64,000 bases of DNA from positions 56,711 through 120,710 of the forward strand of contig PKUE01000161.1 of assembly GCA_002869685.1 (NCBI GenBank). The letters run 5' to 3'. Below are positions 1 to 64,000 of the stretch, one piece after another. Numbering within the stretch: position 1 is the first letter of the stretch; every line of letters begins with the position of its first letter. The notes below the pieces were generated by a model. It saw only the letters and a list, made by a program, of their open reading frames with translations, made no database searches and was not told the DNA's origin. This DNA comes from Desulfuromonas sp. Its GTDB lineage: Bacteria > Desulfobacterota > Desulfuromonadia > Desulfuromonadales > Desulfuromonadaceae. A program made the position numbers and the translations under genes.

Positions 1-24
1 TTTGAAATGGGAAGGTAGCGAGTC

Positions 25-1512
25 ATGAACATTCTGTTTGCAACCTCGGAGATGTATCCGTTGATCAAAACAGGTGGATTGGCCGATGTCAGTGCCGGGT
101 TGCCAGCAGCGCTGGGTGCGTTGCAACAAGATGTCAGGGTGGTGTTGCCGGCATATCGTGATGTGCTGGAAACCGTGGGTGCTGTCACCGAACTGGGTTC
201 CTTCTGGGTGAACGGCTGCGGTGGGTCGCGGCGCGTTAAGGTGTTGTGTGCCGACGAGTCACCACTTGAAACGACGGTATGGCTGCTGGCGGTGGATGAT
301 CTGTTCAATCGCCCCGGTAACCCCTATTTGAACGCGGACGGCGAAGACTGGTGGGACAATGGTGAACGGTTCGGCCTGTTCAGTCGTGCGGTGGTGGAAC
401 TGGCGATGGATCGTGGCGGGCTGCGCTGGCAGCCTGATGTTGTGCACTGCCATGATTGGCAGACCGGGTTGGTGCCTGCTCTACTCAGCCTCGAAACGCC
501 CCGCCCGCGTACGGTTTTTACCATCCACAATCTCTCTTATCTTGGCCGTTTTCCCTATGCCCTGTTCGAGGGTTTGGGGCTGCCCTCCGCGTGGTGGCAT
601 TATGAAAAACTGGAGTTTTACGACACTCTGGCCATGCTTAAAGGGGGAATTGTCTTTGCGGATCAGGTGACCACGGTCAGCCCGAGTTATGCAGAGGAAA
701 TCTGCCAGCCCGACCATGGCCTCGGTTTGCACGGTGCCCTGGAACTGTGCCGCAATGAAGGACGCCTGACCGGTATTATCAATGGCATGGATACCGCAGT
801 GTGGAACCCGGCCAAAGATCCCTACCTGCCGTTTCGTTACAGTGTACAACGGGGGCGGGTTGCCGAGAAAAAACGCAATAAACAGGCATTGCTTGACCAA
901 CTGGCCGGCAGTGTCGCCAGTGATGCCGTGGAACAGCCCTTGTGCGGTTTTGTCGGTCGCCTGGTGGAACAAAAAGGGATTGATCTGATCACCGCCGCGC
1001 TGCCGCAACTGCTCGAATCGTCCACGGCCTGTTTTGTCTTTATCGGTACCGGGCAAAGCCATTACGAGCAGCAGTTGCGGGACCTGGCTCAGCGTCACCC
1101 CCGGCGGGTGTTCGTGTATATCGGCTATTCCGAAGCTCTGGCACATGTGCTTGAAGCCGGATGTGATCTGTTTTTGATGCCATCCCGATTTGAACCCTGT
1201 GGACTCAACCAGATGTACAGTCTGGCGTATGGAACCCCACCGGTGGTTCACGCCACCGGCGGATTAAAAGATACGGTGGTCGATGTGACCGAAGATAGCT
1301 TGAAAACAGGGCGGGCAACCGGTTTTGTTTTCAGTGATGCGACGGTAGAAGACTTTCTCGCCGCCGCGCAGCGCGCTCTGGCTTTGTTTGCTCGACCGCG
1401 CAGCTGGCAGCAATTACAGAAGAACGGCATGGAACAGGATTTCAGCTGGACGCTTAGCGCCGGGCGCTATCTTGACCTGTATCGTTCGGGAGGGAATGAT
1501 GGTGATTCCTGA
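25..1512 (+). CDS. glgA: glycogen synthase (ADP-glucose type, GT5)
   Basis: N-terminal MNILFATSEMYPLIKTGGLADVSAGLPAAL (KTGGLADV motif) and C-terminal SRFEPCGLNQMYSLAYGTPPVVHATGGLKDTV typical of GlgA. Confidence 0.96.
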   Translation: MNILFATSEMYPLIKTGGLADVSAGLPAALGALQQDVRVVLPAYRDVLETVGAVTELGSFWVNGCGGSRRVKVLCADESPLETTVWLLAVDDLFNRPGNPYLNADGEDWWDNGERFGLFSRAVVELAMDRGGLRWQPDVVHCHDWQTGLVPALLSLETPRPRTVFTIHNLSYLGRFPYALFEGLGLPSAWWHYEKLEFYDTLAMLKGGIVFADQVTTVSPSYAEEICQPDHGLGLHGALELCRNEGRLTGIINGMDTAVWNPAKDPYLPFRYSVQRGRVAEKKRNKQALLDQLAGSVASDAVEQPLCGFVGRLVEQKGIDLITAALPQLLESSTACFVFIGTGQSHYEQQLRDLAQRHPRRVFVYIGYSEALAHVLEAGCDLFLMPSRFEPCGLNQMYSLAYGTPPVVHATGGLKDTVVDVTEDSLKTGRATGFVFSDATVEDFLAAAQRALALFARPRSWQQLQKNGMEQDFSWTLSAGRYLDLYRSGGNDGDS

Positions 1513-4012
1513 TTTTGAGCGGGAGACAGAAAAAGTCGTCCGTAAAGCCCTGCGTTGTCTGGGCAATGATGATGAAAGTCTGGAAGCGAGCTTCCTGCAC
1601 TATCTCTACAACACCTTTGGTCGGCATCTGCAATCGCCCCACTATTACCTGTTCAAGGCGTTGTCCTACAGTGTTCGCGATCGGTTAATGACCCGTTGGC
1701 GCGATACCTGGCTGTCCCATTATCAGGCGGGCACCAAAAAAGCCTATTACCTGTCGATGGAATTTCTCATCGGTCGGTCCTTGCTGAATAATTTGCTCAG
1801 TCTTGATATTGAAGATCCGATCCGGCGGGTGCTGGAACAATTGGGGATGAGTCTGGAGGAGGTGGAGCAGGCGGAACGTGATGCCGGGCTTGGCAATGGC
1901 GGTCTTGGCCGTTTGGCAGCTTGCTTCATGGACAGTTGCGCCACCCTGCAGTTGCCGGTGATGGGCTACGGTCTGCGCTATAAATATGGCATGTTCCGTC
2001 AGCGCATTCAGAACGGTTATCAGATGGAGGACCCTGATCCGTGGCTGCGCCATGGTGAGTATCCCTGGGAAGTTCAACGGGCTGACTATACCTGCGTGAT
2101 TCCGTTTGGTGGCAGTACCCGGATGTACAAGGAACCCCACAGTGGCCAGTTGATTGTCCACTGGGATCATGACGAAGAGGTGCTGGCTGTTCCTTATGAC
2201 GTGCCGATCGCCGGCTACAAGAATCAGACGGTCAATACGCTGCGGTTGTGGTCAGCGGCTTCCGCCGAAGACTTCAACCTGTCGGAGTTCAATGCCGGGT
2301 CCTATTTCGAAGCCGTGGCAGAGAAGAATGATGCCGAGAGCATCACCATGGTGTTGTATCCCAATGATGCCAATGAAAACGGTAAGGAGTTGCGCCTGCG
2401 TCAGCAGTACTTCCTGGTGTCAGCCAGTCTGCAGGACATTCTTAAACACTGGCGGCGCAACCATGGCAGTGATTTCTCCACCTTTCACGACAACAATGTC
2501 TTTCAACTTAACGATACCCATCCCAGTCTGGCCGTTGCCGAATTGATGCGCCTTTTGGTGGATGAAGAACGGCTGGAATGGATCGAAGCCTGGGGGATCG
2601 TGACTCGCACCATGGCCTACACCAACCACACCCTGTTGCCCGAGGCGCTGGAAACATGGTCGGTGCAATTGCTCAGACGGCTGCTGCCGCGCCATCTGGA
2701 GATTATCTACGAGATTAACAGCCGTTTCTTGACCGAAGTGTCGATGAAATGGCCCGGCGATGAACAGCGGTTGCAGCGGATGTCGCTCATCGATGGCCAT
2801 GATCGGGTGCGTATGGCCCATCTGGCTTTGGTGGGCAGTTTCTCCGTTAATGGCGTGGCCGAGCTCCACTCGCGGCTGCTCAAGGAAGGGTTGTTCCACG
2901 ATTTTTATGAATTGTGGCCGGGTAAGTTCAACAATAAAACCAACGGGGTAACGCCGCGACGCTGGTTGGCCTGCGCCAACCCGGAATTGCGTGAAATGTT
3001 GTTGGAACTTATCGGCGATAGCTGGTTGACCGATCTGTCGCAATTGGCGCGCCTCAAGGAGTTCATTGACGATGAATCCTTCTGTGAGCGTTGGCGGGAG
3101 GTGAGGCGGCACAATAAACAGCGGTTGGCGGTACTGATTAAACAACGCACCGGCATTGTGGTGAACCCGGAGGCCATGTTTGATGTTCAGGTGAAACGGA
3201 TCCACGAATACAAACGCCAGCTGCTCAACGTATTACATATCATTCACCTGTATGCCCGGCTCAAGTTCGAACGGCCCACGGAGTGGACCAACCGCTGTGT
3301 CGTTATTGGCGGCAAGGCGGCACCTGGATATGCCATGGCGAAAAAGATCATTAAACTGATCCATAATGTCGCCAACGTGATCAACAACGATCCTGAAATC
3401 GGCGACCGTCTGAAACTGGCCTTTGTGCCCGATTACAATGTTTCAGCTATGGAGGTGATCTGCGCGGGCACCGATCTGTCCGAGCAGATTTCTACCGCAG
3501 GTAAGGAAGCCTCGGGAACCGGCAACATGAAATTCATGATGAACGGTGCCATTACCATTGGCACACTTGACGGTGCCAACGTTGAGATTCGCGACGCGGT
3601 GGGGGCGGACAATTTCTTCTTGTTTGGCCTCCACGCGGAAGAGGTGGAACAGCGCCGCTCCTCCTATCGGCCGGCAGCAGTGATTGCCGGAGACGATGAT
3701 CTGAAACGGGTGATGGAGCTGCTCCGTTCCGGGCATTTCAATCGTTTTGAACGGGGCATCTTTGACGATGTCATCGCTTCGCTGACCAGCCCCTATGACC
3801 CCTGGATGACTCTGGCTGATTTTCGCAGTTATGTTGACTGTCAGAATCAGGTCGCCGAACTGTTCCGGGATCAGGCTGCCTGGACACGCATGAGTGTCAT
3901 CAATTCCGCCTGTAGCGGCCGGTTCTCAACGGATCGCACCATGCAGGAATACAATCATGATATCTGGCAATTAAGTCCGGTGGTGGTTGAATCGACGCCG
4001 GACCCCACTTAA
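1496..4012 (+). CDS. glgP: glycogen/starch phosphorylase (GT35); start trimmed to in-frame ATG ATG at 1496/1499, overlapping the glgA stop
   Basis: YYLSMEFLIGRSLLNNL, GNGGLGRLAACFMDS and PLP-site KEASGTGNMKFMMNGAITIGTLDGANVEI motifs. Confidence 0.96.
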   Translation: MMVIPDFERETEKVVRKALRCLGNDDESLEASFLHYLYNTFGRHLQSPHYYLFKALSYSVRDRLMTRWRDTWLSHYQAGTKKAYYLSMEFLIGRSLLNNLLSLDIEDPIRRVLEQLGMSLEEVEQAERDAGLGNGGLGRLAACFMDSCATLQLPVMGYGLRYKYGMFRQRIQNGYQMEDPDPWLRHGEYPWEVQRADYTCVIPFGGSTRMYKEPHSGQLIVHWDHDEEVLAVPYDVPIAGYKNQTVNTLRLWSAASAEDFNLSEFNAGSYFEAVAEKNDAESITMVLYPNDANENGKELRLRQQYFLVSASLQDILKHWRRNHGSDFSTFHDNNVFQLNDTHPSLAVAELMRLLVDEERLEWIEAWGIVTRTMAYTNHTLLPEALETWSVQLLRRLLPRHLEIIYEINSRFLTEVSMKWPGDEQRLQRMSLIDGHDRVRMAHLALVGSFSVNGVAELHSRLLKEGLFHDFYELWPGKFNNKTNGVTPRRWLACANPELREMLLELIGDSWLTDLSQLARLKEFIDDESFCERWREVRRHNKQRLAVLIKQRTGIVVNPEAMFDVQVKRIHEYKRQLLNVLHIIHLYARLKFERPTEWTNRCVVIGGKAAPGYAMAKKIIKLIHNVANVINNDPEIGDRLKLAFVPDYNVSAMEVICAGTDLSEQISTAGKEASGTGNMKFMMNGAITIGTLDGANVEIRDAVGADNFFLFGLHAEEVEQRRSSYRPAAVIAGDDDLKRVMELLRSGHFNRFERGIFDDVIASLTSPYDPWMTLADFRSYVDCQNQVAELFRDQAAWTRMSVINSACSGRFSTDRTMQEYNHDIWQLSPVVVESTPDPT

Positions 4013-4047
4013 TACACTAACCCACAGTCTGTGAAAGGTTTCAATGC

Positions 4048-5397
4048 ATGGAACTGACCTGTTTTAAAGCGTATGACATCCGCGGGCGGCTGCCCGATGA
4101 ATTGAACGAAGAGATTGCCTATCGGATTGGCCGTGCTTATGCTGAATTTCTCAAGCCGGGTAAAGTGGTTGTCGGTCGCGATGTCCGGCTGTCGAGCGCC
4201 TCGTTGTGCGCCGCCCTGGCGAATGGTTTGACCGATTCCGGTGTTGATGTTTTCGATATCGGACTGTGTGGCACCGAAGAGGTGTACTTTGCCACGTTCA
4301 GTGAAAAAATGGATGGTGGCATTATGGTCACTGCCAGCCATAATCCCATGGATTTCAACGGGATGAAGCTGGTGCGGGAAGAATCCCGTCCCATCAGCAG
4401 CGACACCGGACTTAAAGAGATCCAGCAGATGGTCGCGGCAAACCGCTTTGCGGAACCGGCACGCAAGGGACGGGTTCAGCTTCTCGATGTGACCAGTGAG
4501 TACATTGATCACCTGCTCAGTTACGTCGATGTGGCGGCGATGCAGCCGTTGAAAGTGGTCGTCAACGCCGGGAACGGTTGTGCCGGGCCGACCATCGACC
4601 TGTTGGAAAAACACCTGCCGTTCCATTTTGTCAAAATCAATCACACCCCGGACGGAAACTTTCCCAACGGCATCCCCAACCCCATTTTGCCGGAAAACCG
4701 TTCGGCGACGGTTAACGCCATTAAAGAACATGATGCGGATGTCGGAATTGCCTGGGATGGCGACTTTGATCGCTGCTTCTTCTTTGACGAAACGGGGCGC
4801 TTCATTGAAGGTTATTACCTGGTCGGATTACTTGGCCTAGCCTTATTGCAGAGCCATCCCGGTGCAAAAATCATTCACGACCCGCGTCTGGTCTGGAACA
4901 CCGTGGATATGATCAACGAAGCGGGGGGCCAAGCGGTGCAGTGCAAATCCGGCCACGCCTTTATCAAGGAGCGGATGCGCCAGGAAGATGCCATTTATGG
5001 CGGCGAAATGAGCGCTCACCACTATTTTAAGGACTTCTCCTACTGTGACAGCGGCATGATTCCGTGGCTGCTGGTGTTGGAGATTATGGGCCGAACCGGC
5101 AATGCCCTCTCCAGCCTGGTTGGTCAGCGGATTGAACTTTTTCCGGCCAGTGGTGAGATCAACCGCCATGTCGAAGACGCTCCGGCATCAATTGAGCGGG
5201 TGCGAGCACATTACAGCCCCGATGCGGTGAGCGAAGATTTTACCGATGGCGTCAGTGTTGAATTTGAGCAATGGCGGTTCAATTTGCGCATGTCCAACAC
5301 CGAGCCGGTGGTGCGACTCAATGTTGAGTCTCGCGGTGATCAGGCGTTGATGGAACAGAAAACTGCTGAAATTCTGGAGCTGCTCGGCGGCCATTGA
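4048..5397 (+). CDS. phosphomannomutase/phosphoglucomutase
   Basis: [17 protein letters not shown], phosphoserine loop [13 protein letters not shown], metal loop DGDFDRC, C-terminal [14 protein letters not shown]. Confidence 0.95.
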
Positions 5398-5426
5398 TGT
5401 GCTGAGTCGGCTAAGACAGGAGGGAA

Positions 5427-5906
5427 TTGATGAAAAAGACAATCGTCTGGGCGTTGTGCGCTGTACTGCTGCTGATCGCCGGTCCGGGGTACGCGAGTTT
5501 AAACGATTTCATGGCCGATGTGAATGTGAGGGCGCGCGCCGATCTGCGTGATTTTTCGGTTCGCTTGAGTAGCCATTTTGGCGTGCCGGTACCGGATGTC
5601 AATGTGCTGCTTGGCAAGGTGTCGGCACCTGCCGATGCCTTCATGTGTCTGCAGCTTTCACGCATGAGCCGCCAGCCGGTTTCCCAGGTGATGCAACGGT
5701 ATTATTACCGCCACAATAAAGGCTGGGGGCAGCTGGCTCAGGAATTGGGGATCAAGCCGGGCTCCGCCGAGTTTAAACAACTCAAACAGGGCGATTACAC
5801 CCTCTATGGAGCGGGCGTGGGCAAAGGAGTCTCCCAAGGGAAGAGTAACAGCAATAGTAATGGCAAGGGGCAGGGGAAAAATAAAGGCAACAAGAAAAAC
5901 AAATAA
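5427..5906 (+). CDS. secreted hypothetical protein with low-complexity basic Gly/Lys/Asn/Ser C-terminal tail
   Basis: ORF with SD (aggagg), signal peptide MKKTIVWALCAVLLLIAGPGYAS, tail GKSNSNSNGKGQGKNKGNKKNK. Confidence 0.75.
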   Translation: MMKKTIVWALCAVLLLIAGPGYASLNDFMADVNVRARADLRDFSVRLSSHFGVPVPDVNVLLGKVSAPADAFMCLQLSRMSRQPVSQVMQRYYYRHNKGWGQLAQELGIKPGSAEFKQLKQGDYTLYGAGVGKGVSQGKSNSNSNGKGQGKNKGNKKNK

Positions 5907-6028
5907 CCGCCATCGTCCCGGCACCGATTCTTTACCGATTTCTGACACCGCCTGAGCCAAACTCTAACATCAAATTCCCACAGTAGCGTAGTCACTGATC
6001 CTGTCCAAACTTTAAGGAGAACGAACCT

Positions 6029-6583
6029 ATGCTTACTCGGATTTTGATTGTCTGCAGTGTCCTGCTCAGCCTCGTTGGCTGTGTCTCTCAGCCGTCGGCT
6101 CAAACAGCAACAGCCGCTGACGAGCGTCCGGTGGAACTCAACGTCGCGAGCTCCGACATGTCGGTTTATCGTTACAATGGTCGCCTTTATGTCATTGGTG
6201 ATGAGGCCACCAAGGCTTCTTTTGTTGCGCACAAACACCTGCCTTACACCCAGACCACTCTTGGTGGTGGGCCGAATGGCGAGACGGTGATCTACGAAGT
6301 CAAAAAGAAGGATGCCGCCTACACTGAAAATCTGGTGCAGGAGTTCAATGACATCGCCTGGATGCTGGAAAGCAACGACACCTTTACCGCCTGGAAATAC
6401 CAGGGGCGTATTTTCGTGATCGGCGATGCGACCATGAACGAGAAATTTTCCTCCCATAAACATCTCCCTTACACCAAGACGCTTCTGGGCGCCGGTCCCC
6501 ACGGTGAGACGGTGATTTTTCAGGTCGATAAAAAGAACCCTGAACTTGCCGCCACTCTGGAACAGGCTTATCTGAACCGTTAA
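6029..6583 (+). CDS. hypothetical lipoprotein with an internally duplicated domain
   Basis: Lipobox-like LVGC; two repeats: YRYNGRLYVIGDEATKASFVAHKHLPYTQTTLGGGPNGETVIYEV and WKYQGRIFVIGDATMNEKFSSHKHLPYTKTLLGAGPHGETVIFQV. Confidence 0.8.
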   Translation: MLTRILIVCSVLLSLVGCVSQPSAQTATAADERPVELNVASSDMSVYRYNGRLYVIGDEATKASFVAHKHLPYTQTTLGGGPNGETVIYEVKKKDAAYTENLVQEFNDIAWMLESNDTFTAWKYQGRIFVIGDATMNEKFSSHKHLPYTKTLLGAGPHGETVIFQVDKKNPELAATLEQAYLNR

Positions 6584-6608
6584 ACCTCAGTGTCCTACCC
6601 TGCAATTG

Positions 6609-6640
6609 CCAACCGGTCTCCCACCGGTTGGCTTTTTTTG
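6609..6640 (+). terminator. intrinsic terminator downstream of the lipoprotein gene
   Basis: ccaaccggt ctccc accggttgg followed by ctttttttg. Confidence 0.8.
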
Positions 6641-6768
6641 TGGTCTTTTCCAAGGATAATCACGTTAAAACGGATACAAGTTAGCGATTTATTTGTTAGT
6701 ATTTCAACGTGCCATCCGTTTACAGCAAATCATGACCGTAATGCCTTTTCGACATATCAGGAGGGACC

Positions 6769-8169
6769 ATGACCACATTTCGTCAGGAGACTGATTCCAT
6801 GGGAGCCATTGATGTGGCTTCCGATCGTTATTGGGGGGCTCAGACCCAGCGCTCCATTGGCAACTTTCCCATCGGGGTCAGCCGCTTTCAGTGGCAACGC
6901 CCGGTCATCAAAGCGTTGGGGATTCTGAAAAAATCTGCTGCCCAGGCCAATGCTGAACTGGGTGAGTTGCCCGAAGAGCTGGCAAAACTGATCTGCACGG
7001 CCGCCGACGAAGTGATCGCCGGTCAACTCGACGATCACTTTCCGCTGGTGGTTTTCCAGACTGGTTCCGGGACCCAGTCCAACATGAACGCCAACGAGGT
7101 GATCTCCAATCGCGCGATTGCTTTAGCGGGTGGGACCCTTGGCAGCAAAGATCCGGTGCATCCCAACGATCACGTTAACCGTGGACAATCGTCCAACGAT
7201 ACCTTTCCTACCGCCATGCATATTGCCGTTGTTGACCAGTTGGAGCGGGAACTGTTTCCCGCCGTGACCCAGCTGCGCGATACGCTGGCCGCCAAGGCGG
7301 CAGCGTTTGAGGCGATCGTTAAAGTGGGGCGGACCCATCTGCAGGATGCCACCCCGATCACTCTCGGTCAGGAGATCAGTGCCTGGGTGGCACAGATCGA
7401 TTTCGGTCTTTGCGCCATTCGCGCCAGTCTTGACGGCTTGTATGATCTGGCCATTGGCGGGACTGCCGTTGGTACCGGCCTCAATGCCCATCCGCAGTTT
7501 GGTGATAAAACCGCAGCCTATATTGCCGCGGAAAGTGGCTATCCGTTCCGCAGCGCGGACAATAAATTTTTTGCGCTGTCCGCTCATGATGCCCTGGTGC
7601 ACACCTCGGCTGCATTACGTACCCTGGCGGGTGGTTTGATGAAGATGGCTAACGATGTCCGCTGGCTGGCCAGTGGCCCGCGCTGTGGCATTGGAGAACT
7701 GCTTATCCCTGAAAACGAACCCGGTTCATCTATCATGCCGGGCAAAGTCAACCCCACTCAGTGTGAAGCTATGACCATGGTGTGCACCCAGGTGTTCGGT
7801 AATGATGCGGCAGTGGCTTTTGCGGGCAGCCAGGGCAATTTTCAGCTCAATGTTTACAAGCCGGTGATGGTGCACAATGTGTTGGAAAGCACGGAATTGT
7901 TGGCCGATGCCTGCCGCGCCTTCAATGATCACTGTGCCGTGGGCATTGAGCCCCAGCAGGAAAAAATCAGCGAAAACCTCAACAAAAATCTGATGCTGGT
8001 TACCGCGCTTAACCGCCATATCGGTTACGACAAGGCGGCAAAAATTGCCAAGAAAGCTCACCACGAAGGGCTGACCTTGCGTGAATCCGCTCTTGCCCTG
8101 GGATATGTGACGGATGAACAGTTTGACCAATGGATTATTCCTCTGGATATGACCGACAATCGTCGCTAA
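6769..8169 (+). CDS. fumC: class II fumarate hydratase
   Basis: [42 protein letters not shown] fumarase/aspartase signature. Confidence 0.96.
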
Positions 8170-8178
8170 GGAGTCGCT

Positions 8179-8991
8179 ATGTTCGACTGGTTTTTAACGC
8201 TTACTCCGGTGATGCAGGCTTTTGTAGCCACGTTATTCACCTGGTTTATGACTGCCCTCGGCGCCAGCGTGGTGATTTTTTTCAAAACCATCAATCGCAA
8301 GCTGCTTGATGGTATGCTCGGTGCGGCCGCCGGTGTCATGATTGCTGCCAGTTTTTGGTCGTTGCTGTCTCCGGCGATTGAAATGACCGAGAACAACGGC
8401 GGAACCCCCTGGGTTCCGGCCACGGTTGGTTTTCTTTCCGGTGGCGCTTTTTTGTGGCTGGTCGATAAAATCCTGCCCCATTTGCATTCCGGCTTTCCCA
8501 TGGCTGATGCTGAGGGGATCAAAACCAGTTGGCAGCGCAGTACTTTGCTCTGCCTGGCGATTACGCTGCATAATATTCCCGAAGGGCTGGCCGTTGGGGT
8601 GGCCTTCGGCGCGTTGGCTGCAGATCTTCCCTCTGCCTCTCTTGCGGGAGCAATCGCTCTGGCCATCGGTATCGGTATCCAAAATTTTCCCGAAGGATCG
8701 GCGGTGTCGGTTCCATTGCGCCGTGAAGGGATGTCTCGGGCTAAAAGTTTCTGGTACGGACAGCTTTCCGGCATGGTCGAACCTGTTGCCGGTGTGCTTG
8801 GTGCGTTTGCCGTCGTGTGGATGGAGCCTCTGCTACCCTATGCGTTGTCTTTTGCCGCCGGAGCAATGATCTATGTCGTGGTGGAAGAAGTTATCCCCGA
8901 ATCGCAACTGGCGCGTAATACCGATCTGGCAACGGTTGGGGCGATGTGCGGTTTTGCCATTATGATGACACTGGACGTGGCGCTGGGCTAA
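8179..8991 (+). CDS. ZIP family metal transporter
   Basis: Multi-[21 protein letters not shown] and [20 protein letters not shown] motifs typical of ZIP (ZupT-like) transporters. Confidence 0.9.
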
Positions 8992-9069
8992 TCCGATATT
9001 TTTTTAAGCGACAAAGGCTCCATTATGTTGGGGCTCTTGTCGTCTCTGCAGACCGCGAACTTACCCTGC

Positions 9070-10362
9070 TCAGGAGGGTCGCTGACCTGTTTTGGCGGGA
9101 AACAGTTCTTTATAACTCAGGCGTTCATCCCGTTCCTGGCCGGAGGCAATGCGGAAGCAGCCCTCTATATGGTGTTGGATATGGTCGACGATCTGCTGGT
9201 CCAGTTTGCCATAGCGTGCCATGTCAATCAGAATGCCCAGGGCTTCTTCCTGACTCATCCCCTGGCGATAGGGGCGATCCTGAACCAGGGCCTGGAAAAC
9301 ATCGGCAACGGCAATGATGCGGGCTTCAGTAGACAGCTGGGTGGCCGCTGGGTGGAATGGATAGCCGACACCGTTGAGGCCCTCATGGTGGTAAGCGGCC
9401 CATTCTGCCACTTCGCCTAATCCCTTGATGTGTCGCAGGATCTCATACGTTTCATAACTGTGCTGGTTCATGATTGAGCGCTCCACTGCTGTCAGCGGAG
9501 CGGGTTTGGCAAGGATGTTGTCCGGTGTGTGCAGTTTCCCCAGGTCGTGCAGCAGCCCGGCGATTTCGATTTTTTCACATTGGCGCTCTGACAGGCCGAA
9601 TGTTCTGCCGATATAAGCGGCCAGACTGGCAACGAGCACCGAATGCTCGGCAGTAAACGGGCTCTTCTGATCGACAATGTACGACATGATCAACGAAAGT
9701 TGCCGAAGCTGATCCAGGGTTAATGGTGAATTGCTCTCAACTTGGCCCATATTCCAGACATAACGGCTGACGTGGCGGTCTTCCAATGAAATCCAGAATG
9801 CTTCCGATTTTTCCACTGTGTTAAACGCATCGACCAGATCCATGTCAAAATAGCTACCACCATAGGTATTGATTGAGCGGGAAATCTCTTCTCGTGCCAG
9901 CAGAATGTCCTTTTCGTAATGGGACGCCGCCATCACATCGATACGATCACTCAGAAAAATCAGGTTGGCCATGCGGCCATCGCGTCGGCTGATATTGGTG
10001 TCCATTAACTGCCGCCATGGCGTGTGATGGTAGTAGATCGGCGTGGCAAAAGCGGCGAGGGGGGCAAAGTTTTTCAGCAGGTTCCAGCCGATTTCACAGT
10101 GGATGTTGGCATCGGTCCAGTCAAAATGATTGACCAGATTGGAGTGCATCTGCTCGGTGGAAACGCCGCAGTCGTGAATCAGGCCGAGATCGAAAACAAA
10201 CTGGATATCTTCGTCGCTGAAGCCAAGCTGATAGCCGAGCTGGCTGGCAATATAGCCCACCCGTTTGCCGTGGTTGACATCGTTCATGCCGACAAATGAG
10301 ACGGCGGTCTCAATGGCCAGAATCATCTGGCGCAGATCAATGGTCAGGTCACCGTGAGCCAT
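9070..10362 (-). CDS. HD-GYP domain-containing phosphohydrolase with a second N-terminal HD-like domain
   Basis: LLHDLGKLHTPDN and YHHEGLNGVGYPFH (HD-GYP-like); N-terminal HGKRVGYIASQLG...LIHDCGVSTEQ. Confidence 0.87.
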   Translation of the reverse strand: MAHGDLTIDLRQMILAIETAVSFVGMNDVNHGKRVGYIASQLGYQLGFSDEDIQFVFDLGLIHDCGVSTEQMHSNLVNHFDWTDANIHCEIGWNLLKNFAPLAAFATPIYYHHTPWRQLMDTNISRRDGRMANLIFLSDRIDVMAASHYEKDILLAREEISRSINTYGGSYFDMDLVDAFNTVEKSEAFWISLEDRHVSRYVWNMGQVESNSPLTLDQLRQLSLIMSYIVDQKSPFTAEHSVLVASLAAYIGRTFGLSERQCEKIEIAGLLHDLGKLHTPDNILAKPAPLTAVERSIMNQHSYETYEILRHIKGLGEVAEWAAYHHEGLNGVGYPFHPAATQLSTEARIIAVADVFQALVQDRPYRQGMSQEEALGILIDMARYGKLDQQIVDHIQHHIEGCFRIASGQERDERLSYKELFPAKTGQRPS

Positions 10363-10591
10363 GGTTGTCCTCGTTAATAAACAGATTTAATGGGATGAAA
10401 ATCAGCTTAAGTGTAGCTTAAATAGCAAAAAAATCCAGCCCCAACAATGCAAGAATATGCTCTGTGCGAGGTTCGATTTTTCCCTTCACAGCTGTTTTTC
10501 TTAACGAATCAACATCCAATAGTAACGAAAATTGAACGCGCGTTTGCCATCATCTCTGATGGCAGACAATTTTCTGAGTGGATGGAGAACT

Positions 10592-11362
10592 ATGGCGATG
10601 GCTGAGAATGAGAACCAAGAGATCGTGAATGTTATCACGATCAAGTGGGGCGATAAGTACGGAGCGGATTATGTGAACCGGTTGTATCGTGGGGTTGCCA
10701 AGAACCTGCAGCGTCCGGCCCGTCTGGTGTGTTTTACCGAACGGCCGGAGGGGATTGACGCTTACATCGAAACAAAACCGTTGCCACAGTTCGATGCGCC
10801 CGAGTCACATCTCTGGTGCAATTGGCGAAAAATCTCGTTGTTTCGTGATGATCTGCCGTTGGAGGGACTCTGCCTGTTTCTTGATCTCGATCTGCTGATT
10901 ACTGGACCGTTGGACCCTCTTTTTGATTTCGGTGACCCGGATCGTGTGCCGATCATCCATAACTGGATGGCTGCGCACAAAACGATCTTTCGTGATCGGC
11001 CGGAAATCGGCAATTCCTCTGTGTTTCGCTTTAGGGCCAACCAGTTCGGTTTCATCTATGAACAGTACCTGAGGGAGATGACGTGGGCCATGGCCAATTT
11101 CCATCCGCCGCAGACCTATCTGACCCACTGCATCCGACCCTATATGTGTTACTGGCCCGAACAGTGGGTAGTCAGTTTTAAACGCCATCTTCAGCGCCCT
11201 TTTCCACTGAATTGGCTTGCTCCTGCCAAAACGCCACCGGATCATGCCAGTATTGTGGCTTTTCACGGTCGCCCCAATCCTGACGAAGCTCTGTCCGGCT
11301 ACTCGCGCAACAAACCGCATCACAAGGTGTTGCCGACGAAGTGGATTGCCCAGTACTGGTAG
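10592..11362 (+). CDS. putative glycosyltransferase-like protein (ORF opens at 10532; ATG at 10592 looks likelier)
   Basis: GT-A-like elements: VITIKWGDKYGADYVNRLYRGV, LCLFLDLDLLITGPLDPLF (DxD-like). Confidence 0.6.
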   Translation: MAMAENENQEIVNVITIKWGDKYGADYVNRLYRGVAKNLQRPARLVCFTERPEGIDAYIETKPLPQFDAPESHLWCNWRKISLFRDDLPLEGLCLFLDLDLLITGPLDPLFDFGDPDRVPIIHNWMAAHKTIFRDRPEIGNSSVFRFRANQFGFIYEQYLREMTWAMANFHPPQTYLTHCIRPYMCYWPEQWVVSFKRHLQRPFPLNWLAPAKTPPDHASIVAFHGRPNPDEALSGYSRNKPHHKVLPTKWIAQYW

Positions 11363-11372
11363 ACCTTTGGGA

Positions 11373-11567
11373 TCAGTCGCGTTTGTTCTTATCCCGCCGG
11401 TCGAGCCACCACGTCAAGCCCTGAGCGACACTGGAGCCGAATAGAAAGCCCATAATAACGGCAAGTCCCAGGGCTCGTTGCCACGAATTGTTGCTGATGG
11501 CGATGGCAAACATCACCAGCGCAAACGGGATGGCACTGCCTAAAAACAGCAGATAAAAACGTTTCAT
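11373..11567 (-). CDS. small membrane protein, coupled to the PPK2 gene
   Basis: 64-aa ORF with two predicted TM segments; its ATG overlaps the stop of the upstream gene (ATGA). Confidence 0.6.
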   Translation of the reverse strand: MKRFYLLFLGSAIPFALVMFAIAISNNSWQRALGLAVIMGFLFGSSVAQGLTWWLDRRDKNKRD

Positions 11568-13042
11568 GATTGAACCTCGTCGAGCAGGCGTTCCATCTGT
11601 TCGATGGTGTGGCGCAGCACTTCAATACGGGCGAATTTTTTGTCGTTGGCGGCGATGAGGTGCCAGGGCGCTTCACGGGTGCTGGTGCGACTGATCATTT
11701 CGTTGGCGGCGCGTTCATAATCCTGCCAACGGTCACGGTTACGCCAATCCTCATCGGTGATTTTGTGTTGTTTCCACGGCGTGACTTCCCGTTCTTTGAA
11801 GCGGCGTAACTGCTCGTCAGGGTCGATATGCAGCCAGAACTTGAGCAGCAGTGTTGGAGACTGGATCAGTTGCTGCTCGAATTCATTGATCTCCTCGAAG
11901 GCCCGATTCCATTCGGCGTGATGAGCAAACCCCTCGACCCGCTCAACCAGGGTGCGTCCATACCAGCTGCGGTCGTAGATGGTGACCATGCCGGAGCGCG
12001 GCAGATGGCGCCAGAAGCGCCACAGGTAATGGTGATCCTTCTCTTCGTCGGTGGGGGCACCAATTGAGATCTGTTGAACCAGCCGCGGGTCCATGGCATT
12101 GGCCGCCCGGCGAATGCTGCCTCCCTTGCCGCTGGCATCCCAGCCTTCAAACAACAGGATGGTGGACAGGCGTTGTTTATACGCCTGCCACACCCGTTTC
12201 TGCAACAGTTTCTGGTAGTGCTCCAGCTGGGCACGGTAGTCATCACGCGTAAGTTTCTGACTTAGATCGATACTGTCAAGAACCGGGGCGGTTTCCACTT
12301 CCATGACCGAATCTTCGACAACCGGTCCGTGGGACTGCGTGGTGAACGACTGAAGTGCCTTGTGGAGGATGGTAAACACCCGCAATTGACGATGACGTTT
12401 GTGACTGGCATCGATAAGATGCCAGCGGGCATGGGCGCGATCTGTGTGGCGAATGGTCTGTTCGGCGGCATCGCGAATGCGCGGGTAGTGATCAAAGTGC
12501 CACATGGCCCGCTTGATCATCTCCGGCGACTCGTGGTGTTTCTTTTTCAGGTTCTGATGTTTCTTTTTTTGTGCTTCGGGGCTCAGGTGTAGCCAGAATT
12601 TGAGAATCAGGGCGTGGTCGTCGGCAAGCATCTTCTCCAGCCGGACGATGCGGCGCATGTCGTGTTCGAGGATCAGGTCGCTGTCGTTGCCTTCAACATG
12701 ATGGCGCATGGGATCGGTGTACCAGGCGCCAAAGAAAATGCCAATTTGGCCGCGGCCGGGCAGCTGGCGCCAAAAGCGCCAATGATCCGGGCGCTGCCGC
12801 TCTTCATCGCTGGTCTCCCAGAAGGTGCGGATCATCACATTGCGCATATCAAGCATATCACCCAGGGCGTTGACCAGCTCCCCCTTGCCTGCACCGTCCA
12901 TTCCTGAAATCAGTACAATGATCGGGCCGGGGGCATTTTGACAGGCGATCTGCGCCGTGATCAGCTGGCTGCGCAGTTGATCAACCGCTTCCTTGTAGCT
13001 TTCTTTGCTGACCTGCTGACCCAATTCAACGGATTCGAACAT
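11564..13042 (-). CDS. pap: polyphosphate:AMP phosphotransferase (two-domain PPK2 family)
   Basis: Tandem PPK2 domains: Walker A-like ISGMDGAGKGELVNAL and FEGWDASGKGGSIRRAANAMDPR; YDRSWYGRTLVERVEGF. Confidence 0.92.
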   Translation of the reverse strand: MFESVELGQQVSKESYKEAVDQLRSQLITAQIACQNAPGPIIVLISGMDGAGKGELVNALGDMLDMRNVMIRTFWETSDEERQRPDHWRFWRQLPGRGQIGIFFGAWYTDPMRHHVEGNDSDLILEHDMRRIVRLEKMLADDHALILKFWLHLSPEAQKKKHQNLKKKHHESPEMIKRAMWHFDHYPRIRDAAEQTIRHTDRAHARWHLIDASHKRHRQLRVFTILHKALQSFTTQSHGPVVEDSVMEVETAPVLDSIDLSQKLTRDDYRAQLEHYQKLLQKRVWQAYKQRLSTILLFEGWDASGKGGSIRRAANAMDPRLVQQISIGAPTDEEKDHHYLWRFWRHLPRSGMVTIYDRSWYGRTLVERVEGFAHHAEWNRAFEEINEFEQQLIQSPTLLLKFWLHIDPDEQLRRFKEREVTPWKQHKITDEDWRNRDRWQDYERAANEMISRTSTREAPWHLIAANDKKFARIEVLRHTIEQMERLLDEVQS

Positions 13043-13073
13043 GATGTCCTCCTGACTGCGAGCGCATGGCTGC

Positions 13074-13727
13074 TCAGCTTTGAGGTGGTTCAGGTGGTGT
13101 CACCGGTTCGCTGAGCTCTTTTTTGCCAGAAAACAACCGGCCAATGGCGGCAAAAACCCGCTTGATGCCGCGCCACAATTTAGGCAGCAGCCAGATCAGC
13201 AGAAGAATGAAGACGATCAGCAGGCCGAGAAAGATCATCGGATGGTTGAGGGCAACCCACAGCCCGCCGACCACGGCAACATCCTCACTCAGCGATGCGG
13301 CCCAGTTTGTGACCGGCTCGGGAGAGGTATTGATCAGCACGCGCGAGCCGGCTTTGGTGGCATGGGTGGCTGCAGTCAGGGAACCACCGACAATGGCCGC
13401 CGCCAGACTGACCGATGGATCAACGCCGCCCGCCGCCGCTGCCGCCAACGCGGCGCCAGCCGGGATGCGGATAAAGGTGTGAATCGTATCCCAGCCGGTG
13501 TCAACGCCGGGGAACTTGTCGGCGAAGAACTCAACCACATACATCAGGGCACTGGCCCCGATCACAATCGGCTCCTGAACGATATGCAGGGTTTCCGGCA
13601 GCGCCATGGCTCCGGAGTTTCCCATCAGCCCCAGCACCAGAATTGTCGCGTAGAGGTTGATGCCGCTGGCCCAGGCGGCACCCATGCTCAGGGCGATAAC
13701 CGCAGTGATTTGATCCAGTTGATCCAT
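13074..13727 (-). CDS. DUF4126-type membrane protein
   Basis: SMGAAWASGINLYATILVLGLMG, WDTIHTFIRIPAGAALAAAA, ATHATKAGSRVLINTSPEPVTN pattern. Confidence 0.8.
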   Translation of the reverse strand: MDQLDQITAVIALSMGAAWASGINLYATILVLGLMGNSGAMALPETLHIVQEPIVIGASALMYVVEFFADKFPGVDTGWDTIHTFIRIPAGAALAAAAAGGVDPSVSLAAAIVGGSLTAATHATKAGSRVLINTSPEPVTNWAASLSEDVAVVGGLWVALNHPMIFLGLLIVFILLLIWLLPKLWRGIKRVFAAIGRLFSGKKELSEPVTPPEPPQS

Positions 13728-13730
13728 GGC

Positions 13731-16700
13731 TTACTCCTTATCCAGTTCTTTCTCGGCGGTTTCGGTGTCGGGAAAGGCACTTTCAATGATAAAGGATAAC
13801 TCCTCATCCGGCGCCTTGGCGATCGGATTGTCGGAAGACGCTGTTGCCTCCGGGGCGGGCGTCGAAGTCGTTGCCGCCACAGGAGCAGACTCTGAAGCAT
13901 TTGCAGGTTGCCGTTGCTGACGGGGCGGGAGTTTGCGCCACAGCCCATCGGTAGTGAAACTCTGCCAGCCCCAGTTCAGCCAGCGCAGCAGCGCACTGGC
14001 CAGCCACAGAGCCCATAGCAACATCAGAATGCGGTAGACATACATGGGGACAGAGATGGCCCAGGCTTCCGGCATCAGCAGTGGGCTGCGGTCTTGATAC
14101 CAGCGCAGGTTCCAGGCTGTGGAATTGTTGCCGTCAATTTGCATTTCAGGCAAGCCGAGCAAGCCCTGCTGAATAGCAATGAGAATGGTGAGCAACGCAA
14201 TGGCCGTCAGAGCCACCAGCGTGACCTGAGCCAGGTTGAAACGCAGTGGTGTATTCAGCTGCTCATGGTAGCTGCGACGCAGGCCGAGCAGAATCAGCCA
14301 ACCCACGACCGGAACCAGAGCGGGCAAGCTGGCTTGGCTCAGACCGGCACACAACAACAGCCAATGATACCAGCGCAACGGGGTGGGGGCATGCCGGCCC
14401 AGAAGCCACGATAGCACCAGGATGATCAGAAGCACGCCCCAGAACAGGACTGCCGGGCCGAGAACCGGTCCGCCAACCAGCAATGTCCAGCGGTTGTGCG
14501 GCAACTTCAGGGTGATGTGACTTTCAACGTGGGGCGTTGCCAGACTGATTTGCGGTGTCCGGGTGAACCACTCTACTCCTTGAGGCTGATGCCAGTGGAG
14601 AACAATGCTCTGGCTGCCGGGAACCAATGGCAGCGTCACCAGGCGTTTGTTCTGCTTGATCGGCTGAGTGCGGCCGTTGATGACAACTTCATCAAGTTCG
14701 GCCCCCTGAGGCAGAGTGATGACATGATCGGTACCGTGACTGCTGCGCACATCGAGGGACAAACTGGCGGCAGTACTGCGTTTACCGGGGGTGACTTCAA
14801 GGCGGCTGTTGTCGATGGTGATGGTCTGACCTTTCACCCCTTCAGGGCGGGTGATGGTCAGTGTCAGCCGCTCATTGGCCCACGGCGACCACTGCGGTAG
14901 CCAGCGGCCGTGCTGAAAGCGATGGATCACCGGAACGCCAGCACTGTCAATGTGCCACATCCGGTCTGCGTTGACCCGCCAGACTTCACTGAACTGGGCG
15001 CTGTCAGCGGCCACCAATTCCAGCTGGGTTGATTTTTCCAGGGTGGATTGCCAGCGAATCTGCTCGGTGTTGGCTGGCAGATTGATAATGGCGATGTTGT
15101 CCTCGACGGTAATGTCACGGTCCGTGACTCGTTCGCCGTTGAGCAGAGGAATCTGCAACACCGCCGCAGCCCCCTTCTGACTCAAGCGGGTGACGGTGGT
15201 GACCACCTGCCAGTCAAGATTGAGGATCAGTTCCCGTTCGACCCGAACGAAGGTCGGGACTTCACCGGGCTGCAGTTTCTTTTCCGTCTGGCTGCTGATG
15301 CGGGTCAGCTCGATGGGGCCATGGCTGGCCTGGCCATCAGCGATGCCTCCCACCAGCCACCCCGGTGTGGTGAGGTGTACCATGCCGGCTGCCATGGGCA
15401 GTGGCAATTGCAGCCGCTGCAGGGTGTCGGCCAGCGGCGCATGCAGGGTGATGACATGGTGTCCCTCGGGGACGCGGGCCCACAACTGCTGTTGTTGATC
15501 CCGATACAACGGGACATTAGTGTTGCCGTCGAGCTGGACCGTCTGCACCGACAATTGCTTGAGTGGAAAGGGCAGTGGCACGGCACTGGCGACCTGACTG
15601 TGATAGGTCATCTCCAGCTTGAGCCGTTGATTGTCCGTCTGGATGTTCAACTGGTCGAGGGACGTACAATAGGGGGCGCAACCCGGTGGTTCGGTGAGTC
15701 GGGTGTACAGCTCATCGAGCAGTTCCGGTGACGGGAACGCGGCCTGGGCCGGTGTCACCCCGGTACCGAACAGCAACAGGGCGGCAAATCCTGCACTGAG
15801 CAGCGGGAGGATTAACCCGGTGGCCGCGGTGGTTGTCGCAAGTTTATCCCCTTTCCAGCGGGGCAGTGGCCCCTGGCTGAACAGGTGAAGGAACATCAGA
15901 CCGATCAGCACCACGCCGGCTACCAGCAGCAGTCGCGTGGCCAGTGGCGGTAACAGATAGAGGTGCAGTTGCTGGTTGGCCATGACCGGGCCGTTCCAGC
16001 TCAGTTCGATCTGTTGCCATTGCCATTTCGGCAAACCTGGTCCGGTTTGGATTTTTAGGTCCGGATTGTAGCGGTTCATGACGTTAACCGCTTTTTCCAT
16101 CACCATTTCGCGAGAGGCCGGGGCAACACTCTGCACCATGACTTCATCGCTAACCATTGTCGGTAGCGGTGCCGATGGATAATAGCCGTAGTGGTTGTGG
16201 TGAGGTGTCAGTTGCGGGTAAAGGGCGCTGCGGATCTGCTGAACACTGAAGATGAGAACGATGATCAGCATACCGAGCATGGCCACATTACGATACCAGT
16301 GGATCAGTTGTTTTATTCGGCCACCCGGCAGAACACGCAGCAGGGCAATGGGAATCAGCACATGCAACCAGATCAGGCGTGGCGCCTCCGGTTCGTGGTA
16401 GATCAGCACCAGACCGAGCATGGCGATAATTCCTGCGGTAGCTCCCCACAATCGGCCAAAACTCAGGGTAAGAATCAGAACAATAAAGATGTCCAGTAAT
16501 GTCCAGCGTTGCAGCCAGGTCGATGAGGCGTTGTCTACGCCGGTTGCTTCGATCAGCCGCCAGCCTGGGGGCAGATTCAGTCGGGTCACCAGCTGTTCAG
16601 GGTTGAACTGCCAGCCGACGGCAGGCAATGCGCCGAGGTCCACTGGTAAAATCCGGCTCTCGGCTTCGAGAGCGACATTGCCCTGACGCACTTCAACCCC

Positions 16701-17942
16701 GGCACCAGTCGCCGTGGGAAGATGGGTGATGAATTGATCCTGACCATGGCTGCTGACGCGACCCAGCTGCAGAACCGGACTGGCTTCGAGGCGTGAGCGA
16801 CTTTTTAATTCGCCCGTGACGAAGTCTTTCACCGTGTAGCCGCCACCGTCAAAGTCAAGCCAGAGGGTCCGTTGCAATTCCAACCGCTCATTGGCCGGAT
16901 CGCTGTCGCCCCGTTTGCTTGCCACCAGAGTTAATTGGCTTTCGGGGGTCATCAGGTAGGCGGGCAGGTTGCGCCACTGTCCGGGCATGCCGGTCTGGGC
17001 AGGGTCGATGGCTGTGGCCCCTTCAATGCTGACGACACGCAGTTCAGGATGGGCCTCGATCGCCCAGATCTCTTCGTCGGCCCACGGGCCTTCCGGCTTG
17101 GGCAGGGTCAAGGTGTCAATGGGCCCCTGGTGACGGGCTGAAAGTTGCAGCGTCCAGTTGCCCGGTTTGAGTTGCAATCGCAGGGTACCGTCATTTTCCA
17201 GGCGGGCCGGGAGAGGACTCTCAAGGGCCAGCGGAATGTAGCCCGCAGGCAGCATGACACCGGTGCGCATTTCGCGGGCCTGACCGGAGACGTGCAACTG
17301 AATCCGTGTGGTCAGCACCAGCGGAATGGTGTCGGCGACATGACGAAAAACCCGAAAGCTGACGTGATCCTGGACCGCTTCATTGTTCTGGTCACCTTTG
17401 TTGAGCCACAGCAGGCCGTTGTTATCCATTTGGGGCTGATGGATATACTGACCGTTGCGGGTCAGTTTGAGCAGCGCGGTTCCTTTGGGAACCTTGAGGG
17501 TCTCCGGGAGTTGGCTCCAGCTGAATTGGCCGCGAATCTCATAGCGTCCGGCAGCCAGCCACAATGCCGGCTGCTGCTGGCCGTTGTCCCCGCGATCGTT
17601 GTAGCGCAGGACGTTACCGTCTTTGCCGTTGATGGTGACCTGTTGTGGCCAGAAACGGCTATCGCCGGGGAGTTGTACCCAGCCCTGCTGTTCCAATTCC
17701 CAATACTGTTCAAAGCGGGCTCCACGGTCATTGGCGGCCAGAGTAAGACTGCCGGGCCATTGGCAGCGGTGCTGGTCGTCACTGTTCCAGAGCAGGGTGC
17801 AGGCCTGTTCGGTTTCATCATTGAGCACCCAACGCTGCCAGGGCTGCAGGTCTTGAGGAACATAGGGATTGGCGCCAACCACAGTGGGGAGGCTCAATGT
17901 CAGCAGAAGCAGGATCAGAAACAGACGGCGGGGGAGAGACAT
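13731..17942 (-). CDS. very large envelope/membrane protein of unknown function (about 1400 aa from the Met preceding the signal peptide)
   Basis: Signal peptide MSLPRRLFLILLLLTLSLPTVVGA; beta-rich, Trp-rich ectodomain segments between TM clusters; long uninterrupted ORF. Confidence 0.8.
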   Translation of the reverse strand: MSLPRRLFLILLLLTLSLPTVVGANPYVPQDLQPWQRWVLNDETEQACTLLWNSDDQHRCQWPGSLTLAANDRGARFEQYWELEQQGWVQLPGDSRFWPQQVTINGKDGNVLRYNDRGDNGQQQPALWLAAGRYEIRGQFSWSQLPETLKVPKGTALLKLTRNGQYIHQPQMDNNGLLWLNKGDQNNEAVQDHVSFRVFRHVADTIPLVLTTRIQLHVSGQAREMRTGVMLPAGYIPLALESPLPARLENDGTLRLQLKPGNWTLQLSARHQGPIDTLTLPKPEGPWADEEIWAIEAHPELRVVSIEGATAIDPAQTGMPGQWRNLPAYLMTPESQLTLVASKRGDSDPANERLELQRTLWLDFDGGGYTVKDFVTGELKSRSRLEASPVLQLGRVSSHGQDQFITHLPTATGAGVEVRQGNVALEAESRILPVDLGALPAVGWQFNPEQLVTRLNLPPGWRLIEATGVDNASSTWLQRWTLLDIFIVLILTLSFGRLWGATAGIIAMLGLVLIYHEPEAPRLIWLHVLIPIALLRVLPGGRIKQLIHWYRNVAMLGMLIIVLIFSVQQIRSALYPQLTPHHNHYGYYPSAPLPTMVSDEVMVQSVAPASREMVMEKAVNVMNRYNPDLKIQTGPGLPKWQWQQIELSWNGPVMANQQLHLYLLPPLATRLLLVAGVVLIGLMFLHLFSQGPLPRWKGDKLATTTAATGLILPLLSAGFAALLLFGTGVTPAQAAFPSPELLDELYTRLTEPPGCAPYCTSLDQLNIQTDNQRLKLEMTYHSQVASAVPLPFPLKQLSVQTVQLDGNTNVPLYRDQQQQLWARVPEGHHVITLHAPLADTLQRLQLPLPMAAGMVHLTTPGWLVGGIADGQASHGPIELTRISSQTEKKLQPGEVPTFVRVERELILNLDWQVVTTVTRLSQKGAAAVLQIPLLNGERVTDRDITVEDNIAIINLPANTEQIRWQSTLEKSTQLELVAADSAQFSEVWRVNADRMWHIDSAGVPVIHRFQHGRWLPQWSPWANERLTLTITRPEGVKGQTITIDNSRLEVTPGKRSTAASLSLDVRSSHGTDHVITLPQGAELDEVVINGRTQPIKQNKRLVTLPLVPGSQSIVLHWHQPQGVEWFTRTPQISLATPHVESHITLKLPHNRWTLLVGGPVLGPAVLFWGVLLIILVLSWLLGRHAPTPLRWYHWLLLCAGLSQASLPALVPVVGWLILLGLRRSYHEQLNTPLRFNLAQVTLVALTAIALLTILIAIQQGLLGLPEMQIDGNNSTAWNLRWYQDRSPLLMPEAWAISVPMYVYRILMLLWALWLASALLRWLNWGWQSFTTDGLWRKLPPRQQRQPANASESAPVAATTSTPAPEATASSDNPIAKAPDEELSFIIESAFPDTETAEKELDKE

Positions 17943-18182
17943 GGTTTCGATTCCCTTTGGTAGTGCGCATTGCAGAGCGGTCATGGGTGTCGGGACCGTT
18001 GCAGCGCAGTCAGATCAACATTACTCGGGGCTGGGTATGCCCGCAAGGCAGTCAAGACTTGGTATAGACAGTCATTGTAACGCAAAATGAGGCCTGGCGC
18101 ATTAGACAACTCTTCGCCCATTTCATGAAGGGGATGTGGACAAAAACAGGCCACGGACGCGCACTTTGCTCAGCACAGAACA

Positions 18183-19040
18183 TCAGCGCATAGCTCCAAG
18201 TTTGACCAGCAGCCGGTCCAGCCAGCGCCACGGCAGCAGACGGCGGCAGGTCGCCAGAACATAGGTGGGCAGGGTGACGTAATAACGGGGTTGCGGGCGG
18301 GTACTGTGTAGAGCATGAAGGACCCGCTTGACCACCAGCGCCGGTGAGCCGGTAAACGGGGTGGGGTGCTCAGTGGCGGCGTAATAGCTGGTGATGCGGC
18401 GGTAATCCTCGGCGTGTCTGCTGTCCTGCCAGGCGATGTCTTTTTCAAAGGCGCCCAAGGCATTGTGGCGGAACTGGCTGCGAATCGGCCCCGGTTCAAT
18501 CAAGCTGACTTTGACCGGCGAGTTGTGAAGCTCCAGCCGTAAGGTGTCGGTGAGCCCTTCGAGGGCAAACTTGCTGGCATTGTAGGCCCCCTGCCACGGA
18601 AAAGCGACGAGACCGAGGACAGAGCTGATGTTGACTAAGCGGCCGCCTTGGCCCTGCTTTAATGCGGGCAGTAGCCCGACGGTCAGCTGGTGGGTGCCGA
18701 ACAGATTGACGGCAAACTGCTGTTCGAGCGTGTCACGGCGGATATCTTCGACGGCACCGGGTTGACCATACGCGGCATTGTTGATCAGCGCGTAAAGGTC
18801 GTTGCCACACAGTGTGGTCACCTGCTCGATGACTTGTGAAACACTGGCGGCATCGGCCAGCTCCAGACGGCAGCTGGTCAGACCAAGACGCTGTAATTGC
18901 GCCAGATCTTCATCGCTGCGTGCGGTGGCAATGACCCGGTAGTTGTGTTGATAGAGGCTGAGGGAGATTTCCCGACCGATTCCGCTGGAGGCACCGGTGA
19001 CCACGACCCAGCGTTGTTGACCCATGGCTGTCATGCGCAT
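18183..19040 (-). CDS. SDR family oxidoreductase
   Basis: VVVTGASSGIGREISLSL, NNAAYG, YNASKFALEG (YxxxK). Confidence 0.92.
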   Translation of the reverse strand: MRMTAMGQQRWVVVTGASSGIGREISLSLYQHNYRVIATARSDEDLAQLQRLGLTSCRLELADAASVSQVIEQVTTLCGNDLYALINNAAYGQPGAVEDIRRDTLEQQFAVNLFGTHQLTVGLLPALKQGQGGRLVNISSVLGLVAFPWQGAYNASKFALEGLTDTLRLELHNSPVKVSLIEPGPIRSQFRHNALGAFEKDIAWQDSRHAEDYRRITSYYAATEHPTPFTGSPALVVKRVLHALHSTRPQPRYYVTLPTYVLATCRRLLPWRWLDRLLVKLGAMR

Positions 19041-19075
19041 TTCCCTGGTGTTAAAGTGGGTGGACGATGGTGCTT

Positions 19076-20359
19076 TTAGCCAAAACGGTAGACAAGTTGG
19101 CCCTGGAAGAACAGTTCAATGGGGCCATCTTCCGAGACCTTGACGACCCGGCCATAGTGGGAAGCTGCGGCGGCCGCCGTGGTCCGGCCGCCGCCGGTAA
19201 CCAGATCGCCGGCCTTGGAGGTGTCAATGATAACACCGGTGTCAAGCAACTCCCCTTTACGGTTGATCACGGTCAGGCCGTCGGAAGATAAGATTCGCAT
19301 CAACTCGCCGGAACGTTTCAAAACACCGATGCGGGTGCCGCAGACGTGGCGGATCAGTGCACGGCTGAGGGGGTCACGCCCACCCACCGATCCTTTGCGT
19401 AACTCCTGCAGATCGGTTTTGCCGTCACTGATGAGAATGACGGTGCCGTGGCGCGATTTGGACAGGGCGTAGACCGACCAGATCAAAACATCAATGGCGC
19501 GTCTGTCGATGCAGCCGGAGAGAAACACGCGGAAAATATCCGGATCGTAAATGCCCCAGTCTCCCTTGCGCCACACCAGCAGTTTACCGCTGTCGAGGAC
19601 GACCTCGATTTCAGAAGCTTCATTGACATAGATGGCAAAGGCGCCGGAACCGGCGTGTTCCAACAGGGCAACGGTTTCCCGGTTGGCCAGCTGGTCAATG
19701 GAGTCGCGAGGTCCGGGGCTGCTGGTACGGATGGTCCCCTTGACATTCATGCGGATGTCAGAGATGTACAGCGCGCGCAGGCCATCGACAAAACGGTAAG
19801 AGAGCGGGTTGACGAAAAAATTGGCATTGATCCGTTTGCGGTCATCGCCGAGATCCAGCCAGCTGTAGCGGGTTTTTTTCAACAGCGGCAGTAACTCTTC
19901 AAGCTGGTTACGATAGACCAGAAAGCCGGTCGTTGCCGGGGCGCCCTCGTACCGTTGATAAGAGAGCTTTTTCAGCAGCTGGATAAGGTTTTGCGTGGTC
20001 CAGAACACACCTTTGCGGTCATCCCGGATATAGCGGGCGACGGCGATATCCATCAGCGATGTCAGCAGGGCCGTGCGGAAATGGGCGGCGTAGCCTTTGG
20101 CGGAAAAGCCCGAAAACAACCCCTCGAGGGCCGTCAGCATTTCGCGAATGAAGCTCTCTTCGGTGGCGGTGAACGCCAGGGAGCCGCGCCGGGCACGGAA
20201 CTGGTACGGGATGGCATCGATCTCGATACCGATCACCAGGTCGCGTTCATTGTCGCCATCCGACTGGTCGCACTCCTCCAGTTCATTGAAAGAGACTTTA
20301 GCTCCCCCAAGAAAAGAACAGACACTGTTGCGAATGGCGTTAAAGGCTGATTTCGGCAT
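19076..20359 (-). CDS. protein with C-terminal DAC/DisA_N-like (diadenylate cyclase-like) domain and an unknown N-terminal domain
   Basis: C-terminus SRHGTVILISDG...SSDGLTVINRKGELLDTGVIIDTSKAGDLVTGGGRTTAAAAASHYGRVVKVSEDGPIELFFQGQLVYRF parallels the DAC pattern (IGALxxI...HDGAVII...GTRHRAAxxIS...VIVVSEExGxIxL). Confidence 0.6.
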   Translation of the reverse strand: MPKSAFNAIRNSVCSFLGGAKVSFNELEECDQSDGDNERDLVIGIEIDAIPYQFRARRGSLAFTATEESFIREMLTALEGLFSGFSAKGYAAHFRTALLTSLMDIAVARYIRDDRKGVFWTTQNLIQLLKKLSYQRYEGAPATTGFLVYRNQLEELLPLLKKTRYSWLDLGDDRKRINANFFVNPLSYRFVDGLRALYISDIRMNVKGTIRTSSPGPRDSIDQLANRETVALLEHAGSGAFAIYVNEASEIEVVLDSGKLLVWRKGDWGIYDPDIFRVFLSGCIDRRAIDVLIWSVYALSKSRHGTVILISDGKTDLQELRKGSVGGRDPLSRALIRHVCGTRIGVLKRSGELMRILSSDGLTVINRKGELLDTGVIIDTSKAGDLVTGGGRTTAAAAASHYGRVVKVSEDGPIELFFQGQLVYRFG

Positions 20360-20438
20360 AGAAACAAGAGTGCCTTATCCCGTCTAAGCGTGCAACAAAA
20401 AAGGGCTTTTCCGGTTAATGTTTTTTATGGTTTACGTG

Positions 20439-21764
20439 TTAGGGCGTCAGGATTCCCTCAATCTCACCGGAGATCTGAATGGCGTAATTGTCGGTCAGGC
20501 CGGAAACAAAATCGAAAATCTGCCGTAACCACCAGGCGTAGTTTTCCTGCGCGTGTTTGTCGACGTAGCTGTGGTCCCAGGCCAGGTCGAAACAGCGCTG
20601 TGAGATGAAGTCGAGTTCGCCATAACTGCCCCGGTCGCACAGGGACTGAACCGAGAGGACAAAAGCCTTGATAATGCGTCCGATCATTTTGTACGAACCG
20701 ATTTCATAGCCGAGCTTGGCGCGATGAGAAAAGATAATGGTATAGAGTTCGCCGATCTGTTGGAACGCGCTGCGATACGGCGTGGAAAAATCCCGTTTGA
20801 GATCGTGTTCCCGCTCACCGCTGATAATGGCGGCGTAATCCTCTTCAAAGACCCGGCAGCTTTCATTGATCAGGGCGTTGATGGCCATACCGCGAGCCTG
20901 AGCGATCGACATCTCCTGATCTTCGGCGACTCCAGCGACGCGGAAAAACAGCTCCTTGATCGGTTGCTCGGGGAAAATCCGCATGGAGACCGCGTCCTCC
21001 ATGTCGAGCATGCGGTAACAGATATCATCGGCCGCCTCGGTGAGAAAGGAGAGCGGATGACGGGCGACCGAACCATCGGCGCGGACTAAACCCATCTGTC
21101 GGGACATGGTGTCGAAGAGCTCTTTTTCGCTGGCAAAGACGTTGAACTTCTTTTTCTCTTTGGCTCGGGGGTCATCACTGGTCCACGGGTATTTGACCAT
21201 GGCGCCGAGGGAAGCATAAGTCAACCGCATGTAGCCACACTGGGCATTGTCCACTCGGGCGGCCAGCCGAAATCCCTGAGCATTGCCTTCAAACAGCAGC
21301 AGATCACTACGGGTCGCTTCATCCACCCGGTTGTTAAACACCAGGTCCTCATGTTTAGCCACCCACTCGCGAATGGTGTTTTCCCCGGCGTGACCAAAGG
21401 GGGGATTGCCGATGTCGTGAACCAGGCAGCCAACCTGGACAATTTGGGAAATATCGTCGAACAGAGCGCGGTGTTCTGGATGCTTTCTGATCAGAAAGGC
21501 CTGGATTTTCTTACCCAGCGAGCGACCGACACTCCCCACTTCGATGGAGTGAATTAATCGGTTGTGGATGTGATCGTTGGGAGCCAGCGGGTGAACCTGG
21601 GTTTTCTTGGCCAGTCGGCGAAAAGGTTCGCTGAACACGGCGCGATCATAATCGGCCTCAAAAGCACTGCGTTCTTCTGCTGCCGATGTGGTTTGTCGCT
21701 CGGGCGATTGACCAACCCGCAGGGGGCAGAGCAATTGATTCCACTGAAGTGTTTGTTTCGCCAT
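20439..21764 (-). CDS. dgt: dGTPase / deoxyguanosinetriphosphate triphosphohydrolase-like protein
   Basis: DYDRAVFSEPFRRLAKKTQVHPL, NRLIHSIEVGSVGRSLG, VHDIGNPPFGHAGENTI HD motif. Confidence 0.92.
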   Translation of the reverse strand: MAKQTLQWNQLLCPLRVGQSPERQTTSAAEERSAFEADYDRAVFSEPFRRLAKKTQVHPLAPNDHIHNRLIHSIEVGSVGRSLGKKIQAFLIRKHPEHRALFDDISQIVQVGCLVHDIGNPPFGHAGENTIREWVAKHEDLVFNNRVDEATRSDLLLFEGNAQGFRLAARVDNAQCGYMRLTYASLGAMVKYPWTSDDPRAKEKKKFNVFASEKELFDTMSRQMGLVRADGSVARHPLSFLTEAADDICYRMLDMEDAVSMRIFPEQPIKELFFRVAGVAEDQEMSIAQARGMAINALINESCRVFEEDYAAIISGEREHDLKRDFSTPYRSAFQQIGELYTIIFSHRAKLGYEIGSYKMIGRIIKAFVLSVQSLCDRGSYGELDFISQRCFDLAWDHSYVDKHAQENYAWWLRQIFDFVSGLTDNYAIQISGEIEGILTP

Positions 21765-22062
21765 CGTTCACCTGTTTGTCGGTAAGAGAGAGGATCTGTG
21801 GGATTTTTTCCTGTGCTGTCATCAGGTTCTCAGCATAGAGTTTTTTGTCTGGCCTTGTAAAGAAAACATGTTATCTCGGCAGATTGCAGCATTGGCAATA
21901 AAGTATATTAATGAGCTATTTGGTGGTTTTATAGAATTTTAAAATATTAGAAATGTGGTGCTAAAAAACACCTCTGTTAGTGTTTGTTAGGATTTGGTTA
22001 GGATTTGATTAGAAGGTGTGATCGCTTTTTTGTGTAGGGTGCAAAATCAAATGGAGGTCTGA

Positions 22063-24528
22063 ATGTTTTCTCAAATGAAGATTTCGACCAAGTTGATGCT
22101 TGGTTTTGGAACGATTGTTCTTTTCCTCGTCGTGCTTGGCGCGACAGGGATTTATCAGCTGCGTTCTGTGAATCGCGGTTATCGTGTTGACGTGATGACG
22201 GAGATGATGATTAAGGACTGTGCCCGCGAGATGGAAACCGACATTCTTCAAATTCGGCGCAGTGAGAAGGATTTTCTGGCGCGCCAGGATATGAAGTATG
22301 TTGAACGGGCTCAACGTTATCTGAGCGAGGCTCTAGACGATATTGGTGAACTAAAAGAGCTGGAAGACGATGAGCATCTGCAGGCCGAATTGGATAAAGT
22401 GGCCGGCCAAATTAATCGCTACGCTGTTCTTTTTGAACAAATCAGTCAACTGTCACAACAGCGCGGACTGGAGCCCAGTCAGGGATTGCAGGGAAGTTTT
22501 CGTCAGCAGGCGCATGACCTGTCGAGCATGATGGCGTCCTTCGATGTGGAAGAGGTGCAGTACTGGATGCTGATGCTGCGGCGGTACGAAAAAGATATGA
22601 ATATCAATGGCCGCAATATGGCAAAAAAACAACAGTATTACAGCAAGTTTAATCAGGCCATGACAAAATGTCTGGAGGGAATTGGTGACAGTACCCTTTC
22701 TGAAGAGGTGAAGCAGCAACTGACAACTCTGTTTCGGTCCTATCAGGACAGTGTGGCGAGCTGGAATGCCGGGAAAGGGGATTACCAGACCGTTCGCAGC
22801 CGGGCAGCGAAATCGGAAAGCCTTCTCGCTGACCACTATGTGAAGGATGGACGAGCTTTGCTGCTGACGCTACGCAAGGAAGAAAAAGATTATATGTTGC
22901 GTGGTGATGAAAAATATCTGGCGCGTCTGGATAAAGGGGTTGCACGCCTCGAGCATGAGCTGACGTCTGCAAACATTGATCGTGGCGCGCAGGAAAAGTC
23001 CCTTACACTGTTGAAAGATTATCAGGAAGGAATTCATCGGTTGGCGGGACTTGATAAGAACATCGCCGCTCTGATTGCCGAGATGAAAATTCAGGCCGAT
23101 GAGGTTCTGGAGTTTTCTGAAGAGTTAGCCGCCCTTACCGCGCAATCAGCAGACCGGATCAGTAGCGATATCTCGGCAAAATCAACTTCATCAATCAACT
23201 TGATGTGGACCATCGTCGGTGCCAGTGTCTTTTTGGCGTTGAGCTTTGCCTCTCTGATTGCTCGGGGAATTTCCCACCCGTTGCGCAGTGCCTTTGATGT
23301 GGTCGCTGAATATGGCAAGGGCAACACGTCCAACCGTCAGCTGAACATGGGCAAGGAGGTCAATTGTTCGGAGATCAATCGGTGCAGCAATTCAGAGTGC
23401 TCACAATATGGCAAAACCGGCCACTGCTGGGTAGATGTCGGCACTTTCGGGCCGGACGCCAGTTGCAGTAAGATTTTAGATGGCACCTATCAGAATTGTC
23501 AGGACTGTAAAGCGTATAGTGCCCGTACTGAAATGACCGAACTCGGTTCGGTGTTGGTGGGAATGGCCAACAGTTTGCAGAATCGCAGCGATCTGGCGCG
23601 GGCCATTGCCCGTGGCGATTTGACCCAGGATGTCCAGGTGGCTTCCAAGGATGATCAGTTGGGTATGGCGTTGAAAGAGATGCTCGAAGGGCTGCGCGAA
23701 ATGGTGGGTGGAATGCAGGTTGCGGGCGAGCAGATTGCCTCGGCGTCCACGCAAGTGGCGGATGCCAGTCAGGCCCTGTCGCAGGGAGCGACCGAGTCGG
23801 CCAGCTCGCTGGAACAGGTGACGGCCTCAATGAACGAAATGGCCAATCAGGTGAAAGATACCGCCGAGCATGCCAGTGCCGCCAACCAGCTTTCCGGTGA
23901 ATCAAAACTGGCCGCGGAAAAAGGCGATGAGCGGATGGGCGAGATGGTTCAAGCCATGAATGACATCAACAAGGCGGGACAGGATATCTCGCGGATTATT
24001 AAAGTTATCGATGAGATCGCGTTCCAGACCAATCTGCTGGCCTTGAATGCTGCGGTAGAGGCAGCCCGTGCCGGTCAGCACGGAAAAGGGTTTGCTGTTG
24101 TGGCTGAAGAGGTGCGCAACCTGGCTGCGCGCAGTGCCAAAGCGGCTGAGGAAACGGCAGAATTGATCGAGAGTTCTGTCGCCTTAACGGGGCGTGGGGC
24201 CGTCATTGCCGAACAGACCGCCGAAGCCTTACAGGAAATTATGGCGGGCAACAGTAAAATAGCTGACTTGCTCAAGGATATGGCCATAGCCTCCAATGAA
24301 CAGGCTCAGGGGATCAGTCAGGTCACCATCGGATTGACGCAGATTGATCAGGTGACGCAACAGAATACCGCCAGTGCCGAGGAGAGTGCGGCAGCGGCAG
24401 AACAGTTGTCCAGCCAGGCTATGCAGCTACGTGAAATGTTGAAGAAGTTCAAAGTTGCAGAAGGCGCGAATGTCAGTGCTCCAGTCCGGGGTGAAGTGAG
24501 AGCGGAAACCTTTCTGACCTACGAGTGA
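22063..24528 (+). CDS. methyl-accepting chemotaxis protein with long helical periplasmic domain and Cys-rich (two-CW-like) insert
   Basis: [45 protein letters not shown] signalling hairpin; two TMs; three R[RK]xEKD motifs; [23 protein letters not shown]. Confidence 0.95.
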
Positions 24529-24550
24529 TCTCCCCGCCTTAACATCTTTG

Positions 24551-24580
24551 GCCCGCTGGCGTAAAAGGCAGCGGGCCGTT
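24551..24580 (+). terminator. probable terminator downstream of the MCP gene
   Basis: gcccgctg gcgtaaaagg cagcgggc then cgtttcattt. Confidence 0.6.
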
Positions 24581-25354
24581 TCATTTCATGCCTGATCCAT
24601 GTTGGACGAGCCAGGAAAAGGCGTCGTCAAGACGGCTCACCACGAAGGTGCGATTGGTCGATGTGATGGCGTCCCCTTGTGCCCATAGGGCGTGCCAGCG
24701 ATCGCTTTGCTCTTCGTCGATGACAAAAACGGACCAGCCGTTGCCGATCTGTTCTTCATGCATGTGGTGGAAATGGCGAATCTGTGCCACATCGTTTGGG
24801 CTGGTGGCGGAAAAATCGAGGTGACGATGATCAAAAATCACATGATGACCCTTATGCCACTGAGGATGCGAGAGCAGGGCATTCCCAGCGTCACACATGC
24901 CGGCGCCGGTTAATGGGCCAGAGCAGGTTACAACGAAGCACGCCGGGGTGGCTTGCCACTGGAGGGAGAAGCTGAAAGGGGGCGGGGTGACGGGAGGTTG
25001 CGGCACCATCCAGCCGAACAGCAGAAATTCTGCAATTGTTCGGACTTTTTGCCAGAGCGTCAGAGGGAAGGCGTTTGCCGCGTCGCGCACCGGATACTGG
25101 CGCTGCAGAAAGTCGGTGAGCACGTGTTGGGCCCGCTGGAATTCTGAGGCGGGGACGAAAACCGTTTTGCGGTTGAAGTGAGCGATCTGCGGGCCGATAT
25201 AGAGGGAACCGAAATGATCGTTGCTGGTCTGGCTGGGGATCTCTTCGGCGGCGAGACGACTGACCAGAATCATCAGTTCCACATCACTCTCAGGGGAGTA
25301 AAGCGGTTGGAACGGGTCATGGTCGGTGGCGTCATGATCGTGATTATTGATCAT
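24581..25354 (-). CDS. hypothetical protein: N-terminal DUF2007-like signal-transducing segment plus C-terminal SpoIIAA/STAS-like segment
   Basis: YSPESDVELMILVSRLAAEEIPSQTSNDHFGSLYIG...KTVFVPASEFQRAQHVLTDF; C-terminal alternating beta/alpha pattern; start chosen at Met8 of the ORF. Confidence 0.55.
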   Translation of the reverse strand: MINNHDHDATDHDPFQPLYSPESDVELMILVSRLAAEEIPSQTSNDHFGSLYIGPQIAHFNRKTVFVPASEFQRAQHVLTDFLQRQYPVRDAANAFPLTLWQKVRTIAEFLLFGWMVPQPPVTPPPFSFSLQWQATPACFVVTCSGPLTGAGMCDAGNALLSHPQWHKGHHVIFDHRHLDFSATSPNDVAQIRHFHHMHEEQIGNGWSVFVIDEEQSDRWHALWAQGDAITSTNRTFVVSRLDDAFSWLVQHGSGMK

Positions 25355-25943
25355 GGCAGCGGGCCAGTTCACCATGGCGCGGGCAGCTGATCAGATGGTC
25401 GTTGACCATGCCGACTGATTGCATCAGCGCATAGCAGATGGTTGGTCCGACAAAGTTAAATCCACGTTTCTTCAATGCACGGCTCATCGCGCGGGATTGT
25501 TCGGTCTGAGCGGGGACATCTGCCAGATTTTGCCAGTGATTGACAATGGGGTGGTGATCGACAAACTGCCACAGAAAGGAGTCAAAGCTGCCCGTTTCGT
25601 CAAGAATGTCGACAATTCCGCGGGCATTTTTAATTGTCGATTCGATCTTCAGGCGGTTGCGGACAATGCCGCTATCGGCCATCAACCGGGCAATATCGTG
25701 TTCGTCATAACCCGCCACAGTTGCAATATCAAACTGATCAAAAGCCTGCCGGTAATTAGCGCGCTTTTTCAGAATGGTCAGCCAGCTCAGTCCGGCCTGG
25801 GCGCCTTCCAGTGTGAGCATTTCAAACAGCGCCTGATCGCCATGCAGCGGAACACCCCACTGGGTGTCGTGATAATGGATATAGTCAGCATCCCCCAGAC
25901 ACCAGGAACAGCGAGATTGTTCTGACGATTCGGGTATGGGCAT
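25344..25943 (-). CDS. tag: DNA-3-methyladenine glycosylase I
   Basis: RCSWCLGDADYIHYHDTQWGVPLHGDQALFEMLTLEGAQAGLSWLTILKKR; NFVGPTICYALMQSVGMVNDHL. Confidence 0.95.
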   Translation of the reverse strand: MPIPESSEQSRCSWCLGDADYIHYHDTQWGVPLHGDQALFEMLTLEGAQAGLSWLTILKKRANYRQAFDQFDIATVAGYDEHDIARLMADSGIVRNRLKIESTIKNARGIVDILDETGSFDSFLWQFVDHHPIVNHWQNLADVPAQTEQSRAMSRALKKRGFNFVGPTICYALMQSVGMVNDHLISCPRHGELARCHDQ

Positions 25944-25963
25944 GGTGATCTCCTGAGTGGCGG

Positions 25964-26362
25964 TTAGCCGAAAAAAACACTGAACGCGTCATCCTGCACT
26001 TCTTTGACCAGTGCATCGAGGACACGATCGCGGTGATGGGTTTCGTAGGGGACCCATTGCAGATTGGCGCGCTGCCAGTACAACGACCACACCCGCACGT
26101 CGGAGTGATAGCGAAAGCGGGCCAGAGCCGTTTCCGTAAAAATGTTCGGGTCTTTCCAGTGAGGACGAATCTCCACGATAACAATATCATTGCCGGTGAC
26201 CTGATAATCGTAGCGCAATTTGTCGTTCAGAGCTTGCGGGCTTTTCTGCCGGCACAATCCACCAACGACTTTGTCGATCCGTTTTAGTTCAAATTCCGAA
26301 AACCCCATAACATCCCTTTGGGTGGTGTGGCGGTTATTTCCCGCCAGCGCTGATTCAGACAT
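25964..26362 (-). CDS. DUF3024-like protein
   Basis: LRYDYQVTGNDIVIVEIRPHWKDPN...ARFRYHSDVRVWSLYWQRANLQWVPYE. Confidence 0.7.
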   Translation of the reverse strand: MSESALAGNNRHTTQRDVMGFSEFELKRIDKVVGGLCRQKSPQALNDKLRYDYQVTGNDIVIVEIRPHWKDPNIFTETALARFRYHSDVRVWSLYWQRANLQWVPYETHHRDRVLDALVKEVQDDAFSVFFG

Positions 26363-26452
26363 TATAATGAACCCCTTTTTTACTGTATTCTTGCTATGGT
26401 CGTCAATGTCCTGTCAAACAGGACTGATAAATAAACGATGAGGAACGGCCCG

Positions 26453-27925
26453 ATGACGATACGATTGGACAATATTGGCGTACGGATAAAAAAGAGCTGG
26501 TGCCTGCGCGGTGTGACCTGGGATCTTGAGCCGGGTCAACAATGGGCCGTGGTTGGTGGCAACGGTTCTGGCAAAAGTGCTTTGGGGCAACTGTTGTGCG
26601 GGACGTTGCTCGCCGCTGAAGGGACGCACCGGCTGGTGTCACCGGCGGCGCTGGTCAGTTTTGAAGCACTGGGTGATGTGTTGCAGCACGAACGGGACCA
26701 GGACGATTCCGATTTTCTCGACCGGATCGACCATGGCACGCCGGTTCTTCAATTTGTTGGGCCAGACGATGCCGCCGATCGGGACTTTCTTGGCTGGGTC
26801 ACCCGGCTGGGATGCCATGATCTGCTTGAACGCGGCCTGCGGTTTTTATCCACCGGAGAGATGCGCAAGGTGATGATTTTGCGTGCCCTGGTTTCCCGGC
26901 CTCGTCTGCTGGTGCTTGATGAGCCGTTTGACGGACTTGATGTTGAGGCACGCGGGGCGTTACGCCAAGTGGTGGCGGCAATTATGGCGCAAGGGGTTCA
27001 GGTCGTTTTGTTGCTCAACCGTTTCAGCGATCTGTTACCAGAAGTCACTCATCTGGCGTATCTTCATGCCGGGGAACTGGTGGCTCAGGGCACCCGCGAG
27101 ATGATGGTTGGTCACGAGGCGCTGCAACGTCTCCATGCGTTTCACGCCGAGGATTCTCCCAGCCTGCCAGATCGTCCGGTGGTGCAACCACCATTAGCGA
27201 TTGCTGCTGATGCGCCGCTGATCGCCATGAAGGATGTCAATGTGCGCTATGGTGAAAAAATGATTCTTAATGGCTTTAATTGGCGGGTCGCCCAAGGGGA
27301 ACACTGGAAGATTTCCGGTCCCAATGGCGCGGGGAAATCAACCTTACTCAGTTTGATTACTGGTGATAATCCTCAGGCGTATGCCAATAATATCAGTCTG
27401 TTCGGTTACAAGAAAGGCAGCGGTGAGAGTGTCTGGCAAATTAAACAGCATCTGGGGGTGGTGTCGGCCTTGTTTCATCAGGAATACCGGGTGCGGGTGA
27501 CCGCTAAAGTCGCGGTGATTTCCGGACTGTTCGATTCGGTTGGCGTGTACCGTTCCTATACGCCACAACAGGAGCAGGTTGCGTTGCAGTGGCTACGTCT
27601 GTTGAAGATGGAGGCGGTGGCGGAACGTCCGTTTTCTCGGTTGTCCTATGGCGAGCAGCGGCTGGTGCTGTTGGCGCGGGCATTGATCAAACAACCCCGT
27701 GTGCTGATTCTCGATGAGCCTTGTCAGGGGTTGGACAGTTTACATCGCCAGATGGTGCTGGCGTTAATTGATTATCTTGGACGGCAGGGCCACTGCCAGA
27801 TCCTTTATGTGACTCATCATGCGGAAGATCGCATCCCTTGCATTCAGCATCATCTCCAGCTGGTTGCTGCTGATGGGGGCGGTTTTACCGCCTGCATTGA
27901 TGGTGTGGTTGAACGGGGTGTCTGA
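26453..27925 (+). CDS. ABC transporter ATP-binding protein with two fused NBDs (ModF-like)
   Basis: Two Walker A motifs GGNGSGKSALGQLL and GPNGAGKSTLLSLI; LVLDEPFDGLD and LILDEPCQGLD. Confidence 0.88.
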   Translation: MTIRLDNIGVRIKKSWCLRGVTWDLEPGQQWAVVGGNGSGKSALGQLLCGTLLAAEGTHRLVSPAALVSFEALGDVLQHERDQDDSDFLDRIDHGTPVLQFVGPDDAADRDFLGWVTRLGCHDLLERGLRFLSTGEMRKVMILRALVSRPRLLVLDEPFDGLDVEARGALRQVVAAIMAQGVQVVLLLNRFSDLLPEVTHLAYLHAGELVAQGTREMMVGHEALQRLHAFHAEDSPSLPDRPVVQPPLAIAADAPLIAMKDVNVRYGEKMILNGFNWRVAQGEHWKISGPNGAGKSTLLSLITGDNPQAYANNISLFGYKKGSGESVWQIKQHLGVVSALFHQEYRVRVTAKVAVISGLFDSVGVYRSYTPQQEQVALQWLRLLKMEAVAERPFSRLSYGEQRLVLLARALIKQPRVLILDEPCQGLDSLHRQMVLALIDYLGRQGHCQILYVTHHAEDRIPCIQHHLQLVAADGGGFTACIDGVVERGV

Positions 27926-30664
27926 TCAGTTTTTTTTGTGTTGATTGAGAAACTGTTGCTCAAAGGTCTCGGCGTCCTGTGGCCGGCCAAACAGATACCC
28001 CTGAACCTGCTGGCAGTGATTTTCTGCCAGAAATGCGCTTTGACTGTCCGTTTCCACCCCTTCGGCAATGACCTTCATGCGCAGGTTTTTTGCCAGAGTG
28101 ATGATGGAAGCCGCAATGGCCATGTCATCGCTGTCGTGCGGAATGTCTTTAACAAAAGACCGGTCAATTTTGAGGTATTTGGCCGGGAAATTTTTCACAT
28201 AGCTCAACGACGAGTAGCCGGTGCCGAAATCATCAATGGCGATGGCAATCCCCAGATCCGTCAGTTCTTTCATGGTTTGAATGGCGACATTGGTATCTGT
28301 CATGACGGCATTTTCCGTAATTTCCAGGGTCAGCAGGCGGGGCGGGAATCCTGTTTTGTCCAGAATGCGTTTGACGCGACCAACCAGATCCTTGTCCTTG
28401 TTGAACTGAACCGACGACAGATTGACGGAAATTTTGATGTCACGATGTCCTTGCTGACGCCATTGATTGGCCTGAGTGCAGGCGGTTTTCAACACCCAGT
28501 TGTCAATCTGCTGGATCAGGCCGCACTCTTCGGCCACCGGTATAAATTCGTTGGGGGGCGTCAGGGATCCATCTTCATGCTGCCAGCGAATCAAGGCTTC
28601 CGCACCGACTACCTGGCGGGAGGTCAGATCGACCTGAGGCTGGAAATAGAGGACAAATTCGTTATGACACAGTGCGTTGTTGAGTCTTGATTCCAACTCA
28701 ATCCGCTTCATGATGGTTTCCTGCATTGCCGAGGTGAACAGCTGATAGCCGTTTTTACCCGTGTCCTTAACGCGGTACATGGCGATATCCGCGTTTTTAA
28801 TCAGGTCTTCCGGTGTGTCCGCATCGTCGGGATAAATGGTGACACCCATGCTGACATTGATGGAATATTCCCGACCTGACAAGGTGTGGGGCAATTCCAG
28901 ATGTTTAAGGATCCGCCGGCACAGAACGGTGATGTCGCGGGCCTCGTCGATTTCCGGCATTAGAATGATAAATTCATCACCGCCGATGCGGGCGGTGGTG
29001 TCTTCCTGGCGGGTACAGTCGACCAGCCGTTTGGAGATCTGTTGCAACAATTTATCGCCATAATGATGGCCGAGGGTGTCGTTGATGTTTTTGAAGTTAT
29101 CAATGTCAAGATAGATAACGGCCAGTCTCGTCCGGTGCTGATGGGCATGGGCGACCGCCACATTGAGCCGGTCACGAAACAGTTTGCGATTGGGCAGGCC
29201 GGTTAAGGCATCGTGGTAGGCCTGATGCTGCAGTTGCTCTTCACTGCGTTTGATCTCCGAGATGTCGTGAAAGATGGCGACATAGTACGTCGGCTCTCCG
29301 GACGAGTTGTTACAGCGCGAGATTGAGACGTTGAGCGGATAGACTTCGCCGTTTTTGCGCCGGTTCCAGACTTCTCCCTCCCATTGACCGGCATCGGTAA
29401 TTGCTTCCAACATGCCACGATAAAAATCGATATCATGATGGTTTGATTTGAAGATGCGCGGGTTTTCACCAATCAGCTCGTCCCGTGTGTAGCCTGACAT
29501 GGTTTCACAGGCGGGATTCACCTGCTCGATATTGCCTTCAAGGTCTGTAATAACAATCCCTTCGGCGGCGTTGTCGAAAACGCTGGAGGATAGCAGTACC
29601 TGCCGTTCCGATTCTTTGCGCTTATGGTCCAGGTCACGGATTGATTCACCGAGAATGTTGAATTCCGAAACCAGAGTGGCGTTAAACTGCGCGGGTTCCG
29701 GGCTGCGGAATGCCGCTTCGGTAAGATGGAGAATCGTATTCAAAGACCGTTTGGTCAGGTAGCGGAACGTGTAGATTACGCCGCCGGCTGAGATGAGCGT
29801 GGCCAGGAACACATAGATGATGCGCTGCATGATGGAATGGTTCAGCTGGGTTAACAACTCATCCGACATGGCTTGTCGCAGCATCAGGGCGGTTGGGACA
29901 CCGATAATCTTCAACGGGGTGTTGACGTAGAATGAACCGTCCTTCTGGTAGGGGATGCCAGCTGACATGGATACCGGCTTTAGCGGATGCTTCTGAGCGC
30001 TGGCCGGGGCATTGCTGAGCAGATAGCGTTGACTCCAGAGCAGGCTGAGATGTTGGGCGGTTGTTTTGTCCACCATCTCCTGCAGCAGCGGCAGGTTATC
30101 GTTGATTACCATGGCGGCGGTCAGTGTGCCGGCCACTTTGCCCGAACCGGCGGATGTGATCGGTTGGCGACGAATGAGATAGACCGCGTCGTCGTCTGCT
30201 GACTGAATAACTGCTCCGTCGCTCGATTGATTGCCACGTGTGGAGTAAAGAGCTTCCGCAGCAAAGAATGGTGAGCTGACGTCGAGGACCGTACCGTCAT
30301 TCAGTTGCAAAAACAGGATGTCCAGCGAACCACTGGAAGCACGATTGTAGAGCGCTTTCAGCCGCTCTTGCATAACCAGCGCAGTTGTCGGGGTTGTTTC
30401 ATCCCGGTAAAAATCGCTGATCAACGCCCCGGCATTCTTCAGGGTTGACTCAAGCGTGTCGAGATGTTTTTCCACAATGGCTTCGACAATGCGTTGATTG
30501 TGCAGCGCGCTTTTGCGGATTTCGAGCATGACGGTCTTGCGGTTGTCCAGATAGCTGTAAGCGGAGAGAAGGACAATAAACATCACCGCAAACAGAAAGG
30601 CGATAAAGACCAGATAAGTCGTCAGGCGGAGAGGCCGTGGGCGCAAAAGATGAAATAAATTCAT
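27926..30664 (-). CDS. membrane-anchored PAS-GGDEF-EAL protein with periplasmic sensor domain
   Basis: RIGGDEFIILMPE; GAEALIRWQHEDGS; DDFGTGYSSLSYVKNFPAKYLKIDRSFV; flanking TMs. Confidence 0.95.
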   Translation of the reverse strand: MNLFHLLRPRPLRLTTYLVFIAFLFAVMFIVLLSAYSYLDNRKTVMLEIRKSALHNQRIVEAIVEKHLDTLESTLKNAGALISDFYRDETTPTTALVMQERLKALYNRASSGSLDILFLQLNDGTVLDVSSPFFAAEALYSTRGNQSSDGAVIQSADDDAVYLIRRQPITSAGSGKVAGTLTAAMVINDNLPLLQEMVDKTTAQHLSLLWSQRYLLSNAPASAQKHPLKPVSMSAGIPYQKDGSFYVNTPLKIIGVPTALMLRQAMSDELLTQLNHSIMQRIIYVFLATLISAGGVIYTFRYLTKRSLNTILHLTEAAFRSPEPAQFNATLVSEFNILGESIRDLDHKRKESERQVLLSSSVFDNAAEGIVITDLEGNIEQVNPACETMSGYTRDELIGENPRIFKSNHHDIDFYRGMLEAITDAGQWEGEVWNRRKNGEVYPLNVSISRCNNSSGEPTYYVAIFHDISEIKRSEEQLQHQAYHDALTGLPNRKLFRDRLNVAVAHAHQHRTRLAVIYLDIDNFKNINDTLGHHYGDKLLQQISKRLVDCTRQEDTTARIGGDEFIILMPEIDEARDITVLCRRILKHLELPHTLSGREYSINVSMGVTIYPDDADTPEDLIKNADIAMYRVKDTGKNGYQLFTSAMQETIMKRIELESRLNNALCHNEFVLYFQPQVDLTSRQVVGAEALIRWQHEDGSLTPPNEFIPVAEECGLIQQIDNWVLKTACTQANQWRQQGHRDIKISVNLSSVQFNKDKDLVGRVKRILDKTGFPPRLLTLEITENAVMTDTNVAIQTMKELTDLGIAIAIDDFGTGYSSLSYVKNFPAKYLKIDRSFVKDIPHDSDDMAIAASIITLAKNLRMKVIAEGVETDSQSAFLAENHCQQVQGYLFGRPQDAETFEQQFLNQHKKN

Positions 30665-31695
30665 TGAATCCCCGAGTAGCGAAATGCCTGATGTTTAAAA
30701 GCGTCAACCTGGGATAATGCCGAGATTGGCAGCAGTTTGATCTCTCCGGAAAAGACTGCGGGGATGTTCTCGCGCCGCCCCTCACAGACACATTTGATGG
30801 CTTCGGCAATGGAAACACCGCTGTCATCGTTCATGCGCATGACCGTGACGGCCAGTTGTCCGGCGGCCATGGCTTGAAGCTCTGCTTCGCCACCGCCCCA
30901 GCCGTTCAGAGTGATTGTTGTTTGTGGTGCGACGGACTGAATGGTCGAGGCCGCAGTCAGAGCAATATCGGTGGTGGTGCAGAAGATGAAATCAATGTCC
31001 GCAGCGTTGTCAAGAATCTCATGGGTGGCCCGGGAAATTTTGTCTGGAGTGTTATCGGTATAGTATTCCATCACCGGAGCGGGGGCATGGCGGCGTGTTG
31101 CCACTTGGCGAAAGCCTTCACCACGTAGGCGACTGACCTCCCCTTCGGTGCCGTAGAGAACCGCGTAGCGGGCCTGATTGCCATGCTGATCAAAGAGGTA
31201 TTCTGCCAGCAGGCGGGAGCCTTCCATGTGGTCAAACCCCGTGTAGAGCAGAGGGGGATGGGTCAACCACGCGTTTCTTTCAGTGGTCTGGTTCTGAATA
31301 ATTACAGCCGGTTTGCCGCGGTAAAGGACGCGGCCGAGCAGCTTGATGATCTGGGAGGAGTCGATGTTAATCACCAGGACATCCGGGGTCTTTTTAAGCG
31401 CTTGCGCCAACTGCTGTTCCTGAAGTTGTTCTTGACCCGGCTGGCTGGAGTAGTGGTCAAGCTGATAGGGGATCTGTAGGGCATCAAGGCGGGCAGTCAT
31501 GCTGATGAGATTGCGCCGCCAGTAATCCGATGATTGTTGGTCGGGGGAGATGACGGCAATGTGCACCGGGGTGGTGATCGCAGTGGTTAGTGCCCTTGGT
31601 GCCGCGTGTACTGTTTGGGCAAAATGATTGTATTCGTTTGCATCTGCCCTGGCGAAGAAAGAAGCTATGAGCAGGCAGACCAGCAGATATTTCAT
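30661..31695 (-). CDS. periplasmic substrate-binding protein (sugar-binding/LuxP-like fold)
   Basis: Signal peptide MKYLLVCLLIASFFARADA; HIAVISPDQQSSDYWRRNLISM...DVLVINIDSS...ARYAVLYGTEGEVSRLRGEGF; stop overlaps the GGDEF-EAL start (ATGA). Confidence 0.82.
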   Translation of the reverse strand: MKYLLVCLLIASFFARADANEYNHFAQTVHAAPRALTTAITTPVHIAVISPDQQSSDYWRRNLISMTARLDALQIPYQLDHYSSQPGQEQLQEQQLAQALKKTPDVLVINIDSSQIIKLLGRVLYRGKPAVIIQNQTTERNAWLTHPPLLYTGFDHMEGSRLLAEYLFDQHGNQARYAVLYGTEGEVSRLRGEGFRQVATRRHAPAPVMEYYTDNTPDKISRATHEILDNAADIDFIFCTTTDIALTAASTIQSVAPQTTITLNGWGGGEAELQAMAAGQLAVTVMRMNDDSGVSIAEAIKCVCEGRRENIPAVFSGEIKLLPISALSQVDAFKHQAFRYSGIQ

Positions 31696-31770
31696 CTAAT
31701 CCCTCCGTCAAATTCGCCAAATTGTAGCGCGAACGGCAAAGAAATTAAAGACAAAAAGAGTAATAGATAA

Positions 31771-31806
31771 ACAGGCCCGATCTAACGGATCGGGCCTGTT
31801 GTTTTT
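31771..31806 (-). terminator. hairpin downstream of the cytochrome gene, possibly bidirectional
   Basis: acaggcccgatc taacg gatcgggcctgt, 12-bp perfect stem; gtttttag on + strand side. Confidence 0.6.
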
Positions 31807-31823
31807 AGCCTGGATATCAATCG

Positions 31824-33338
31824 CTACTTTTCAGGTTGGCTGGCGCGCAGGAATTTGAGGTAATCACCCATCTCCTGTAGATTGCGCGCCTGTGTCCAGC
31901 GGCCATCGGCAAAGACACCATAGTCAACGCCTCCCATGGCGGTCGCAAAGCGTACCGAGTTGCCGTAGAACAGCCACTGCTCAATCCATTTCATTTCAAG
32001 AGCTTCATCAAACGGATTAGCCCCCTGAGGTAGCCCCTGAGCCAGACCTTCCTGCCAGGCCGTGCTGAGGATCTGTGTTGCCTGCAACGTCATGTGGTTG
32101 GATGTTTCGATGGAACGGTCGAGTCGTGAGAAGTGACCTTTGACCCATTGTTGGGCATGACACCCGGAACAGACCTTCTCCATACGCTCCTGGCGCTGTG
32201 CCATTTCTTCGGCCGAGATCAGAGCCGATTGGACTAACTCACCGCTCAGCTCCGTTGGCAGTGTCAGACCCGCTTTGTTGACAATTGTCGTGGTGTTGGC
32301 ACTGACGGGATGCGGATGGGCATAAGGCAGTCCGAAAATGCGCCAGGGTATGCGGTCATTCATGCGATGGGAGCGCTTTGCCAGAATTTCACCCTCACTG
32401 TTGACCAATTCACTGGCGTGGCAGGTGGCGCAGGTGGGAGCGGTAAAATCTTCGCCGACGGTCCAGGGAACGGCGGTGTAGTCCCAGTATTTATCGACCG
32501 ATTTTTGAATGTTGCCGTGAACACTGACAGAGTAGACTTTGAATGCTGGAACGTCCGGACCTTTGTGGCATTCTGCGCAGGTGTAGGGTTTGCGAGCGAC
32601 TTCGATGGAAAACTGGTGACGCATATGACAGGAGGCGCAAGCTCCTTTGCTGCCATCCGGGTTGATGCGGCCAACACCGGCGTTGGGCCAGTTGCTCAAG
32701 AGCGGAAAATCCATGTCACCCATCTGTGTTTCGCGGGTTTCCATTCCCGTGACCTGAACGATCGTGCCATGGCACGCCAAGCACGAGTCGGCATTACTCA
32801 TGTCGTCGGCACCCTCATGGTGAAAGCCAGTACCGGTGAAGGTTGCGAGGCCGTTGGTGTTGTCCACCATGACCTTGTACACCGGGTTGTCCATGAGATT
32901 GCCATAGGCCTGAGACATCAGGTTGTGGGAAAAATCCTCCACTTCAACAGGGTGGCAGCTGGCACAGTCTGTGGGGGAAACCACCGTATGGATGACAAAA
33001 CCGTTGTGTTCATAACGATCCTGTTCATGTCCTTGAGGGTTCATCGTGTGACATTCGGCACAACCAACCACGACAGATTTTAATGGGGCATCGATCTGGT
33101 CTGTAGATATTCGGCGCTCTATGGCTGGTAATGCAAGCGCCTGCTGAGGTGTTGTCTGTGCATGACGGCTTTTTTGCCAGTCGGCGACAATCCCCGGAGT
33201 GACGATGGTGTGACAGTCGAGACATTCCTGAGTCGCTGCACTGATCGCATTCTGACTGGCATGCGCGAGGCCGCCGGCGACAAAAACAATGATCAGCGCC
33301 AACACGGTTGTGGCACTTTTTTTCATGTTTGGTGACAT
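31824..33338 (-). CDS. octaheme c-type cytochrome, HAO-like family
   Basis: Eight CXXCH motifs (CLDCH, CAECH, CASCH, CLACH, CASCH, CAECH, CATCH, CSGCH); signal peptide; aggagg SD before the ATG at 33338. Confidence 0.88.
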   Translation of the reverse strand: MSPNMKKSATTVLALIIVFVAGGLAHASQNAISAATQECLDCHTIVTPGIVADWQKSRHAQTTPQQALALPAIERRISTDQIDAPLKSVVVGCAECHTMNPQGHEQDRYEHNGFVIHTVVSPTDCASCHPVEVEDFSHNLMSQAYGNLMDNPVYKVMVDNTNGLATFTGTGFHHEGADDMSNADSCLACHGTIVQVTGMETRETQMGDMDFPLLSNWPNAGVGRINPDGSKGACASCHMRHQFSIEVARKPYTCAECHKGPDVPAFKVYSVSVHGNIQKSVDKYWDYTAVPWTVGEDFTAPTCATCHASELVNSEGEILAKRSHRMNDRIPWRIFGLPYAHPHPVSANTTTIVNKAGLTLPTELSGELVQSALISAEEMAQRQERMEKVCSGCHAQQWVKGHFSRLDRSIETSNHMTLQATQILSTAWQEGLAQGLPQGANPFDEALEMKWIEQWLFYGNSVRFATAMGGVDYGVFADGRWTQARNLQEMGDYLKFLRASQPEK

Positions 33339-33556
33339 GGTTCCCTCCTGGATGAAACTTGATTAAAATAAGCAAACCAAATGGCTTGCCAATGCGGGTG
33401 TTTTTTAATATAGCAGTCAGCAATGAACTGCGGAAAGTCATTTTTGCGATTTTATCCCTTTTGTTGGGACTGTTTTTCCAGTTGTTAAACGGTGTGTCAC
33501 TGCTATTATTAGAGCATCCCGAGTTTAAAACCTTTTGAGCGGAGTTCCGTCTGCCT

Positions 33557-35755
33557 ATGCTTGACTTTTTTCGCCGTCGAATTTCATTGAAGGTTGTTAT
33601 TCCCTTAATCGCAGTTTTGGTTATTCTAATGATTGCGTTCGGGGTGTATTTTGTCCGTGAACGTACCCGGGCCGTGGAATCTCTTCTCTTCACCAAAGCG
33701 CGCAATGTTGTGTTGGTGGGGGCCATGTCCATGGAAAAAATTCTCAATGATGCTTTGCATCATCGTGATTTGAGCCGCGAAGAACTGTTTGATACCAACT
33801 ATCAGAAAATTACCGACGGCCCGTTGGCCGGGACCGTGCCACCCAAATACCACACGCGTTCAGATCGGTTTATTGATAACGAGATCCAGGAACTGATTGA
33901 TCGTTTTGCCGATGGTGATCCGTCGGTGGTTTTTGCCATTCTGGTCGATCGCAATGGCTATGTCCCGACGCATAACTCCCGTTATTCGCAACCGCTTACC
34001 GGCGATCTTCATTTTGATCGCAATAATAATCGGACGAAACGGATCTTTGATGATCCAGTTGGACTAAATGCGGCGCGTTATAGGGGGAGTGCCGAAGAGC
34101 CGGTGTTGCGCCAGGTGTATCGACGTGATACCGGCGAAGTGATGTGGGATATCTCTGCGCCGGTGATCGTCGATGGTGAGCATTGGGGCGCGTTCCGAAT
34201 CGGTTTGCTGTTGGCGGAAACGGAGCACTCAATTGTTCATATGCGCCAGACGATTACCGGATCAATGTTTATTCTGCTGTTGGTTGCATCGATTACCATT
34301 GTTCTGGTGGTCCGGCGTATTTTGAGACCGCTGGTGAATATGACCCGCCGGGTTGAGTTGATTGCCGATGGTAAGATTGAAGAGGGGCTGACGGTCGATT
34401 CTATCGACGAGATCGGTACGCTGGTCAATGCCTTTAACCGGATGGCCGGACAGTTGCGTCAGACAACGGTATCACGGGATTACTACGACTGTATTGTCGA
34501 GTCCATGCGTGAGGCGTTGATGATTATTTCACGCGACGGGTTGATTCGCAGTGCCAATCAGTCGACCTGTAATCTGTTGGGGTACACCAGCAATGAGTTG
34601 ATTGATCAGCCGGTGGAGCAGATCCTGCCGGCAGAGTGGCGCGAAAAGCCCTTTGATATTGAGGATTACAGCAAACCGATGTTGTTGATCGACAAAAGGG
34701 ATCGGGGGTGTTTCATTCTGGTGGGACGCAACGAAAAAGAGATTTCAGTGTCTTTATCGAGTTCTCCCATGTTTGATGAAGGGGGCCAGGTTCAATCGCT
34801 GGTGTGGGTAGCTCAGGATATTTCACAGCGGCGGGAGATGGAGAAACGGCTGCAACAGGCATTTGAGGAGTCCTGGTCCATGGCGGAGAGTTTAGAAGAG
34901 CAGAACAATGAACTGTCCAAGAGCCAGCAGGAACTGGAAAAAGCGTATGCCGATTTGAAGGCTTCTCAACTGTTGATTCTACAGCAGGAAAAAATGGCCT
35001 CGGTAGGGGTGTTGGCCGCCGGAATGGCTCACGAGGTCAACAATCCGATTGGTTTTATTAACAGCAATCTTGGTTCGTTGGGCAAATATATGGATAAACT
35101 GCTGTCTTATATTGAGGCACAGGAAAAGGCTTTAAAAGACTTGCCCGATGATGAAGAAAAACAGAAAATTGTGCAGTTACGCAAGAAGTTGAAGCTCGAT
35201 TTCCTTATAGAGGATTGCCGCGAATTGATTGCTGAATCGCTTAGTGGCGCAGAGCGGGTGCGTAAAATTGTACAAAGCCTGAAAACCTTTTCGCGCACGG
35301 ATCAAGCGGAAGAGGCGATGGTTGATCTGAACGATTGTATTGAGAGCACCATCAACATTATCTGGAATGAGCTTAAATATAAAGTGGACTTACATCGCGA
35401 TTACGGCGAATTGCCTCTGACCCAATGTTATGCGCAAAAACTCAATCAGGTGTTTATGAACTTGTTGGTCAATGCTGCACATGCCATTGAGAAAAAAGGG
35501 GAAATCACCATTAAAACACGCCATGAAGGAGTGAAAATCCGTATCTGGATCACCGATACCGGTTGCGGAATCCCGGAGGAAAATCTCAAGAAAATCTTCG
35601 AACCGTTCTTTACCACCAAGGAAGTTGGCAAGGGGACCGGCCTGGGGATGAGTATCGCCTACGAGATCATCGAGCAACATGAGGGTAAAATTTACGTGAC
35701 CAGCGAAGTGGGCAAGGGAACAACATTCATGATCGAGTTGCCCGTCGTGGAGTAG
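33557..35755 (+). CDS. sensor histidine kinase (periplasmic sensor, HAMP, PAS, HisKA, HATPase_c)
   Basis: [21 protein letters not shown]-box, [49 protein letters not shown]. Confidence 0.95.
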
Positions 35756-35776
35756 AGGTCAGGTCCTCAGAGACGT

Positions 35777-35816
35777 AAAAAGCCGGATCGGGGAGGCATC
35801 CGATCCGGCTTTTTTA
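35777..35816 (+). terminator. intrinsic terminator after the histidine kinase
   Basis: aaaaagccggatcgg ggaggcat ccgatccggctttttta. Confidence 0.85.
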
Positions 35817-35937
35817 TTGTTCTAGTAGGAAGAAAGGAGATCAAACCCTGCCTGCCACAACAGGTTTTGATGGTTATGACTCTAGCAATCACTGGCAATA
35901 AAAAACACCGTACATCGCGCATTTATCAGATTGATAT

Positions 35938-35981
35938 GTCACAGAGGCTAACTGTGCATTTGCACAGTTAGCCTCTGTGAC
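35938..35981. repeat. perfect 21-bp inverted repeat with 2-nt spacer
   Basis: gtcacagaggctaactgtgca tt tgcacagttagcctctgtgac. Confidence 0.97.
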
Positions 35982-35990
35982 GGGGTTACG

Positions 35991-37538
35991 TCAGTCGTTA
36001 GTGCGTGCCTGGACCACTTGGGCGGCTAGGGCTTTTTTCGCAGAATTCGTTGCAATTGGACCGACTCCGGTGACCACCTGGCGCTGTTCATCCTGTCTGA
36101 GTACGCCGGGAACATTGACTGACACCCGGCGCAAGCGACCGCTGTTGTCAAGAAACTGCAAGGTTGTCACAATGTTAGTTACGCTCAAGCCGCTGTTGTT
36201 TTGGACCAATATCACCACGTACCCGCCCCGGTCCAGTGCCAGCGACACCGGCAGATATTTGTGGGGATTCTCCACCATGTCGAGGCGGATATAAGCTTGG
36301 CGTGCTTGTTGGCCAACGGCCGAGTTGGATTGGGCTGCAGAGGCAAACAGCTGTTTTGCGCGAAGGGTGTCCCCCTGGTCTAGAGCGAATTGGCCCAATG
36401 CCTCTTGAGCCGGAGCGTTAGGCAGAAACGCATTGCTTTTCTCCAGGTCCACTTTTGCCTGACTGGTGTCGCCAAGCTGTTTCTTTGCCAGTCCGCGTTG
36501 CAGGTAGTAGTGGAAATACTGGCTGTCTCGGGCAATGGCCCGATCATAATTAATGACGGCGTCATCATAACGTTGTTGTTTAAAACGGATATCACCGCGC
36601 AGCGAGTGGAAGAGTGGCTCGCCGGGTTGTAATCGTAGGGCTTTGTCCGCTAGAGCCAGAGCCAGGTCAGTATCTCCCTGTTGCAGGGCATTACGTCCTT
36701 CGTCATAGGCCTGATACGCCTCGCGGTCTGCGAGTAAAGGGGCTAACGACTGGCGGTAGCGTTCCGTTCCCAACTCGCCACCTGCTGGGAGCGTGGCTGC
36801 GGTCTGGCGGTTGGCATCGACGCGCTCCTGAGAGGGGGGGTGACTGGCAAAAAGTCCCGTCAGCCAGTTACTTTCCCGCCCCTGCGACAAACGGACAAAC
36901 GTCTGTTGCAGTCCGATCGCCGCCGCTGGGTCATAACCGGCTCGCGACATATACTGCATGCCGTAATAGTCGGACTCCCGTTCCGCATCCCGGCCATACT
37001 TCTGATTTACCAGTTGAGCGGCAATTCCGGCACCGCTGGTGGCCAGTGCCGAGTATTCACTGTTCTGTGATGCCATGGTTGCTGCAAGTACCGCTCCCTG
37101 CAGGAGCATACCGCGTTCCATCCCCTTTGCACCATGTCTGGCCGCAGCGTGAACAATTTCATGACCGAGTACCGCCGCCAGTTCCGCTTCGTTGTTGAGT
37201 TCCATCAGCAGCCCCCTGTTGATGGCAATTTTTCCGCCGGGAAGCGCCCAGGCATTGGGAGTGGAGTCGTTGACAACCGTGAATTCATAGGGCAACTGGC
37301 GATCACTGACTGCCGCCAGTCGTTGGCCGACCTGACGAACATACTGATTGACCTGTGGATGTGCCGTATAGTCTCCCCCCTGCATTTGACGGCTCGGGCC
37401 GTAGTTCTCGGCACCGGTACTTATTTCGGTACTTTCACCGACAAAGGCAAATTCGTTTTTTCCGGTGACCGGATTGACGGCACAGCCGCTCAGGATCAGC
37501 AATAGAAGAAGAGAAACAGCGAAAGATAAGCGCATCAT
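35991..37538 (-). CDS. M48 family metalloprotease with TPR-like C-terminus (BepA/YfgC-like lipoprotein)
   Basis: Lipobox LILSGC; ELAAVLGHEIVHAAARHGAKGMERG (HEXXH); C-terminal TPR-like repeats. Confidence 0.92.
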   Translation of the reverse strand: MMRLSFAVSLLLLLILSGCAVNPVTGKNEFAFVGESTEISTGAENYGPSRQMQGGDYTAHPQVNQYVRQVGQRLAAVSDRQLPYEFTVVNDSTPNAWALPGGKIAINRGLLMELNNEAELAAVLGHEIVHAAARHGAKGMERGMLLQGAVLAATMASQNSEYSALATSGAGIAAQLVNQKYGRDAERESDYYGMQYMSRAGYDPAAAIGLQQTFVRLSQGRESNWLTGLFASHPPSQERVDANRQTAATLPAGGELGTERYRQSLAPLLADREAYQAYDEGRNALQQGDTDLALALADKALRLQPGEPLFHSLRGDIRFKQQRYDDAVINYDRAIARDSQYFHYYLQRGLAKKQLGDTSQAKVDLEKSNAFLPNAPAQEALGQFALDQGDTLRAKQLFASAAQSNSAVGQQARQAYIRLDMVENPHKYLPVSLALDRGGYVVILVQNNSGLSVTNIVTTLQFLDNSGRLRRVSVNVPGVLRQDEQRQVVTGVGPIATNSAKKALAAQVVQARTND

Positions 37539-37711
37539 ACTGTATTCCTTTATGTTTAATCTGAAATTATTATTAGGCGAAATGCCGAATCCATCTCGAC
37601 AAAATGATCTGCGATTGTTACAACAGAGTCATTCTGTAATGTCTTCTAATTTTTAAACAAACCCGGCAGTGAGTCAAGTGGCACCGTGGGAATAATCCTG
37701 GGAGGAAAACA

Positions 37712-38437
37712 ATGCGCAGCAGTAATCCGATTTTACGGGAAAAGGCATTTAGTGTAGCGGCGAGTGGCGAGGTTATGACCATGCAAGGGACCGTGAACAA
37801 GGCGGTTGCATTGCTGGCGCTCCTGGTCATTGGCGGAGCCTGGACCTGGAACCTGTTCTATCATCAGGGGATTGAGGCGATGACCCCCTGGCTGCTGGGT
37901 GGATTTGGCGGGGCCTTTGTTCTTGTCCTGCTGATCAGTTTCATGCCTCGGCTCAGCCCGCTGCTGGCCCCGGTTTATGCCGTACTGGAAGGGTTTCTTC
38001 TCGGTGGCCTTTCCGCATTGCTTGAACAGCGTTACCCCGGTGTGGTGGTTCAGGCCGTAGGATTGACGGTTGGGGTGTTTTTCAGCTTGCTGGTGGCTTA
38101 TAAGTTGCGTCTGGTCCAGGCTACGGCCAAGTTTCGCTACGGCGTCATCGCGGCAACCGGTGGTGTCATGCTGATCTATCTCGTGACAATGATCGGTCGT
38201 TTTTTTGGCTGGTACATGCCGTACATTCACGATTCGGGTCCGATTGGCATCGGTTTCAGCTTAATTGTCGTGGTGATTGCCGCTCTGAATCTGGTTCTCG
38301 ACTTCGATTTCATCGAGCATGGTGCCGGGCGAGTGGATAAATACATGGAGTGGTATGCCGCATTTGGCTTGATTGTGACCCTGGCCTGGTTATATCTGGA
38401 GATTTTACGCTTATTATCAAAATTGCGCAGTCGCTAA
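37712..38437 (+). CDS. Bax inhibitor-1/YccA family membrane protein
   Basis: SSNPILREKAF...MTMQGTVNKAVALLALLVIGGAWTW; multi-TM; GRVDKYMEWYAAFGLIVTLAWLYLEILRLL. Confidence 0.92.
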   Translation: MRSSNPILREKAFSVAASGEVMTMQGTVNKAVALLALLVIGGAWTWNLFYHQGIEAMTPWLLGGFGGAFVLVLLISFMPRLSPLLAPVYAVLEGFLLGGLSALLEQRYPGVVVQAVGLTVGVFFSLLVAYKLRLVQATAKFRYGVIAATGGVMLIYLVTMIGRFFGWYMPYIHDSGPIGIGFSLIVVVIAALNLVLDFDFIEHGAGRVDKYMEWYAAFGLIVTLAWLYLEILRLLSKLRSR

Positions 38438-38575
38438 TTTTTTCTTCAGTAATTATTAAATGATTGCGCCGAGTTGGCGATTTTTAGCGATAACACCCTT
38501 TGACAGCACCGTTTTGAGTGGGTATTCTGTTACTGTAAAGACAGCGGCGACGACGTTTGCTGTCAGGAGGTGACG

Positions 38576-38770
38576 ATGGATATTAATGCGACAAGCAATG
38601 CAACGGGTGGTTTGGCAATTCTTGATCGGGCAAACGATCAGCCCAAGTTGGCTCTCGAGGTTCTGGAAAAATCGATTGAGGGAACCAGCCAGATGAAAGT
38701 GGATGAAGCCGCTCAAGCTGAGATGGCGGCATTTACCGGAAAAGGCCAACGCATCAATATTACGGTATGA
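38576..38770 (+). CDS. small protein, possibly YjfB-like
   Basis: 64-aa ORF with strong SD (caggagg) at 38564-38570 and a following intrinsic terminator. Confidence 0.6.
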   Translation: MDINATSNATGGLAILDRANDQPKLALEVLEKSIEGTSQMKVDEAAQAEMAAFTGKGQRINITV

Positions 38771-38792
38771 CAAAAAACAAGCTATGACATCT

Positions 38793-38825
38793 AAAGCCCC
38801 GCACCCCAGTGCGGGGCTTTTTTTA
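38793..38825 (+). terminator. intrinsic terminator
   Basis: aaagccccgcac ccca gtgcggggcttttttt. Confidence 0.85.
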
Positions 38826-38931
38826 TGTCCCATTCGGAGAATTCTGAAGAAGGGGTTGTGATCGCCAGTCTATATTTGTTTTAATGTTTTATTGCATGTG
38901 CTTTTCACTCTGACGACAGGATGTCCGATCC

Positions 38932-40755
38932 ATGAAACATTCTTCTCTGTTCAACACAATCCAGCTTTGGCTTAAAGCGCACCATGGTGGGACCGGGTTT
39001 CGTCTGCTGCTTCTTTCTGCTCTGGTTGGTGTGGTTGCCGGGAGTGGCGCTGTGGCATTTTATTTTGCGACCAACGCGGTGGATCATCATCTGCTCGGTT
39101 TGGTTGGTGCCTACCATCCTCCGAAAGAGGGCAGTGGTTCCATGGCGCTGATCCCCCAGGTCGATTCACTGCAGATGAATGTATCGTGGCTGCTTTATCT
39201 GTTGCCGATGGTCGGTGGTTTGATCAGCGGATTTCTGGTGTATCGCTACGCACCGGAAGCAGAAGGGCATGGCACCGATGGCGCGCTCGAAGCGTTTCAC
39301 CAACGGGGAGGTCTGATCCGCGGGCGTGTTCCTATCGTTAAAACCCTGGCGTCCATTGCAACTATCGGCACCGGAGGATCTGCCGGGCGTGAAGGGCCTA
39401 TCGCTCAGATTGGTGCCGGGTTCGGTTCTTTTGTCGCCACCCGCCTTGGCTTGAGTGTGTCCACCCGCAGAATTCTGTTACTGGCCGGAATGGCCGGCGG
39501 TGTCGGAGCAACTTTTCGCTCACCTCTCGGGGGAGCGTTGTTTGCCGTTGAAGTGTTATACCGAGACCCGGAATTTGAACATGAGGGTCTGATCCCTGCC
39601 ATTATCTCATCGATCACCGCCTATTCTCTGTTTGGCGCCGTGACCGGATGGGAACCCCTGTTGGCGACACCCCATTTTCGTTTTGATCATCCCGCTGAAC
39701 TGGGATTGTATCTTGTGTTGGGTCTGGTGTGTGCCGCTTTTGGGGTTTTCTATGTCAAAGTTTTTTATACAACACGTGATTATTTTAAAGCTCTGAAGGT
39801 GCCTGCCTGGCTGAAGCCAGCGTTAGGAGGTTTGCTGCTCGGGCTTCTGGCCATGGCCGTTCCTCAGGTGTTGGGTTCCGGTTATGGCTGGGTTCAAGCT
39901 GCTCTGTACGGGAAAATGGCATTGTGGGTAATGTTGACAGTGGCCCTGGCCAAAATCGTTGCAACCAGCCTGACCATCTCATCGGGAGGCTCCGGCGGTG
40001 TGTTTGCACCCAGTCTGGTGATTGGCGCGATGCTGGGAGGGGCGTTCGGTGCTCTGGCGCAACAACTGTTTCCCACCTTAACCCAGGATCCTCAAGCCTA
40101 TGTGCTGGTTGGGATGGCCGGGTTTTTCGCCGGAGTGGCCAACGCGCCGATTGCAACGTTGATTATGGTCAGCGAACTGACGGGCAATTACGGTCTGCTG
40201 GCTCCGTTGATGTTGGTCTGTGTGGTGGCGATGATTGCGTTACGCCGTACCGGGATCTATGAAAAACAGGTGATCGGACGCAGTGACTCACCGGCGCACT
40301 TCGGTGATTTTGTCATTGATGTGCTTGAAGGAGTGCGGGTGACGGCACTGGTTGAAAAAGGGCGCAAGGCTACATTGATTCCAGCAGGGATGCCGTTACC
40401 GGAAATCCTGCATAAAATTTCTTCGGCCAAGAGTGCCTATTTTCCGGTGGTGGATGAAGAGCAACGGATGGTGGGGATTTTCTCCCTCAACGATATTCGC
40501 AGAATTCTCAACGAGGAGATTCCACCGGGGTTGGTGGTTGCAGGGGATATTGCAACCCGCCAGGTGATCTACACCACACCGGATGAGCATTTGCCTGAAG
40601 TGATGAAGAAAATCACAGCACGCAACCTGGAGGAGATACCGGTAGTTCAACCCGATCAGCCTGATCAGGTGCTCTATATGTTGTCACGGCAGGCGGTGTT
40701 AGCTTATTACGCTGAACAGGTGGAGAAAACACGCGGATTGTATTCTCAATCCTGA
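38932..40755 (+). CDS. ClC-family chloride channel/transporter with C-terminal CBS domains
   Basis: GTGGSAGREGPIAQIGAGFGS, GGSGGVFAPSLVIGAMLGGAFG, C-terminal tandem CBS pattern. Confidence 0.94.
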   Translation: MKHSSLFNTIQLWLKAHHGGTGFRLLLLSALVGVVAGSGAVAFYFATNAVDHHLLGLVGAYHPPKEGSGSMALIPQVDSLQMNVSWLLYLLPMVGGLISGFLVYRYAPEAEGHGTDGALEAFHQRGGLIRGRVPIVKTLASIATIGTGGSAGREGPIAQIGAGFGSFVATRLGLSVSTRRILLLAGMAGGVGATFRSPLGGALFAVEVLYRDPEFEHEGLIPAIISSITAYSLFGAVTGWEPLLATPHFRFDHPAELGLYLVLGLVCAAFGVFYVKVFYTTRDYFKALKVPAWLKPALGGLLLGLLAMAVPQVLGSGYGWVQAALYGKMALWVMLTVALAKIVATSLTISSGGSGGVFAPSLVIGAMLGGAFGALAQQLFPTLTQDPQAYVLVGMAGFFAGVANAPIATLIMVSELTGNYGLLAPLMLVCVVAMIALRRTGIYEKQVIGRSDSPAHFGDFVIDVLEGVRVTALVEKGRKATLIPAGMPLPEILHKISSAKSAYFPVVDEEQRMVGIFSLNDIRRILNEEIPPGLVVAGDIATRQVIYTTPDEHLPEVMKKITARNLEEIPVVQPDQPDQVLYMLSRQAVLAYYAEQVEKTRGLYSQS

Positions 40756-40800
40756 TCGTGGTTAGCGGTGGTTTTAGCCCCGCAGGTGAGTGTTAAAGAT

Positions 40801-40840
40801 CAAAAAGCCCCTCCAGAATCTCTTCAGGAGGGGCTTTTTG
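40801..40840. terminator. bidirectional terminator between the convergent ClC and thiC genes
   Basis: caaaaagcccctccagaatctcttcaggaggggctttttg. Confidence 0.8.
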
Positions 40841-40864
40841 ATTGATTTAAGCGAGCTGTTGGCG

Positions 40865-42172
40865 TTAGCAGGCCTGCTTTTCCAACTCTTCACGGCGCTC
40901 ATCCATAACCTTGACCGCGCACAAATCGCCGCACATGGTGCAGGCTCCATGCTCATCGGCAGCCTTATTGGATTCGCGGCGTTCACGCGCCTTGGCCGGG
41001 TCAAGGGCCAGTTCGAATTGCTTTTCCCAGTCCAGGTCTTTACGTGCCTGAGCCATGGCATGGTCTTTTTCGATGGCACCGGGCACCTGTTTGACGATGT
41101 CGGCAGCATGGGCGGCAATTCGGCTGGCGATAACGCCTTCGTGGACATCCTGAACATTGGGCAGACATAAATGCTCACTGGGGGTGACGTAGCACAAGAA
41201 GTCGGCGCCCGCGGATGCGGCAATCGCACCGCCAATGGCACAGGTGATGTGGTCGTAGCCAGCGCCAAGGTCGGTGACCAGGGGGCCGAGCACATAGAAA
41301 GGCGCACCGTGGCATACCTGCTTTTGCAACTCAATATTAGCCTTAACCTGATCGAGAGGAACATGGCCGGGGCCTTCAATCATGACCTGGATGCCAGCAT
41401 CCCAGGCGCGGTTGGTCAGTTCGCCGAGAATCAGCAGCTCCTGGATCTGGGCGCGGTCCGTAGCGTCTTTCAGACAGCCGGGGCGGAAGCCGTCTCCCAG
41501 TGACAGAACGGCATCATAAGGGCGAACCAGATCCAGTAGACGGTCGAAGTGCTCATACAGGGGATTTTCCGCCTTGTTATAAGCCATCCATTTGGCGGTA
41601 AAGGAGCCGCCGCGGGACACAACATCCATCATGCGCCCCTCTTTGTCCATCCGGTCGAGGGTGAGTTGTGTCACACCGCAGTGAACGGTGATAAAATCGA
41701 CGCCATCGTCCAGATGCTTTTTGATGCCGTCGAAGATTTCATCGACGGTCATTTTGACCATGGCCTTTTTCTTTTTGGCAACGGTGTCCACAGCGGCTTG
41801 ATAGAGCGGAACGCTGCCGATGCAGGCATCGGTCTCGGCGATGATTGCCGCCCGAATTTCGTCAATCGGGCCACCCGTGGAAAGGTCCATCAGAGCATGA
41901 GCGCCAGCAGCGACGGCAACACGGGCTTTTTCCATCTCGTTGTCAATGCTGGTGTCATCTTTGCTGGTGCCGATGTTGGCGTTGACTTTGGTGCTTAATC
42001 CCTTACCCACCGCCAGCGGAATGCCGTTTTTGCGTTTGACGTTGTGGCAGATACAGGCAGTGCCTTCAGCAACGCGGGCGCGCAGCCATTCGGCGTCAAC
42101 CCCTTCAGCTTCTGCTGCCTGGCGAAGAGTGTCGGTAATAATGCCCTGACGGGCGGATTCCATAAGTGTCAT
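40865..42172 (-). CDS. thiC: phosphomethylpyrimidine synthase
   Basis: VMIEGPGHVPLDQVKANIELQKQVCHGAPFYVLGPLVTDLGAGYDHITCAIGGA; C-terminal CTMCGDLCAVK cluster motif. Confidence 0.97.
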   Translation of the reverse strand: MTLMESARQGIITDTLRQAAEAEGVDAEWLRARVAEGTACICHNVKRKNGIPLAVGKGLSTKVNANIGTSKDDTSIDNEMEKARVAVAAGAHALMDLSTGGPIDEIRAAIIAETDACIGSVPLYQAAVDTVAKKKKAMVKMTVDEIFDGIKKHLDDGVDFITVHCGVTQLTLDRMDKEGRMMDVVSRGGSFTAKWMAYNKAENPLYEHFDRLLDLVRPYDAVLSLGDGFRPGCLKDATDRAQIQELLILGELTNRAWDAGIQVMIEGPGHVPLDQVKANIELQKQVCHGAPFYVLGPLVTDLGAGYDHITCAIGGAIAASAGADFLCYVTPSEHLCLPNVQDVHEGVIASRIAAHAADIVKQVPGAIEKDHAMAQARKDLDWEKQFELALDPAKARERRESNKAADEHGACTMCGDLCAVKVMDERREELEKQAC

Positions 42173-43656
42173 GATGATATATCCTCACAAAAAGACGCCG
42201 ATACCTCTGTACCAGCGAGGGTCAATGCTGCGGTATAATGATTTACCGGACCATGCCCTGCACCAAGTGGTATGGCGTTGGCAATGGCGGTCGTGATGAA
42301 CTGTTTGGCGCGTTTTACGGCAACGTTTAATGGATAGCCTTGGGCCAGCAGCGTGGCGATCACCGAAGCTGTGGTGCAGCCTGTTCCATGGGTGTTTGGC
42401 GTGTTGAGACGGGGCTGGGGGAATGTCAGGACACCCTGCTGCGACAGCAGGATATCAACCGGATCACCGGCTAAATGCCCCCCCTTGAGGAAAACATGTC
42501 GAGCACCCATTTCTCGCAGCTTTTCAGCGGCAGTAATCATGTCCTCAATACAGGTGATAGTTTGCCCGGATAACGCTTCGGCCTCGGGGACATTGGGGGT
42601 CAACAGGTATGCCTGAGGGAGTAACTCGCGGGTGAATGCCTCAGTAGCGGCTGGTTGCAGCAGGGCTGAGCCTCCTTTGGCAATCATTACCGGATCAATG
42701 ACGCACAGGGCAGCGTGATGGCGGAAAATTTCGGCAACCGCACTGATGATCTCTGCGCTGTACAGCATGCCGGTCTTGATGACATCGGTGCCGATATCGT
42801 CGAGGACCGCATTGAGTTGCTGGCGAACGAATTCGACCGGTGGCGCATGAATCGCGGAAACGCCCAGGGTATTTTGAGCCGTCAGAGCGGTTAAGACACT
42901 GCTGGCGTAGCTGCCGAGGAGAGTGGTCGCCTTAATATCCGCCTGAATACCGGCACCGCCACCGCTGTCTGAGCCGGCAACGGTCAGAACGCGTCCGTGA
43001 GGCAGGGGCGTGTGCCGGTTGAATTGGAGGGCCAGTTCACGGCAGGCGATTGCCGGCTGCGGGTCGGACATGATGGCTGAAACGACGGCCACGCTGTCGG
43101 CACCGGCCTGGATCACTTCTGCGAGGCGTGTCGTGTCGATACCGCCGATGGCGACGACCGGCAATGTGACGCTGGCGGCAATGGTCTGCAGGGCGTTAAG
43201 GCCGATAGGAACCGCATCCTGCTTGGTTCCCGTGGGATAGACGCTGCCGACGCCGATGTAATCAGCGCCCTGGGCAGCAGCCTGTCGGGCCAATTCAACG
43301 GATTGGGTCGAAACACCGATCAGTGCATCCGGGCCGAGCAGGGCACGGGCGGCATCGATCTGGCCATCGCTCTGGCCGAGATGAACGCCATCGGCATTCA
43401 CTTCGGCGGCCAACTCGGCACTGTCATTAATGATGAAAAGCGCTCCGGCACGGTTGCACAGGGCTTTAAGCTCCAGAGCCAGGTGCTTCTGCTCAAGTCG
43501 GGGGCGTTTTTTGTCCCGGTACTGGACGACGTGCGCACCACCGAGTAGTGCCTGATGGACTTTTGCCAGGAGGGATTGTGCCGGGCTGTCATCGGTGATC
43601 AGATAAACGCCATGTATCGGCGGGTGGTGTATCGATTGTCGGGTGGTTGAAGTCAT
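42169..43656 (-). CDS. thiED: fused thiamine-phosphate synthase (ThiE) and HMP/HMP-P kinase (ThiD)
   Basis: N-terminal VYLITDD...AHVVQYRDK...DGVHLGQSD (ThiE); C-terminal VLTVAGSDSGGGAGIQADIKATTLLG (ThiD); stop overlaps thiC start (ATGA). Confidence 0.94.
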   Translation of the reverse strand: MTSTTRQSIHHPPIHGVYLITDDSPAQSLLAKVHQALLGGAHVVQYRDKKRPRLEQKHLALELKALCNRAGALFIINDSAELAAEVNADGVHLGQSDGQIDAARALLGPDALIGVSTQSVELARQAAAQGADYIGVGSVYPTGTKQDAVPIGLNALQTIAASVTLPVVAIGGIDTTRLAEVIQAGADSVAVVSAIMSDPQPAIACRELALQFNRHTPLPHGRVLTVAGSDSGGGAGIQADIKATTLLGSYASSVLTALTAQNTLGVSAIHAPPVEFVRQQLNAVLDDIGTDVIKTGMLYSAEIISAVAEIFRHHAALCVIDPVMIAKGGSALLQPAATEAFTRELLPQAYLLTPNVPEAEALSGQTITCIEDMITAAEKLREMGARHVFLKGGHLAGDPVDILLSQQGVLTFPQPRLNTPNTHGTGCTTASVIATLLAQGYPLNVAVKRAKQFITTAIANAIPLGAGHGPVNHYTAALTLAGTEVSASFCEDISS

Positions 43657-43686
43657 AAAAAAACCGCAGCCGGAATGGGCGCGGTC
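43657..43686 (-). terminator. riboswitch-associated intrinsic terminator; U-tract ends at the thiED ATG
   Basis: Minus strand: gaccgcgcccattccggctgcggttttttt|ATG; 8-bp stem with one bulge. Confidence 0.7.
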
Positions 43687-43704
43687 AAACACCATATGGT
43701 GTTG

Positions 43705-43797
43705 TCTGGTCGCTTCCCTACGCCGGCATAATCCGGATCAGGTTCCAAGGGTCGCTCCAATTTCAGAGCTCTCAGTGAGTCACTCCCCCAGCAGCCA
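43705..43797 (-). ncRNA. TPP riboswitch (THI element)
   Basis: Minus strand: ctgggggagtgactcactgagagctctgaaattggagcgacccttggaacctgatccggattatgccggcgtagggaagcg; CUGAGA and ACCCUU...GAACCUGAUCCGGAUUAUGCCGGCGUAGGGA core. Confidence 0.95.
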
Positions 43798-44064
43798 TCT
43801 CTGTGTTAACTGTGTTAGCACCTGAGCCTAGTAGATTCGTATACTCCTGTCAATGGCTTCTTTTGCGGCCGTATTCTCCCCTTTGGGTCAATGTGTATAC
43901 GTGGAGAAAAAATGCTTGGCCTAACCTTGGCAACTTATTGATAGTATTAACCGTTTGTCGATTATAATGAATGTCTAGATTATTTTCATTGTGCGCTGGA
44001 TTTAGATTAGTGTAGTGTGACTTCGTGGGGATATATATAGATATAGTGTTTTCGTTACGTCCCT

Positions 44065-46188
44065 GTGCCACGCCAAGTGGCGGCGGAACACACTCTGCCG
44101 GCAGCGCAATGTTGCGGTGCGGGTTTCTCTGCGGAGGAAACGTTGGAATACGCAGATCTGTTAGAAAATAGTAACGATCTGATTCAGGTCGTCGGCTTTG
44201 ACGGTCGCATTATCTATGCGAATCGTATGTGGCAGGAGACCCTGGGTTACAGTGCGGAAGATTTCGGAAAGCTGAATTTCTTTGATTTGCTCCACGAAGA
44301 TTTTCATTGTGATTGCCAACAGCGAATCGAACATCTGATGGCGGGTGAGACCATTCCCCGTTTTGAGGTGGAATACCGCACCCGCTATGGCCACAAGATT
44401 ATTGCCGAAGGCAGTATCTCCCTGTATGTCGAAAAAGGGCAGCCACGTGGCATCCAGGGATTTTTCCGTGATATTACCGCGCGAAAAAAAGCAGAGAAAG
44501 CCTTACTGACCTCTGAAGAACGGTTTCGAACGATTTATGAGTCTTCCGTGGCAGGGATTGCCATGCTGGCCCCCGATGGCCATTTCCTTCAGGCGAACCC
44601 GGCATTCTGCAATTTTCTCGGCTACAGCCAGGATGAATTGCTGCAGATGAAAATTACCGATGTCACCCATCCGGACGACATCGAAGACACCTTGAAACGA
44701 CGCAATATCGCCCGGGCCAATCGCCTGCATTCCATTGTCTGTGAGAAGCGCTACATCCGTAAAGATGGCAGTGTGTTTTGGGCTCAATTATCTTCCACCT
44801 GGTTTTTCGATGACAACGGCAACCCCCTTTATACCGTCCCGGTTATCCAGGACATCAGCCGCCGTAAAGAGGCTGAGGAACGTATTCGCGAACTGGCCTA
44901 TTACGACAGTCTGACCGGCCTGGCCAATCGGACCCTGTTCAACGACCGTCTTGATCAGGTGATGGCACGTGTCCGGCGCCGCAAAGGGCGTTTTGCTCTG
45001 ATGTTTCTCGATCTTGATCGCTTTAAAGGGGTCAACGATACCCTCGGACATGCCGTCGGTGATGCTATGTTGCGTAAAGCGGCACAGCGGCTCACGGAAT
45101 GCCTGCGTGAAAACGATACCGTTGCGCGTCTGGGCGGGGATGAATTTGTGATTATCCTGTCCGATTATAAGGAAGAGGGCAATCTGCCCCGTGTGGCAGA
45201 AAAAATTCTGACGGCGCTGTCGAGTCCGTTTGATCTCGGTGTGCGGGAAGTGTATAGCTCGACCAGTATCGGTATCGCTCTTTATCCCGAGGATGGTCAG
45301 GAATCGGCAGATCTGTTGCGGCACGCCGATATGGCAATGTACGCCGCCAAAGAGGCTGGAGGCGACACCTTTCGTTTTTATTCGGCCGAAATGAATGCCC
45401 GTGCCGTGTCACGCATGGATCTGGAGGCGAATCTGCGTCGTGCCCTGGAACAGGAAGAGTTCTTTATTGAATATCAGCCGCAGATTGATTTGATCACCAA
45501 CAAGGTTGCCGGAGTTGAAGCCTTGTTGCGCTGGCAGCATCCGCAGTTGGGAGTCATCCCACCGGCGCAGTTTATTTCCCTGGCGGAAGAGACCAATCTG
45601 ATTCTTCCTTTGGGCGAATGGGTGATGCGCAAAGTTTTTCAACAATGTGTGGCGTGGAACGAACAGGGCTATCTGCCGTTTCGGGTGGGGGTCAATGTGT
45701 CGGGACGCCAGTTTGTTCAGGCTGATTTTGTCGACATGGTGTGCCGACTGCTCGAAGAGACCGGGGCCGACCCGACCCTGCTTGAATTCGAGATCACCGA
45801 AAGCGTGGTTATGAAAGATGTCGATGCCGCTGTGCTGACATTGGAGGCGTTAAAGAAGCTGGGAATCAATATGGCCATTGATGATTTTGGCACCGGCTAT
45901 TCGTCGCTGAGTTGTTTGAAGCATCTGCCGCTGAATCGTTTGAAGATTGACAAGTCATTTATTTCCGATCTGCAGGACAATGCCGATGACCGCGCCATTG
46001 TTGAGGCGACTATTGCCATGGCCAAACGACTCGATCTGGGGGTCACGGCAGAAGGTGTTGAGACCGAGGGACAGTACGGTTTTGTGCAGAGACGGGAGTG
46101 TGATGAGGTGCAGGGATTTTATTTCAGTCGCCCGTTGGCGCCGGAAGAGGTTGCCAATACCTGGTTGATCAAGCGGGATGCCTCCTGA
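44065..46188 (+). CDS. PAS-PAS-GGDEF-EAL protein (putative GTG start)
   Basis: RLGGDEFVIIL; GVEALLRWQHP; DDFGTGYSSLSCLKHLPLNRLKIDKSF; two PAS domains. Confidence 0.93.
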   Translation: MPRQVAAEHTLPAAQCCGAGFSAEETLEYADLLENSNDLIQVVGFDGRIIYANRMWQETLGYSAEDFGKLNFFDLLHEDFHCDCQQRIEHLMAGETIPRFEVEYRTRYGHKIIAEGSISLYVEKGQPRGIQGFFRDITARKKAEKALLTSEERFRTIYESSVAGIAMLAPDGHFLQANPAFCNFLGYSQDELLQMKITDVTHPDDIEDTLKRRNIARANRLHSIVCEKRYIRKDGSVFWAQLSSTWFFDDNGNPLYTVPVIQDISRRKEAEERIRELAYYDSLTGLANRTLFNDRLDQVMARVRRRKGRFALMFLDLDRFKGVNDTLGHAVGDAMLRKAAQRLTECLRENDTVARLGGDEFVIILSDYKEEGNLPRVAEKILTALSSPFDLGVREVYSSTSIGIALYPEDGQESADLLRHADMAMYAAKEAGGDTFRFYSAEMNARAVSRMDLEANLRRALEQEEFFIEYQPQIDLITNKVAGVEALLRWQHPQLGVIPPAQFISLAEETNLILPLGEWVMRKVFQQCVAWNEQGYLPFRVGVNVSGRQFVQADFVDMVCRLLEETGADPTLLEFEITESVVMKDVDAAVLTLEALKKLGINMAIDDFGTGYSSLSCLKHLPLNRLKIDKSFISDLQDNADDRAIVEATIAMAKRLDLGVTAEGVETEGQYGFVQRRECDEVQGFYFSRPLAPEEVANTWLIKRDAS

Positions 46189-46255
46189 GTCGGGAAAGCT
46201 CTTTACACAGCGCGTAATGGCATGATAAAAAATTGACTTGGATATGATCCGTTAC

Positions 46256-46286
46256 ACAGGCCGCCTCAGCGGCCTGTTTTCTTTTC
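46256..46286 (+). terminator. intrinsic terminator
   Basis: acaggccgc ctca gcggcctgt tttctttt. Confidence 0.8.
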
Positions 46287-46328
46287 CGTGCTCACTTTTC
46301 GTCGTGGGCGTTTCTTCGCAGATAAATT

Positions 46329-47453
46329 ATGTACGCACATCGTCCGACTCATGTTTCCATTGATCTAGAAGCTCTTTATCATAATTATCGGCTGTTGCGG
46401 CAAAAGATGCGTCCGCAATGGCGCCTGCTTGCCGTGGTTAAAGCGGATGCCTACGGGCATGGCGCGGTAGCGGTGGCCAGAACACTCGAACGGGCCGGAA
46501 CCGACCTGTTTGGTGTGGCCATCGTTGAGGAGGCGTTGGAGTTGCGCCAGGCGGGAATTACCCGACCGATTCTGATGCTGGGAGGACCCTGGCCCGGGCA
46601 GGAAGAGATTATCGTTGCTCACGACCTGCATGTCGCGGTTTTCGAGCCGTCGCAGTTGGAGCGTCTGGAACAGGCGGCCCGTCAGGCGGGTAAAACCTGT
46701 TGTTGCCATCTTAAAATCGATAGTGGCATGGGACGCCTGGGGGTGTGGCAGGATCAACTGACCGAATTTCTGGCCTTGTTCAAGCGCTGCCCTCATCTAC
46801 AGTTGACGGGGTTAATGACCCATTTTGCCCTGGCCGATAGTCCGGATCATCCCCTGACCGGCCAGCAGCAACAGTGCTTTAAGGGCGCATTGGAGGTCGT
46901 GCGTGCGGCAGGTTTCACTCCCGATTACATTCACTCTGCCAACAGTGCCGCCACGTTCTGTGATGTCAACGGGGGATGCACCTTGGTGCGCCCGGGGATT
47001 GCCCTCTATGGTGGTCAACCCTTTGACGGCCAATCCCTGGCGTTAAAGCCGGTGATGGCTTTTCGCACCGAGATTGCCTACCTGAAGCATTTACCCACCG
47101 GCAGTGGTGTCTCCTATGGTCACCGGTTTATTGCCCGGCGACCGACGGTGATTGCCGCAATCCCCGTTGGTTATGCCGATGGCTATAACCGCCAGTTGTC
47201 GAACCAAGGGACCGTTCTGGTCCGCGGACAAGAAGTGCCTGTGGCCGGGACGGTGTGTATGGACTGGACCCTGCTCGATGTGACGGATGTCGCCGGGGTG
47301 CAATGTGGTGATCAAGTGACTTTGCTGGGCTGCGATGGCGATGCCTGCGTGACCGCCGAGCAATGGGCGGAAAAAGTTGGTACAATCTCCTATGAGGTGT
47401 TCTGTCAGATCAGTAAGCGGGTGCCACGCCACTACCTGCCCGCGACACTCTAA
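46329..47453 (+). CDS. alr: alanine racemase
   Basis: AVVKADAYGHGAVAVARTLE PLP lysine motif; RPGIALYGGQP. Confidence 0.96.
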   Translation: MYAHRPTHVSIDLEALYHNYRLLRQKMRPQWRLLAVVKADAYGHGAVAVARTLERAGTDLFGVAIVEEALELRQAGITRPILMLGGPWPGQEEIIVAHDLHVAVFEPSQLERLEQAARQAGKTCCCHLKIDSGMGRLGVWQDQLTEFLALFKRCPHLQLTGLMTHFALADSPDHPLTGQQQQCFKGALEVVRAAGFTPDYIHSANSAATFCDVNGGCTLVRPGIALYGGQPFDGQSLALKPVMAFRTEIAYLKHLPTGSGVSYGHRFIARRPTVIAAIPVGYADGYNRQLSNQGTVLVRGQEVPVAGTVCMDWTLLDVTDVAGVQCGDQVTLLGCDGDACVTAEQWAEKVGTISYEVFCQISKRVPRHYLPATL

Positions 47454-47473
47454 GCCTGTTTTCGGAGTCGTCT

Positions 47474-48706
47474 ATGCCCCCTTCCTGCCTGTTGGCTCTA
47501 GATCTTGGTACGACCACACTGTGCGGACGGTTGCTCGATGAGCGCGGACGGGTTCTCGCTGAACATACCCTGTTTAATCCCCAGGGGGCCTTTGGTCGTG
47601 ACGTCATCCGCCGCCTGGAAGTTGCCCATGCCGGACAGGGCGAAGCATTGCGGCAGGCCCTTGAAGAAGGGATACAGCAACTGGTGTCAACACTGGTGTC
47701 GATGGCGGGTATGACTGCGGAGAGTATCGTACGCGCCGCTGCCGCTGGTAATTCGGCGATCTGTACTCTGTTGCAGCAATTGCCGGTAGCCTCGCTGTTA
47801 TTCCCGCCACATCGCCCGGCTGAAAAATCGGCGCAATCTCTGCTGGTCGCTCCCTTGACGGTTCCCGTGTTTTTATTTCCTCTTGTCAGTGGCTACGTTG
47901 GTGGGGATCTGGTTGCCGTGGTGTATGCCCATGAACAGCCTGATCCCGGCACCTTTTTTGTTGATGTTGGCACCAACGGTGAGATGGCCCTGTTTAACGG
48001 CGAACAATGGTGGAGCAGTTCCGTTGCGGCCGGTCCGGCTTTTGAAGGCGGAAATATTGCCAGTGGCATGCCGGCGGGGCCGGGGGCAATTTGTCGCGTT
48101 GCCCTTGACGAAGACCGCTTGATTCTGACCACCTGCGATGGTGGTCGTCCCATCGGTTTATGCGGCAGCGGACTGATTGAAGCCATTGCCGCTGCCCGCC
48201 GTGGTGGTCTGGTCGATTGGCACGGAACGATTGCTGACCCCGATGGGGTCCCCAGCAATCTGGTGCGTTATTTGGGGCAGTCTGAGGGACAACCCTGTCT
48301 GCTGCTCTATCGTGATGCCCGGTGTCAGGTGGTGTTGACGCAGGAGGATATTCGCAATTTTCAACTGGCTAAAGCAGCGGTGCATGCCGGAGCGGAATGT
48401 TTGCTGGCGCGGGCCGGGGTTGCCGAGTCGTCACTCAGCAAGGTGGTGATTACCGGGGCTTTGGGGTTCTCACTGCGGTGTGAAACGCTCGCCCAGGTGG
48501 GGCTGCTGCCGCCAGCCATGCTCGATAAAGTTGTTTTTGAGCAGGGGGGCGTATTGAACGGTTTGACGCGTTACCTGGTCGGCGGTGGTGATGATGGTGG
48601 GATTGATGCTCTTGCCAGATGTTTGCGCCCCTATCCGTTGTCGGGGACACCCCATTTTGAGCAAGCCTTTGTTGCGGCGATGGATTTTCCCCGCGAACTT
48701 TCGTAA
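47474..48706 (+). CDS. ASKHA-fold/DUF4445 protein (RACo-like ATPase core without an N-terminal [2Fe-2S] domain)
   Basis: LALDLGTTTLCGRLLDERGRVL; FVDVGTNGEMALFNGEQWWSSSVAAGPAFEGGNIASGMPAGPGAI; GLCGSGLIEAIAAA. Confidence 0.82.
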   Translation: MPPSCLLALDLGTTTLCGRLLDERGRVLAEHTLFNPQGAFGRDVIRRLEVAHAGQGEALRQALEEGIQQLVSTLVSMAGMTAESIVRAAAAGNSAICTLLQQLPVASLLFPPHRPAEKSAQSLLVAPLTVPVFLFPLVSGYVGGDLVAVVYAHEQPDPGTFFVDVGTNGEMALFNGEQWWSSSVAAGPAFEGGNIASGMPAGPGAICRVALDEDRLILTTCDGGRPIGLCGSGLIEAIAAARRGGLVDWHGTIADPDGVPSNLVRYLGQSEGQPCLLLYRDARCQVVLTQEDIRNFQLAKAAVHAGAECLLARAGVAESSLSKVVITGALGFSLRCETLAQVGLLPPAMLDKVVFEQGGVLNGLTRYLVGGGDDGGIDALARCLRPYPLSGTPHFEQAFVAAMDFPRELS

Positions 48707-48964
48707 ATGATGACTTTTCTGCCGTCGAATTATCCGGCTTGGAATTTGATATTTAAATTAGTCAGTTAGCGCCAATCTGTTTTTTATATGAGAATTTCTA
48801 TGTTTTATTGTTCTGGCTCAGGTGTGGGAGATCAGGGAATTTTCACTTGTAACCTGGAGCGGAACAGCGTAGAAATAGGCGTTCTAAAAGGATAAATTGC
48901 CCTGCGGGGTTTGACCTGTCTCGTTCTGCTCAATCTGTTTTTTGTTTTATGAAAGGAAAAATTC

Positions 48965-50530
48965 ATGGCCGTGATTAAACGTGCTCTTGTCAGTGTGTCC
49001 GATAAAACCGGCGTCGTTGATTTCGCTCGGGAACTCAGTTCATATGGTGTAGAGATTCTTTCCACCGGCGGGACCGCCAAGCTCTTGCGTGAAGAAGGAT
49101 TGACGGTAAAAGACGTGTCCTATTACACCGGATTCCCCGAGATGCTCGATGGCCGGGTGAAAACCCTGCACCCCAAAGTTCACGGTGGTCTGTTGGGCTT
49201 GCGTGACAATCCTGAGCATGTCGCCAAGATGGCTGAGCACGATATTGAGCCGATTGACATGGTTGTCGTGAATCTTTATCCCTTTGAAGCAACCGTGGCC
49301 AAGCCGGATTGCACACTGGTTGATGCCATTGAAAATATCGACATTGGTGGCCCGACGATGCTGCGTAGTGCGGCCAAAAACAACCGTTTCGTGACCGTGG
49401 TTGTCGATCATGCCGATTATGCGACAGTCCTCGGCGAAATGCGCCAGTCTGAAGGCGCTGTCAGCGAGCAGACAAATTTCAAACTGGCCGTTAAAGTTTA
49501 TCAGCATACTGCGGCGTATGATGGAGCGATCTCCAACTGGCTTGGGAGCCGTACCGGCGAGGCCGTGGAGACTTTTCCCAGTGCGTTGACCTTGCAGTTC
49601 CAACAGAGTCAGGTGATGCGTTACGGTGAGAACCCTCATCAGAATGCCGCCTTTTATGTGGAAAAAAATGTTGCGGAAGCATCCATTGCCACGGCGAAGC
49701 AACTGCAGGGCAAAGAACTGTCCTACAACAATATTGCCGATACCGACGCGGCTCTGGAATGTGTCAAGCAGTTCAATGAAGGTCCGGCCTGTGTTATCGT
49801 CAAGCACGCCAACCCTTGTGGCGTCGCTGTGGGTGCATCGGTCCTCGAGGCCTATGAGCGCGCTTTCAGTACGGATCCGGAATCGGCCTTCGGCGGTATT
49901 ATTGCCCTGAACCGTTGCCTGGATGGCGCAACGGCCCAGGCTATTGTCGACCGTCAGTTTGTTGAGGTGATTATTGCCCCGACGGTCAGTGACGAGGCCG
50001 TGGAGATTGTCAAAGCCAAGAAAAATGTCCGTCTGCTCGAATGTGGCGAGTGGCCCGAGCAACCTGCGGACCGCTTTGAATACAAGCGGGTCAATGGTGG
50101 TCTGCTGGTTCAGGATGCCGATCATGCCTTGTATGACGATCTGAAAGTCGTCACCAAGCGTCAGCCCACCGAGCAGGAGATGAAAGATCTTCTTTTCACT
50201 TGGCGGGTGGCCAAGTTTGTGAAGTCGAATGCCATCGTTTATGGCAAAGAGGCGATGACCATCGGCGTTGGTGCTGGTCAGATGAGTCGGGTGAATTCGG
50301 CGCGTATCGCTGCCATCAAGGCGGAACATGCCGGTCTTGATGTCAAAGGTTCCGCGATGGCGTCCGATGCGTTCTTCCCGTTCCGTGACGGTCTGGACAA
50401 TGCTGCAGCCGTTGGCGTCACCGCGGTCATCCAGCCCGGTGGTTCCATTCGCGATGAAGAGGTGATTGCTGCGGCTGATGAGCACGGTATTGCCATGATC
50501 TTCACTGGAATGCGTCACTTCCGGCACTAG
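48965..50530 (+). CDS. purH: bifunctional AICAR transformylase/IMP cyclohydrolase
   Basis: [56 protein letters not shown]. Confidence 0.98.
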
Positions 50531-50674
50531 ATTCTCTATTCACTAAAGCGCTCTGGGACAGCTGTGCCGTTGTCTGGAGTGCCACGCATATCGGGCTCCC
50601 GAAAAAACGGGGGCCCAAGTGGTATTTAGGACCCGTCGAATTCGGGCGATAAAACACAAAGGAATGATATCGTT

Positions 50675-51946
50675 ATGAAAATTCTTGTCGTAGGTGGTGG
50701 CGGTCGTGAGCATGCCCTGGTCTGGAAGATTGCTCAGTCGGATCTGGTCGAAAAAGTCTTCTGTGCTCCCGGCAATCCCGGTATGAAAGACTTGGCGGAA
50801 ACTGTGCATTTGGCGGTTGATAATATTGACGGCCTGTGTGATTTTGCCAAAAAGGAGCAGATTGATTTGACCGTTGTCGGGCCGGAATTGCCTTTGACTC
50901 TTGGCATCGTTGATCGCTTCAAGGCGGAAGGTCTGGCGATTTTCGGACCGAGTAAGGCTGCTGCCCAGATCGAGGGAAGTAAAGGTTTTTCCAAAGATCT
51001 GATGGCTAAATATGGTATCAAGACCGCAGCGTATGCCTCGTTTACCGATCGTGATGAAGCGGTGGCGTATATCCGTCAGCAGGGCGCTCCCATCGTTGTC
51101 AAGGTGGATGGCCTGGCGGCCGGGAAAGGGGTCATCCTCGCTCAGGATGAAGCTGAGGCGATTGCTGCTGTGGACGAAATCCTGGTGGAAAAAGTTTTTG
51201 GAGATGCCGGTGACGCTGTAGTTATTGAAGAGTTTCTTACCGGCGAGGAGGCATCCTTCTTTGCCTTTACCGATGGCAAGAATATTCTGCCGTTGGCTTC
51301 GGCGCAGGATCATAAACAGATTTACGACGGCGACAAAGGGCCGAATACCGGTGGTATGGGAGCATACTCCCCAGCCCCGGTTGTTACCGATGCCTTGTAC
51401 CAGCGCATCGTCGATGAAGTGGTGCAGCCCACTATTGACGGCATGGCTGCCGAAGGCTGTCCTTACTGCGGCATTTTGTTTATCGGTCTGATGATCGAAA
51501 ACGATGATTTCAAAGTTCTTGAGTACAATGCTCGTTTCGGCGATCCGGAATGTCAGCCGCTGTTGATGCGGATGAAGTCGGACGTTGTTCCGGTTCTGCT
51601 TGATTGTGCCCGTGGCGAATTGACGACAAAAGCCCTTGAATGGCATGACCGCGCAGCGGTTTGTGTTGTTCTGGCAGCAGGGGGATACCCCGCCAGCTAC
51701 GCCAAAGGGGACGAAATTCACGGTCTGGCCGCGGCCGATGCTGTTGACGGTGTCCGGGTGTTCCATGCCGGTACGGCAGAGAAAGAGGGTAAGATTGTAA
51801 CCGCCGGAGGCCGGGTTCTCGGTGTTACCGGCTGGGGTGAAACGGTCGCTGCCGCGATTGATAAGGCGTATGAAGGTGTCGGGAAAATCAGCTGGAACGG
51901 GATGCAGATGCGTCGCGATATCGGGCAAAAGGCATTGAAACGATAA
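50675..51946 (+). CDS. purD: phosphoribosylamine-glycine ligase
   Basis: MKILVVGGGGREHALVWKIAQS; PNTGGMGAYSPAPVV; RFGDPECQPLLMRM. Confidence 0.98.
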   Translation: MKILVVGGGGREHALVWKIAQSDLVEKVFCAPGNPGMKDLAETVHLAVDNIDGLCDFAKKEQIDLTVVGPELPLTLGIVDRFKAEGLAIFGPSKAAAQIEGSKGFSKDLMAKYGIKTAAYASFTDRDEAVAYIRQQGAPIVVKVDGLAAGKGVILAQDEAEAIAAVDEILVEKVFGDAGDAVVIEEFLTGEEASFFAFTDGKNILPLASAQDHKQIYDGDKGPNTGGMGAYSPAPVVTDALYQRIVDEVVQPTIDGMAAEGCPYCGILFIGLMIENDDFKVLEYNARFGDPECQPLLMRMKSDVVPVLLDCARGELTTKALEWHDRAAVCVVLAAGGYPASYAKGDEIHGLAAADAVDGVRVFHAGTAEKEGKIVTAGGRVLGVTGWGETVAAAIDKAYEGVGKISWNGMQMRRDIGQKALKR

Positions 51947-51985
51947 CAGCTACTGGCGTTAAGACATAAAAGGATCAGCGAAACG

Positions 51986-52507
51986 ATGAAGCAACAACCG
52001 GTTATTGGTATTTTGATGGGCAGCGATTCCGACTATGAGGTCATGGTCGAGGCTGCCAAAGTTCTCAACTCATTTGACGTACCATTTGAAATGATTGTCA
52101 GTAGTGCGCACCGGTCACCGCAACGTACCGCAGACTATGCCTCAACCGCTGCCAAACGTGGTATCCAGGCTCTTATTATTGGTGCCGGCGCCGCTGCACA
52201 CCTGGCTGGCGTTGTCGCCTCTGAAACTACCCTGCCCATCATCGGGGTTCCCATCGACAGTTCTGCTCTACAGGGGATGGATGCGTTGTTGGCGACGGTG
52301 CAGATGCCGGGTGGTATTCCCGTCGCGACGATGGCCATTGGCAAAGCAGGTGCAAAGAATGCCGGAATCTTTGCCGTGCAGATGCTTGCTTTGTCCGATG
52401 AGGGGCTGGCACAGAAACTGGTGGCATCACGTCAGCAGATGGCGCAGGGCGTCGCTGACAAGAGTGATAAACTGCAACAGCGGCTTGCCGCTGATGGGTT
52501 GTCATAA
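51986..52507 (+). CDS. purE: N5-carboxyaminoimidazole ribonucleotide mutase
   Basis: IGILMGSDSDYEVMVEAAKVL; SAHRSP; GAGAAAHLAGVVAS. Confidence 0.97.
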   Translation: MKQQPVIGILMGSDSDYEVMVEAAKVLNSFDVPFEMIVSSAHRSPQRTADYASTAAKRGIQALIIGAGAAAHLAGVVASETTLPIIGVPIDSSALQGMDALLATVQMPGGIPVATMAIGKAGAKNAGIFAVQMLALSDEGLAQKLVASRQQMAQGVADKSDKLQQRLAADGLS

Positions 52508-52555
52508 CCCTTCCTATATAACAGCGCTAGATCTTTGGTATAAAGGAGATACGAC

Positions 52556-53920
52556 TTGAGTGTAAAGCAGCGTGGCCCTCTCGGTGGAGTCTGGGATTTT
52601 TTCTGCTCCCTGAAGCTGACCATTTTTACTCTGATTGCCCTGGCGATCACCTCGATTATCGGCACGGTAATTGAACAGAATAAGTCTCATCAGGAATATC
52701 TGCGCTTTTTCAGCGAAGAAACGATCCGGGTGTTGGATCGACTCCAATTTTTTGACATGTATCACTCCTGGTGGTTCATCGGTCTGCTGGTACTGTTCTG
52801 TATCAATCTGACCTGTTGCTCCATCAAGCGGCTGCCCCGCGTCTGGCGTTTGGTGCATAATCCTTTGTTGACACCAAGCAATCAGGTGCTGAAGACGTTC
52901 TCCAACACCGACGAAAAGCTGGTTAAAGGCGATATCAAAGAGTTGTCGGCTCGGATGCAGGCTTTTCTCGGCAGTCATTTTGCGTCTGCCCGTGTGACGG
53001 AAAAAGATGGGGCGACCTATCTGTATGCAGAAAAGGCCAAATATGCCCGCTTTGGTGTGTATATTACCCACCTGTCCATTCTGATTATCTTCCTTGGCGC
53101 CATTATTGGCAACCTGTACGGATTCAAGGCCTTCGTGAACATTCCTGAAGGGGGCGAAACCGACCGGATCTGGCTGCGCAATGGTCAGACCTCTATGCCA
53201 CTCGGTTTTACGGTGCGCTGTGAAGATTTCTCGGTTGAATTTTATGGTGAGTCGCAACGTCCGAAGGAATACAGCAGTATTCTGACCGTCATCGATCAGG
53301 GCGAGACTGTGATCGATCACCGTTACATCGAGGTCAATGATCCCCTGTCCTACAAAGGCTTGACTTTCTACCAGTCAAGTTACGGTCCGGCGGGCGATGA
53401 AGTGATCTCCATCAAGGTCAATGTGCGTGATACGGATAAAGCCGACGCTTTTACCCTGCATCGGGGCCAGTTGGCAGAACTGCCCAGTGGTGACCGGGTG
53501 CGGGTGGCTGATTTTACTCCGATGTTCCGTAACTTTGGCCCTGCTGCGCGTATTGAAGTGTTGCCGAAAGAGGGTGATGCCCGCATGGTCACCGTCTTCA
53601 AAAACTTCCCCAAGTTTGACGAGGAGCGCGGTGGTGACTATATCTTTACCCTGGTTGATTTTGACCAGTTGTTCTATACCGGTCTGCAAGTCACCAAAGA
53701 TCCCGGTGTCTGGGTTGTCTGGTTGGGTTGTACTCTAATGATTGTCGGCTGTCTGGTTGCCTTCTTCCTGTCTCACCGCCGTATGTGGGTGATTCTTACG
53801 CCTCAGGAAGGCAAGGTCGGTGTTCGTATGGTGGGTTCTGCGCATCGTAACCAACCGGCATTTGAGCTGTTTTTTGACGAATTGAAAAATAAATTTCGTG
53901 ACGAACTGTCTGCTAAATAG
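52556..53920 (+). CDS. resB: cytochrome c biogenesis protein ResB/Ccs1 (putative TTG start)
   Basis: FFCSLKLTIFTLIALAITSIIGTVI; YKGLTFYQSSYGPAGD; four TMs; followed by ccsB. Confidence 0.93.
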   Translation: MSVKQRGPLGGVWDFFCSLKLTIFTLIALAITSIIGTVIEQNKSHQEYLRFFSEETIRVLDRLQFFDMYHSWWFIGLLVLFCINLTCCSIKRLPRVWRLVHNPLLTPSNQVLKTFSNTDEKLVKGDIKELSARMQAFLGSHFASARVTEKDGATYLYAEKAKYARFGVYITHLSILIIFLGAIIGNLYGFKAFVNIPEGGETDRIWLRNGQTSMPLGFTVRCEDFSVEFYGESQRPKEYSSILTVIDQGETVIDHRYIEVNDPLSYKGLTFYQSSYGPAGDEVISIKVNVRDTDKADAFTLHRGQLAELPSGDRVRVADFTPMFRNFGPAARIEVLPKEGDARMVTVFKNFPKFDEERGGDYIFTLVDFDQLFYTGLQVTKDPGVWVVWLGCTLMIVGCLVAFFLSHRRMWVILTPQEGKVGVRMVGSAHRNQPAFELFFDELKNKFRDELSAK

Positions 53921-53943
53921 TTGTTGCGAGGAGGATTGAATTT

Positions 53944-54798
53944 ATGACAAGTGGTCAGTTGTTCAACTATGTCACCATTGGTTACTTTGTTGCCATGGTG
54001 CTGTTTATCGGTTTTCTGGCAACCCGTAGCGTCCTGGTCGCCAAACTTGCGACGATCCTGGCCTATCTTGGTTTTGTCACCCAGACCTTTGCCATTGGTT
54101 TGCGCTGGTATGAGACCTATCAGATTCCCGGTGGTGCCGGCTATGCTCCGTTGTCGAATCTGTACGAATCGGTGGTCTTCTTTTCCTGGACGATTCTGCT
54201 GATCTATCTGTTGATCGACTTGAAATACAAGCAGAAGGCTGTCGGGGCGTTTGTCATCCCGTTTGCGTTCCTGGCGATGACCTGGGCGCAGTTGCGGCTT
54301 GATTCAGCAATTTCACCGCTGGTTCCGGCACTGAAGAGTAACTGGTTGACCTACCATGTTATTACCTGCTTCCTCGGTTATGCCGCCTTTGCCGTTGCCT
54401 GTGGGGTGTCGATCATGTATCTGATCAAGGTGGGCAAAGAGTCCGCTGACAGTGATGCACCGGCGGGTGGTCTTGTTGGGGTGTTCCCCAGTGCCAAGGT
54501 CCTCGACGACCTGAACTATAAGGCGATTATGATCGGTTTCCCGCTTTTGTCTCTGGGGATCATTACGGGTGCCGCCTGGGCGAACTACGCATGGGGGACT
54601 TACTGGAGTTGGGACCCCAAAGAAACCTGGAGTCTGATTGTCTGGTTTATTTACGCCGCATTTTTGCATGCCCGTATCACCCGTGGTTGGGCCGGACGTA
54701 AAGCTGCGATTCTGTCCATTGTCGGCTTTTTAGCGACGATCTTCTGTTATCTCGGCGTGAACCTGTTGTTGGCCGGATTGCACTCTTACGGCTCATAA
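53944..54798 (+). CDS. ccsB: cytochrome c biogenesis protein CcsB/CcsA-like
   Basis: WANYAWGTYWSWDPKETWSLIVWFIYAAFLHAR Trp-rich haem-handling motif. Confidence 0.95.
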   Translation: MTSGQLFNYVTIGYFVAMVLFIGFLATRSVLVAKLATILAYLGFVTQTFAIGLRWYETYQIPGGAGYAPLSNLYESVVFFSWTILLIYLLIDLKYKQKAVGAFVIPFAFLAMTWAQLRLDSAISPLVPALKSNWLTYHVITCFLGYAAFAVACGVSIMYLIKVGKESADSDAPAGGLVGVFPSAKVLDDLNYKAIMIGFPLLSLGIITGAAWANYAWGTYWSWDPKETWSLIVWFIYAAFLHARITRGWAGRKAAILSIVGFLATIFCYLGVNLLLAGLHSYGS

Positions 54799-54820
54799 TT
54801 CCAGCATCATGTATGAAATC

Positions 54821-54854
54821 AAGGGGGAGCGGTTTTCCGCTCTCCCTTTTTTGT
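54821..54854 (+). terminator. intrinsic terminator after ccsB
   Basis: aagggggagcgg tttt ccgctctcccttttttg. Confidence 0.85.
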
Positions 54855-54867
54855 CCGGTACGAGACT

Positions 54868-55668
54868 ATGAACGCTGTCGAGTTAACCACAGAAGAAACC
54901 CTTGATCGTCTGGATGGCTTCGATGTTCAGGTGGTACAACATCGTGATGGCTACCGTTTTTCGATCGATCCGGTGTTGCTCAGTGATTTCGCTACTATTC
55001 GCCGTGGTGATGACGTTGTCGATCTTGGCAGTGGCAGTGCAGTGATTGCCCTGATTGTGGCGCGAGCCCATCCTGCGATCTCGGTGCTTGCCCTGGAATT
55101 GCAGGCGGCCCAGGTGGCACGGGCGCAAAAAAGTCTTTCTTTAAACGGTTTGCAGGATCGTATCCAGGTGCGACAGCATGATATTCGTTGCGTGCCGTCC
55201 GAGTTGCATGGCCGTTTTGATCACGTGCTGTGTAACCCGCCATTCCGTCCCTTGGGGCAGGGGCGATGTTCGCAGGGCGATGAGCGGGCCTGCTCCCGGC
55301 ATGAAATATCTGGTGGTCTAGAGGAGTTTGTCGCAGCCAGTGCATTATTGCTGAGGCATGGTGGTGTGCTGTCGATGGTCCATCTGGCGGAACGCAGCGC
55401 AGAATTGATGACGGCAATGAGCCAATACGGGGTAGCCTGCAAGCGGTTACGCTATGTGCATAGCCGCCCCGGCAAGAGCGCGCGACTGGTATTGGTTGAA
55501 GGACGCAAGGGGGGAGGTGCCGGTGTGGCGGTAGAAGCTCCGTTGTATCTGTATCGTGATGAGGTGTCCCAGTCGCCACAGAGTGGTCAGCGTGATCGTT
55601 ACAGCGAGGAAGTTGAGGCGATTTATGCCGGACGGTGCCGCTGCCTCGATCAGGAAGAGTGGCGATAG
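54868..55668 (+). CDS. tRNA1(Val) adenine-N6 methyltransferase-like (TrmN6/YfiC family)
   Basis: YRFSIDPVLLSDFATIRRGDDVVDLGSGSAVIALIVA; CNPPF motif. Confidence 0.88.
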   Translation: MNAVELTTEETLDRLDGFDVQVVQHRDGYRFSIDPVLLSDFATIRRGDDVVDLGSGSAVIALIVARAHPAISVLALELQAAQVARAQKSLSLNGLQDRIQVRQHDIRCVPSELHGRFDHVLCNPPFRPLGQGRCSQGDERACSRHEISGGLEEFVAASALLLRHGGVLSMVHLAERSAELMTAMSQYGVACKRLRYVHSRPGKSARLVLVEGRKGGGAGVAVEAPLYLYRDEVSQSPQSGQRDRYSEEVEAIYAGRCRCLDQEEWR

Positions 55669-56138
55669 TTATCCAGTTGTCTCTGCTTGGTCAGTAGCTG
55701 CTGCATCGCCTTGCGGGTTTCCGGATCACTGATTGTCGCCACCAATTGCTCAATTTCCTCCTGCTCCCGATCACTGAGTTCGGGCAAGACGATTTTCGGT
55801 GGCGCCGCCTGCTCCGGCTGTACGCGATGGCCACGGCGGAAGAACATGTCGGAGAGAGGTGTTTCACCAAGCTGGGCATTGAGTCGCTCAAGCAGTCGGG
55901 GTTTGAGCAGCTGCAGTTGCTGCATCCAGACGGGATGACTGACACGGACTTCGAGGATGTTGTCACGGATTCTGAGCGGACTCGCCTGGGCGGCAATTTG
56001 CGGTCCGACACATTCCTCCCAGATTAACCAGACCCGGTGTTGCTCGATTTTGTCGGCGATTCCCAGATGGGAAAACAAACTCTCAACAACGGCTCGTGCT
56101 GAACTGAGGGAAGCTGATTTTTTCGAGCGTTTGGCCAT
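55650..56138 (-). CDS. DUF721/DciA-like protein
   Basis: HRVWLIWEECVGPQIAAQASPLRIRDNILEVRVSHPVWMQQLQLLKPRLLERLNAQL; convergent 19-bp overlap with the methyltransferase. Confidence 0.83.
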   Translation of the reverse strand: MAKRSKKSASLSSARAVVESLFSHLGIADKIEQHRVWLIWEECVGPQIAAQASPLRIRDNILEVRVSHPVWMQQLQLLKPRLLERLNAQLGETPLSDMFFRRGHRVQPEQAAPPKIVLPELSDREQEEIEQLVATISDPETRKAMQQLLTKQRQLDNYRHSS

Positions 56139-56141
56139 GGA

Positions 56142-56399
56142 TCAGGCGCGCTCCATTCGTCTGCGTAAGCGGCCGCCGACGAGTTGGCCGACAATGGCAC
56201 AACTCAACGTGAAAGGAATGACCCGCCAGCTGAAGTTGTAGTAGTTACGCAACAGGTAAAGAAACGGGATGGACAAGTGGACATACAGCATCCATTTGGC
56301 CGAACGCTTAGCCGCACCCTGACGCAGATACCCCAGCGGGATATTACTGAACAGGGCAAAACTGAGCAGAATTACAAGATGAAAAGTTGTGACAGTCAT
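56142..56399 (-). CDS. small membrane protein of unknown function
   Basis: ORF with hydrophobic segments; internal Met (MTVTTFHLVILLSFALFSN) chosen as start. Confidence 0.6.
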   Translation of the reverse strand: MTVTTFHLVILLSFALFSNIPLGYLRQGAAKRSAKWMLYVHLSIPFLYLLRNYYNFSWRVIPFTLSCAIVGQLVGGRLRRRMERA

Positions 56400-56490
56400 G
56401 CCGGGGCCTGTGTTAGGGGTGAATGCCATTGATCCGGTCACCATAGCCACTTGTGGCGGGACTGTCAATTCAAGTCAAAGGGAACAACAC

Positions 56491-56763
56491 ATGAAAATGA
56501 TCGATGATCAGCACCTGCTGGTTATTTTTAACTCGGTCCATCGGGTGATGCTTGCTGAGATTCGCCTCAAAGAGAAGTTTGACATCTTATTGATCCCGGT
56601 GCCTCGTGCCTTATCGACGGACTGTGGGATGGTGATCCGATTTGATCGCAATGATCGCGAGGCGGTGGTTTTGCTGTTGACCCAGCTGGGGTTGAAACCC
56701 TTCAGTCTTTATGAACAGGATCCTGAGGGCGAGGGCTTTGTCTGCGTTGGGGAATTTTCTTGA
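56491..56763 (+). CDS. DUF3343-like protein
   Basis: LLVIFNSVHRVMLAEIRLKEKFDILLIPVPRALSTDCGMVIRF. Confidence 0.8.
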   Translation: MKMIDDQHLLVIFNSVHRVMLAEIRLKEKFDILLIPVPRALSTDCGMVIRFDRNDREAVVLLLTQLGLKPFSLYEQDPEGEGFVCVGEFS

Positions 56764-56824
56764 CAAGCTTCAGTGGGGTAACTATAGTCCACTATTTGCG
56801 ACTTTAGCAGACGCAGGGATAACT

Positions 56825-58180
56825 ATGTTTGATAACCTGACAGATAAATTTGACGCCGTTTTCAAGAAACTCAGTGGTAAAGGGCGCCTGACGGAAAGCC
56901 ATGTTGATGAGGCAATGCGTGAGGTGCGTCTGGTCCTGCTTGAGGCGGATGTCAATTTCAAAGTTGTTAAAGATTTTGTTGCTGCGGTGCGTGAACGTGC
57001 TGTAGGGACGGATGTTCTCAAGAGTCTGACACCCGCTCAGCAGGTGATCAAGATCGTTCGTGACGAGCTTGGCCAACTGATGGGGGAGGGCGATCAGGCC
57101 GAACTGGATCTGGCGGCGCAACCGCCGGTCCCCATTATGCTGTGCGGTTTGCAGGGAGCGGGTAAAACTACCACCTGTGGCAAGTTGGCGCTGAAACTGC
57201 GGCGCGACAAGCGTGATCCGCTGCTGGTGCCGGCTGACATTTACCGCCCCGCAGCAATTGAGCAATTGAAAACCCTTGGCCGTCAACTGGGGGTGGCGGT
57301 TTTTGATACGCAGCCCGGCGACGATCCGGTGTCCATTTGTGAGCAGGCGCGGGAATATGCCCGGCTTCATGGGCATGACACGCTGATTCTTGATACCGCC
57401 GGTCGTCTGCATATTGATACCGAGCTGATGGACGAACTGGCCCGGATCAATGACTCGCTCAAGCCGCGTGAGATCCTGTTTGTTGCCGATGCCATGACCG
57501 GTCAGGATGCCGTCAATGTTGTCAAAAGCTTTGACGAGAAGCTCGACATTACCGGTGTTGTCCTGACGAAGCTTGATGGCGATGCCCGCGGAGGTGCCGC
57601 TCTGTCGGTTCGGGCCGTAACGGGTAAACCGATTAAATTTGTCGGTATGGGTGAAAAGATGGATGCCCTTGAGGTGTTCCATCCTGATCGCATGGCCCAA
57701 CGTATTCTCGGTATGGGCGATGTTCTGTCGCTGATCGAGAAAGCTGAAGCGGCCATCGATAAAGACGACGCGGCGCGCATGGAAAAGAAGATGCGCAAAG
57801 AGGGCTTTACCCTCGAAACGTTCCGTGATCAGCTGCAGATGGTTAAAAAAATGGGCTCGATGGAATCGCTGCTCAAGATGATTCCCGGTGCCGGCAAGGC
57901 CATGAAAAAGGCTGGCAACATGCAACTCCCCGATAAGGAGCTGAAGCGCATTGAGGCGATTATCTCGTCGATGACGCCCGCCGAACGGCAGAATCATAAA
58001 ATTATCAACGGCTCGCGTCGTCTGCGTATTGCCAACGGCAGTGGCACCCGTATCCAGGATGTCAATCAGTTGCTGAAACGGTTTACTGAAGCGCAGAAGA
58101 TGATGAAAAAAATGCAGAAAATGGGCCCCAAGGGACTTAAAGGGCTCATGGGTGGCGGTGGAAACGGCCTGCCCTTTTAA
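56825..58180 (+). CDS. ffh: signal recognition particle protein Ffh
   Basis: MFDNLTDKFDAVFKKLSGKGRLTE; GLQGAGKTTTCGKLA; DTAGRLH; Met-rich C-terminus. Confidence 0.98.
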   Translation: MFDNLTDKFDAVFKKLSGKGRLTESHVDEAMREVRLVLLEADVNFKVVKDFVAAVRERAVGTDVLKSLTPAQQVIKIVRDELGQLMGEGDQAELDLAAQPPVPIMLCGLQGAGKTTTCGKLALKLRRDKRDPLLVPADIYRPAAIEQLKTLGRQLGVAVFDTQPGDDPVSICEQAREYARLHGHDTLILDTAGRLHIDTELMDELARINDSLKPREILFVADAMTGQDAVNVVKSFDEKLDITGVVLTKLDGDARGGAALSVRAVTGKPIKFVGMGEKMDALEVFHPDRMAQRILGMGDVLSLIEKAEAAIDKDDAARMEKKMRKEGFTLETFRDQLQMVKKMGSMESLLKMIPGAGKAMKKAGNMQLPDKELKRIEAIISSMTPAERQNHKIINGSRRLRIANGSGTRIQDVNQLLKRFTEAQKMMKKMQKMGPKGLKGLMGGGGNGLPF

Positions 58181-58235
58181 AAATTTTCAGATGCCTGATG
58201 AGCAGGTATCACATTCATAGAGAGGAACAAGAAAG

Positions 58236-58505
58236 ATGTCCGTAAAAATCAGATTGGCCCGTGGTGGTGCTAAGAAGAAACCTTTTTACCAGATTGTTGT
58301 CGCGGACGAGCGTTGTCCCCGTGACGGTCGTTACATTGAAAATCTCGGTCAGTACAATCCCCTCGTTGAGCCCAAGATGGTAACCCTCAACGAAGAGCGC
58401 GCACTGGCGTGGCTGAACAAAGGCGCACAGCCTTCTGAAACTGTTCGCCAAATTCTGCGTCAGGAAGGTGTCTGGGCCAAGTTTACCCAAAAGCCGGTTG
58501 CTTAA
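58236..58505 (+). CDS. rpsP: 30S ribosomal protein S16
   Basis: [42 protein letters not shown]. Confidence 0.98.
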
Positions 58506-58532
58506 GCGCTGGTGGTAGACACGGTGAGCACA

Positions 58533-59054
58533 ATGTCCCAACAACTGTTCCATGTCGGAACGATTATTGGGACCCACGGTTTGCGTGGGGATTTAAAAAT
58601 ACGTCCTGTGACTTCCGGGTCGCAGGCTTTGCTGGAAGCATCGCGGGTTGAACTGGTTTGTCGTGACAACCGCCGCGTTGTTGCCGATGTGGTTAAAAGT
58701 TCCTGGCACAAGCAGCTGGTGCTGCTGGTGCTTAAAGGCTTTGAGCACATCAACAAGGTTGAGTCGTTGGTCGGTGGTGAGGTGTACATGGCCATGGACG
58801 AACTGCCCGATTTGGATGACGACAGTCTGTATTGGCATCAGCTGGAAGGATTGCAGGTGGTGGACAGACGGGCTGGCGAACTCGGTGTTCTGACATCGTT
58901 GCTGGAAACCGGTGGACACGATGTCTACATCGTACATGGCCCCCATGGCGATGTGATGTTTCCGGCGGTGGCAGCGATGGTTGAAGAGATTGATCTTGAG
59001 CAGGGTATTATGTATGTCAACCTGCCTGAGGGATTGGTTGAACTCAACGGATGA
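58533..59054 (+). CDS. rimM: ribosome maturation factor RimM (internal ATG as start)
   Basis: [22 protein letters not shown]; position between rpsP and trmD. Confidence 0.95.
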
Positions 59055-59806
59055 ATTTCGAGGTAGTGACATTATTTCCGGAGATGTTTGATTCTCCGTT
59101 TGCCGGTAGTATTATCGGTAAAGCCGTAGCGAAAGGGCTGGTCCGGATCACGGCGCACAATTTGCGTGACTGGGCTGAGGGCCGTCATCAGGTAACCGAT
59201 GACACCCCCTACGGTGGTGGTGAGGGGATGGTGATGAAGCCGGAACCTTTATGCCGCGCGATCCGTAGCCTGAAACAGCAGTACCCCGCAGCACGCGTGC
59301 TGATGATGTCCCCCCAGGGGCGGCGTTTCGATCAGCAGCAGGCCCGGCAACTGGCGGATGAAGAGAGTTTGATCTTTCTCTGTGGCCGCTACGAAGGGTT
59401 CGATGAACGGGTACGCAGTTATGTCGATGCGGAATACTCCATCGGTGACTTTGTGTTAACCGGCGGAGAATTGCCGGCCATGGTGATGATTGATGCTGTG
59501 GCCCGGATGATTCCTGGGGTACTTGGGAATCAGGGAAGTGCCGAAGCCGATTCCTTTTCGGATGGTTTGCTGGAGCATCCCCATTATACGCGTCCGGCGG
59601 AGTTTGAAGGACGTCAGGTGACCGAAGTGCTGCTGTCAGGCGACCATGCCCGAATTGCAGCCTGGCGGCGGAGCCAGCAGTTGCTCAGAACGTTACAGCG
59701 ACGGCCGGACCTGCTTGAGCATGTGCCGTTGACGGAGAAAGATCGAGTCGAATTGAAACGACTCAAAGAGATGCTCCGCCACGATAAAAACAACGAAAAT
59801 ACATAG
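59051..59806 (+). CDS. trmD: tRNA (guanine-N1)-methyltransferase
   Basis: [70 protein letters not shown]. Confidence 0.98.
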
Positions 59807-59834
59807 ACGTCTTGACGTGATAAACAAGGAGGCA

Positions 59835-60185
59835 ATGATGAACATTGTTGAACAGATTGGTAACGAGCAGATGAAACAGGATATCCCCCAATTCAAGGCG
59901 GGTGATACTCTGCGCGTTCACGTAAAAATTGTTGAAGGTGACAAACAACGTATCCAGGTTTTCCAGGGTGTTTGCATCAAGCGGGTAAACCGCGGCATCG
60001 GTTCCACATTCACTGTTCGCAAAATTTCCGGCGGCATGGGTGTTGAGCGGATCTTCCCCCTTCATTCACCGATGGTTGACAAGATCGAAGTGATGATGGT
60101 GGGTCGCGTGCGTCGCGCCAAGCTGTACTACCTGCGTCAACTGCAGGGCAAGGCCGCTCGTATTCGCGAAGAGCGCCAGAACTAG
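59835..60185 (+). CDS. rplS: 50S ribosomal protein L19
   Basis: [42 protein letters not shown]; aggagg SD. Confidence 0.98.
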
Positions 60186-60187
60186 TC

Positions 60188-60227
60188 AAAAAGCTCCCGC
60201 AGGGCCCAGCTCTGCGGGAGTTTTTTC
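60188..60227 (+). terminator. intrinsic terminator after rplS
   Basis: aaaaagctcccgcag...ctgcgggagttttttc. Confidence 0.85.
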
Positions 60228-60309
60228 TTCTCCCTTCCCCAGAATTATTCTTAGCGGTTTTGGCTTTGCTGGCCTATACTGAGTGGTGCCTTGCTGTGCC
60301 ATCAAGTGA

Positions 60310-60963
60310 ATGTCAGGGAGCAAAAACGTGACCTTATCGCTATTTGATGATTCCATCATCGATCCAACCTATTTTGAAAAGAAACTGCGCAGCCGTGGAA
60401 CCACGCTGGTCGCTGGTATTGATGAAGCTGGACGTGGTCCGTTGGCCGGACCGGTTGTTGCCGCTGCGGTGATTCTTCCCGAGCATTTTGACCTGCCCGG
60501 TTTGACCGATTCAAAAAAGCTGACTGAAAAAAAGCGTGAGCAGTTGTTTTGGCCGATTCGCCAGCAGGCCATTGCCGTCGGTGTTGGTTTTGCCCATGCT
60601 GAGGAGGTCGACCGGATCAATATCCTTCAGGCCACAGTTCAGTCCATGTGTCGTGCCGTTAGCCGGTTGAAAATCAGTCCGGAGCATCTGTTGATCGATG
60701 GGATAACGCCTCTGCCCCTAGCGATAGAACAACAAACCATCACCAAGGGCGATTCGCGATCATTGTCTGTAGCGGCAGCTTCTGTGATTGCCAAAGTGGT
60801 CCGCGATCGCATGATGAAAGTCTACGCCCGTCATTATCCCGCCTACGGATTTGAGGGGCATAAGGGCTACGGCAGTGCCAAGCACCGCCAATTGATTGCA
60901 GAACATGGCCCGTGCCCTCTGCATCGTAAAACGTTTGCCGGCGTGCGGGAACACTGTGACTGA
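60310..60963 (+). CDS. rnhB: ribonuclease HII
   Basis: LVAGIDEAGRGPLAGPVVAAAVIL; SVAAASVIAKVVRDR. Confidence 0.97.
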   Translation: MSGSKNVTLSLFDDSIIDPTYFEKKLRSRGTTLVAGIDEAGRGPLAGPVVAAAVILPEHFDLPGLTDSKKLTEKKREQLFWPIRQQAIAVGVGFAHAEEVDRINILQATVQSMCRAVSRLKISPEHLLIDGITPLPLAIEQQTITKGDSRSLSVAAASVIAKVVRDRMMKVYARHYPAYGFEGHKGYGSAKHRQLIAEHGPCPLHRKTFAGVREHCD

Positions 60964-61321
60964 GCAGCGGCTGGCCCTGGGACAGTGGGGGGAGCAACAG
61001 GCCGCCCGTTACCTGCGCCGTCGTCTCTATCGTATTGTGGCCAGCAATTACCGGTGTCGCCACGGAGAGATCGATTTGATTGTCCGCCGGGGTAAGACCC
61101 TGGCCTTTGTTGAAGTAAAAACCCGCAAGAGTCGCCACTATGGCGATGCCCGTGAAGCCGTGACTTTGCGTAAGCAACAACAGATTATCGCTACAGCCCA
61201 GCATTATCTGGTCACTCATGGTGGCGAAGATACGGCCATGCGATTTGACGTCGTAACGGTTCATGTGGAAAATGACAACGTTCAGGTTGAGCATCTGATT
61301 GATGCCTTTGATGTGAGTTGA
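60956..61321 (+). CDS. YraN/UPF0102 family protein (GTG start overlapping rnhB)
   Basis: [52 protein letters not shown]. Confidence 0.93.
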
Positions 61322-61341
61322 ACAGCAAACAGGAAGCGAGT

Positions 61342-63294
61342 ATGAAACGAACACAGATTGCCAGTTACGGGTACTTTCGCCTGGCGGTTGCTTCGGTGGA
61401 GCACCGTATTGCCGACCTGGAATTCAATGCCGAGCAGATCGTTTCGGCAGCGTTGCGGGCTAAAAAACAGGGCTGCCATTGCGTGGTGTTTCCCGAGCTG
61501 GGATTGACCGGTTACGGTTGCGGCGACCTGTTCTTTCAGTCGGTTCTGTTGGAGCGTAGCCGTCAGGTTCTCGGCGATCTCAAGCAGTTGACCCGTCATG
61601 AACAGATGATCCTTATTGTCGGCGCGCCGATTGCCCAGGGTGGCCGGCTGTTCAACTGTGCCGTGGTGATCAGTGGCGGCGAAATTCTCGGAGTGATTCC
61701 GAAAACCTATTTACCCAATACCCAGGAATTTTATGAAGAGCGCTGGTTCTCATCGGCTCAGGACCGAACCTCTGATCAACTGTCGCTGTGTGGCGACTTG
61801 GTTCCCTTTGGCGATGACCTGCTGTTCCGCCAACGTGATTTGCCCGGCTGTGTGATCGGTGTAGAGATCTGTGAAGATGGTTGGGTGGCGAATCCGCCCA
61901 GTGGTCAGATGGCCGTGGCCGGGGCAACGGTCCTGGTCAACCTTTCGGCCAGCCCGGAGATTCTCGGCAAGCAGGAGTACCGCCGTCAGTTGGTTCAATC
62001 CCAGTCCGCCCGCTGCTTGGCGGCCTATGCCTACGCCTCTGCCGGTCCTGGCGAATCCAGTACCGATCTGGTCTTCTCCGGGCACTCGCTGATTGCCGAA
62101 AACGGTCAGATCCTTGCTGAGACCGAGCGTTTCAGCTTCTCGACACAGTTGGCCTTCGGCGATGTGGATATCGACCGACTCTACAACGAGCGCCATAAGA
62201 ACAACAGTTTTGCGGCCAGCTGTGCCAATCAATCCTATCGCGTTATCGAATTCAGCTGTGCAGAACAGGCTCATACGCCGCTGCGGCGCTCGGTGAATAA
62301 ACATCCGTTTGTTCCTGCGGATCAGGCGCAACGGGCGCAACATTGCGAAGAAATTTTCATGCTGCAGACCACCGCCCTGGCTAAACGACTCAACCATATC
62401 GGTGCTCGGCGGGTCGTGATAGGGATCTCCGGTGGTCTTGATTCAACCTTAGCCTTGCTGGTCACCGTCAAGGCGTTTGACCGTCTTGGTCTGGAGCGCA
62501 GTGGCATCGTCGCGGTGACCATGCCCGGTTTCGGGACGACCTCCCGGACGCGGGGTAATGCTGAGGCGTTGATTGAGCTGCTCGGTGCTGAATGTCGGGT
62601 GATCTCCATTGATGCTGCCGTCCGTCAGCATTTTGCCGATATCGGTCACGATGAATCCGTGCATGATATCACTTACGAAAATGCCCAGGCACGTGAGCGT
62701 ACCCAGTTGCTGATGGATATCGCCAACCAGCAGGGTGGAATTGTGATCGGTACGGGGGATCTGTCGGAACTGGCTCTGGGCTGGTGCACCTACAATGCGG
62801 ATCATATGTCCATGTACGGTGTTAACTGCGGTGTTCCCAAAACACTGGTGCGTTATCTGGTGTCATGGTGTGCTCAGAGCAGCTTCTGTGGTGAAACCAG
62901 TCGTGTTCTGGAAGATATCTGCGCCACGCCGGTATCACCGGAACTGTTGCCGCCCGATGAAGCGGGAGAGATCAGTCAGGTGACCGAAGACCATGTTGGT
63001 CCCTACGAGTTGCATGATTTCTATCTGTTTCAGGTGGTGCGTCACCAATTCGCGCCGCGAAAAGTGTTTTTCCTCGCCCGGCAGGCCTTTGCCGACAGTT
63101 ACGACGATGCCACGCTGTTGCGCTGGCTGACGGTGTTCTACCGGCGCTTCTTCTCGCAGCAGTTTAAACGCTCCTGTTTGCCCGATGGTCCCAAGGTGGG
63201 GAGTGTCGCGCTGTCACCGCGCGGCGACTGGCGGATGCCCAGCGACGCCTGTGTTCAGCTGTGGCTGGACGAGTTGGAGGGGTTGCATGTCTGA
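61342..63294 (+). CDS. nadE: glutamine-dependent NAD+ synthetase
   Basis: N-terminal nitrilase domain ([26 protein letters not shown]), C-terminal [15 protein letters not shown] and [26 protein letters not shown]. Confidence 0.96.
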
Positions 63295-64000
63295 ACCGAC
63301 AGGGTGGGGTGCTCTTTATGTGGTTGCCACCCCCATCGGCAATCTGGAAGATATGACCTTTCGAGCGATCCGGGTGCTTAAAGAGGTGGCGCTGATTGCG
63401 GCGGAAGATACCCGGCACAGTCGCCGCTTGTGTCGCCACTTTGGGATCGAGACGCCGTTGACCTCCTGTTTTGAACACAACGAGGCCCGCAAAGGGGACT
63501 ATCTTCTCGATTTGCTGCTGCAGGGCAAAGATATTGCGTTGATCAGCGATGCCGGTACTCCGGCCATTTCCGACCCCGGCAGTCTGCTGGTGCAGCGCTG
63601 CTGTGCAGCCGGAGTGACCGTGCACCCCATCCCCGGAGCAAGTGCCTGTGTTGCGGCACTGTCCATGGCGGGTCTGCCCACCGACCGTTTCTGTTTTGAA
63701 GGTTTTTTGCCCGCCAAGCATCAGGCGCGCTGCCAGATGTTGGAGCGATTTGTCGGTGAACCGCGTACGACGGTTTTTTATGAAGCCCCCCATCGCCTGC
63801 TGGCCTGTCTGCAGGATATGGCAACCGTGTTTGGTGATGCCCGGCAGATTGTCGTGGTGCGCGAATTGACCAAAATTCACGAGGAGCGCTTTGCCGGAAC
63901 CGCCGCCCAGGCTCTGGACCACTTCAGCGCCGACCGAGTGCGGGGTGAGATCGTCGTGCTGGTGGCCGGTGCAGAGGAAGAAGCGCCGCAGGAGACGGTT
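63287..64000 (+). CDS. rsmI: 16S rRNA (cytidine 2'-O) methyltransferase RsmI, partial (runs off the window end)
   Basis: Own translation from ATG 63287: [57 protein letters not shown] follows. Confidence 0.95.

Follow-up and report, generated by a model that had tools for sequence, protein, structure and literature searches.

A conserved Desulfuromonadia protein with a diadenylate cyclase-like domain and a remodeled active site is a putative nucleotide-binding signaling protein

DS-2 of Escherichia coli, an anti-phage system validated with DefensePredictor, consists of a phospholipase, a cGAS-like enzyme and a diadenylate cyclase (DAC) (PMC13092281). Defense was lost when one or the other of two residues predicted to be catalytic in the DAC was mutated, homologs of this DAC were located near CBASS in 15 of 30 cases, and its authors propose that the DAC acts as a second cyclase (PMC13092281). 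For the link between DACs and CBASS, that paper cites Galperin 2023 (J. Bacteriol. 205, e00023-23). The mutations establish the importance of the pocket to DS-2, without distinguishing binding from catalysis. That DS-2 needs its DAC for phage defense poses the question of why there should be a second cyclase-like protein beside the system's own CD-NTase.

Here, we describe a DAC-like protein, P0001, encoded in a 64,000-nucleotide stretch of DNA (the window) from Desulfuromonas sp. The gene occupies positions 19076–20359 of the minus strand, with its ATG at 20359 and its stop at 19076, and encodes 427 residues. An earlier note, made from the sequence of this DNA alone, had given the same coordinates, and all of the motifs that it quoted were found: SRHGTVILIS (residues 302–311), SSDGLTVINRKGELLDTGVII (residues 358–378), GGGRTTAA (residues 389–396) and KVSEDG (residues 407–412). 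P0001 comprises an N-terminal region (residues 1–285; 19505–20359, minus strand, as are all features of the gene given below) with a YEG motif (residues 137–139; 19943–19951) that was identified in alignments of the window family and of the three groups of the superfamily described below, and a DAC-like domain (residues 296–421; 19097–19474) that was delineated by Pfam, profile searches and hhalign. Orthologs within the order are 65–91% identical to P0001 over the full length. Upstream, and separated by a 79 bp gap, is a co-directional HD-domain gene (HD PF01966; 20439–21764, minus strand) that we take to be dGTPase-like, and downstream, after a gap of 35 bp, is a co-directional short-chain dehydrogenase gene (SDR, PF00106; 18183–19040, minus strand). 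This order of three genes is conserved within the genus, and no conserved neighbors of the window family were found outside it among the ortholog loci of related genomes and of the class. PADLOC and NCBIfam searches of P0001 returned no match, a PDB sequence search returned no meaningful match, and an AlphaFold2 model derived from a two-sequence alignment had a pLDDT of 33, too low for the model to be of use.

The only Pfam family to match P0001 was DAC (PF02457; 22.2 bits, E 1.1e-4, residues 296–421), at a score below the curated cut-off of 27 bits for that family. PF02457 also matched 28 of the 42 orthologs (best E 8.7e-6), with the runner-up family matching 5 of 42, as well as two of the eight members of a distant related group. 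Since an unrelated GlmU from the same genome (L003) scored 20.9 bits with the same model, a sub-threshold match was judged to be insufficient, and Pfam alone was rejected as proof of DAC homology. With a profile (A6) for which only proteins of the P0001 type and distant relatives of these were used, about 30–40 additional Desulfobacterota ORFs were retrieved, most of them ~300 aa long and matched through the C-terminal part only (best E 9.4e-10). Of the dozen of these matches that were checked, most were DACs that aligned in register and carried RHR, RHA, RHN or RHH. By hhalign, the superfamily profile A6 matched CdaZ-like DACs with Prob 95 and E 1.8e-8, and the C-terminal part of the window family matched mixed DACs over 127 columns (E 3.4e-4, Prob 38), with an E of 0.25 for the reversed control. 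These values depend on the set of DACs chosen, and significance needed the more diverse sets: against a narrow set of near-identical CdaA sequences the E was 0.14, which is not significant. The order and spacing of motifs in the relatives also agree with those of DACs, based on an alignment of 25 relatives and 17 DACs. We consider the homology of the C-terminal part of P0001 to DACs to be established by these sequence comparisons, as the earlier note had proposed for the C-terminal ~130 residues, with the qualification that the PF02457 match falls under the Pfam cut-off and that support comes from the profile searches and the HMM–HMM comparison. A chance resemblance could be argued from that low score, from the similar score of GlmU and from the outcome with the narrow CdaA set, but it is very improbable given that the A6 profile retrieves true DACs in register and that hhalign is significant with diverse DACs and not with the reversed control.

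The N-terminal half of P0001, which had been described as uncharacterized, indeed has no Pfam family, and its full-length homologs have no Pfam or NCBIfam name, but it is not private to this protein. The window family aligned by hhalign with a second group, from other classes and phyla, over 379 columns (Prob 99.6, E 3.3e-24), and a third group matched the window family and the second group with E values of 4.4e-15 and 7.7e-15. The YEG motif is near-invariant in all three groups. P0001 has the features that we propose for this "DACL" superfamily, namely the YEG motif, a GxR without His, KVSxDG, and alignment over the full length. The loci in which DACL genes were identified included the following: two type I restriction operons, in one of which ten bp separate the gene from a preceding hsdS and hsdR is two genes further (L059, 3369–13246), and in the other of which it overlaps hsdM and is followed by hsdS and hsdR (L178, 5149–10644); an Agrobacterium vitis plasmid, where it is 118 bp from a convergent operon of patatin, DncV-like, ThiF and Mov34 genes, a type II CBASS (L148); four loci where it adjoins a gene for a SpoIIE-type phosphatase, some with a STAS gene (L175–L177 and L117); a locus with MoxR-like AAA and VWA genes (L179); and one where it is two genes from a TIR gene (L093). 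The closest paralogs of P0001 (L080, L096 and L097; 44–45% identity) are upstream of REC-GGDEF genes, which two of them (L096 and L097) overlap, and two of the three are downstream of a REC-HATPase gene. As these contexts were collected by following hits, without a background rate, no enrichment of defense or signaling contexts is claimed from them.

One DACL locus can be compared directly with DS-2. At L058, genes for a CapV phospholipase and a CD-NTase are followed, 110 bp further along the same strand, by a DACL gene that encodes 482 aa. The two CBASS genes of L058 led to an E. coli locus with 64.6% DNA identity over 97%, which matches NCBIfam DS2_1, DS2_2 and DS2_3. The CD-NTases of L058 and E. 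coli DS-2 are 64% identical, and the third gene of L058 encodes a DACL protein and not DS2_3, such that, at this one locus, one variant DAC appears to have been replaced by another. A DACL relative thus fills the same operon slot, third after the phospholipase and CD-NTase genes, as does the DS-2 DAC in another lineage. E. coli DS2_3 (NF053872) matches Pfam DACNG and DACNH and contains DGT and GSRYNS in a C-terminal stretch, and its Desulfobacterota homologs combine motifs of the DGA or DGG type with GARYNS or GARFNS; consequently the His of RHR is missing from DS-2 DACs too. P0001 and DS2_3 are alike in having a DAC-type C-terminus without this His, and differ in that P0001 has R-T-T where DS2_3 has R-Y-N. 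There was no match to DACNG or DACNH at E values up to 10 in P0001, nor any in its genome, and outside the DAC part the DACL proteins and the DACNG–DACNH family gave no significant HMM–HMM match. DACNH was considered as the middle region of DACL proteins and rejected, as the match of the YEG region in E. coli DS2_3 was weak (i-E 0.009) and the HMM–HMM comparison failed without the DAC part. By the tests run, then, DACL proteins do not appear to be members of the DACNG–DACNH family. In addition, P0001 itself is outside of any CBASS operon, with the HD-domain and SDR genes as its neighbors, the phospholipase/CD-NTase order being seen in the relative at L058 only. DACNH-DAC proteins (L183–L202) were identified in 22 of 390 genomes of the phylum, and those that were aligned have R-Y-N or R-F-N rather than RHR, so that this group, too, shares the absence of the His.

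The active sites were compared in the same alignment of relatives (25) and DACs (17). The Asp-Gly of the DGA motif is invariant in all of these proteins, and in the window family the third residue is Leu, Met or Ile instead of Ala; in P0001 the motif is D-G-L (residues 360–362; 19274–19282), as the earlier note had read it, with Asp-Gly present in all 42 members. At the position of G-x-RHR-A-A, P0001 has GGGRTTAA (residues 389–396; 19172–19195). Here the earlier note was right that the motif is altered, but the replacement is not complete: R392 corresponds to the first Arg, and Thr residues stand at the positions of the His and the second Arg. The Gly and first Arg are retained among the relatives (Arg in 24 of 25), whereas the His is present in 17/17 DACs and 0/25 relatives. 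Conversely, a Lys two residues before an invariant Ser was found in 24/25 relatives and 0/17 DACs, and 24/25 relatives have an Asp at a position occupied by Glu or Ser in DACs; these counts describe a sample and are not independent events, since the DAC set leans toward one phylum and some of the relatives are closely similar to one another. In P0001, these residues are in the KVSEDG motif (residues 407–412; 19124–19141), in which K407 and D411 are the relative-specific Lys and Asp and S409 is common with DACs. K407 should face the same side as S409, as they are two residues apart on a strand.

No variation was seen at D360, G361, GGGRT (residues 389–393), K407, S409 or D411 among the 42 full-length members of the window family, and in the YEG motif the Glu is present in 42/42 and the Tyr and Gly in 39/42. 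Within the genus, dN was 0.003–0.106 and dS 0.14–1.35, giving ratios of about 0.02–0.1 that are rough because dS is near saturation for most pairs; in every pair, the N-terminal part had a higher dN than the DAC-like part. An altered site that is invariant in 42/42 members, together with strong purifying selection, indicates that P0001 is not a decaying copy, and these sequence comparisons show that such proteins share the loss of the RHR His as a fixed trait, as opposed to a sign of decay.

Other DACs place the site of P0001 in context. The same genome has a separate canonical CdaA with a DAC match in a CdaA-YbbR-GlmM locus (L001), the presence of which the earlier note had wished to see checked, and we take its gene order to be folP-cdaA-ybbR-glmM. 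P0001 and CdaA (PF02457) have in common a DAC-type C-terminal domain with the Asp-Gly, first Arg and Ser, whereas P0001 is without the RHR His and second Arg, has K407, and has a different and longer N-terminal region with no YbbR neighbor; the CdaA-YbbR-GlmM order was not found around its gene. By profile, the nearest true DACs to the superfamily are the CdaZ-like single-domain DACs of Desulfobacterota (~300 aa), some of which also vary at the second Arg but which retain the RHR His in every case seen, have no counterpart of K407 and have another N-terminal region. Such a CdaZ-like DAC of ~300 aa is present in many Desulfobacterota (L163, L165–L169 and similar loci), and as several have RHA, RHN or RHH, the second Arg may be dispensable. 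The profile that retrieved relatives of P0001 also retrieved a 584-aa fusion of a phosphoribosyltransferase (PRTase) and a DAC (L180, 6428–10502), which like P0001 has an altered RHR (SRKE) and which differs from it in its phosphoribosyltransferase N-terminus and in a DAC that scores above the Pfam cut-off. A reverse transcriptase gene is two genes from this fusion, which suggests that L180 is an undescribed defense-type system.

Our survey covered one phylum together with plasmid and phage collections. The window family was matched in 32 of 98 related genomes and in 97 of the 244 genomes sampled from the class, a few of these matches being partial or distant, and in the phylum sample full-length matches with the window-family profile were found in members of the class only. 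No record in the plasmid and phage collections matches the window family, no close relatives of P0001 were found in viral contigs, either directly or in scans with relatives as queries, and a DNA search of E. coli genomes with DACL genes gave no match. A DAC above the cut-off is present in 236 of 244 genomes of the class, such that co-occurrence with a DAC cannot separate a receptor from anything else.

Taken as a whole, we assign a probability of about 0.5 to the interpretation that P0001 is the Desulfuromonadia member of the DAC-derived DACL superfamily and a conserved, putative nucleotide-binding signaling protein that acts as a sensor. Given the consistent remodeling of its active site and the presence of its cousins in defense and signaling operons, P0001 is probably a working nucleotide-signaling protein and not a dead copy. 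In such a protein, the N-terminal region with the YEG motif is joined to a C-terminal DAC-fold domain whose pocket would still bind a cyclic dinucleotide or an adenine nucleotide; phosphate would be held by R392, K407 and S409, and D360 would be in contact with ribose or a metal. Binding would then be signaled through the N-terminal region to a partner under its control, and the canonical CdaA of the same genome is the obvious candidate for the source of the ligand. The weakest step in this reasoning is the specific role, for which a sensor of c-di-AMP (or ATP) seems the single most likely form. That the window gene is without informative neighbors outside its genus counts against this explanation.

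The earlier note had left the choice between an unusual cyclase, a receptor and a dead paralog. In M. tuberculosis DacA, changing RHR to AAA abolishes both ATP binding and cyclase activity (PMC3328451), evidence that comes from a triple-Ala mutant and not from an R-T-T site with an added Lys. Given this result and the canonical DAC already present in the genome, we favor a sensor as more likely than a cyclase. A variant cyclase, in which the remodeled pocket still joins nucleotides to make c-di-AMP or another product and K407 stands in for the lost His and Arg, is nevertheless a tentative possibility of some weight. It fits with the invariant Asp-Gly, first Arg and Ser, with the variation of the second Arg in some CdaZ-like DACs, and with the His-less DAC of DS-2, which needs its predicted catalytic residues and has been proposed as a second cyclase (PMC13092281); the presence of the RHR His in all 17 sampled DACs, the loss of ATP binding and activity in DacA, and the CdaA encoded in the same genome argue against it. 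The same DacA result (PMC3328451), along with the missing His and second Arg, could instead be taken to mean that P0001 is a dead paralog or a protein-only scaffold that kept the fold and lost nucleotide binding, but this is quite unlikely, as D360, R392, K407, S409 and D411 are present in 42/42 members and nearly so in relatives from the other groups, and selection is strongest in the DAC-like part.

An anti-phage function of P0001 in its own right is also unlikely. The CBASS and type I restriction loci of its relatives and its patchy occurrence within the class point in that direction, whereas the window family is stand-alone with neighbors that differ between families, has no match in the plasmid or phage collections, and occurs here in a genome with no CD-NTase (SMODS) match. 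The context of the window gene lends no support to a role of its own in defense.

The preferred reading, of P0001 as a sensor, makes its family a candidate receptor of c-di-AMP or of a nucleotide in Geobacterales and Desulfuromonadales, for which D360, R392 and K407 are the residues that the DACL family offers as key candidates in the pocket. More tentatively, and with somewhat less confidence than an even chance would give, DACL proteins may constitute a new class of DAC-fold nucleotide signaling proteins with a His-less, Lys-containing pocket, a module that is interchangeable among CBASS, type I restriction, SpoIIE and GGDEF operons and has a conserved stand-alone version in Desulfuromonadia. 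The superfamily is unnamed in Pfam and NCBIfam, and an earlier mention is possible, for example in the Galperin 2023 survey of DAC architectures.

Two other genes of the window were also of note. A 1417-aa ORF (13731–17984, minus strand) is conserved within the genus and has zero Pfam matches. On the plus strand, positions 22063–24528 encode a methyl-accepting chemotaxis protein with a Cys-rich insert (~residues 434–480) before its signaling domain.
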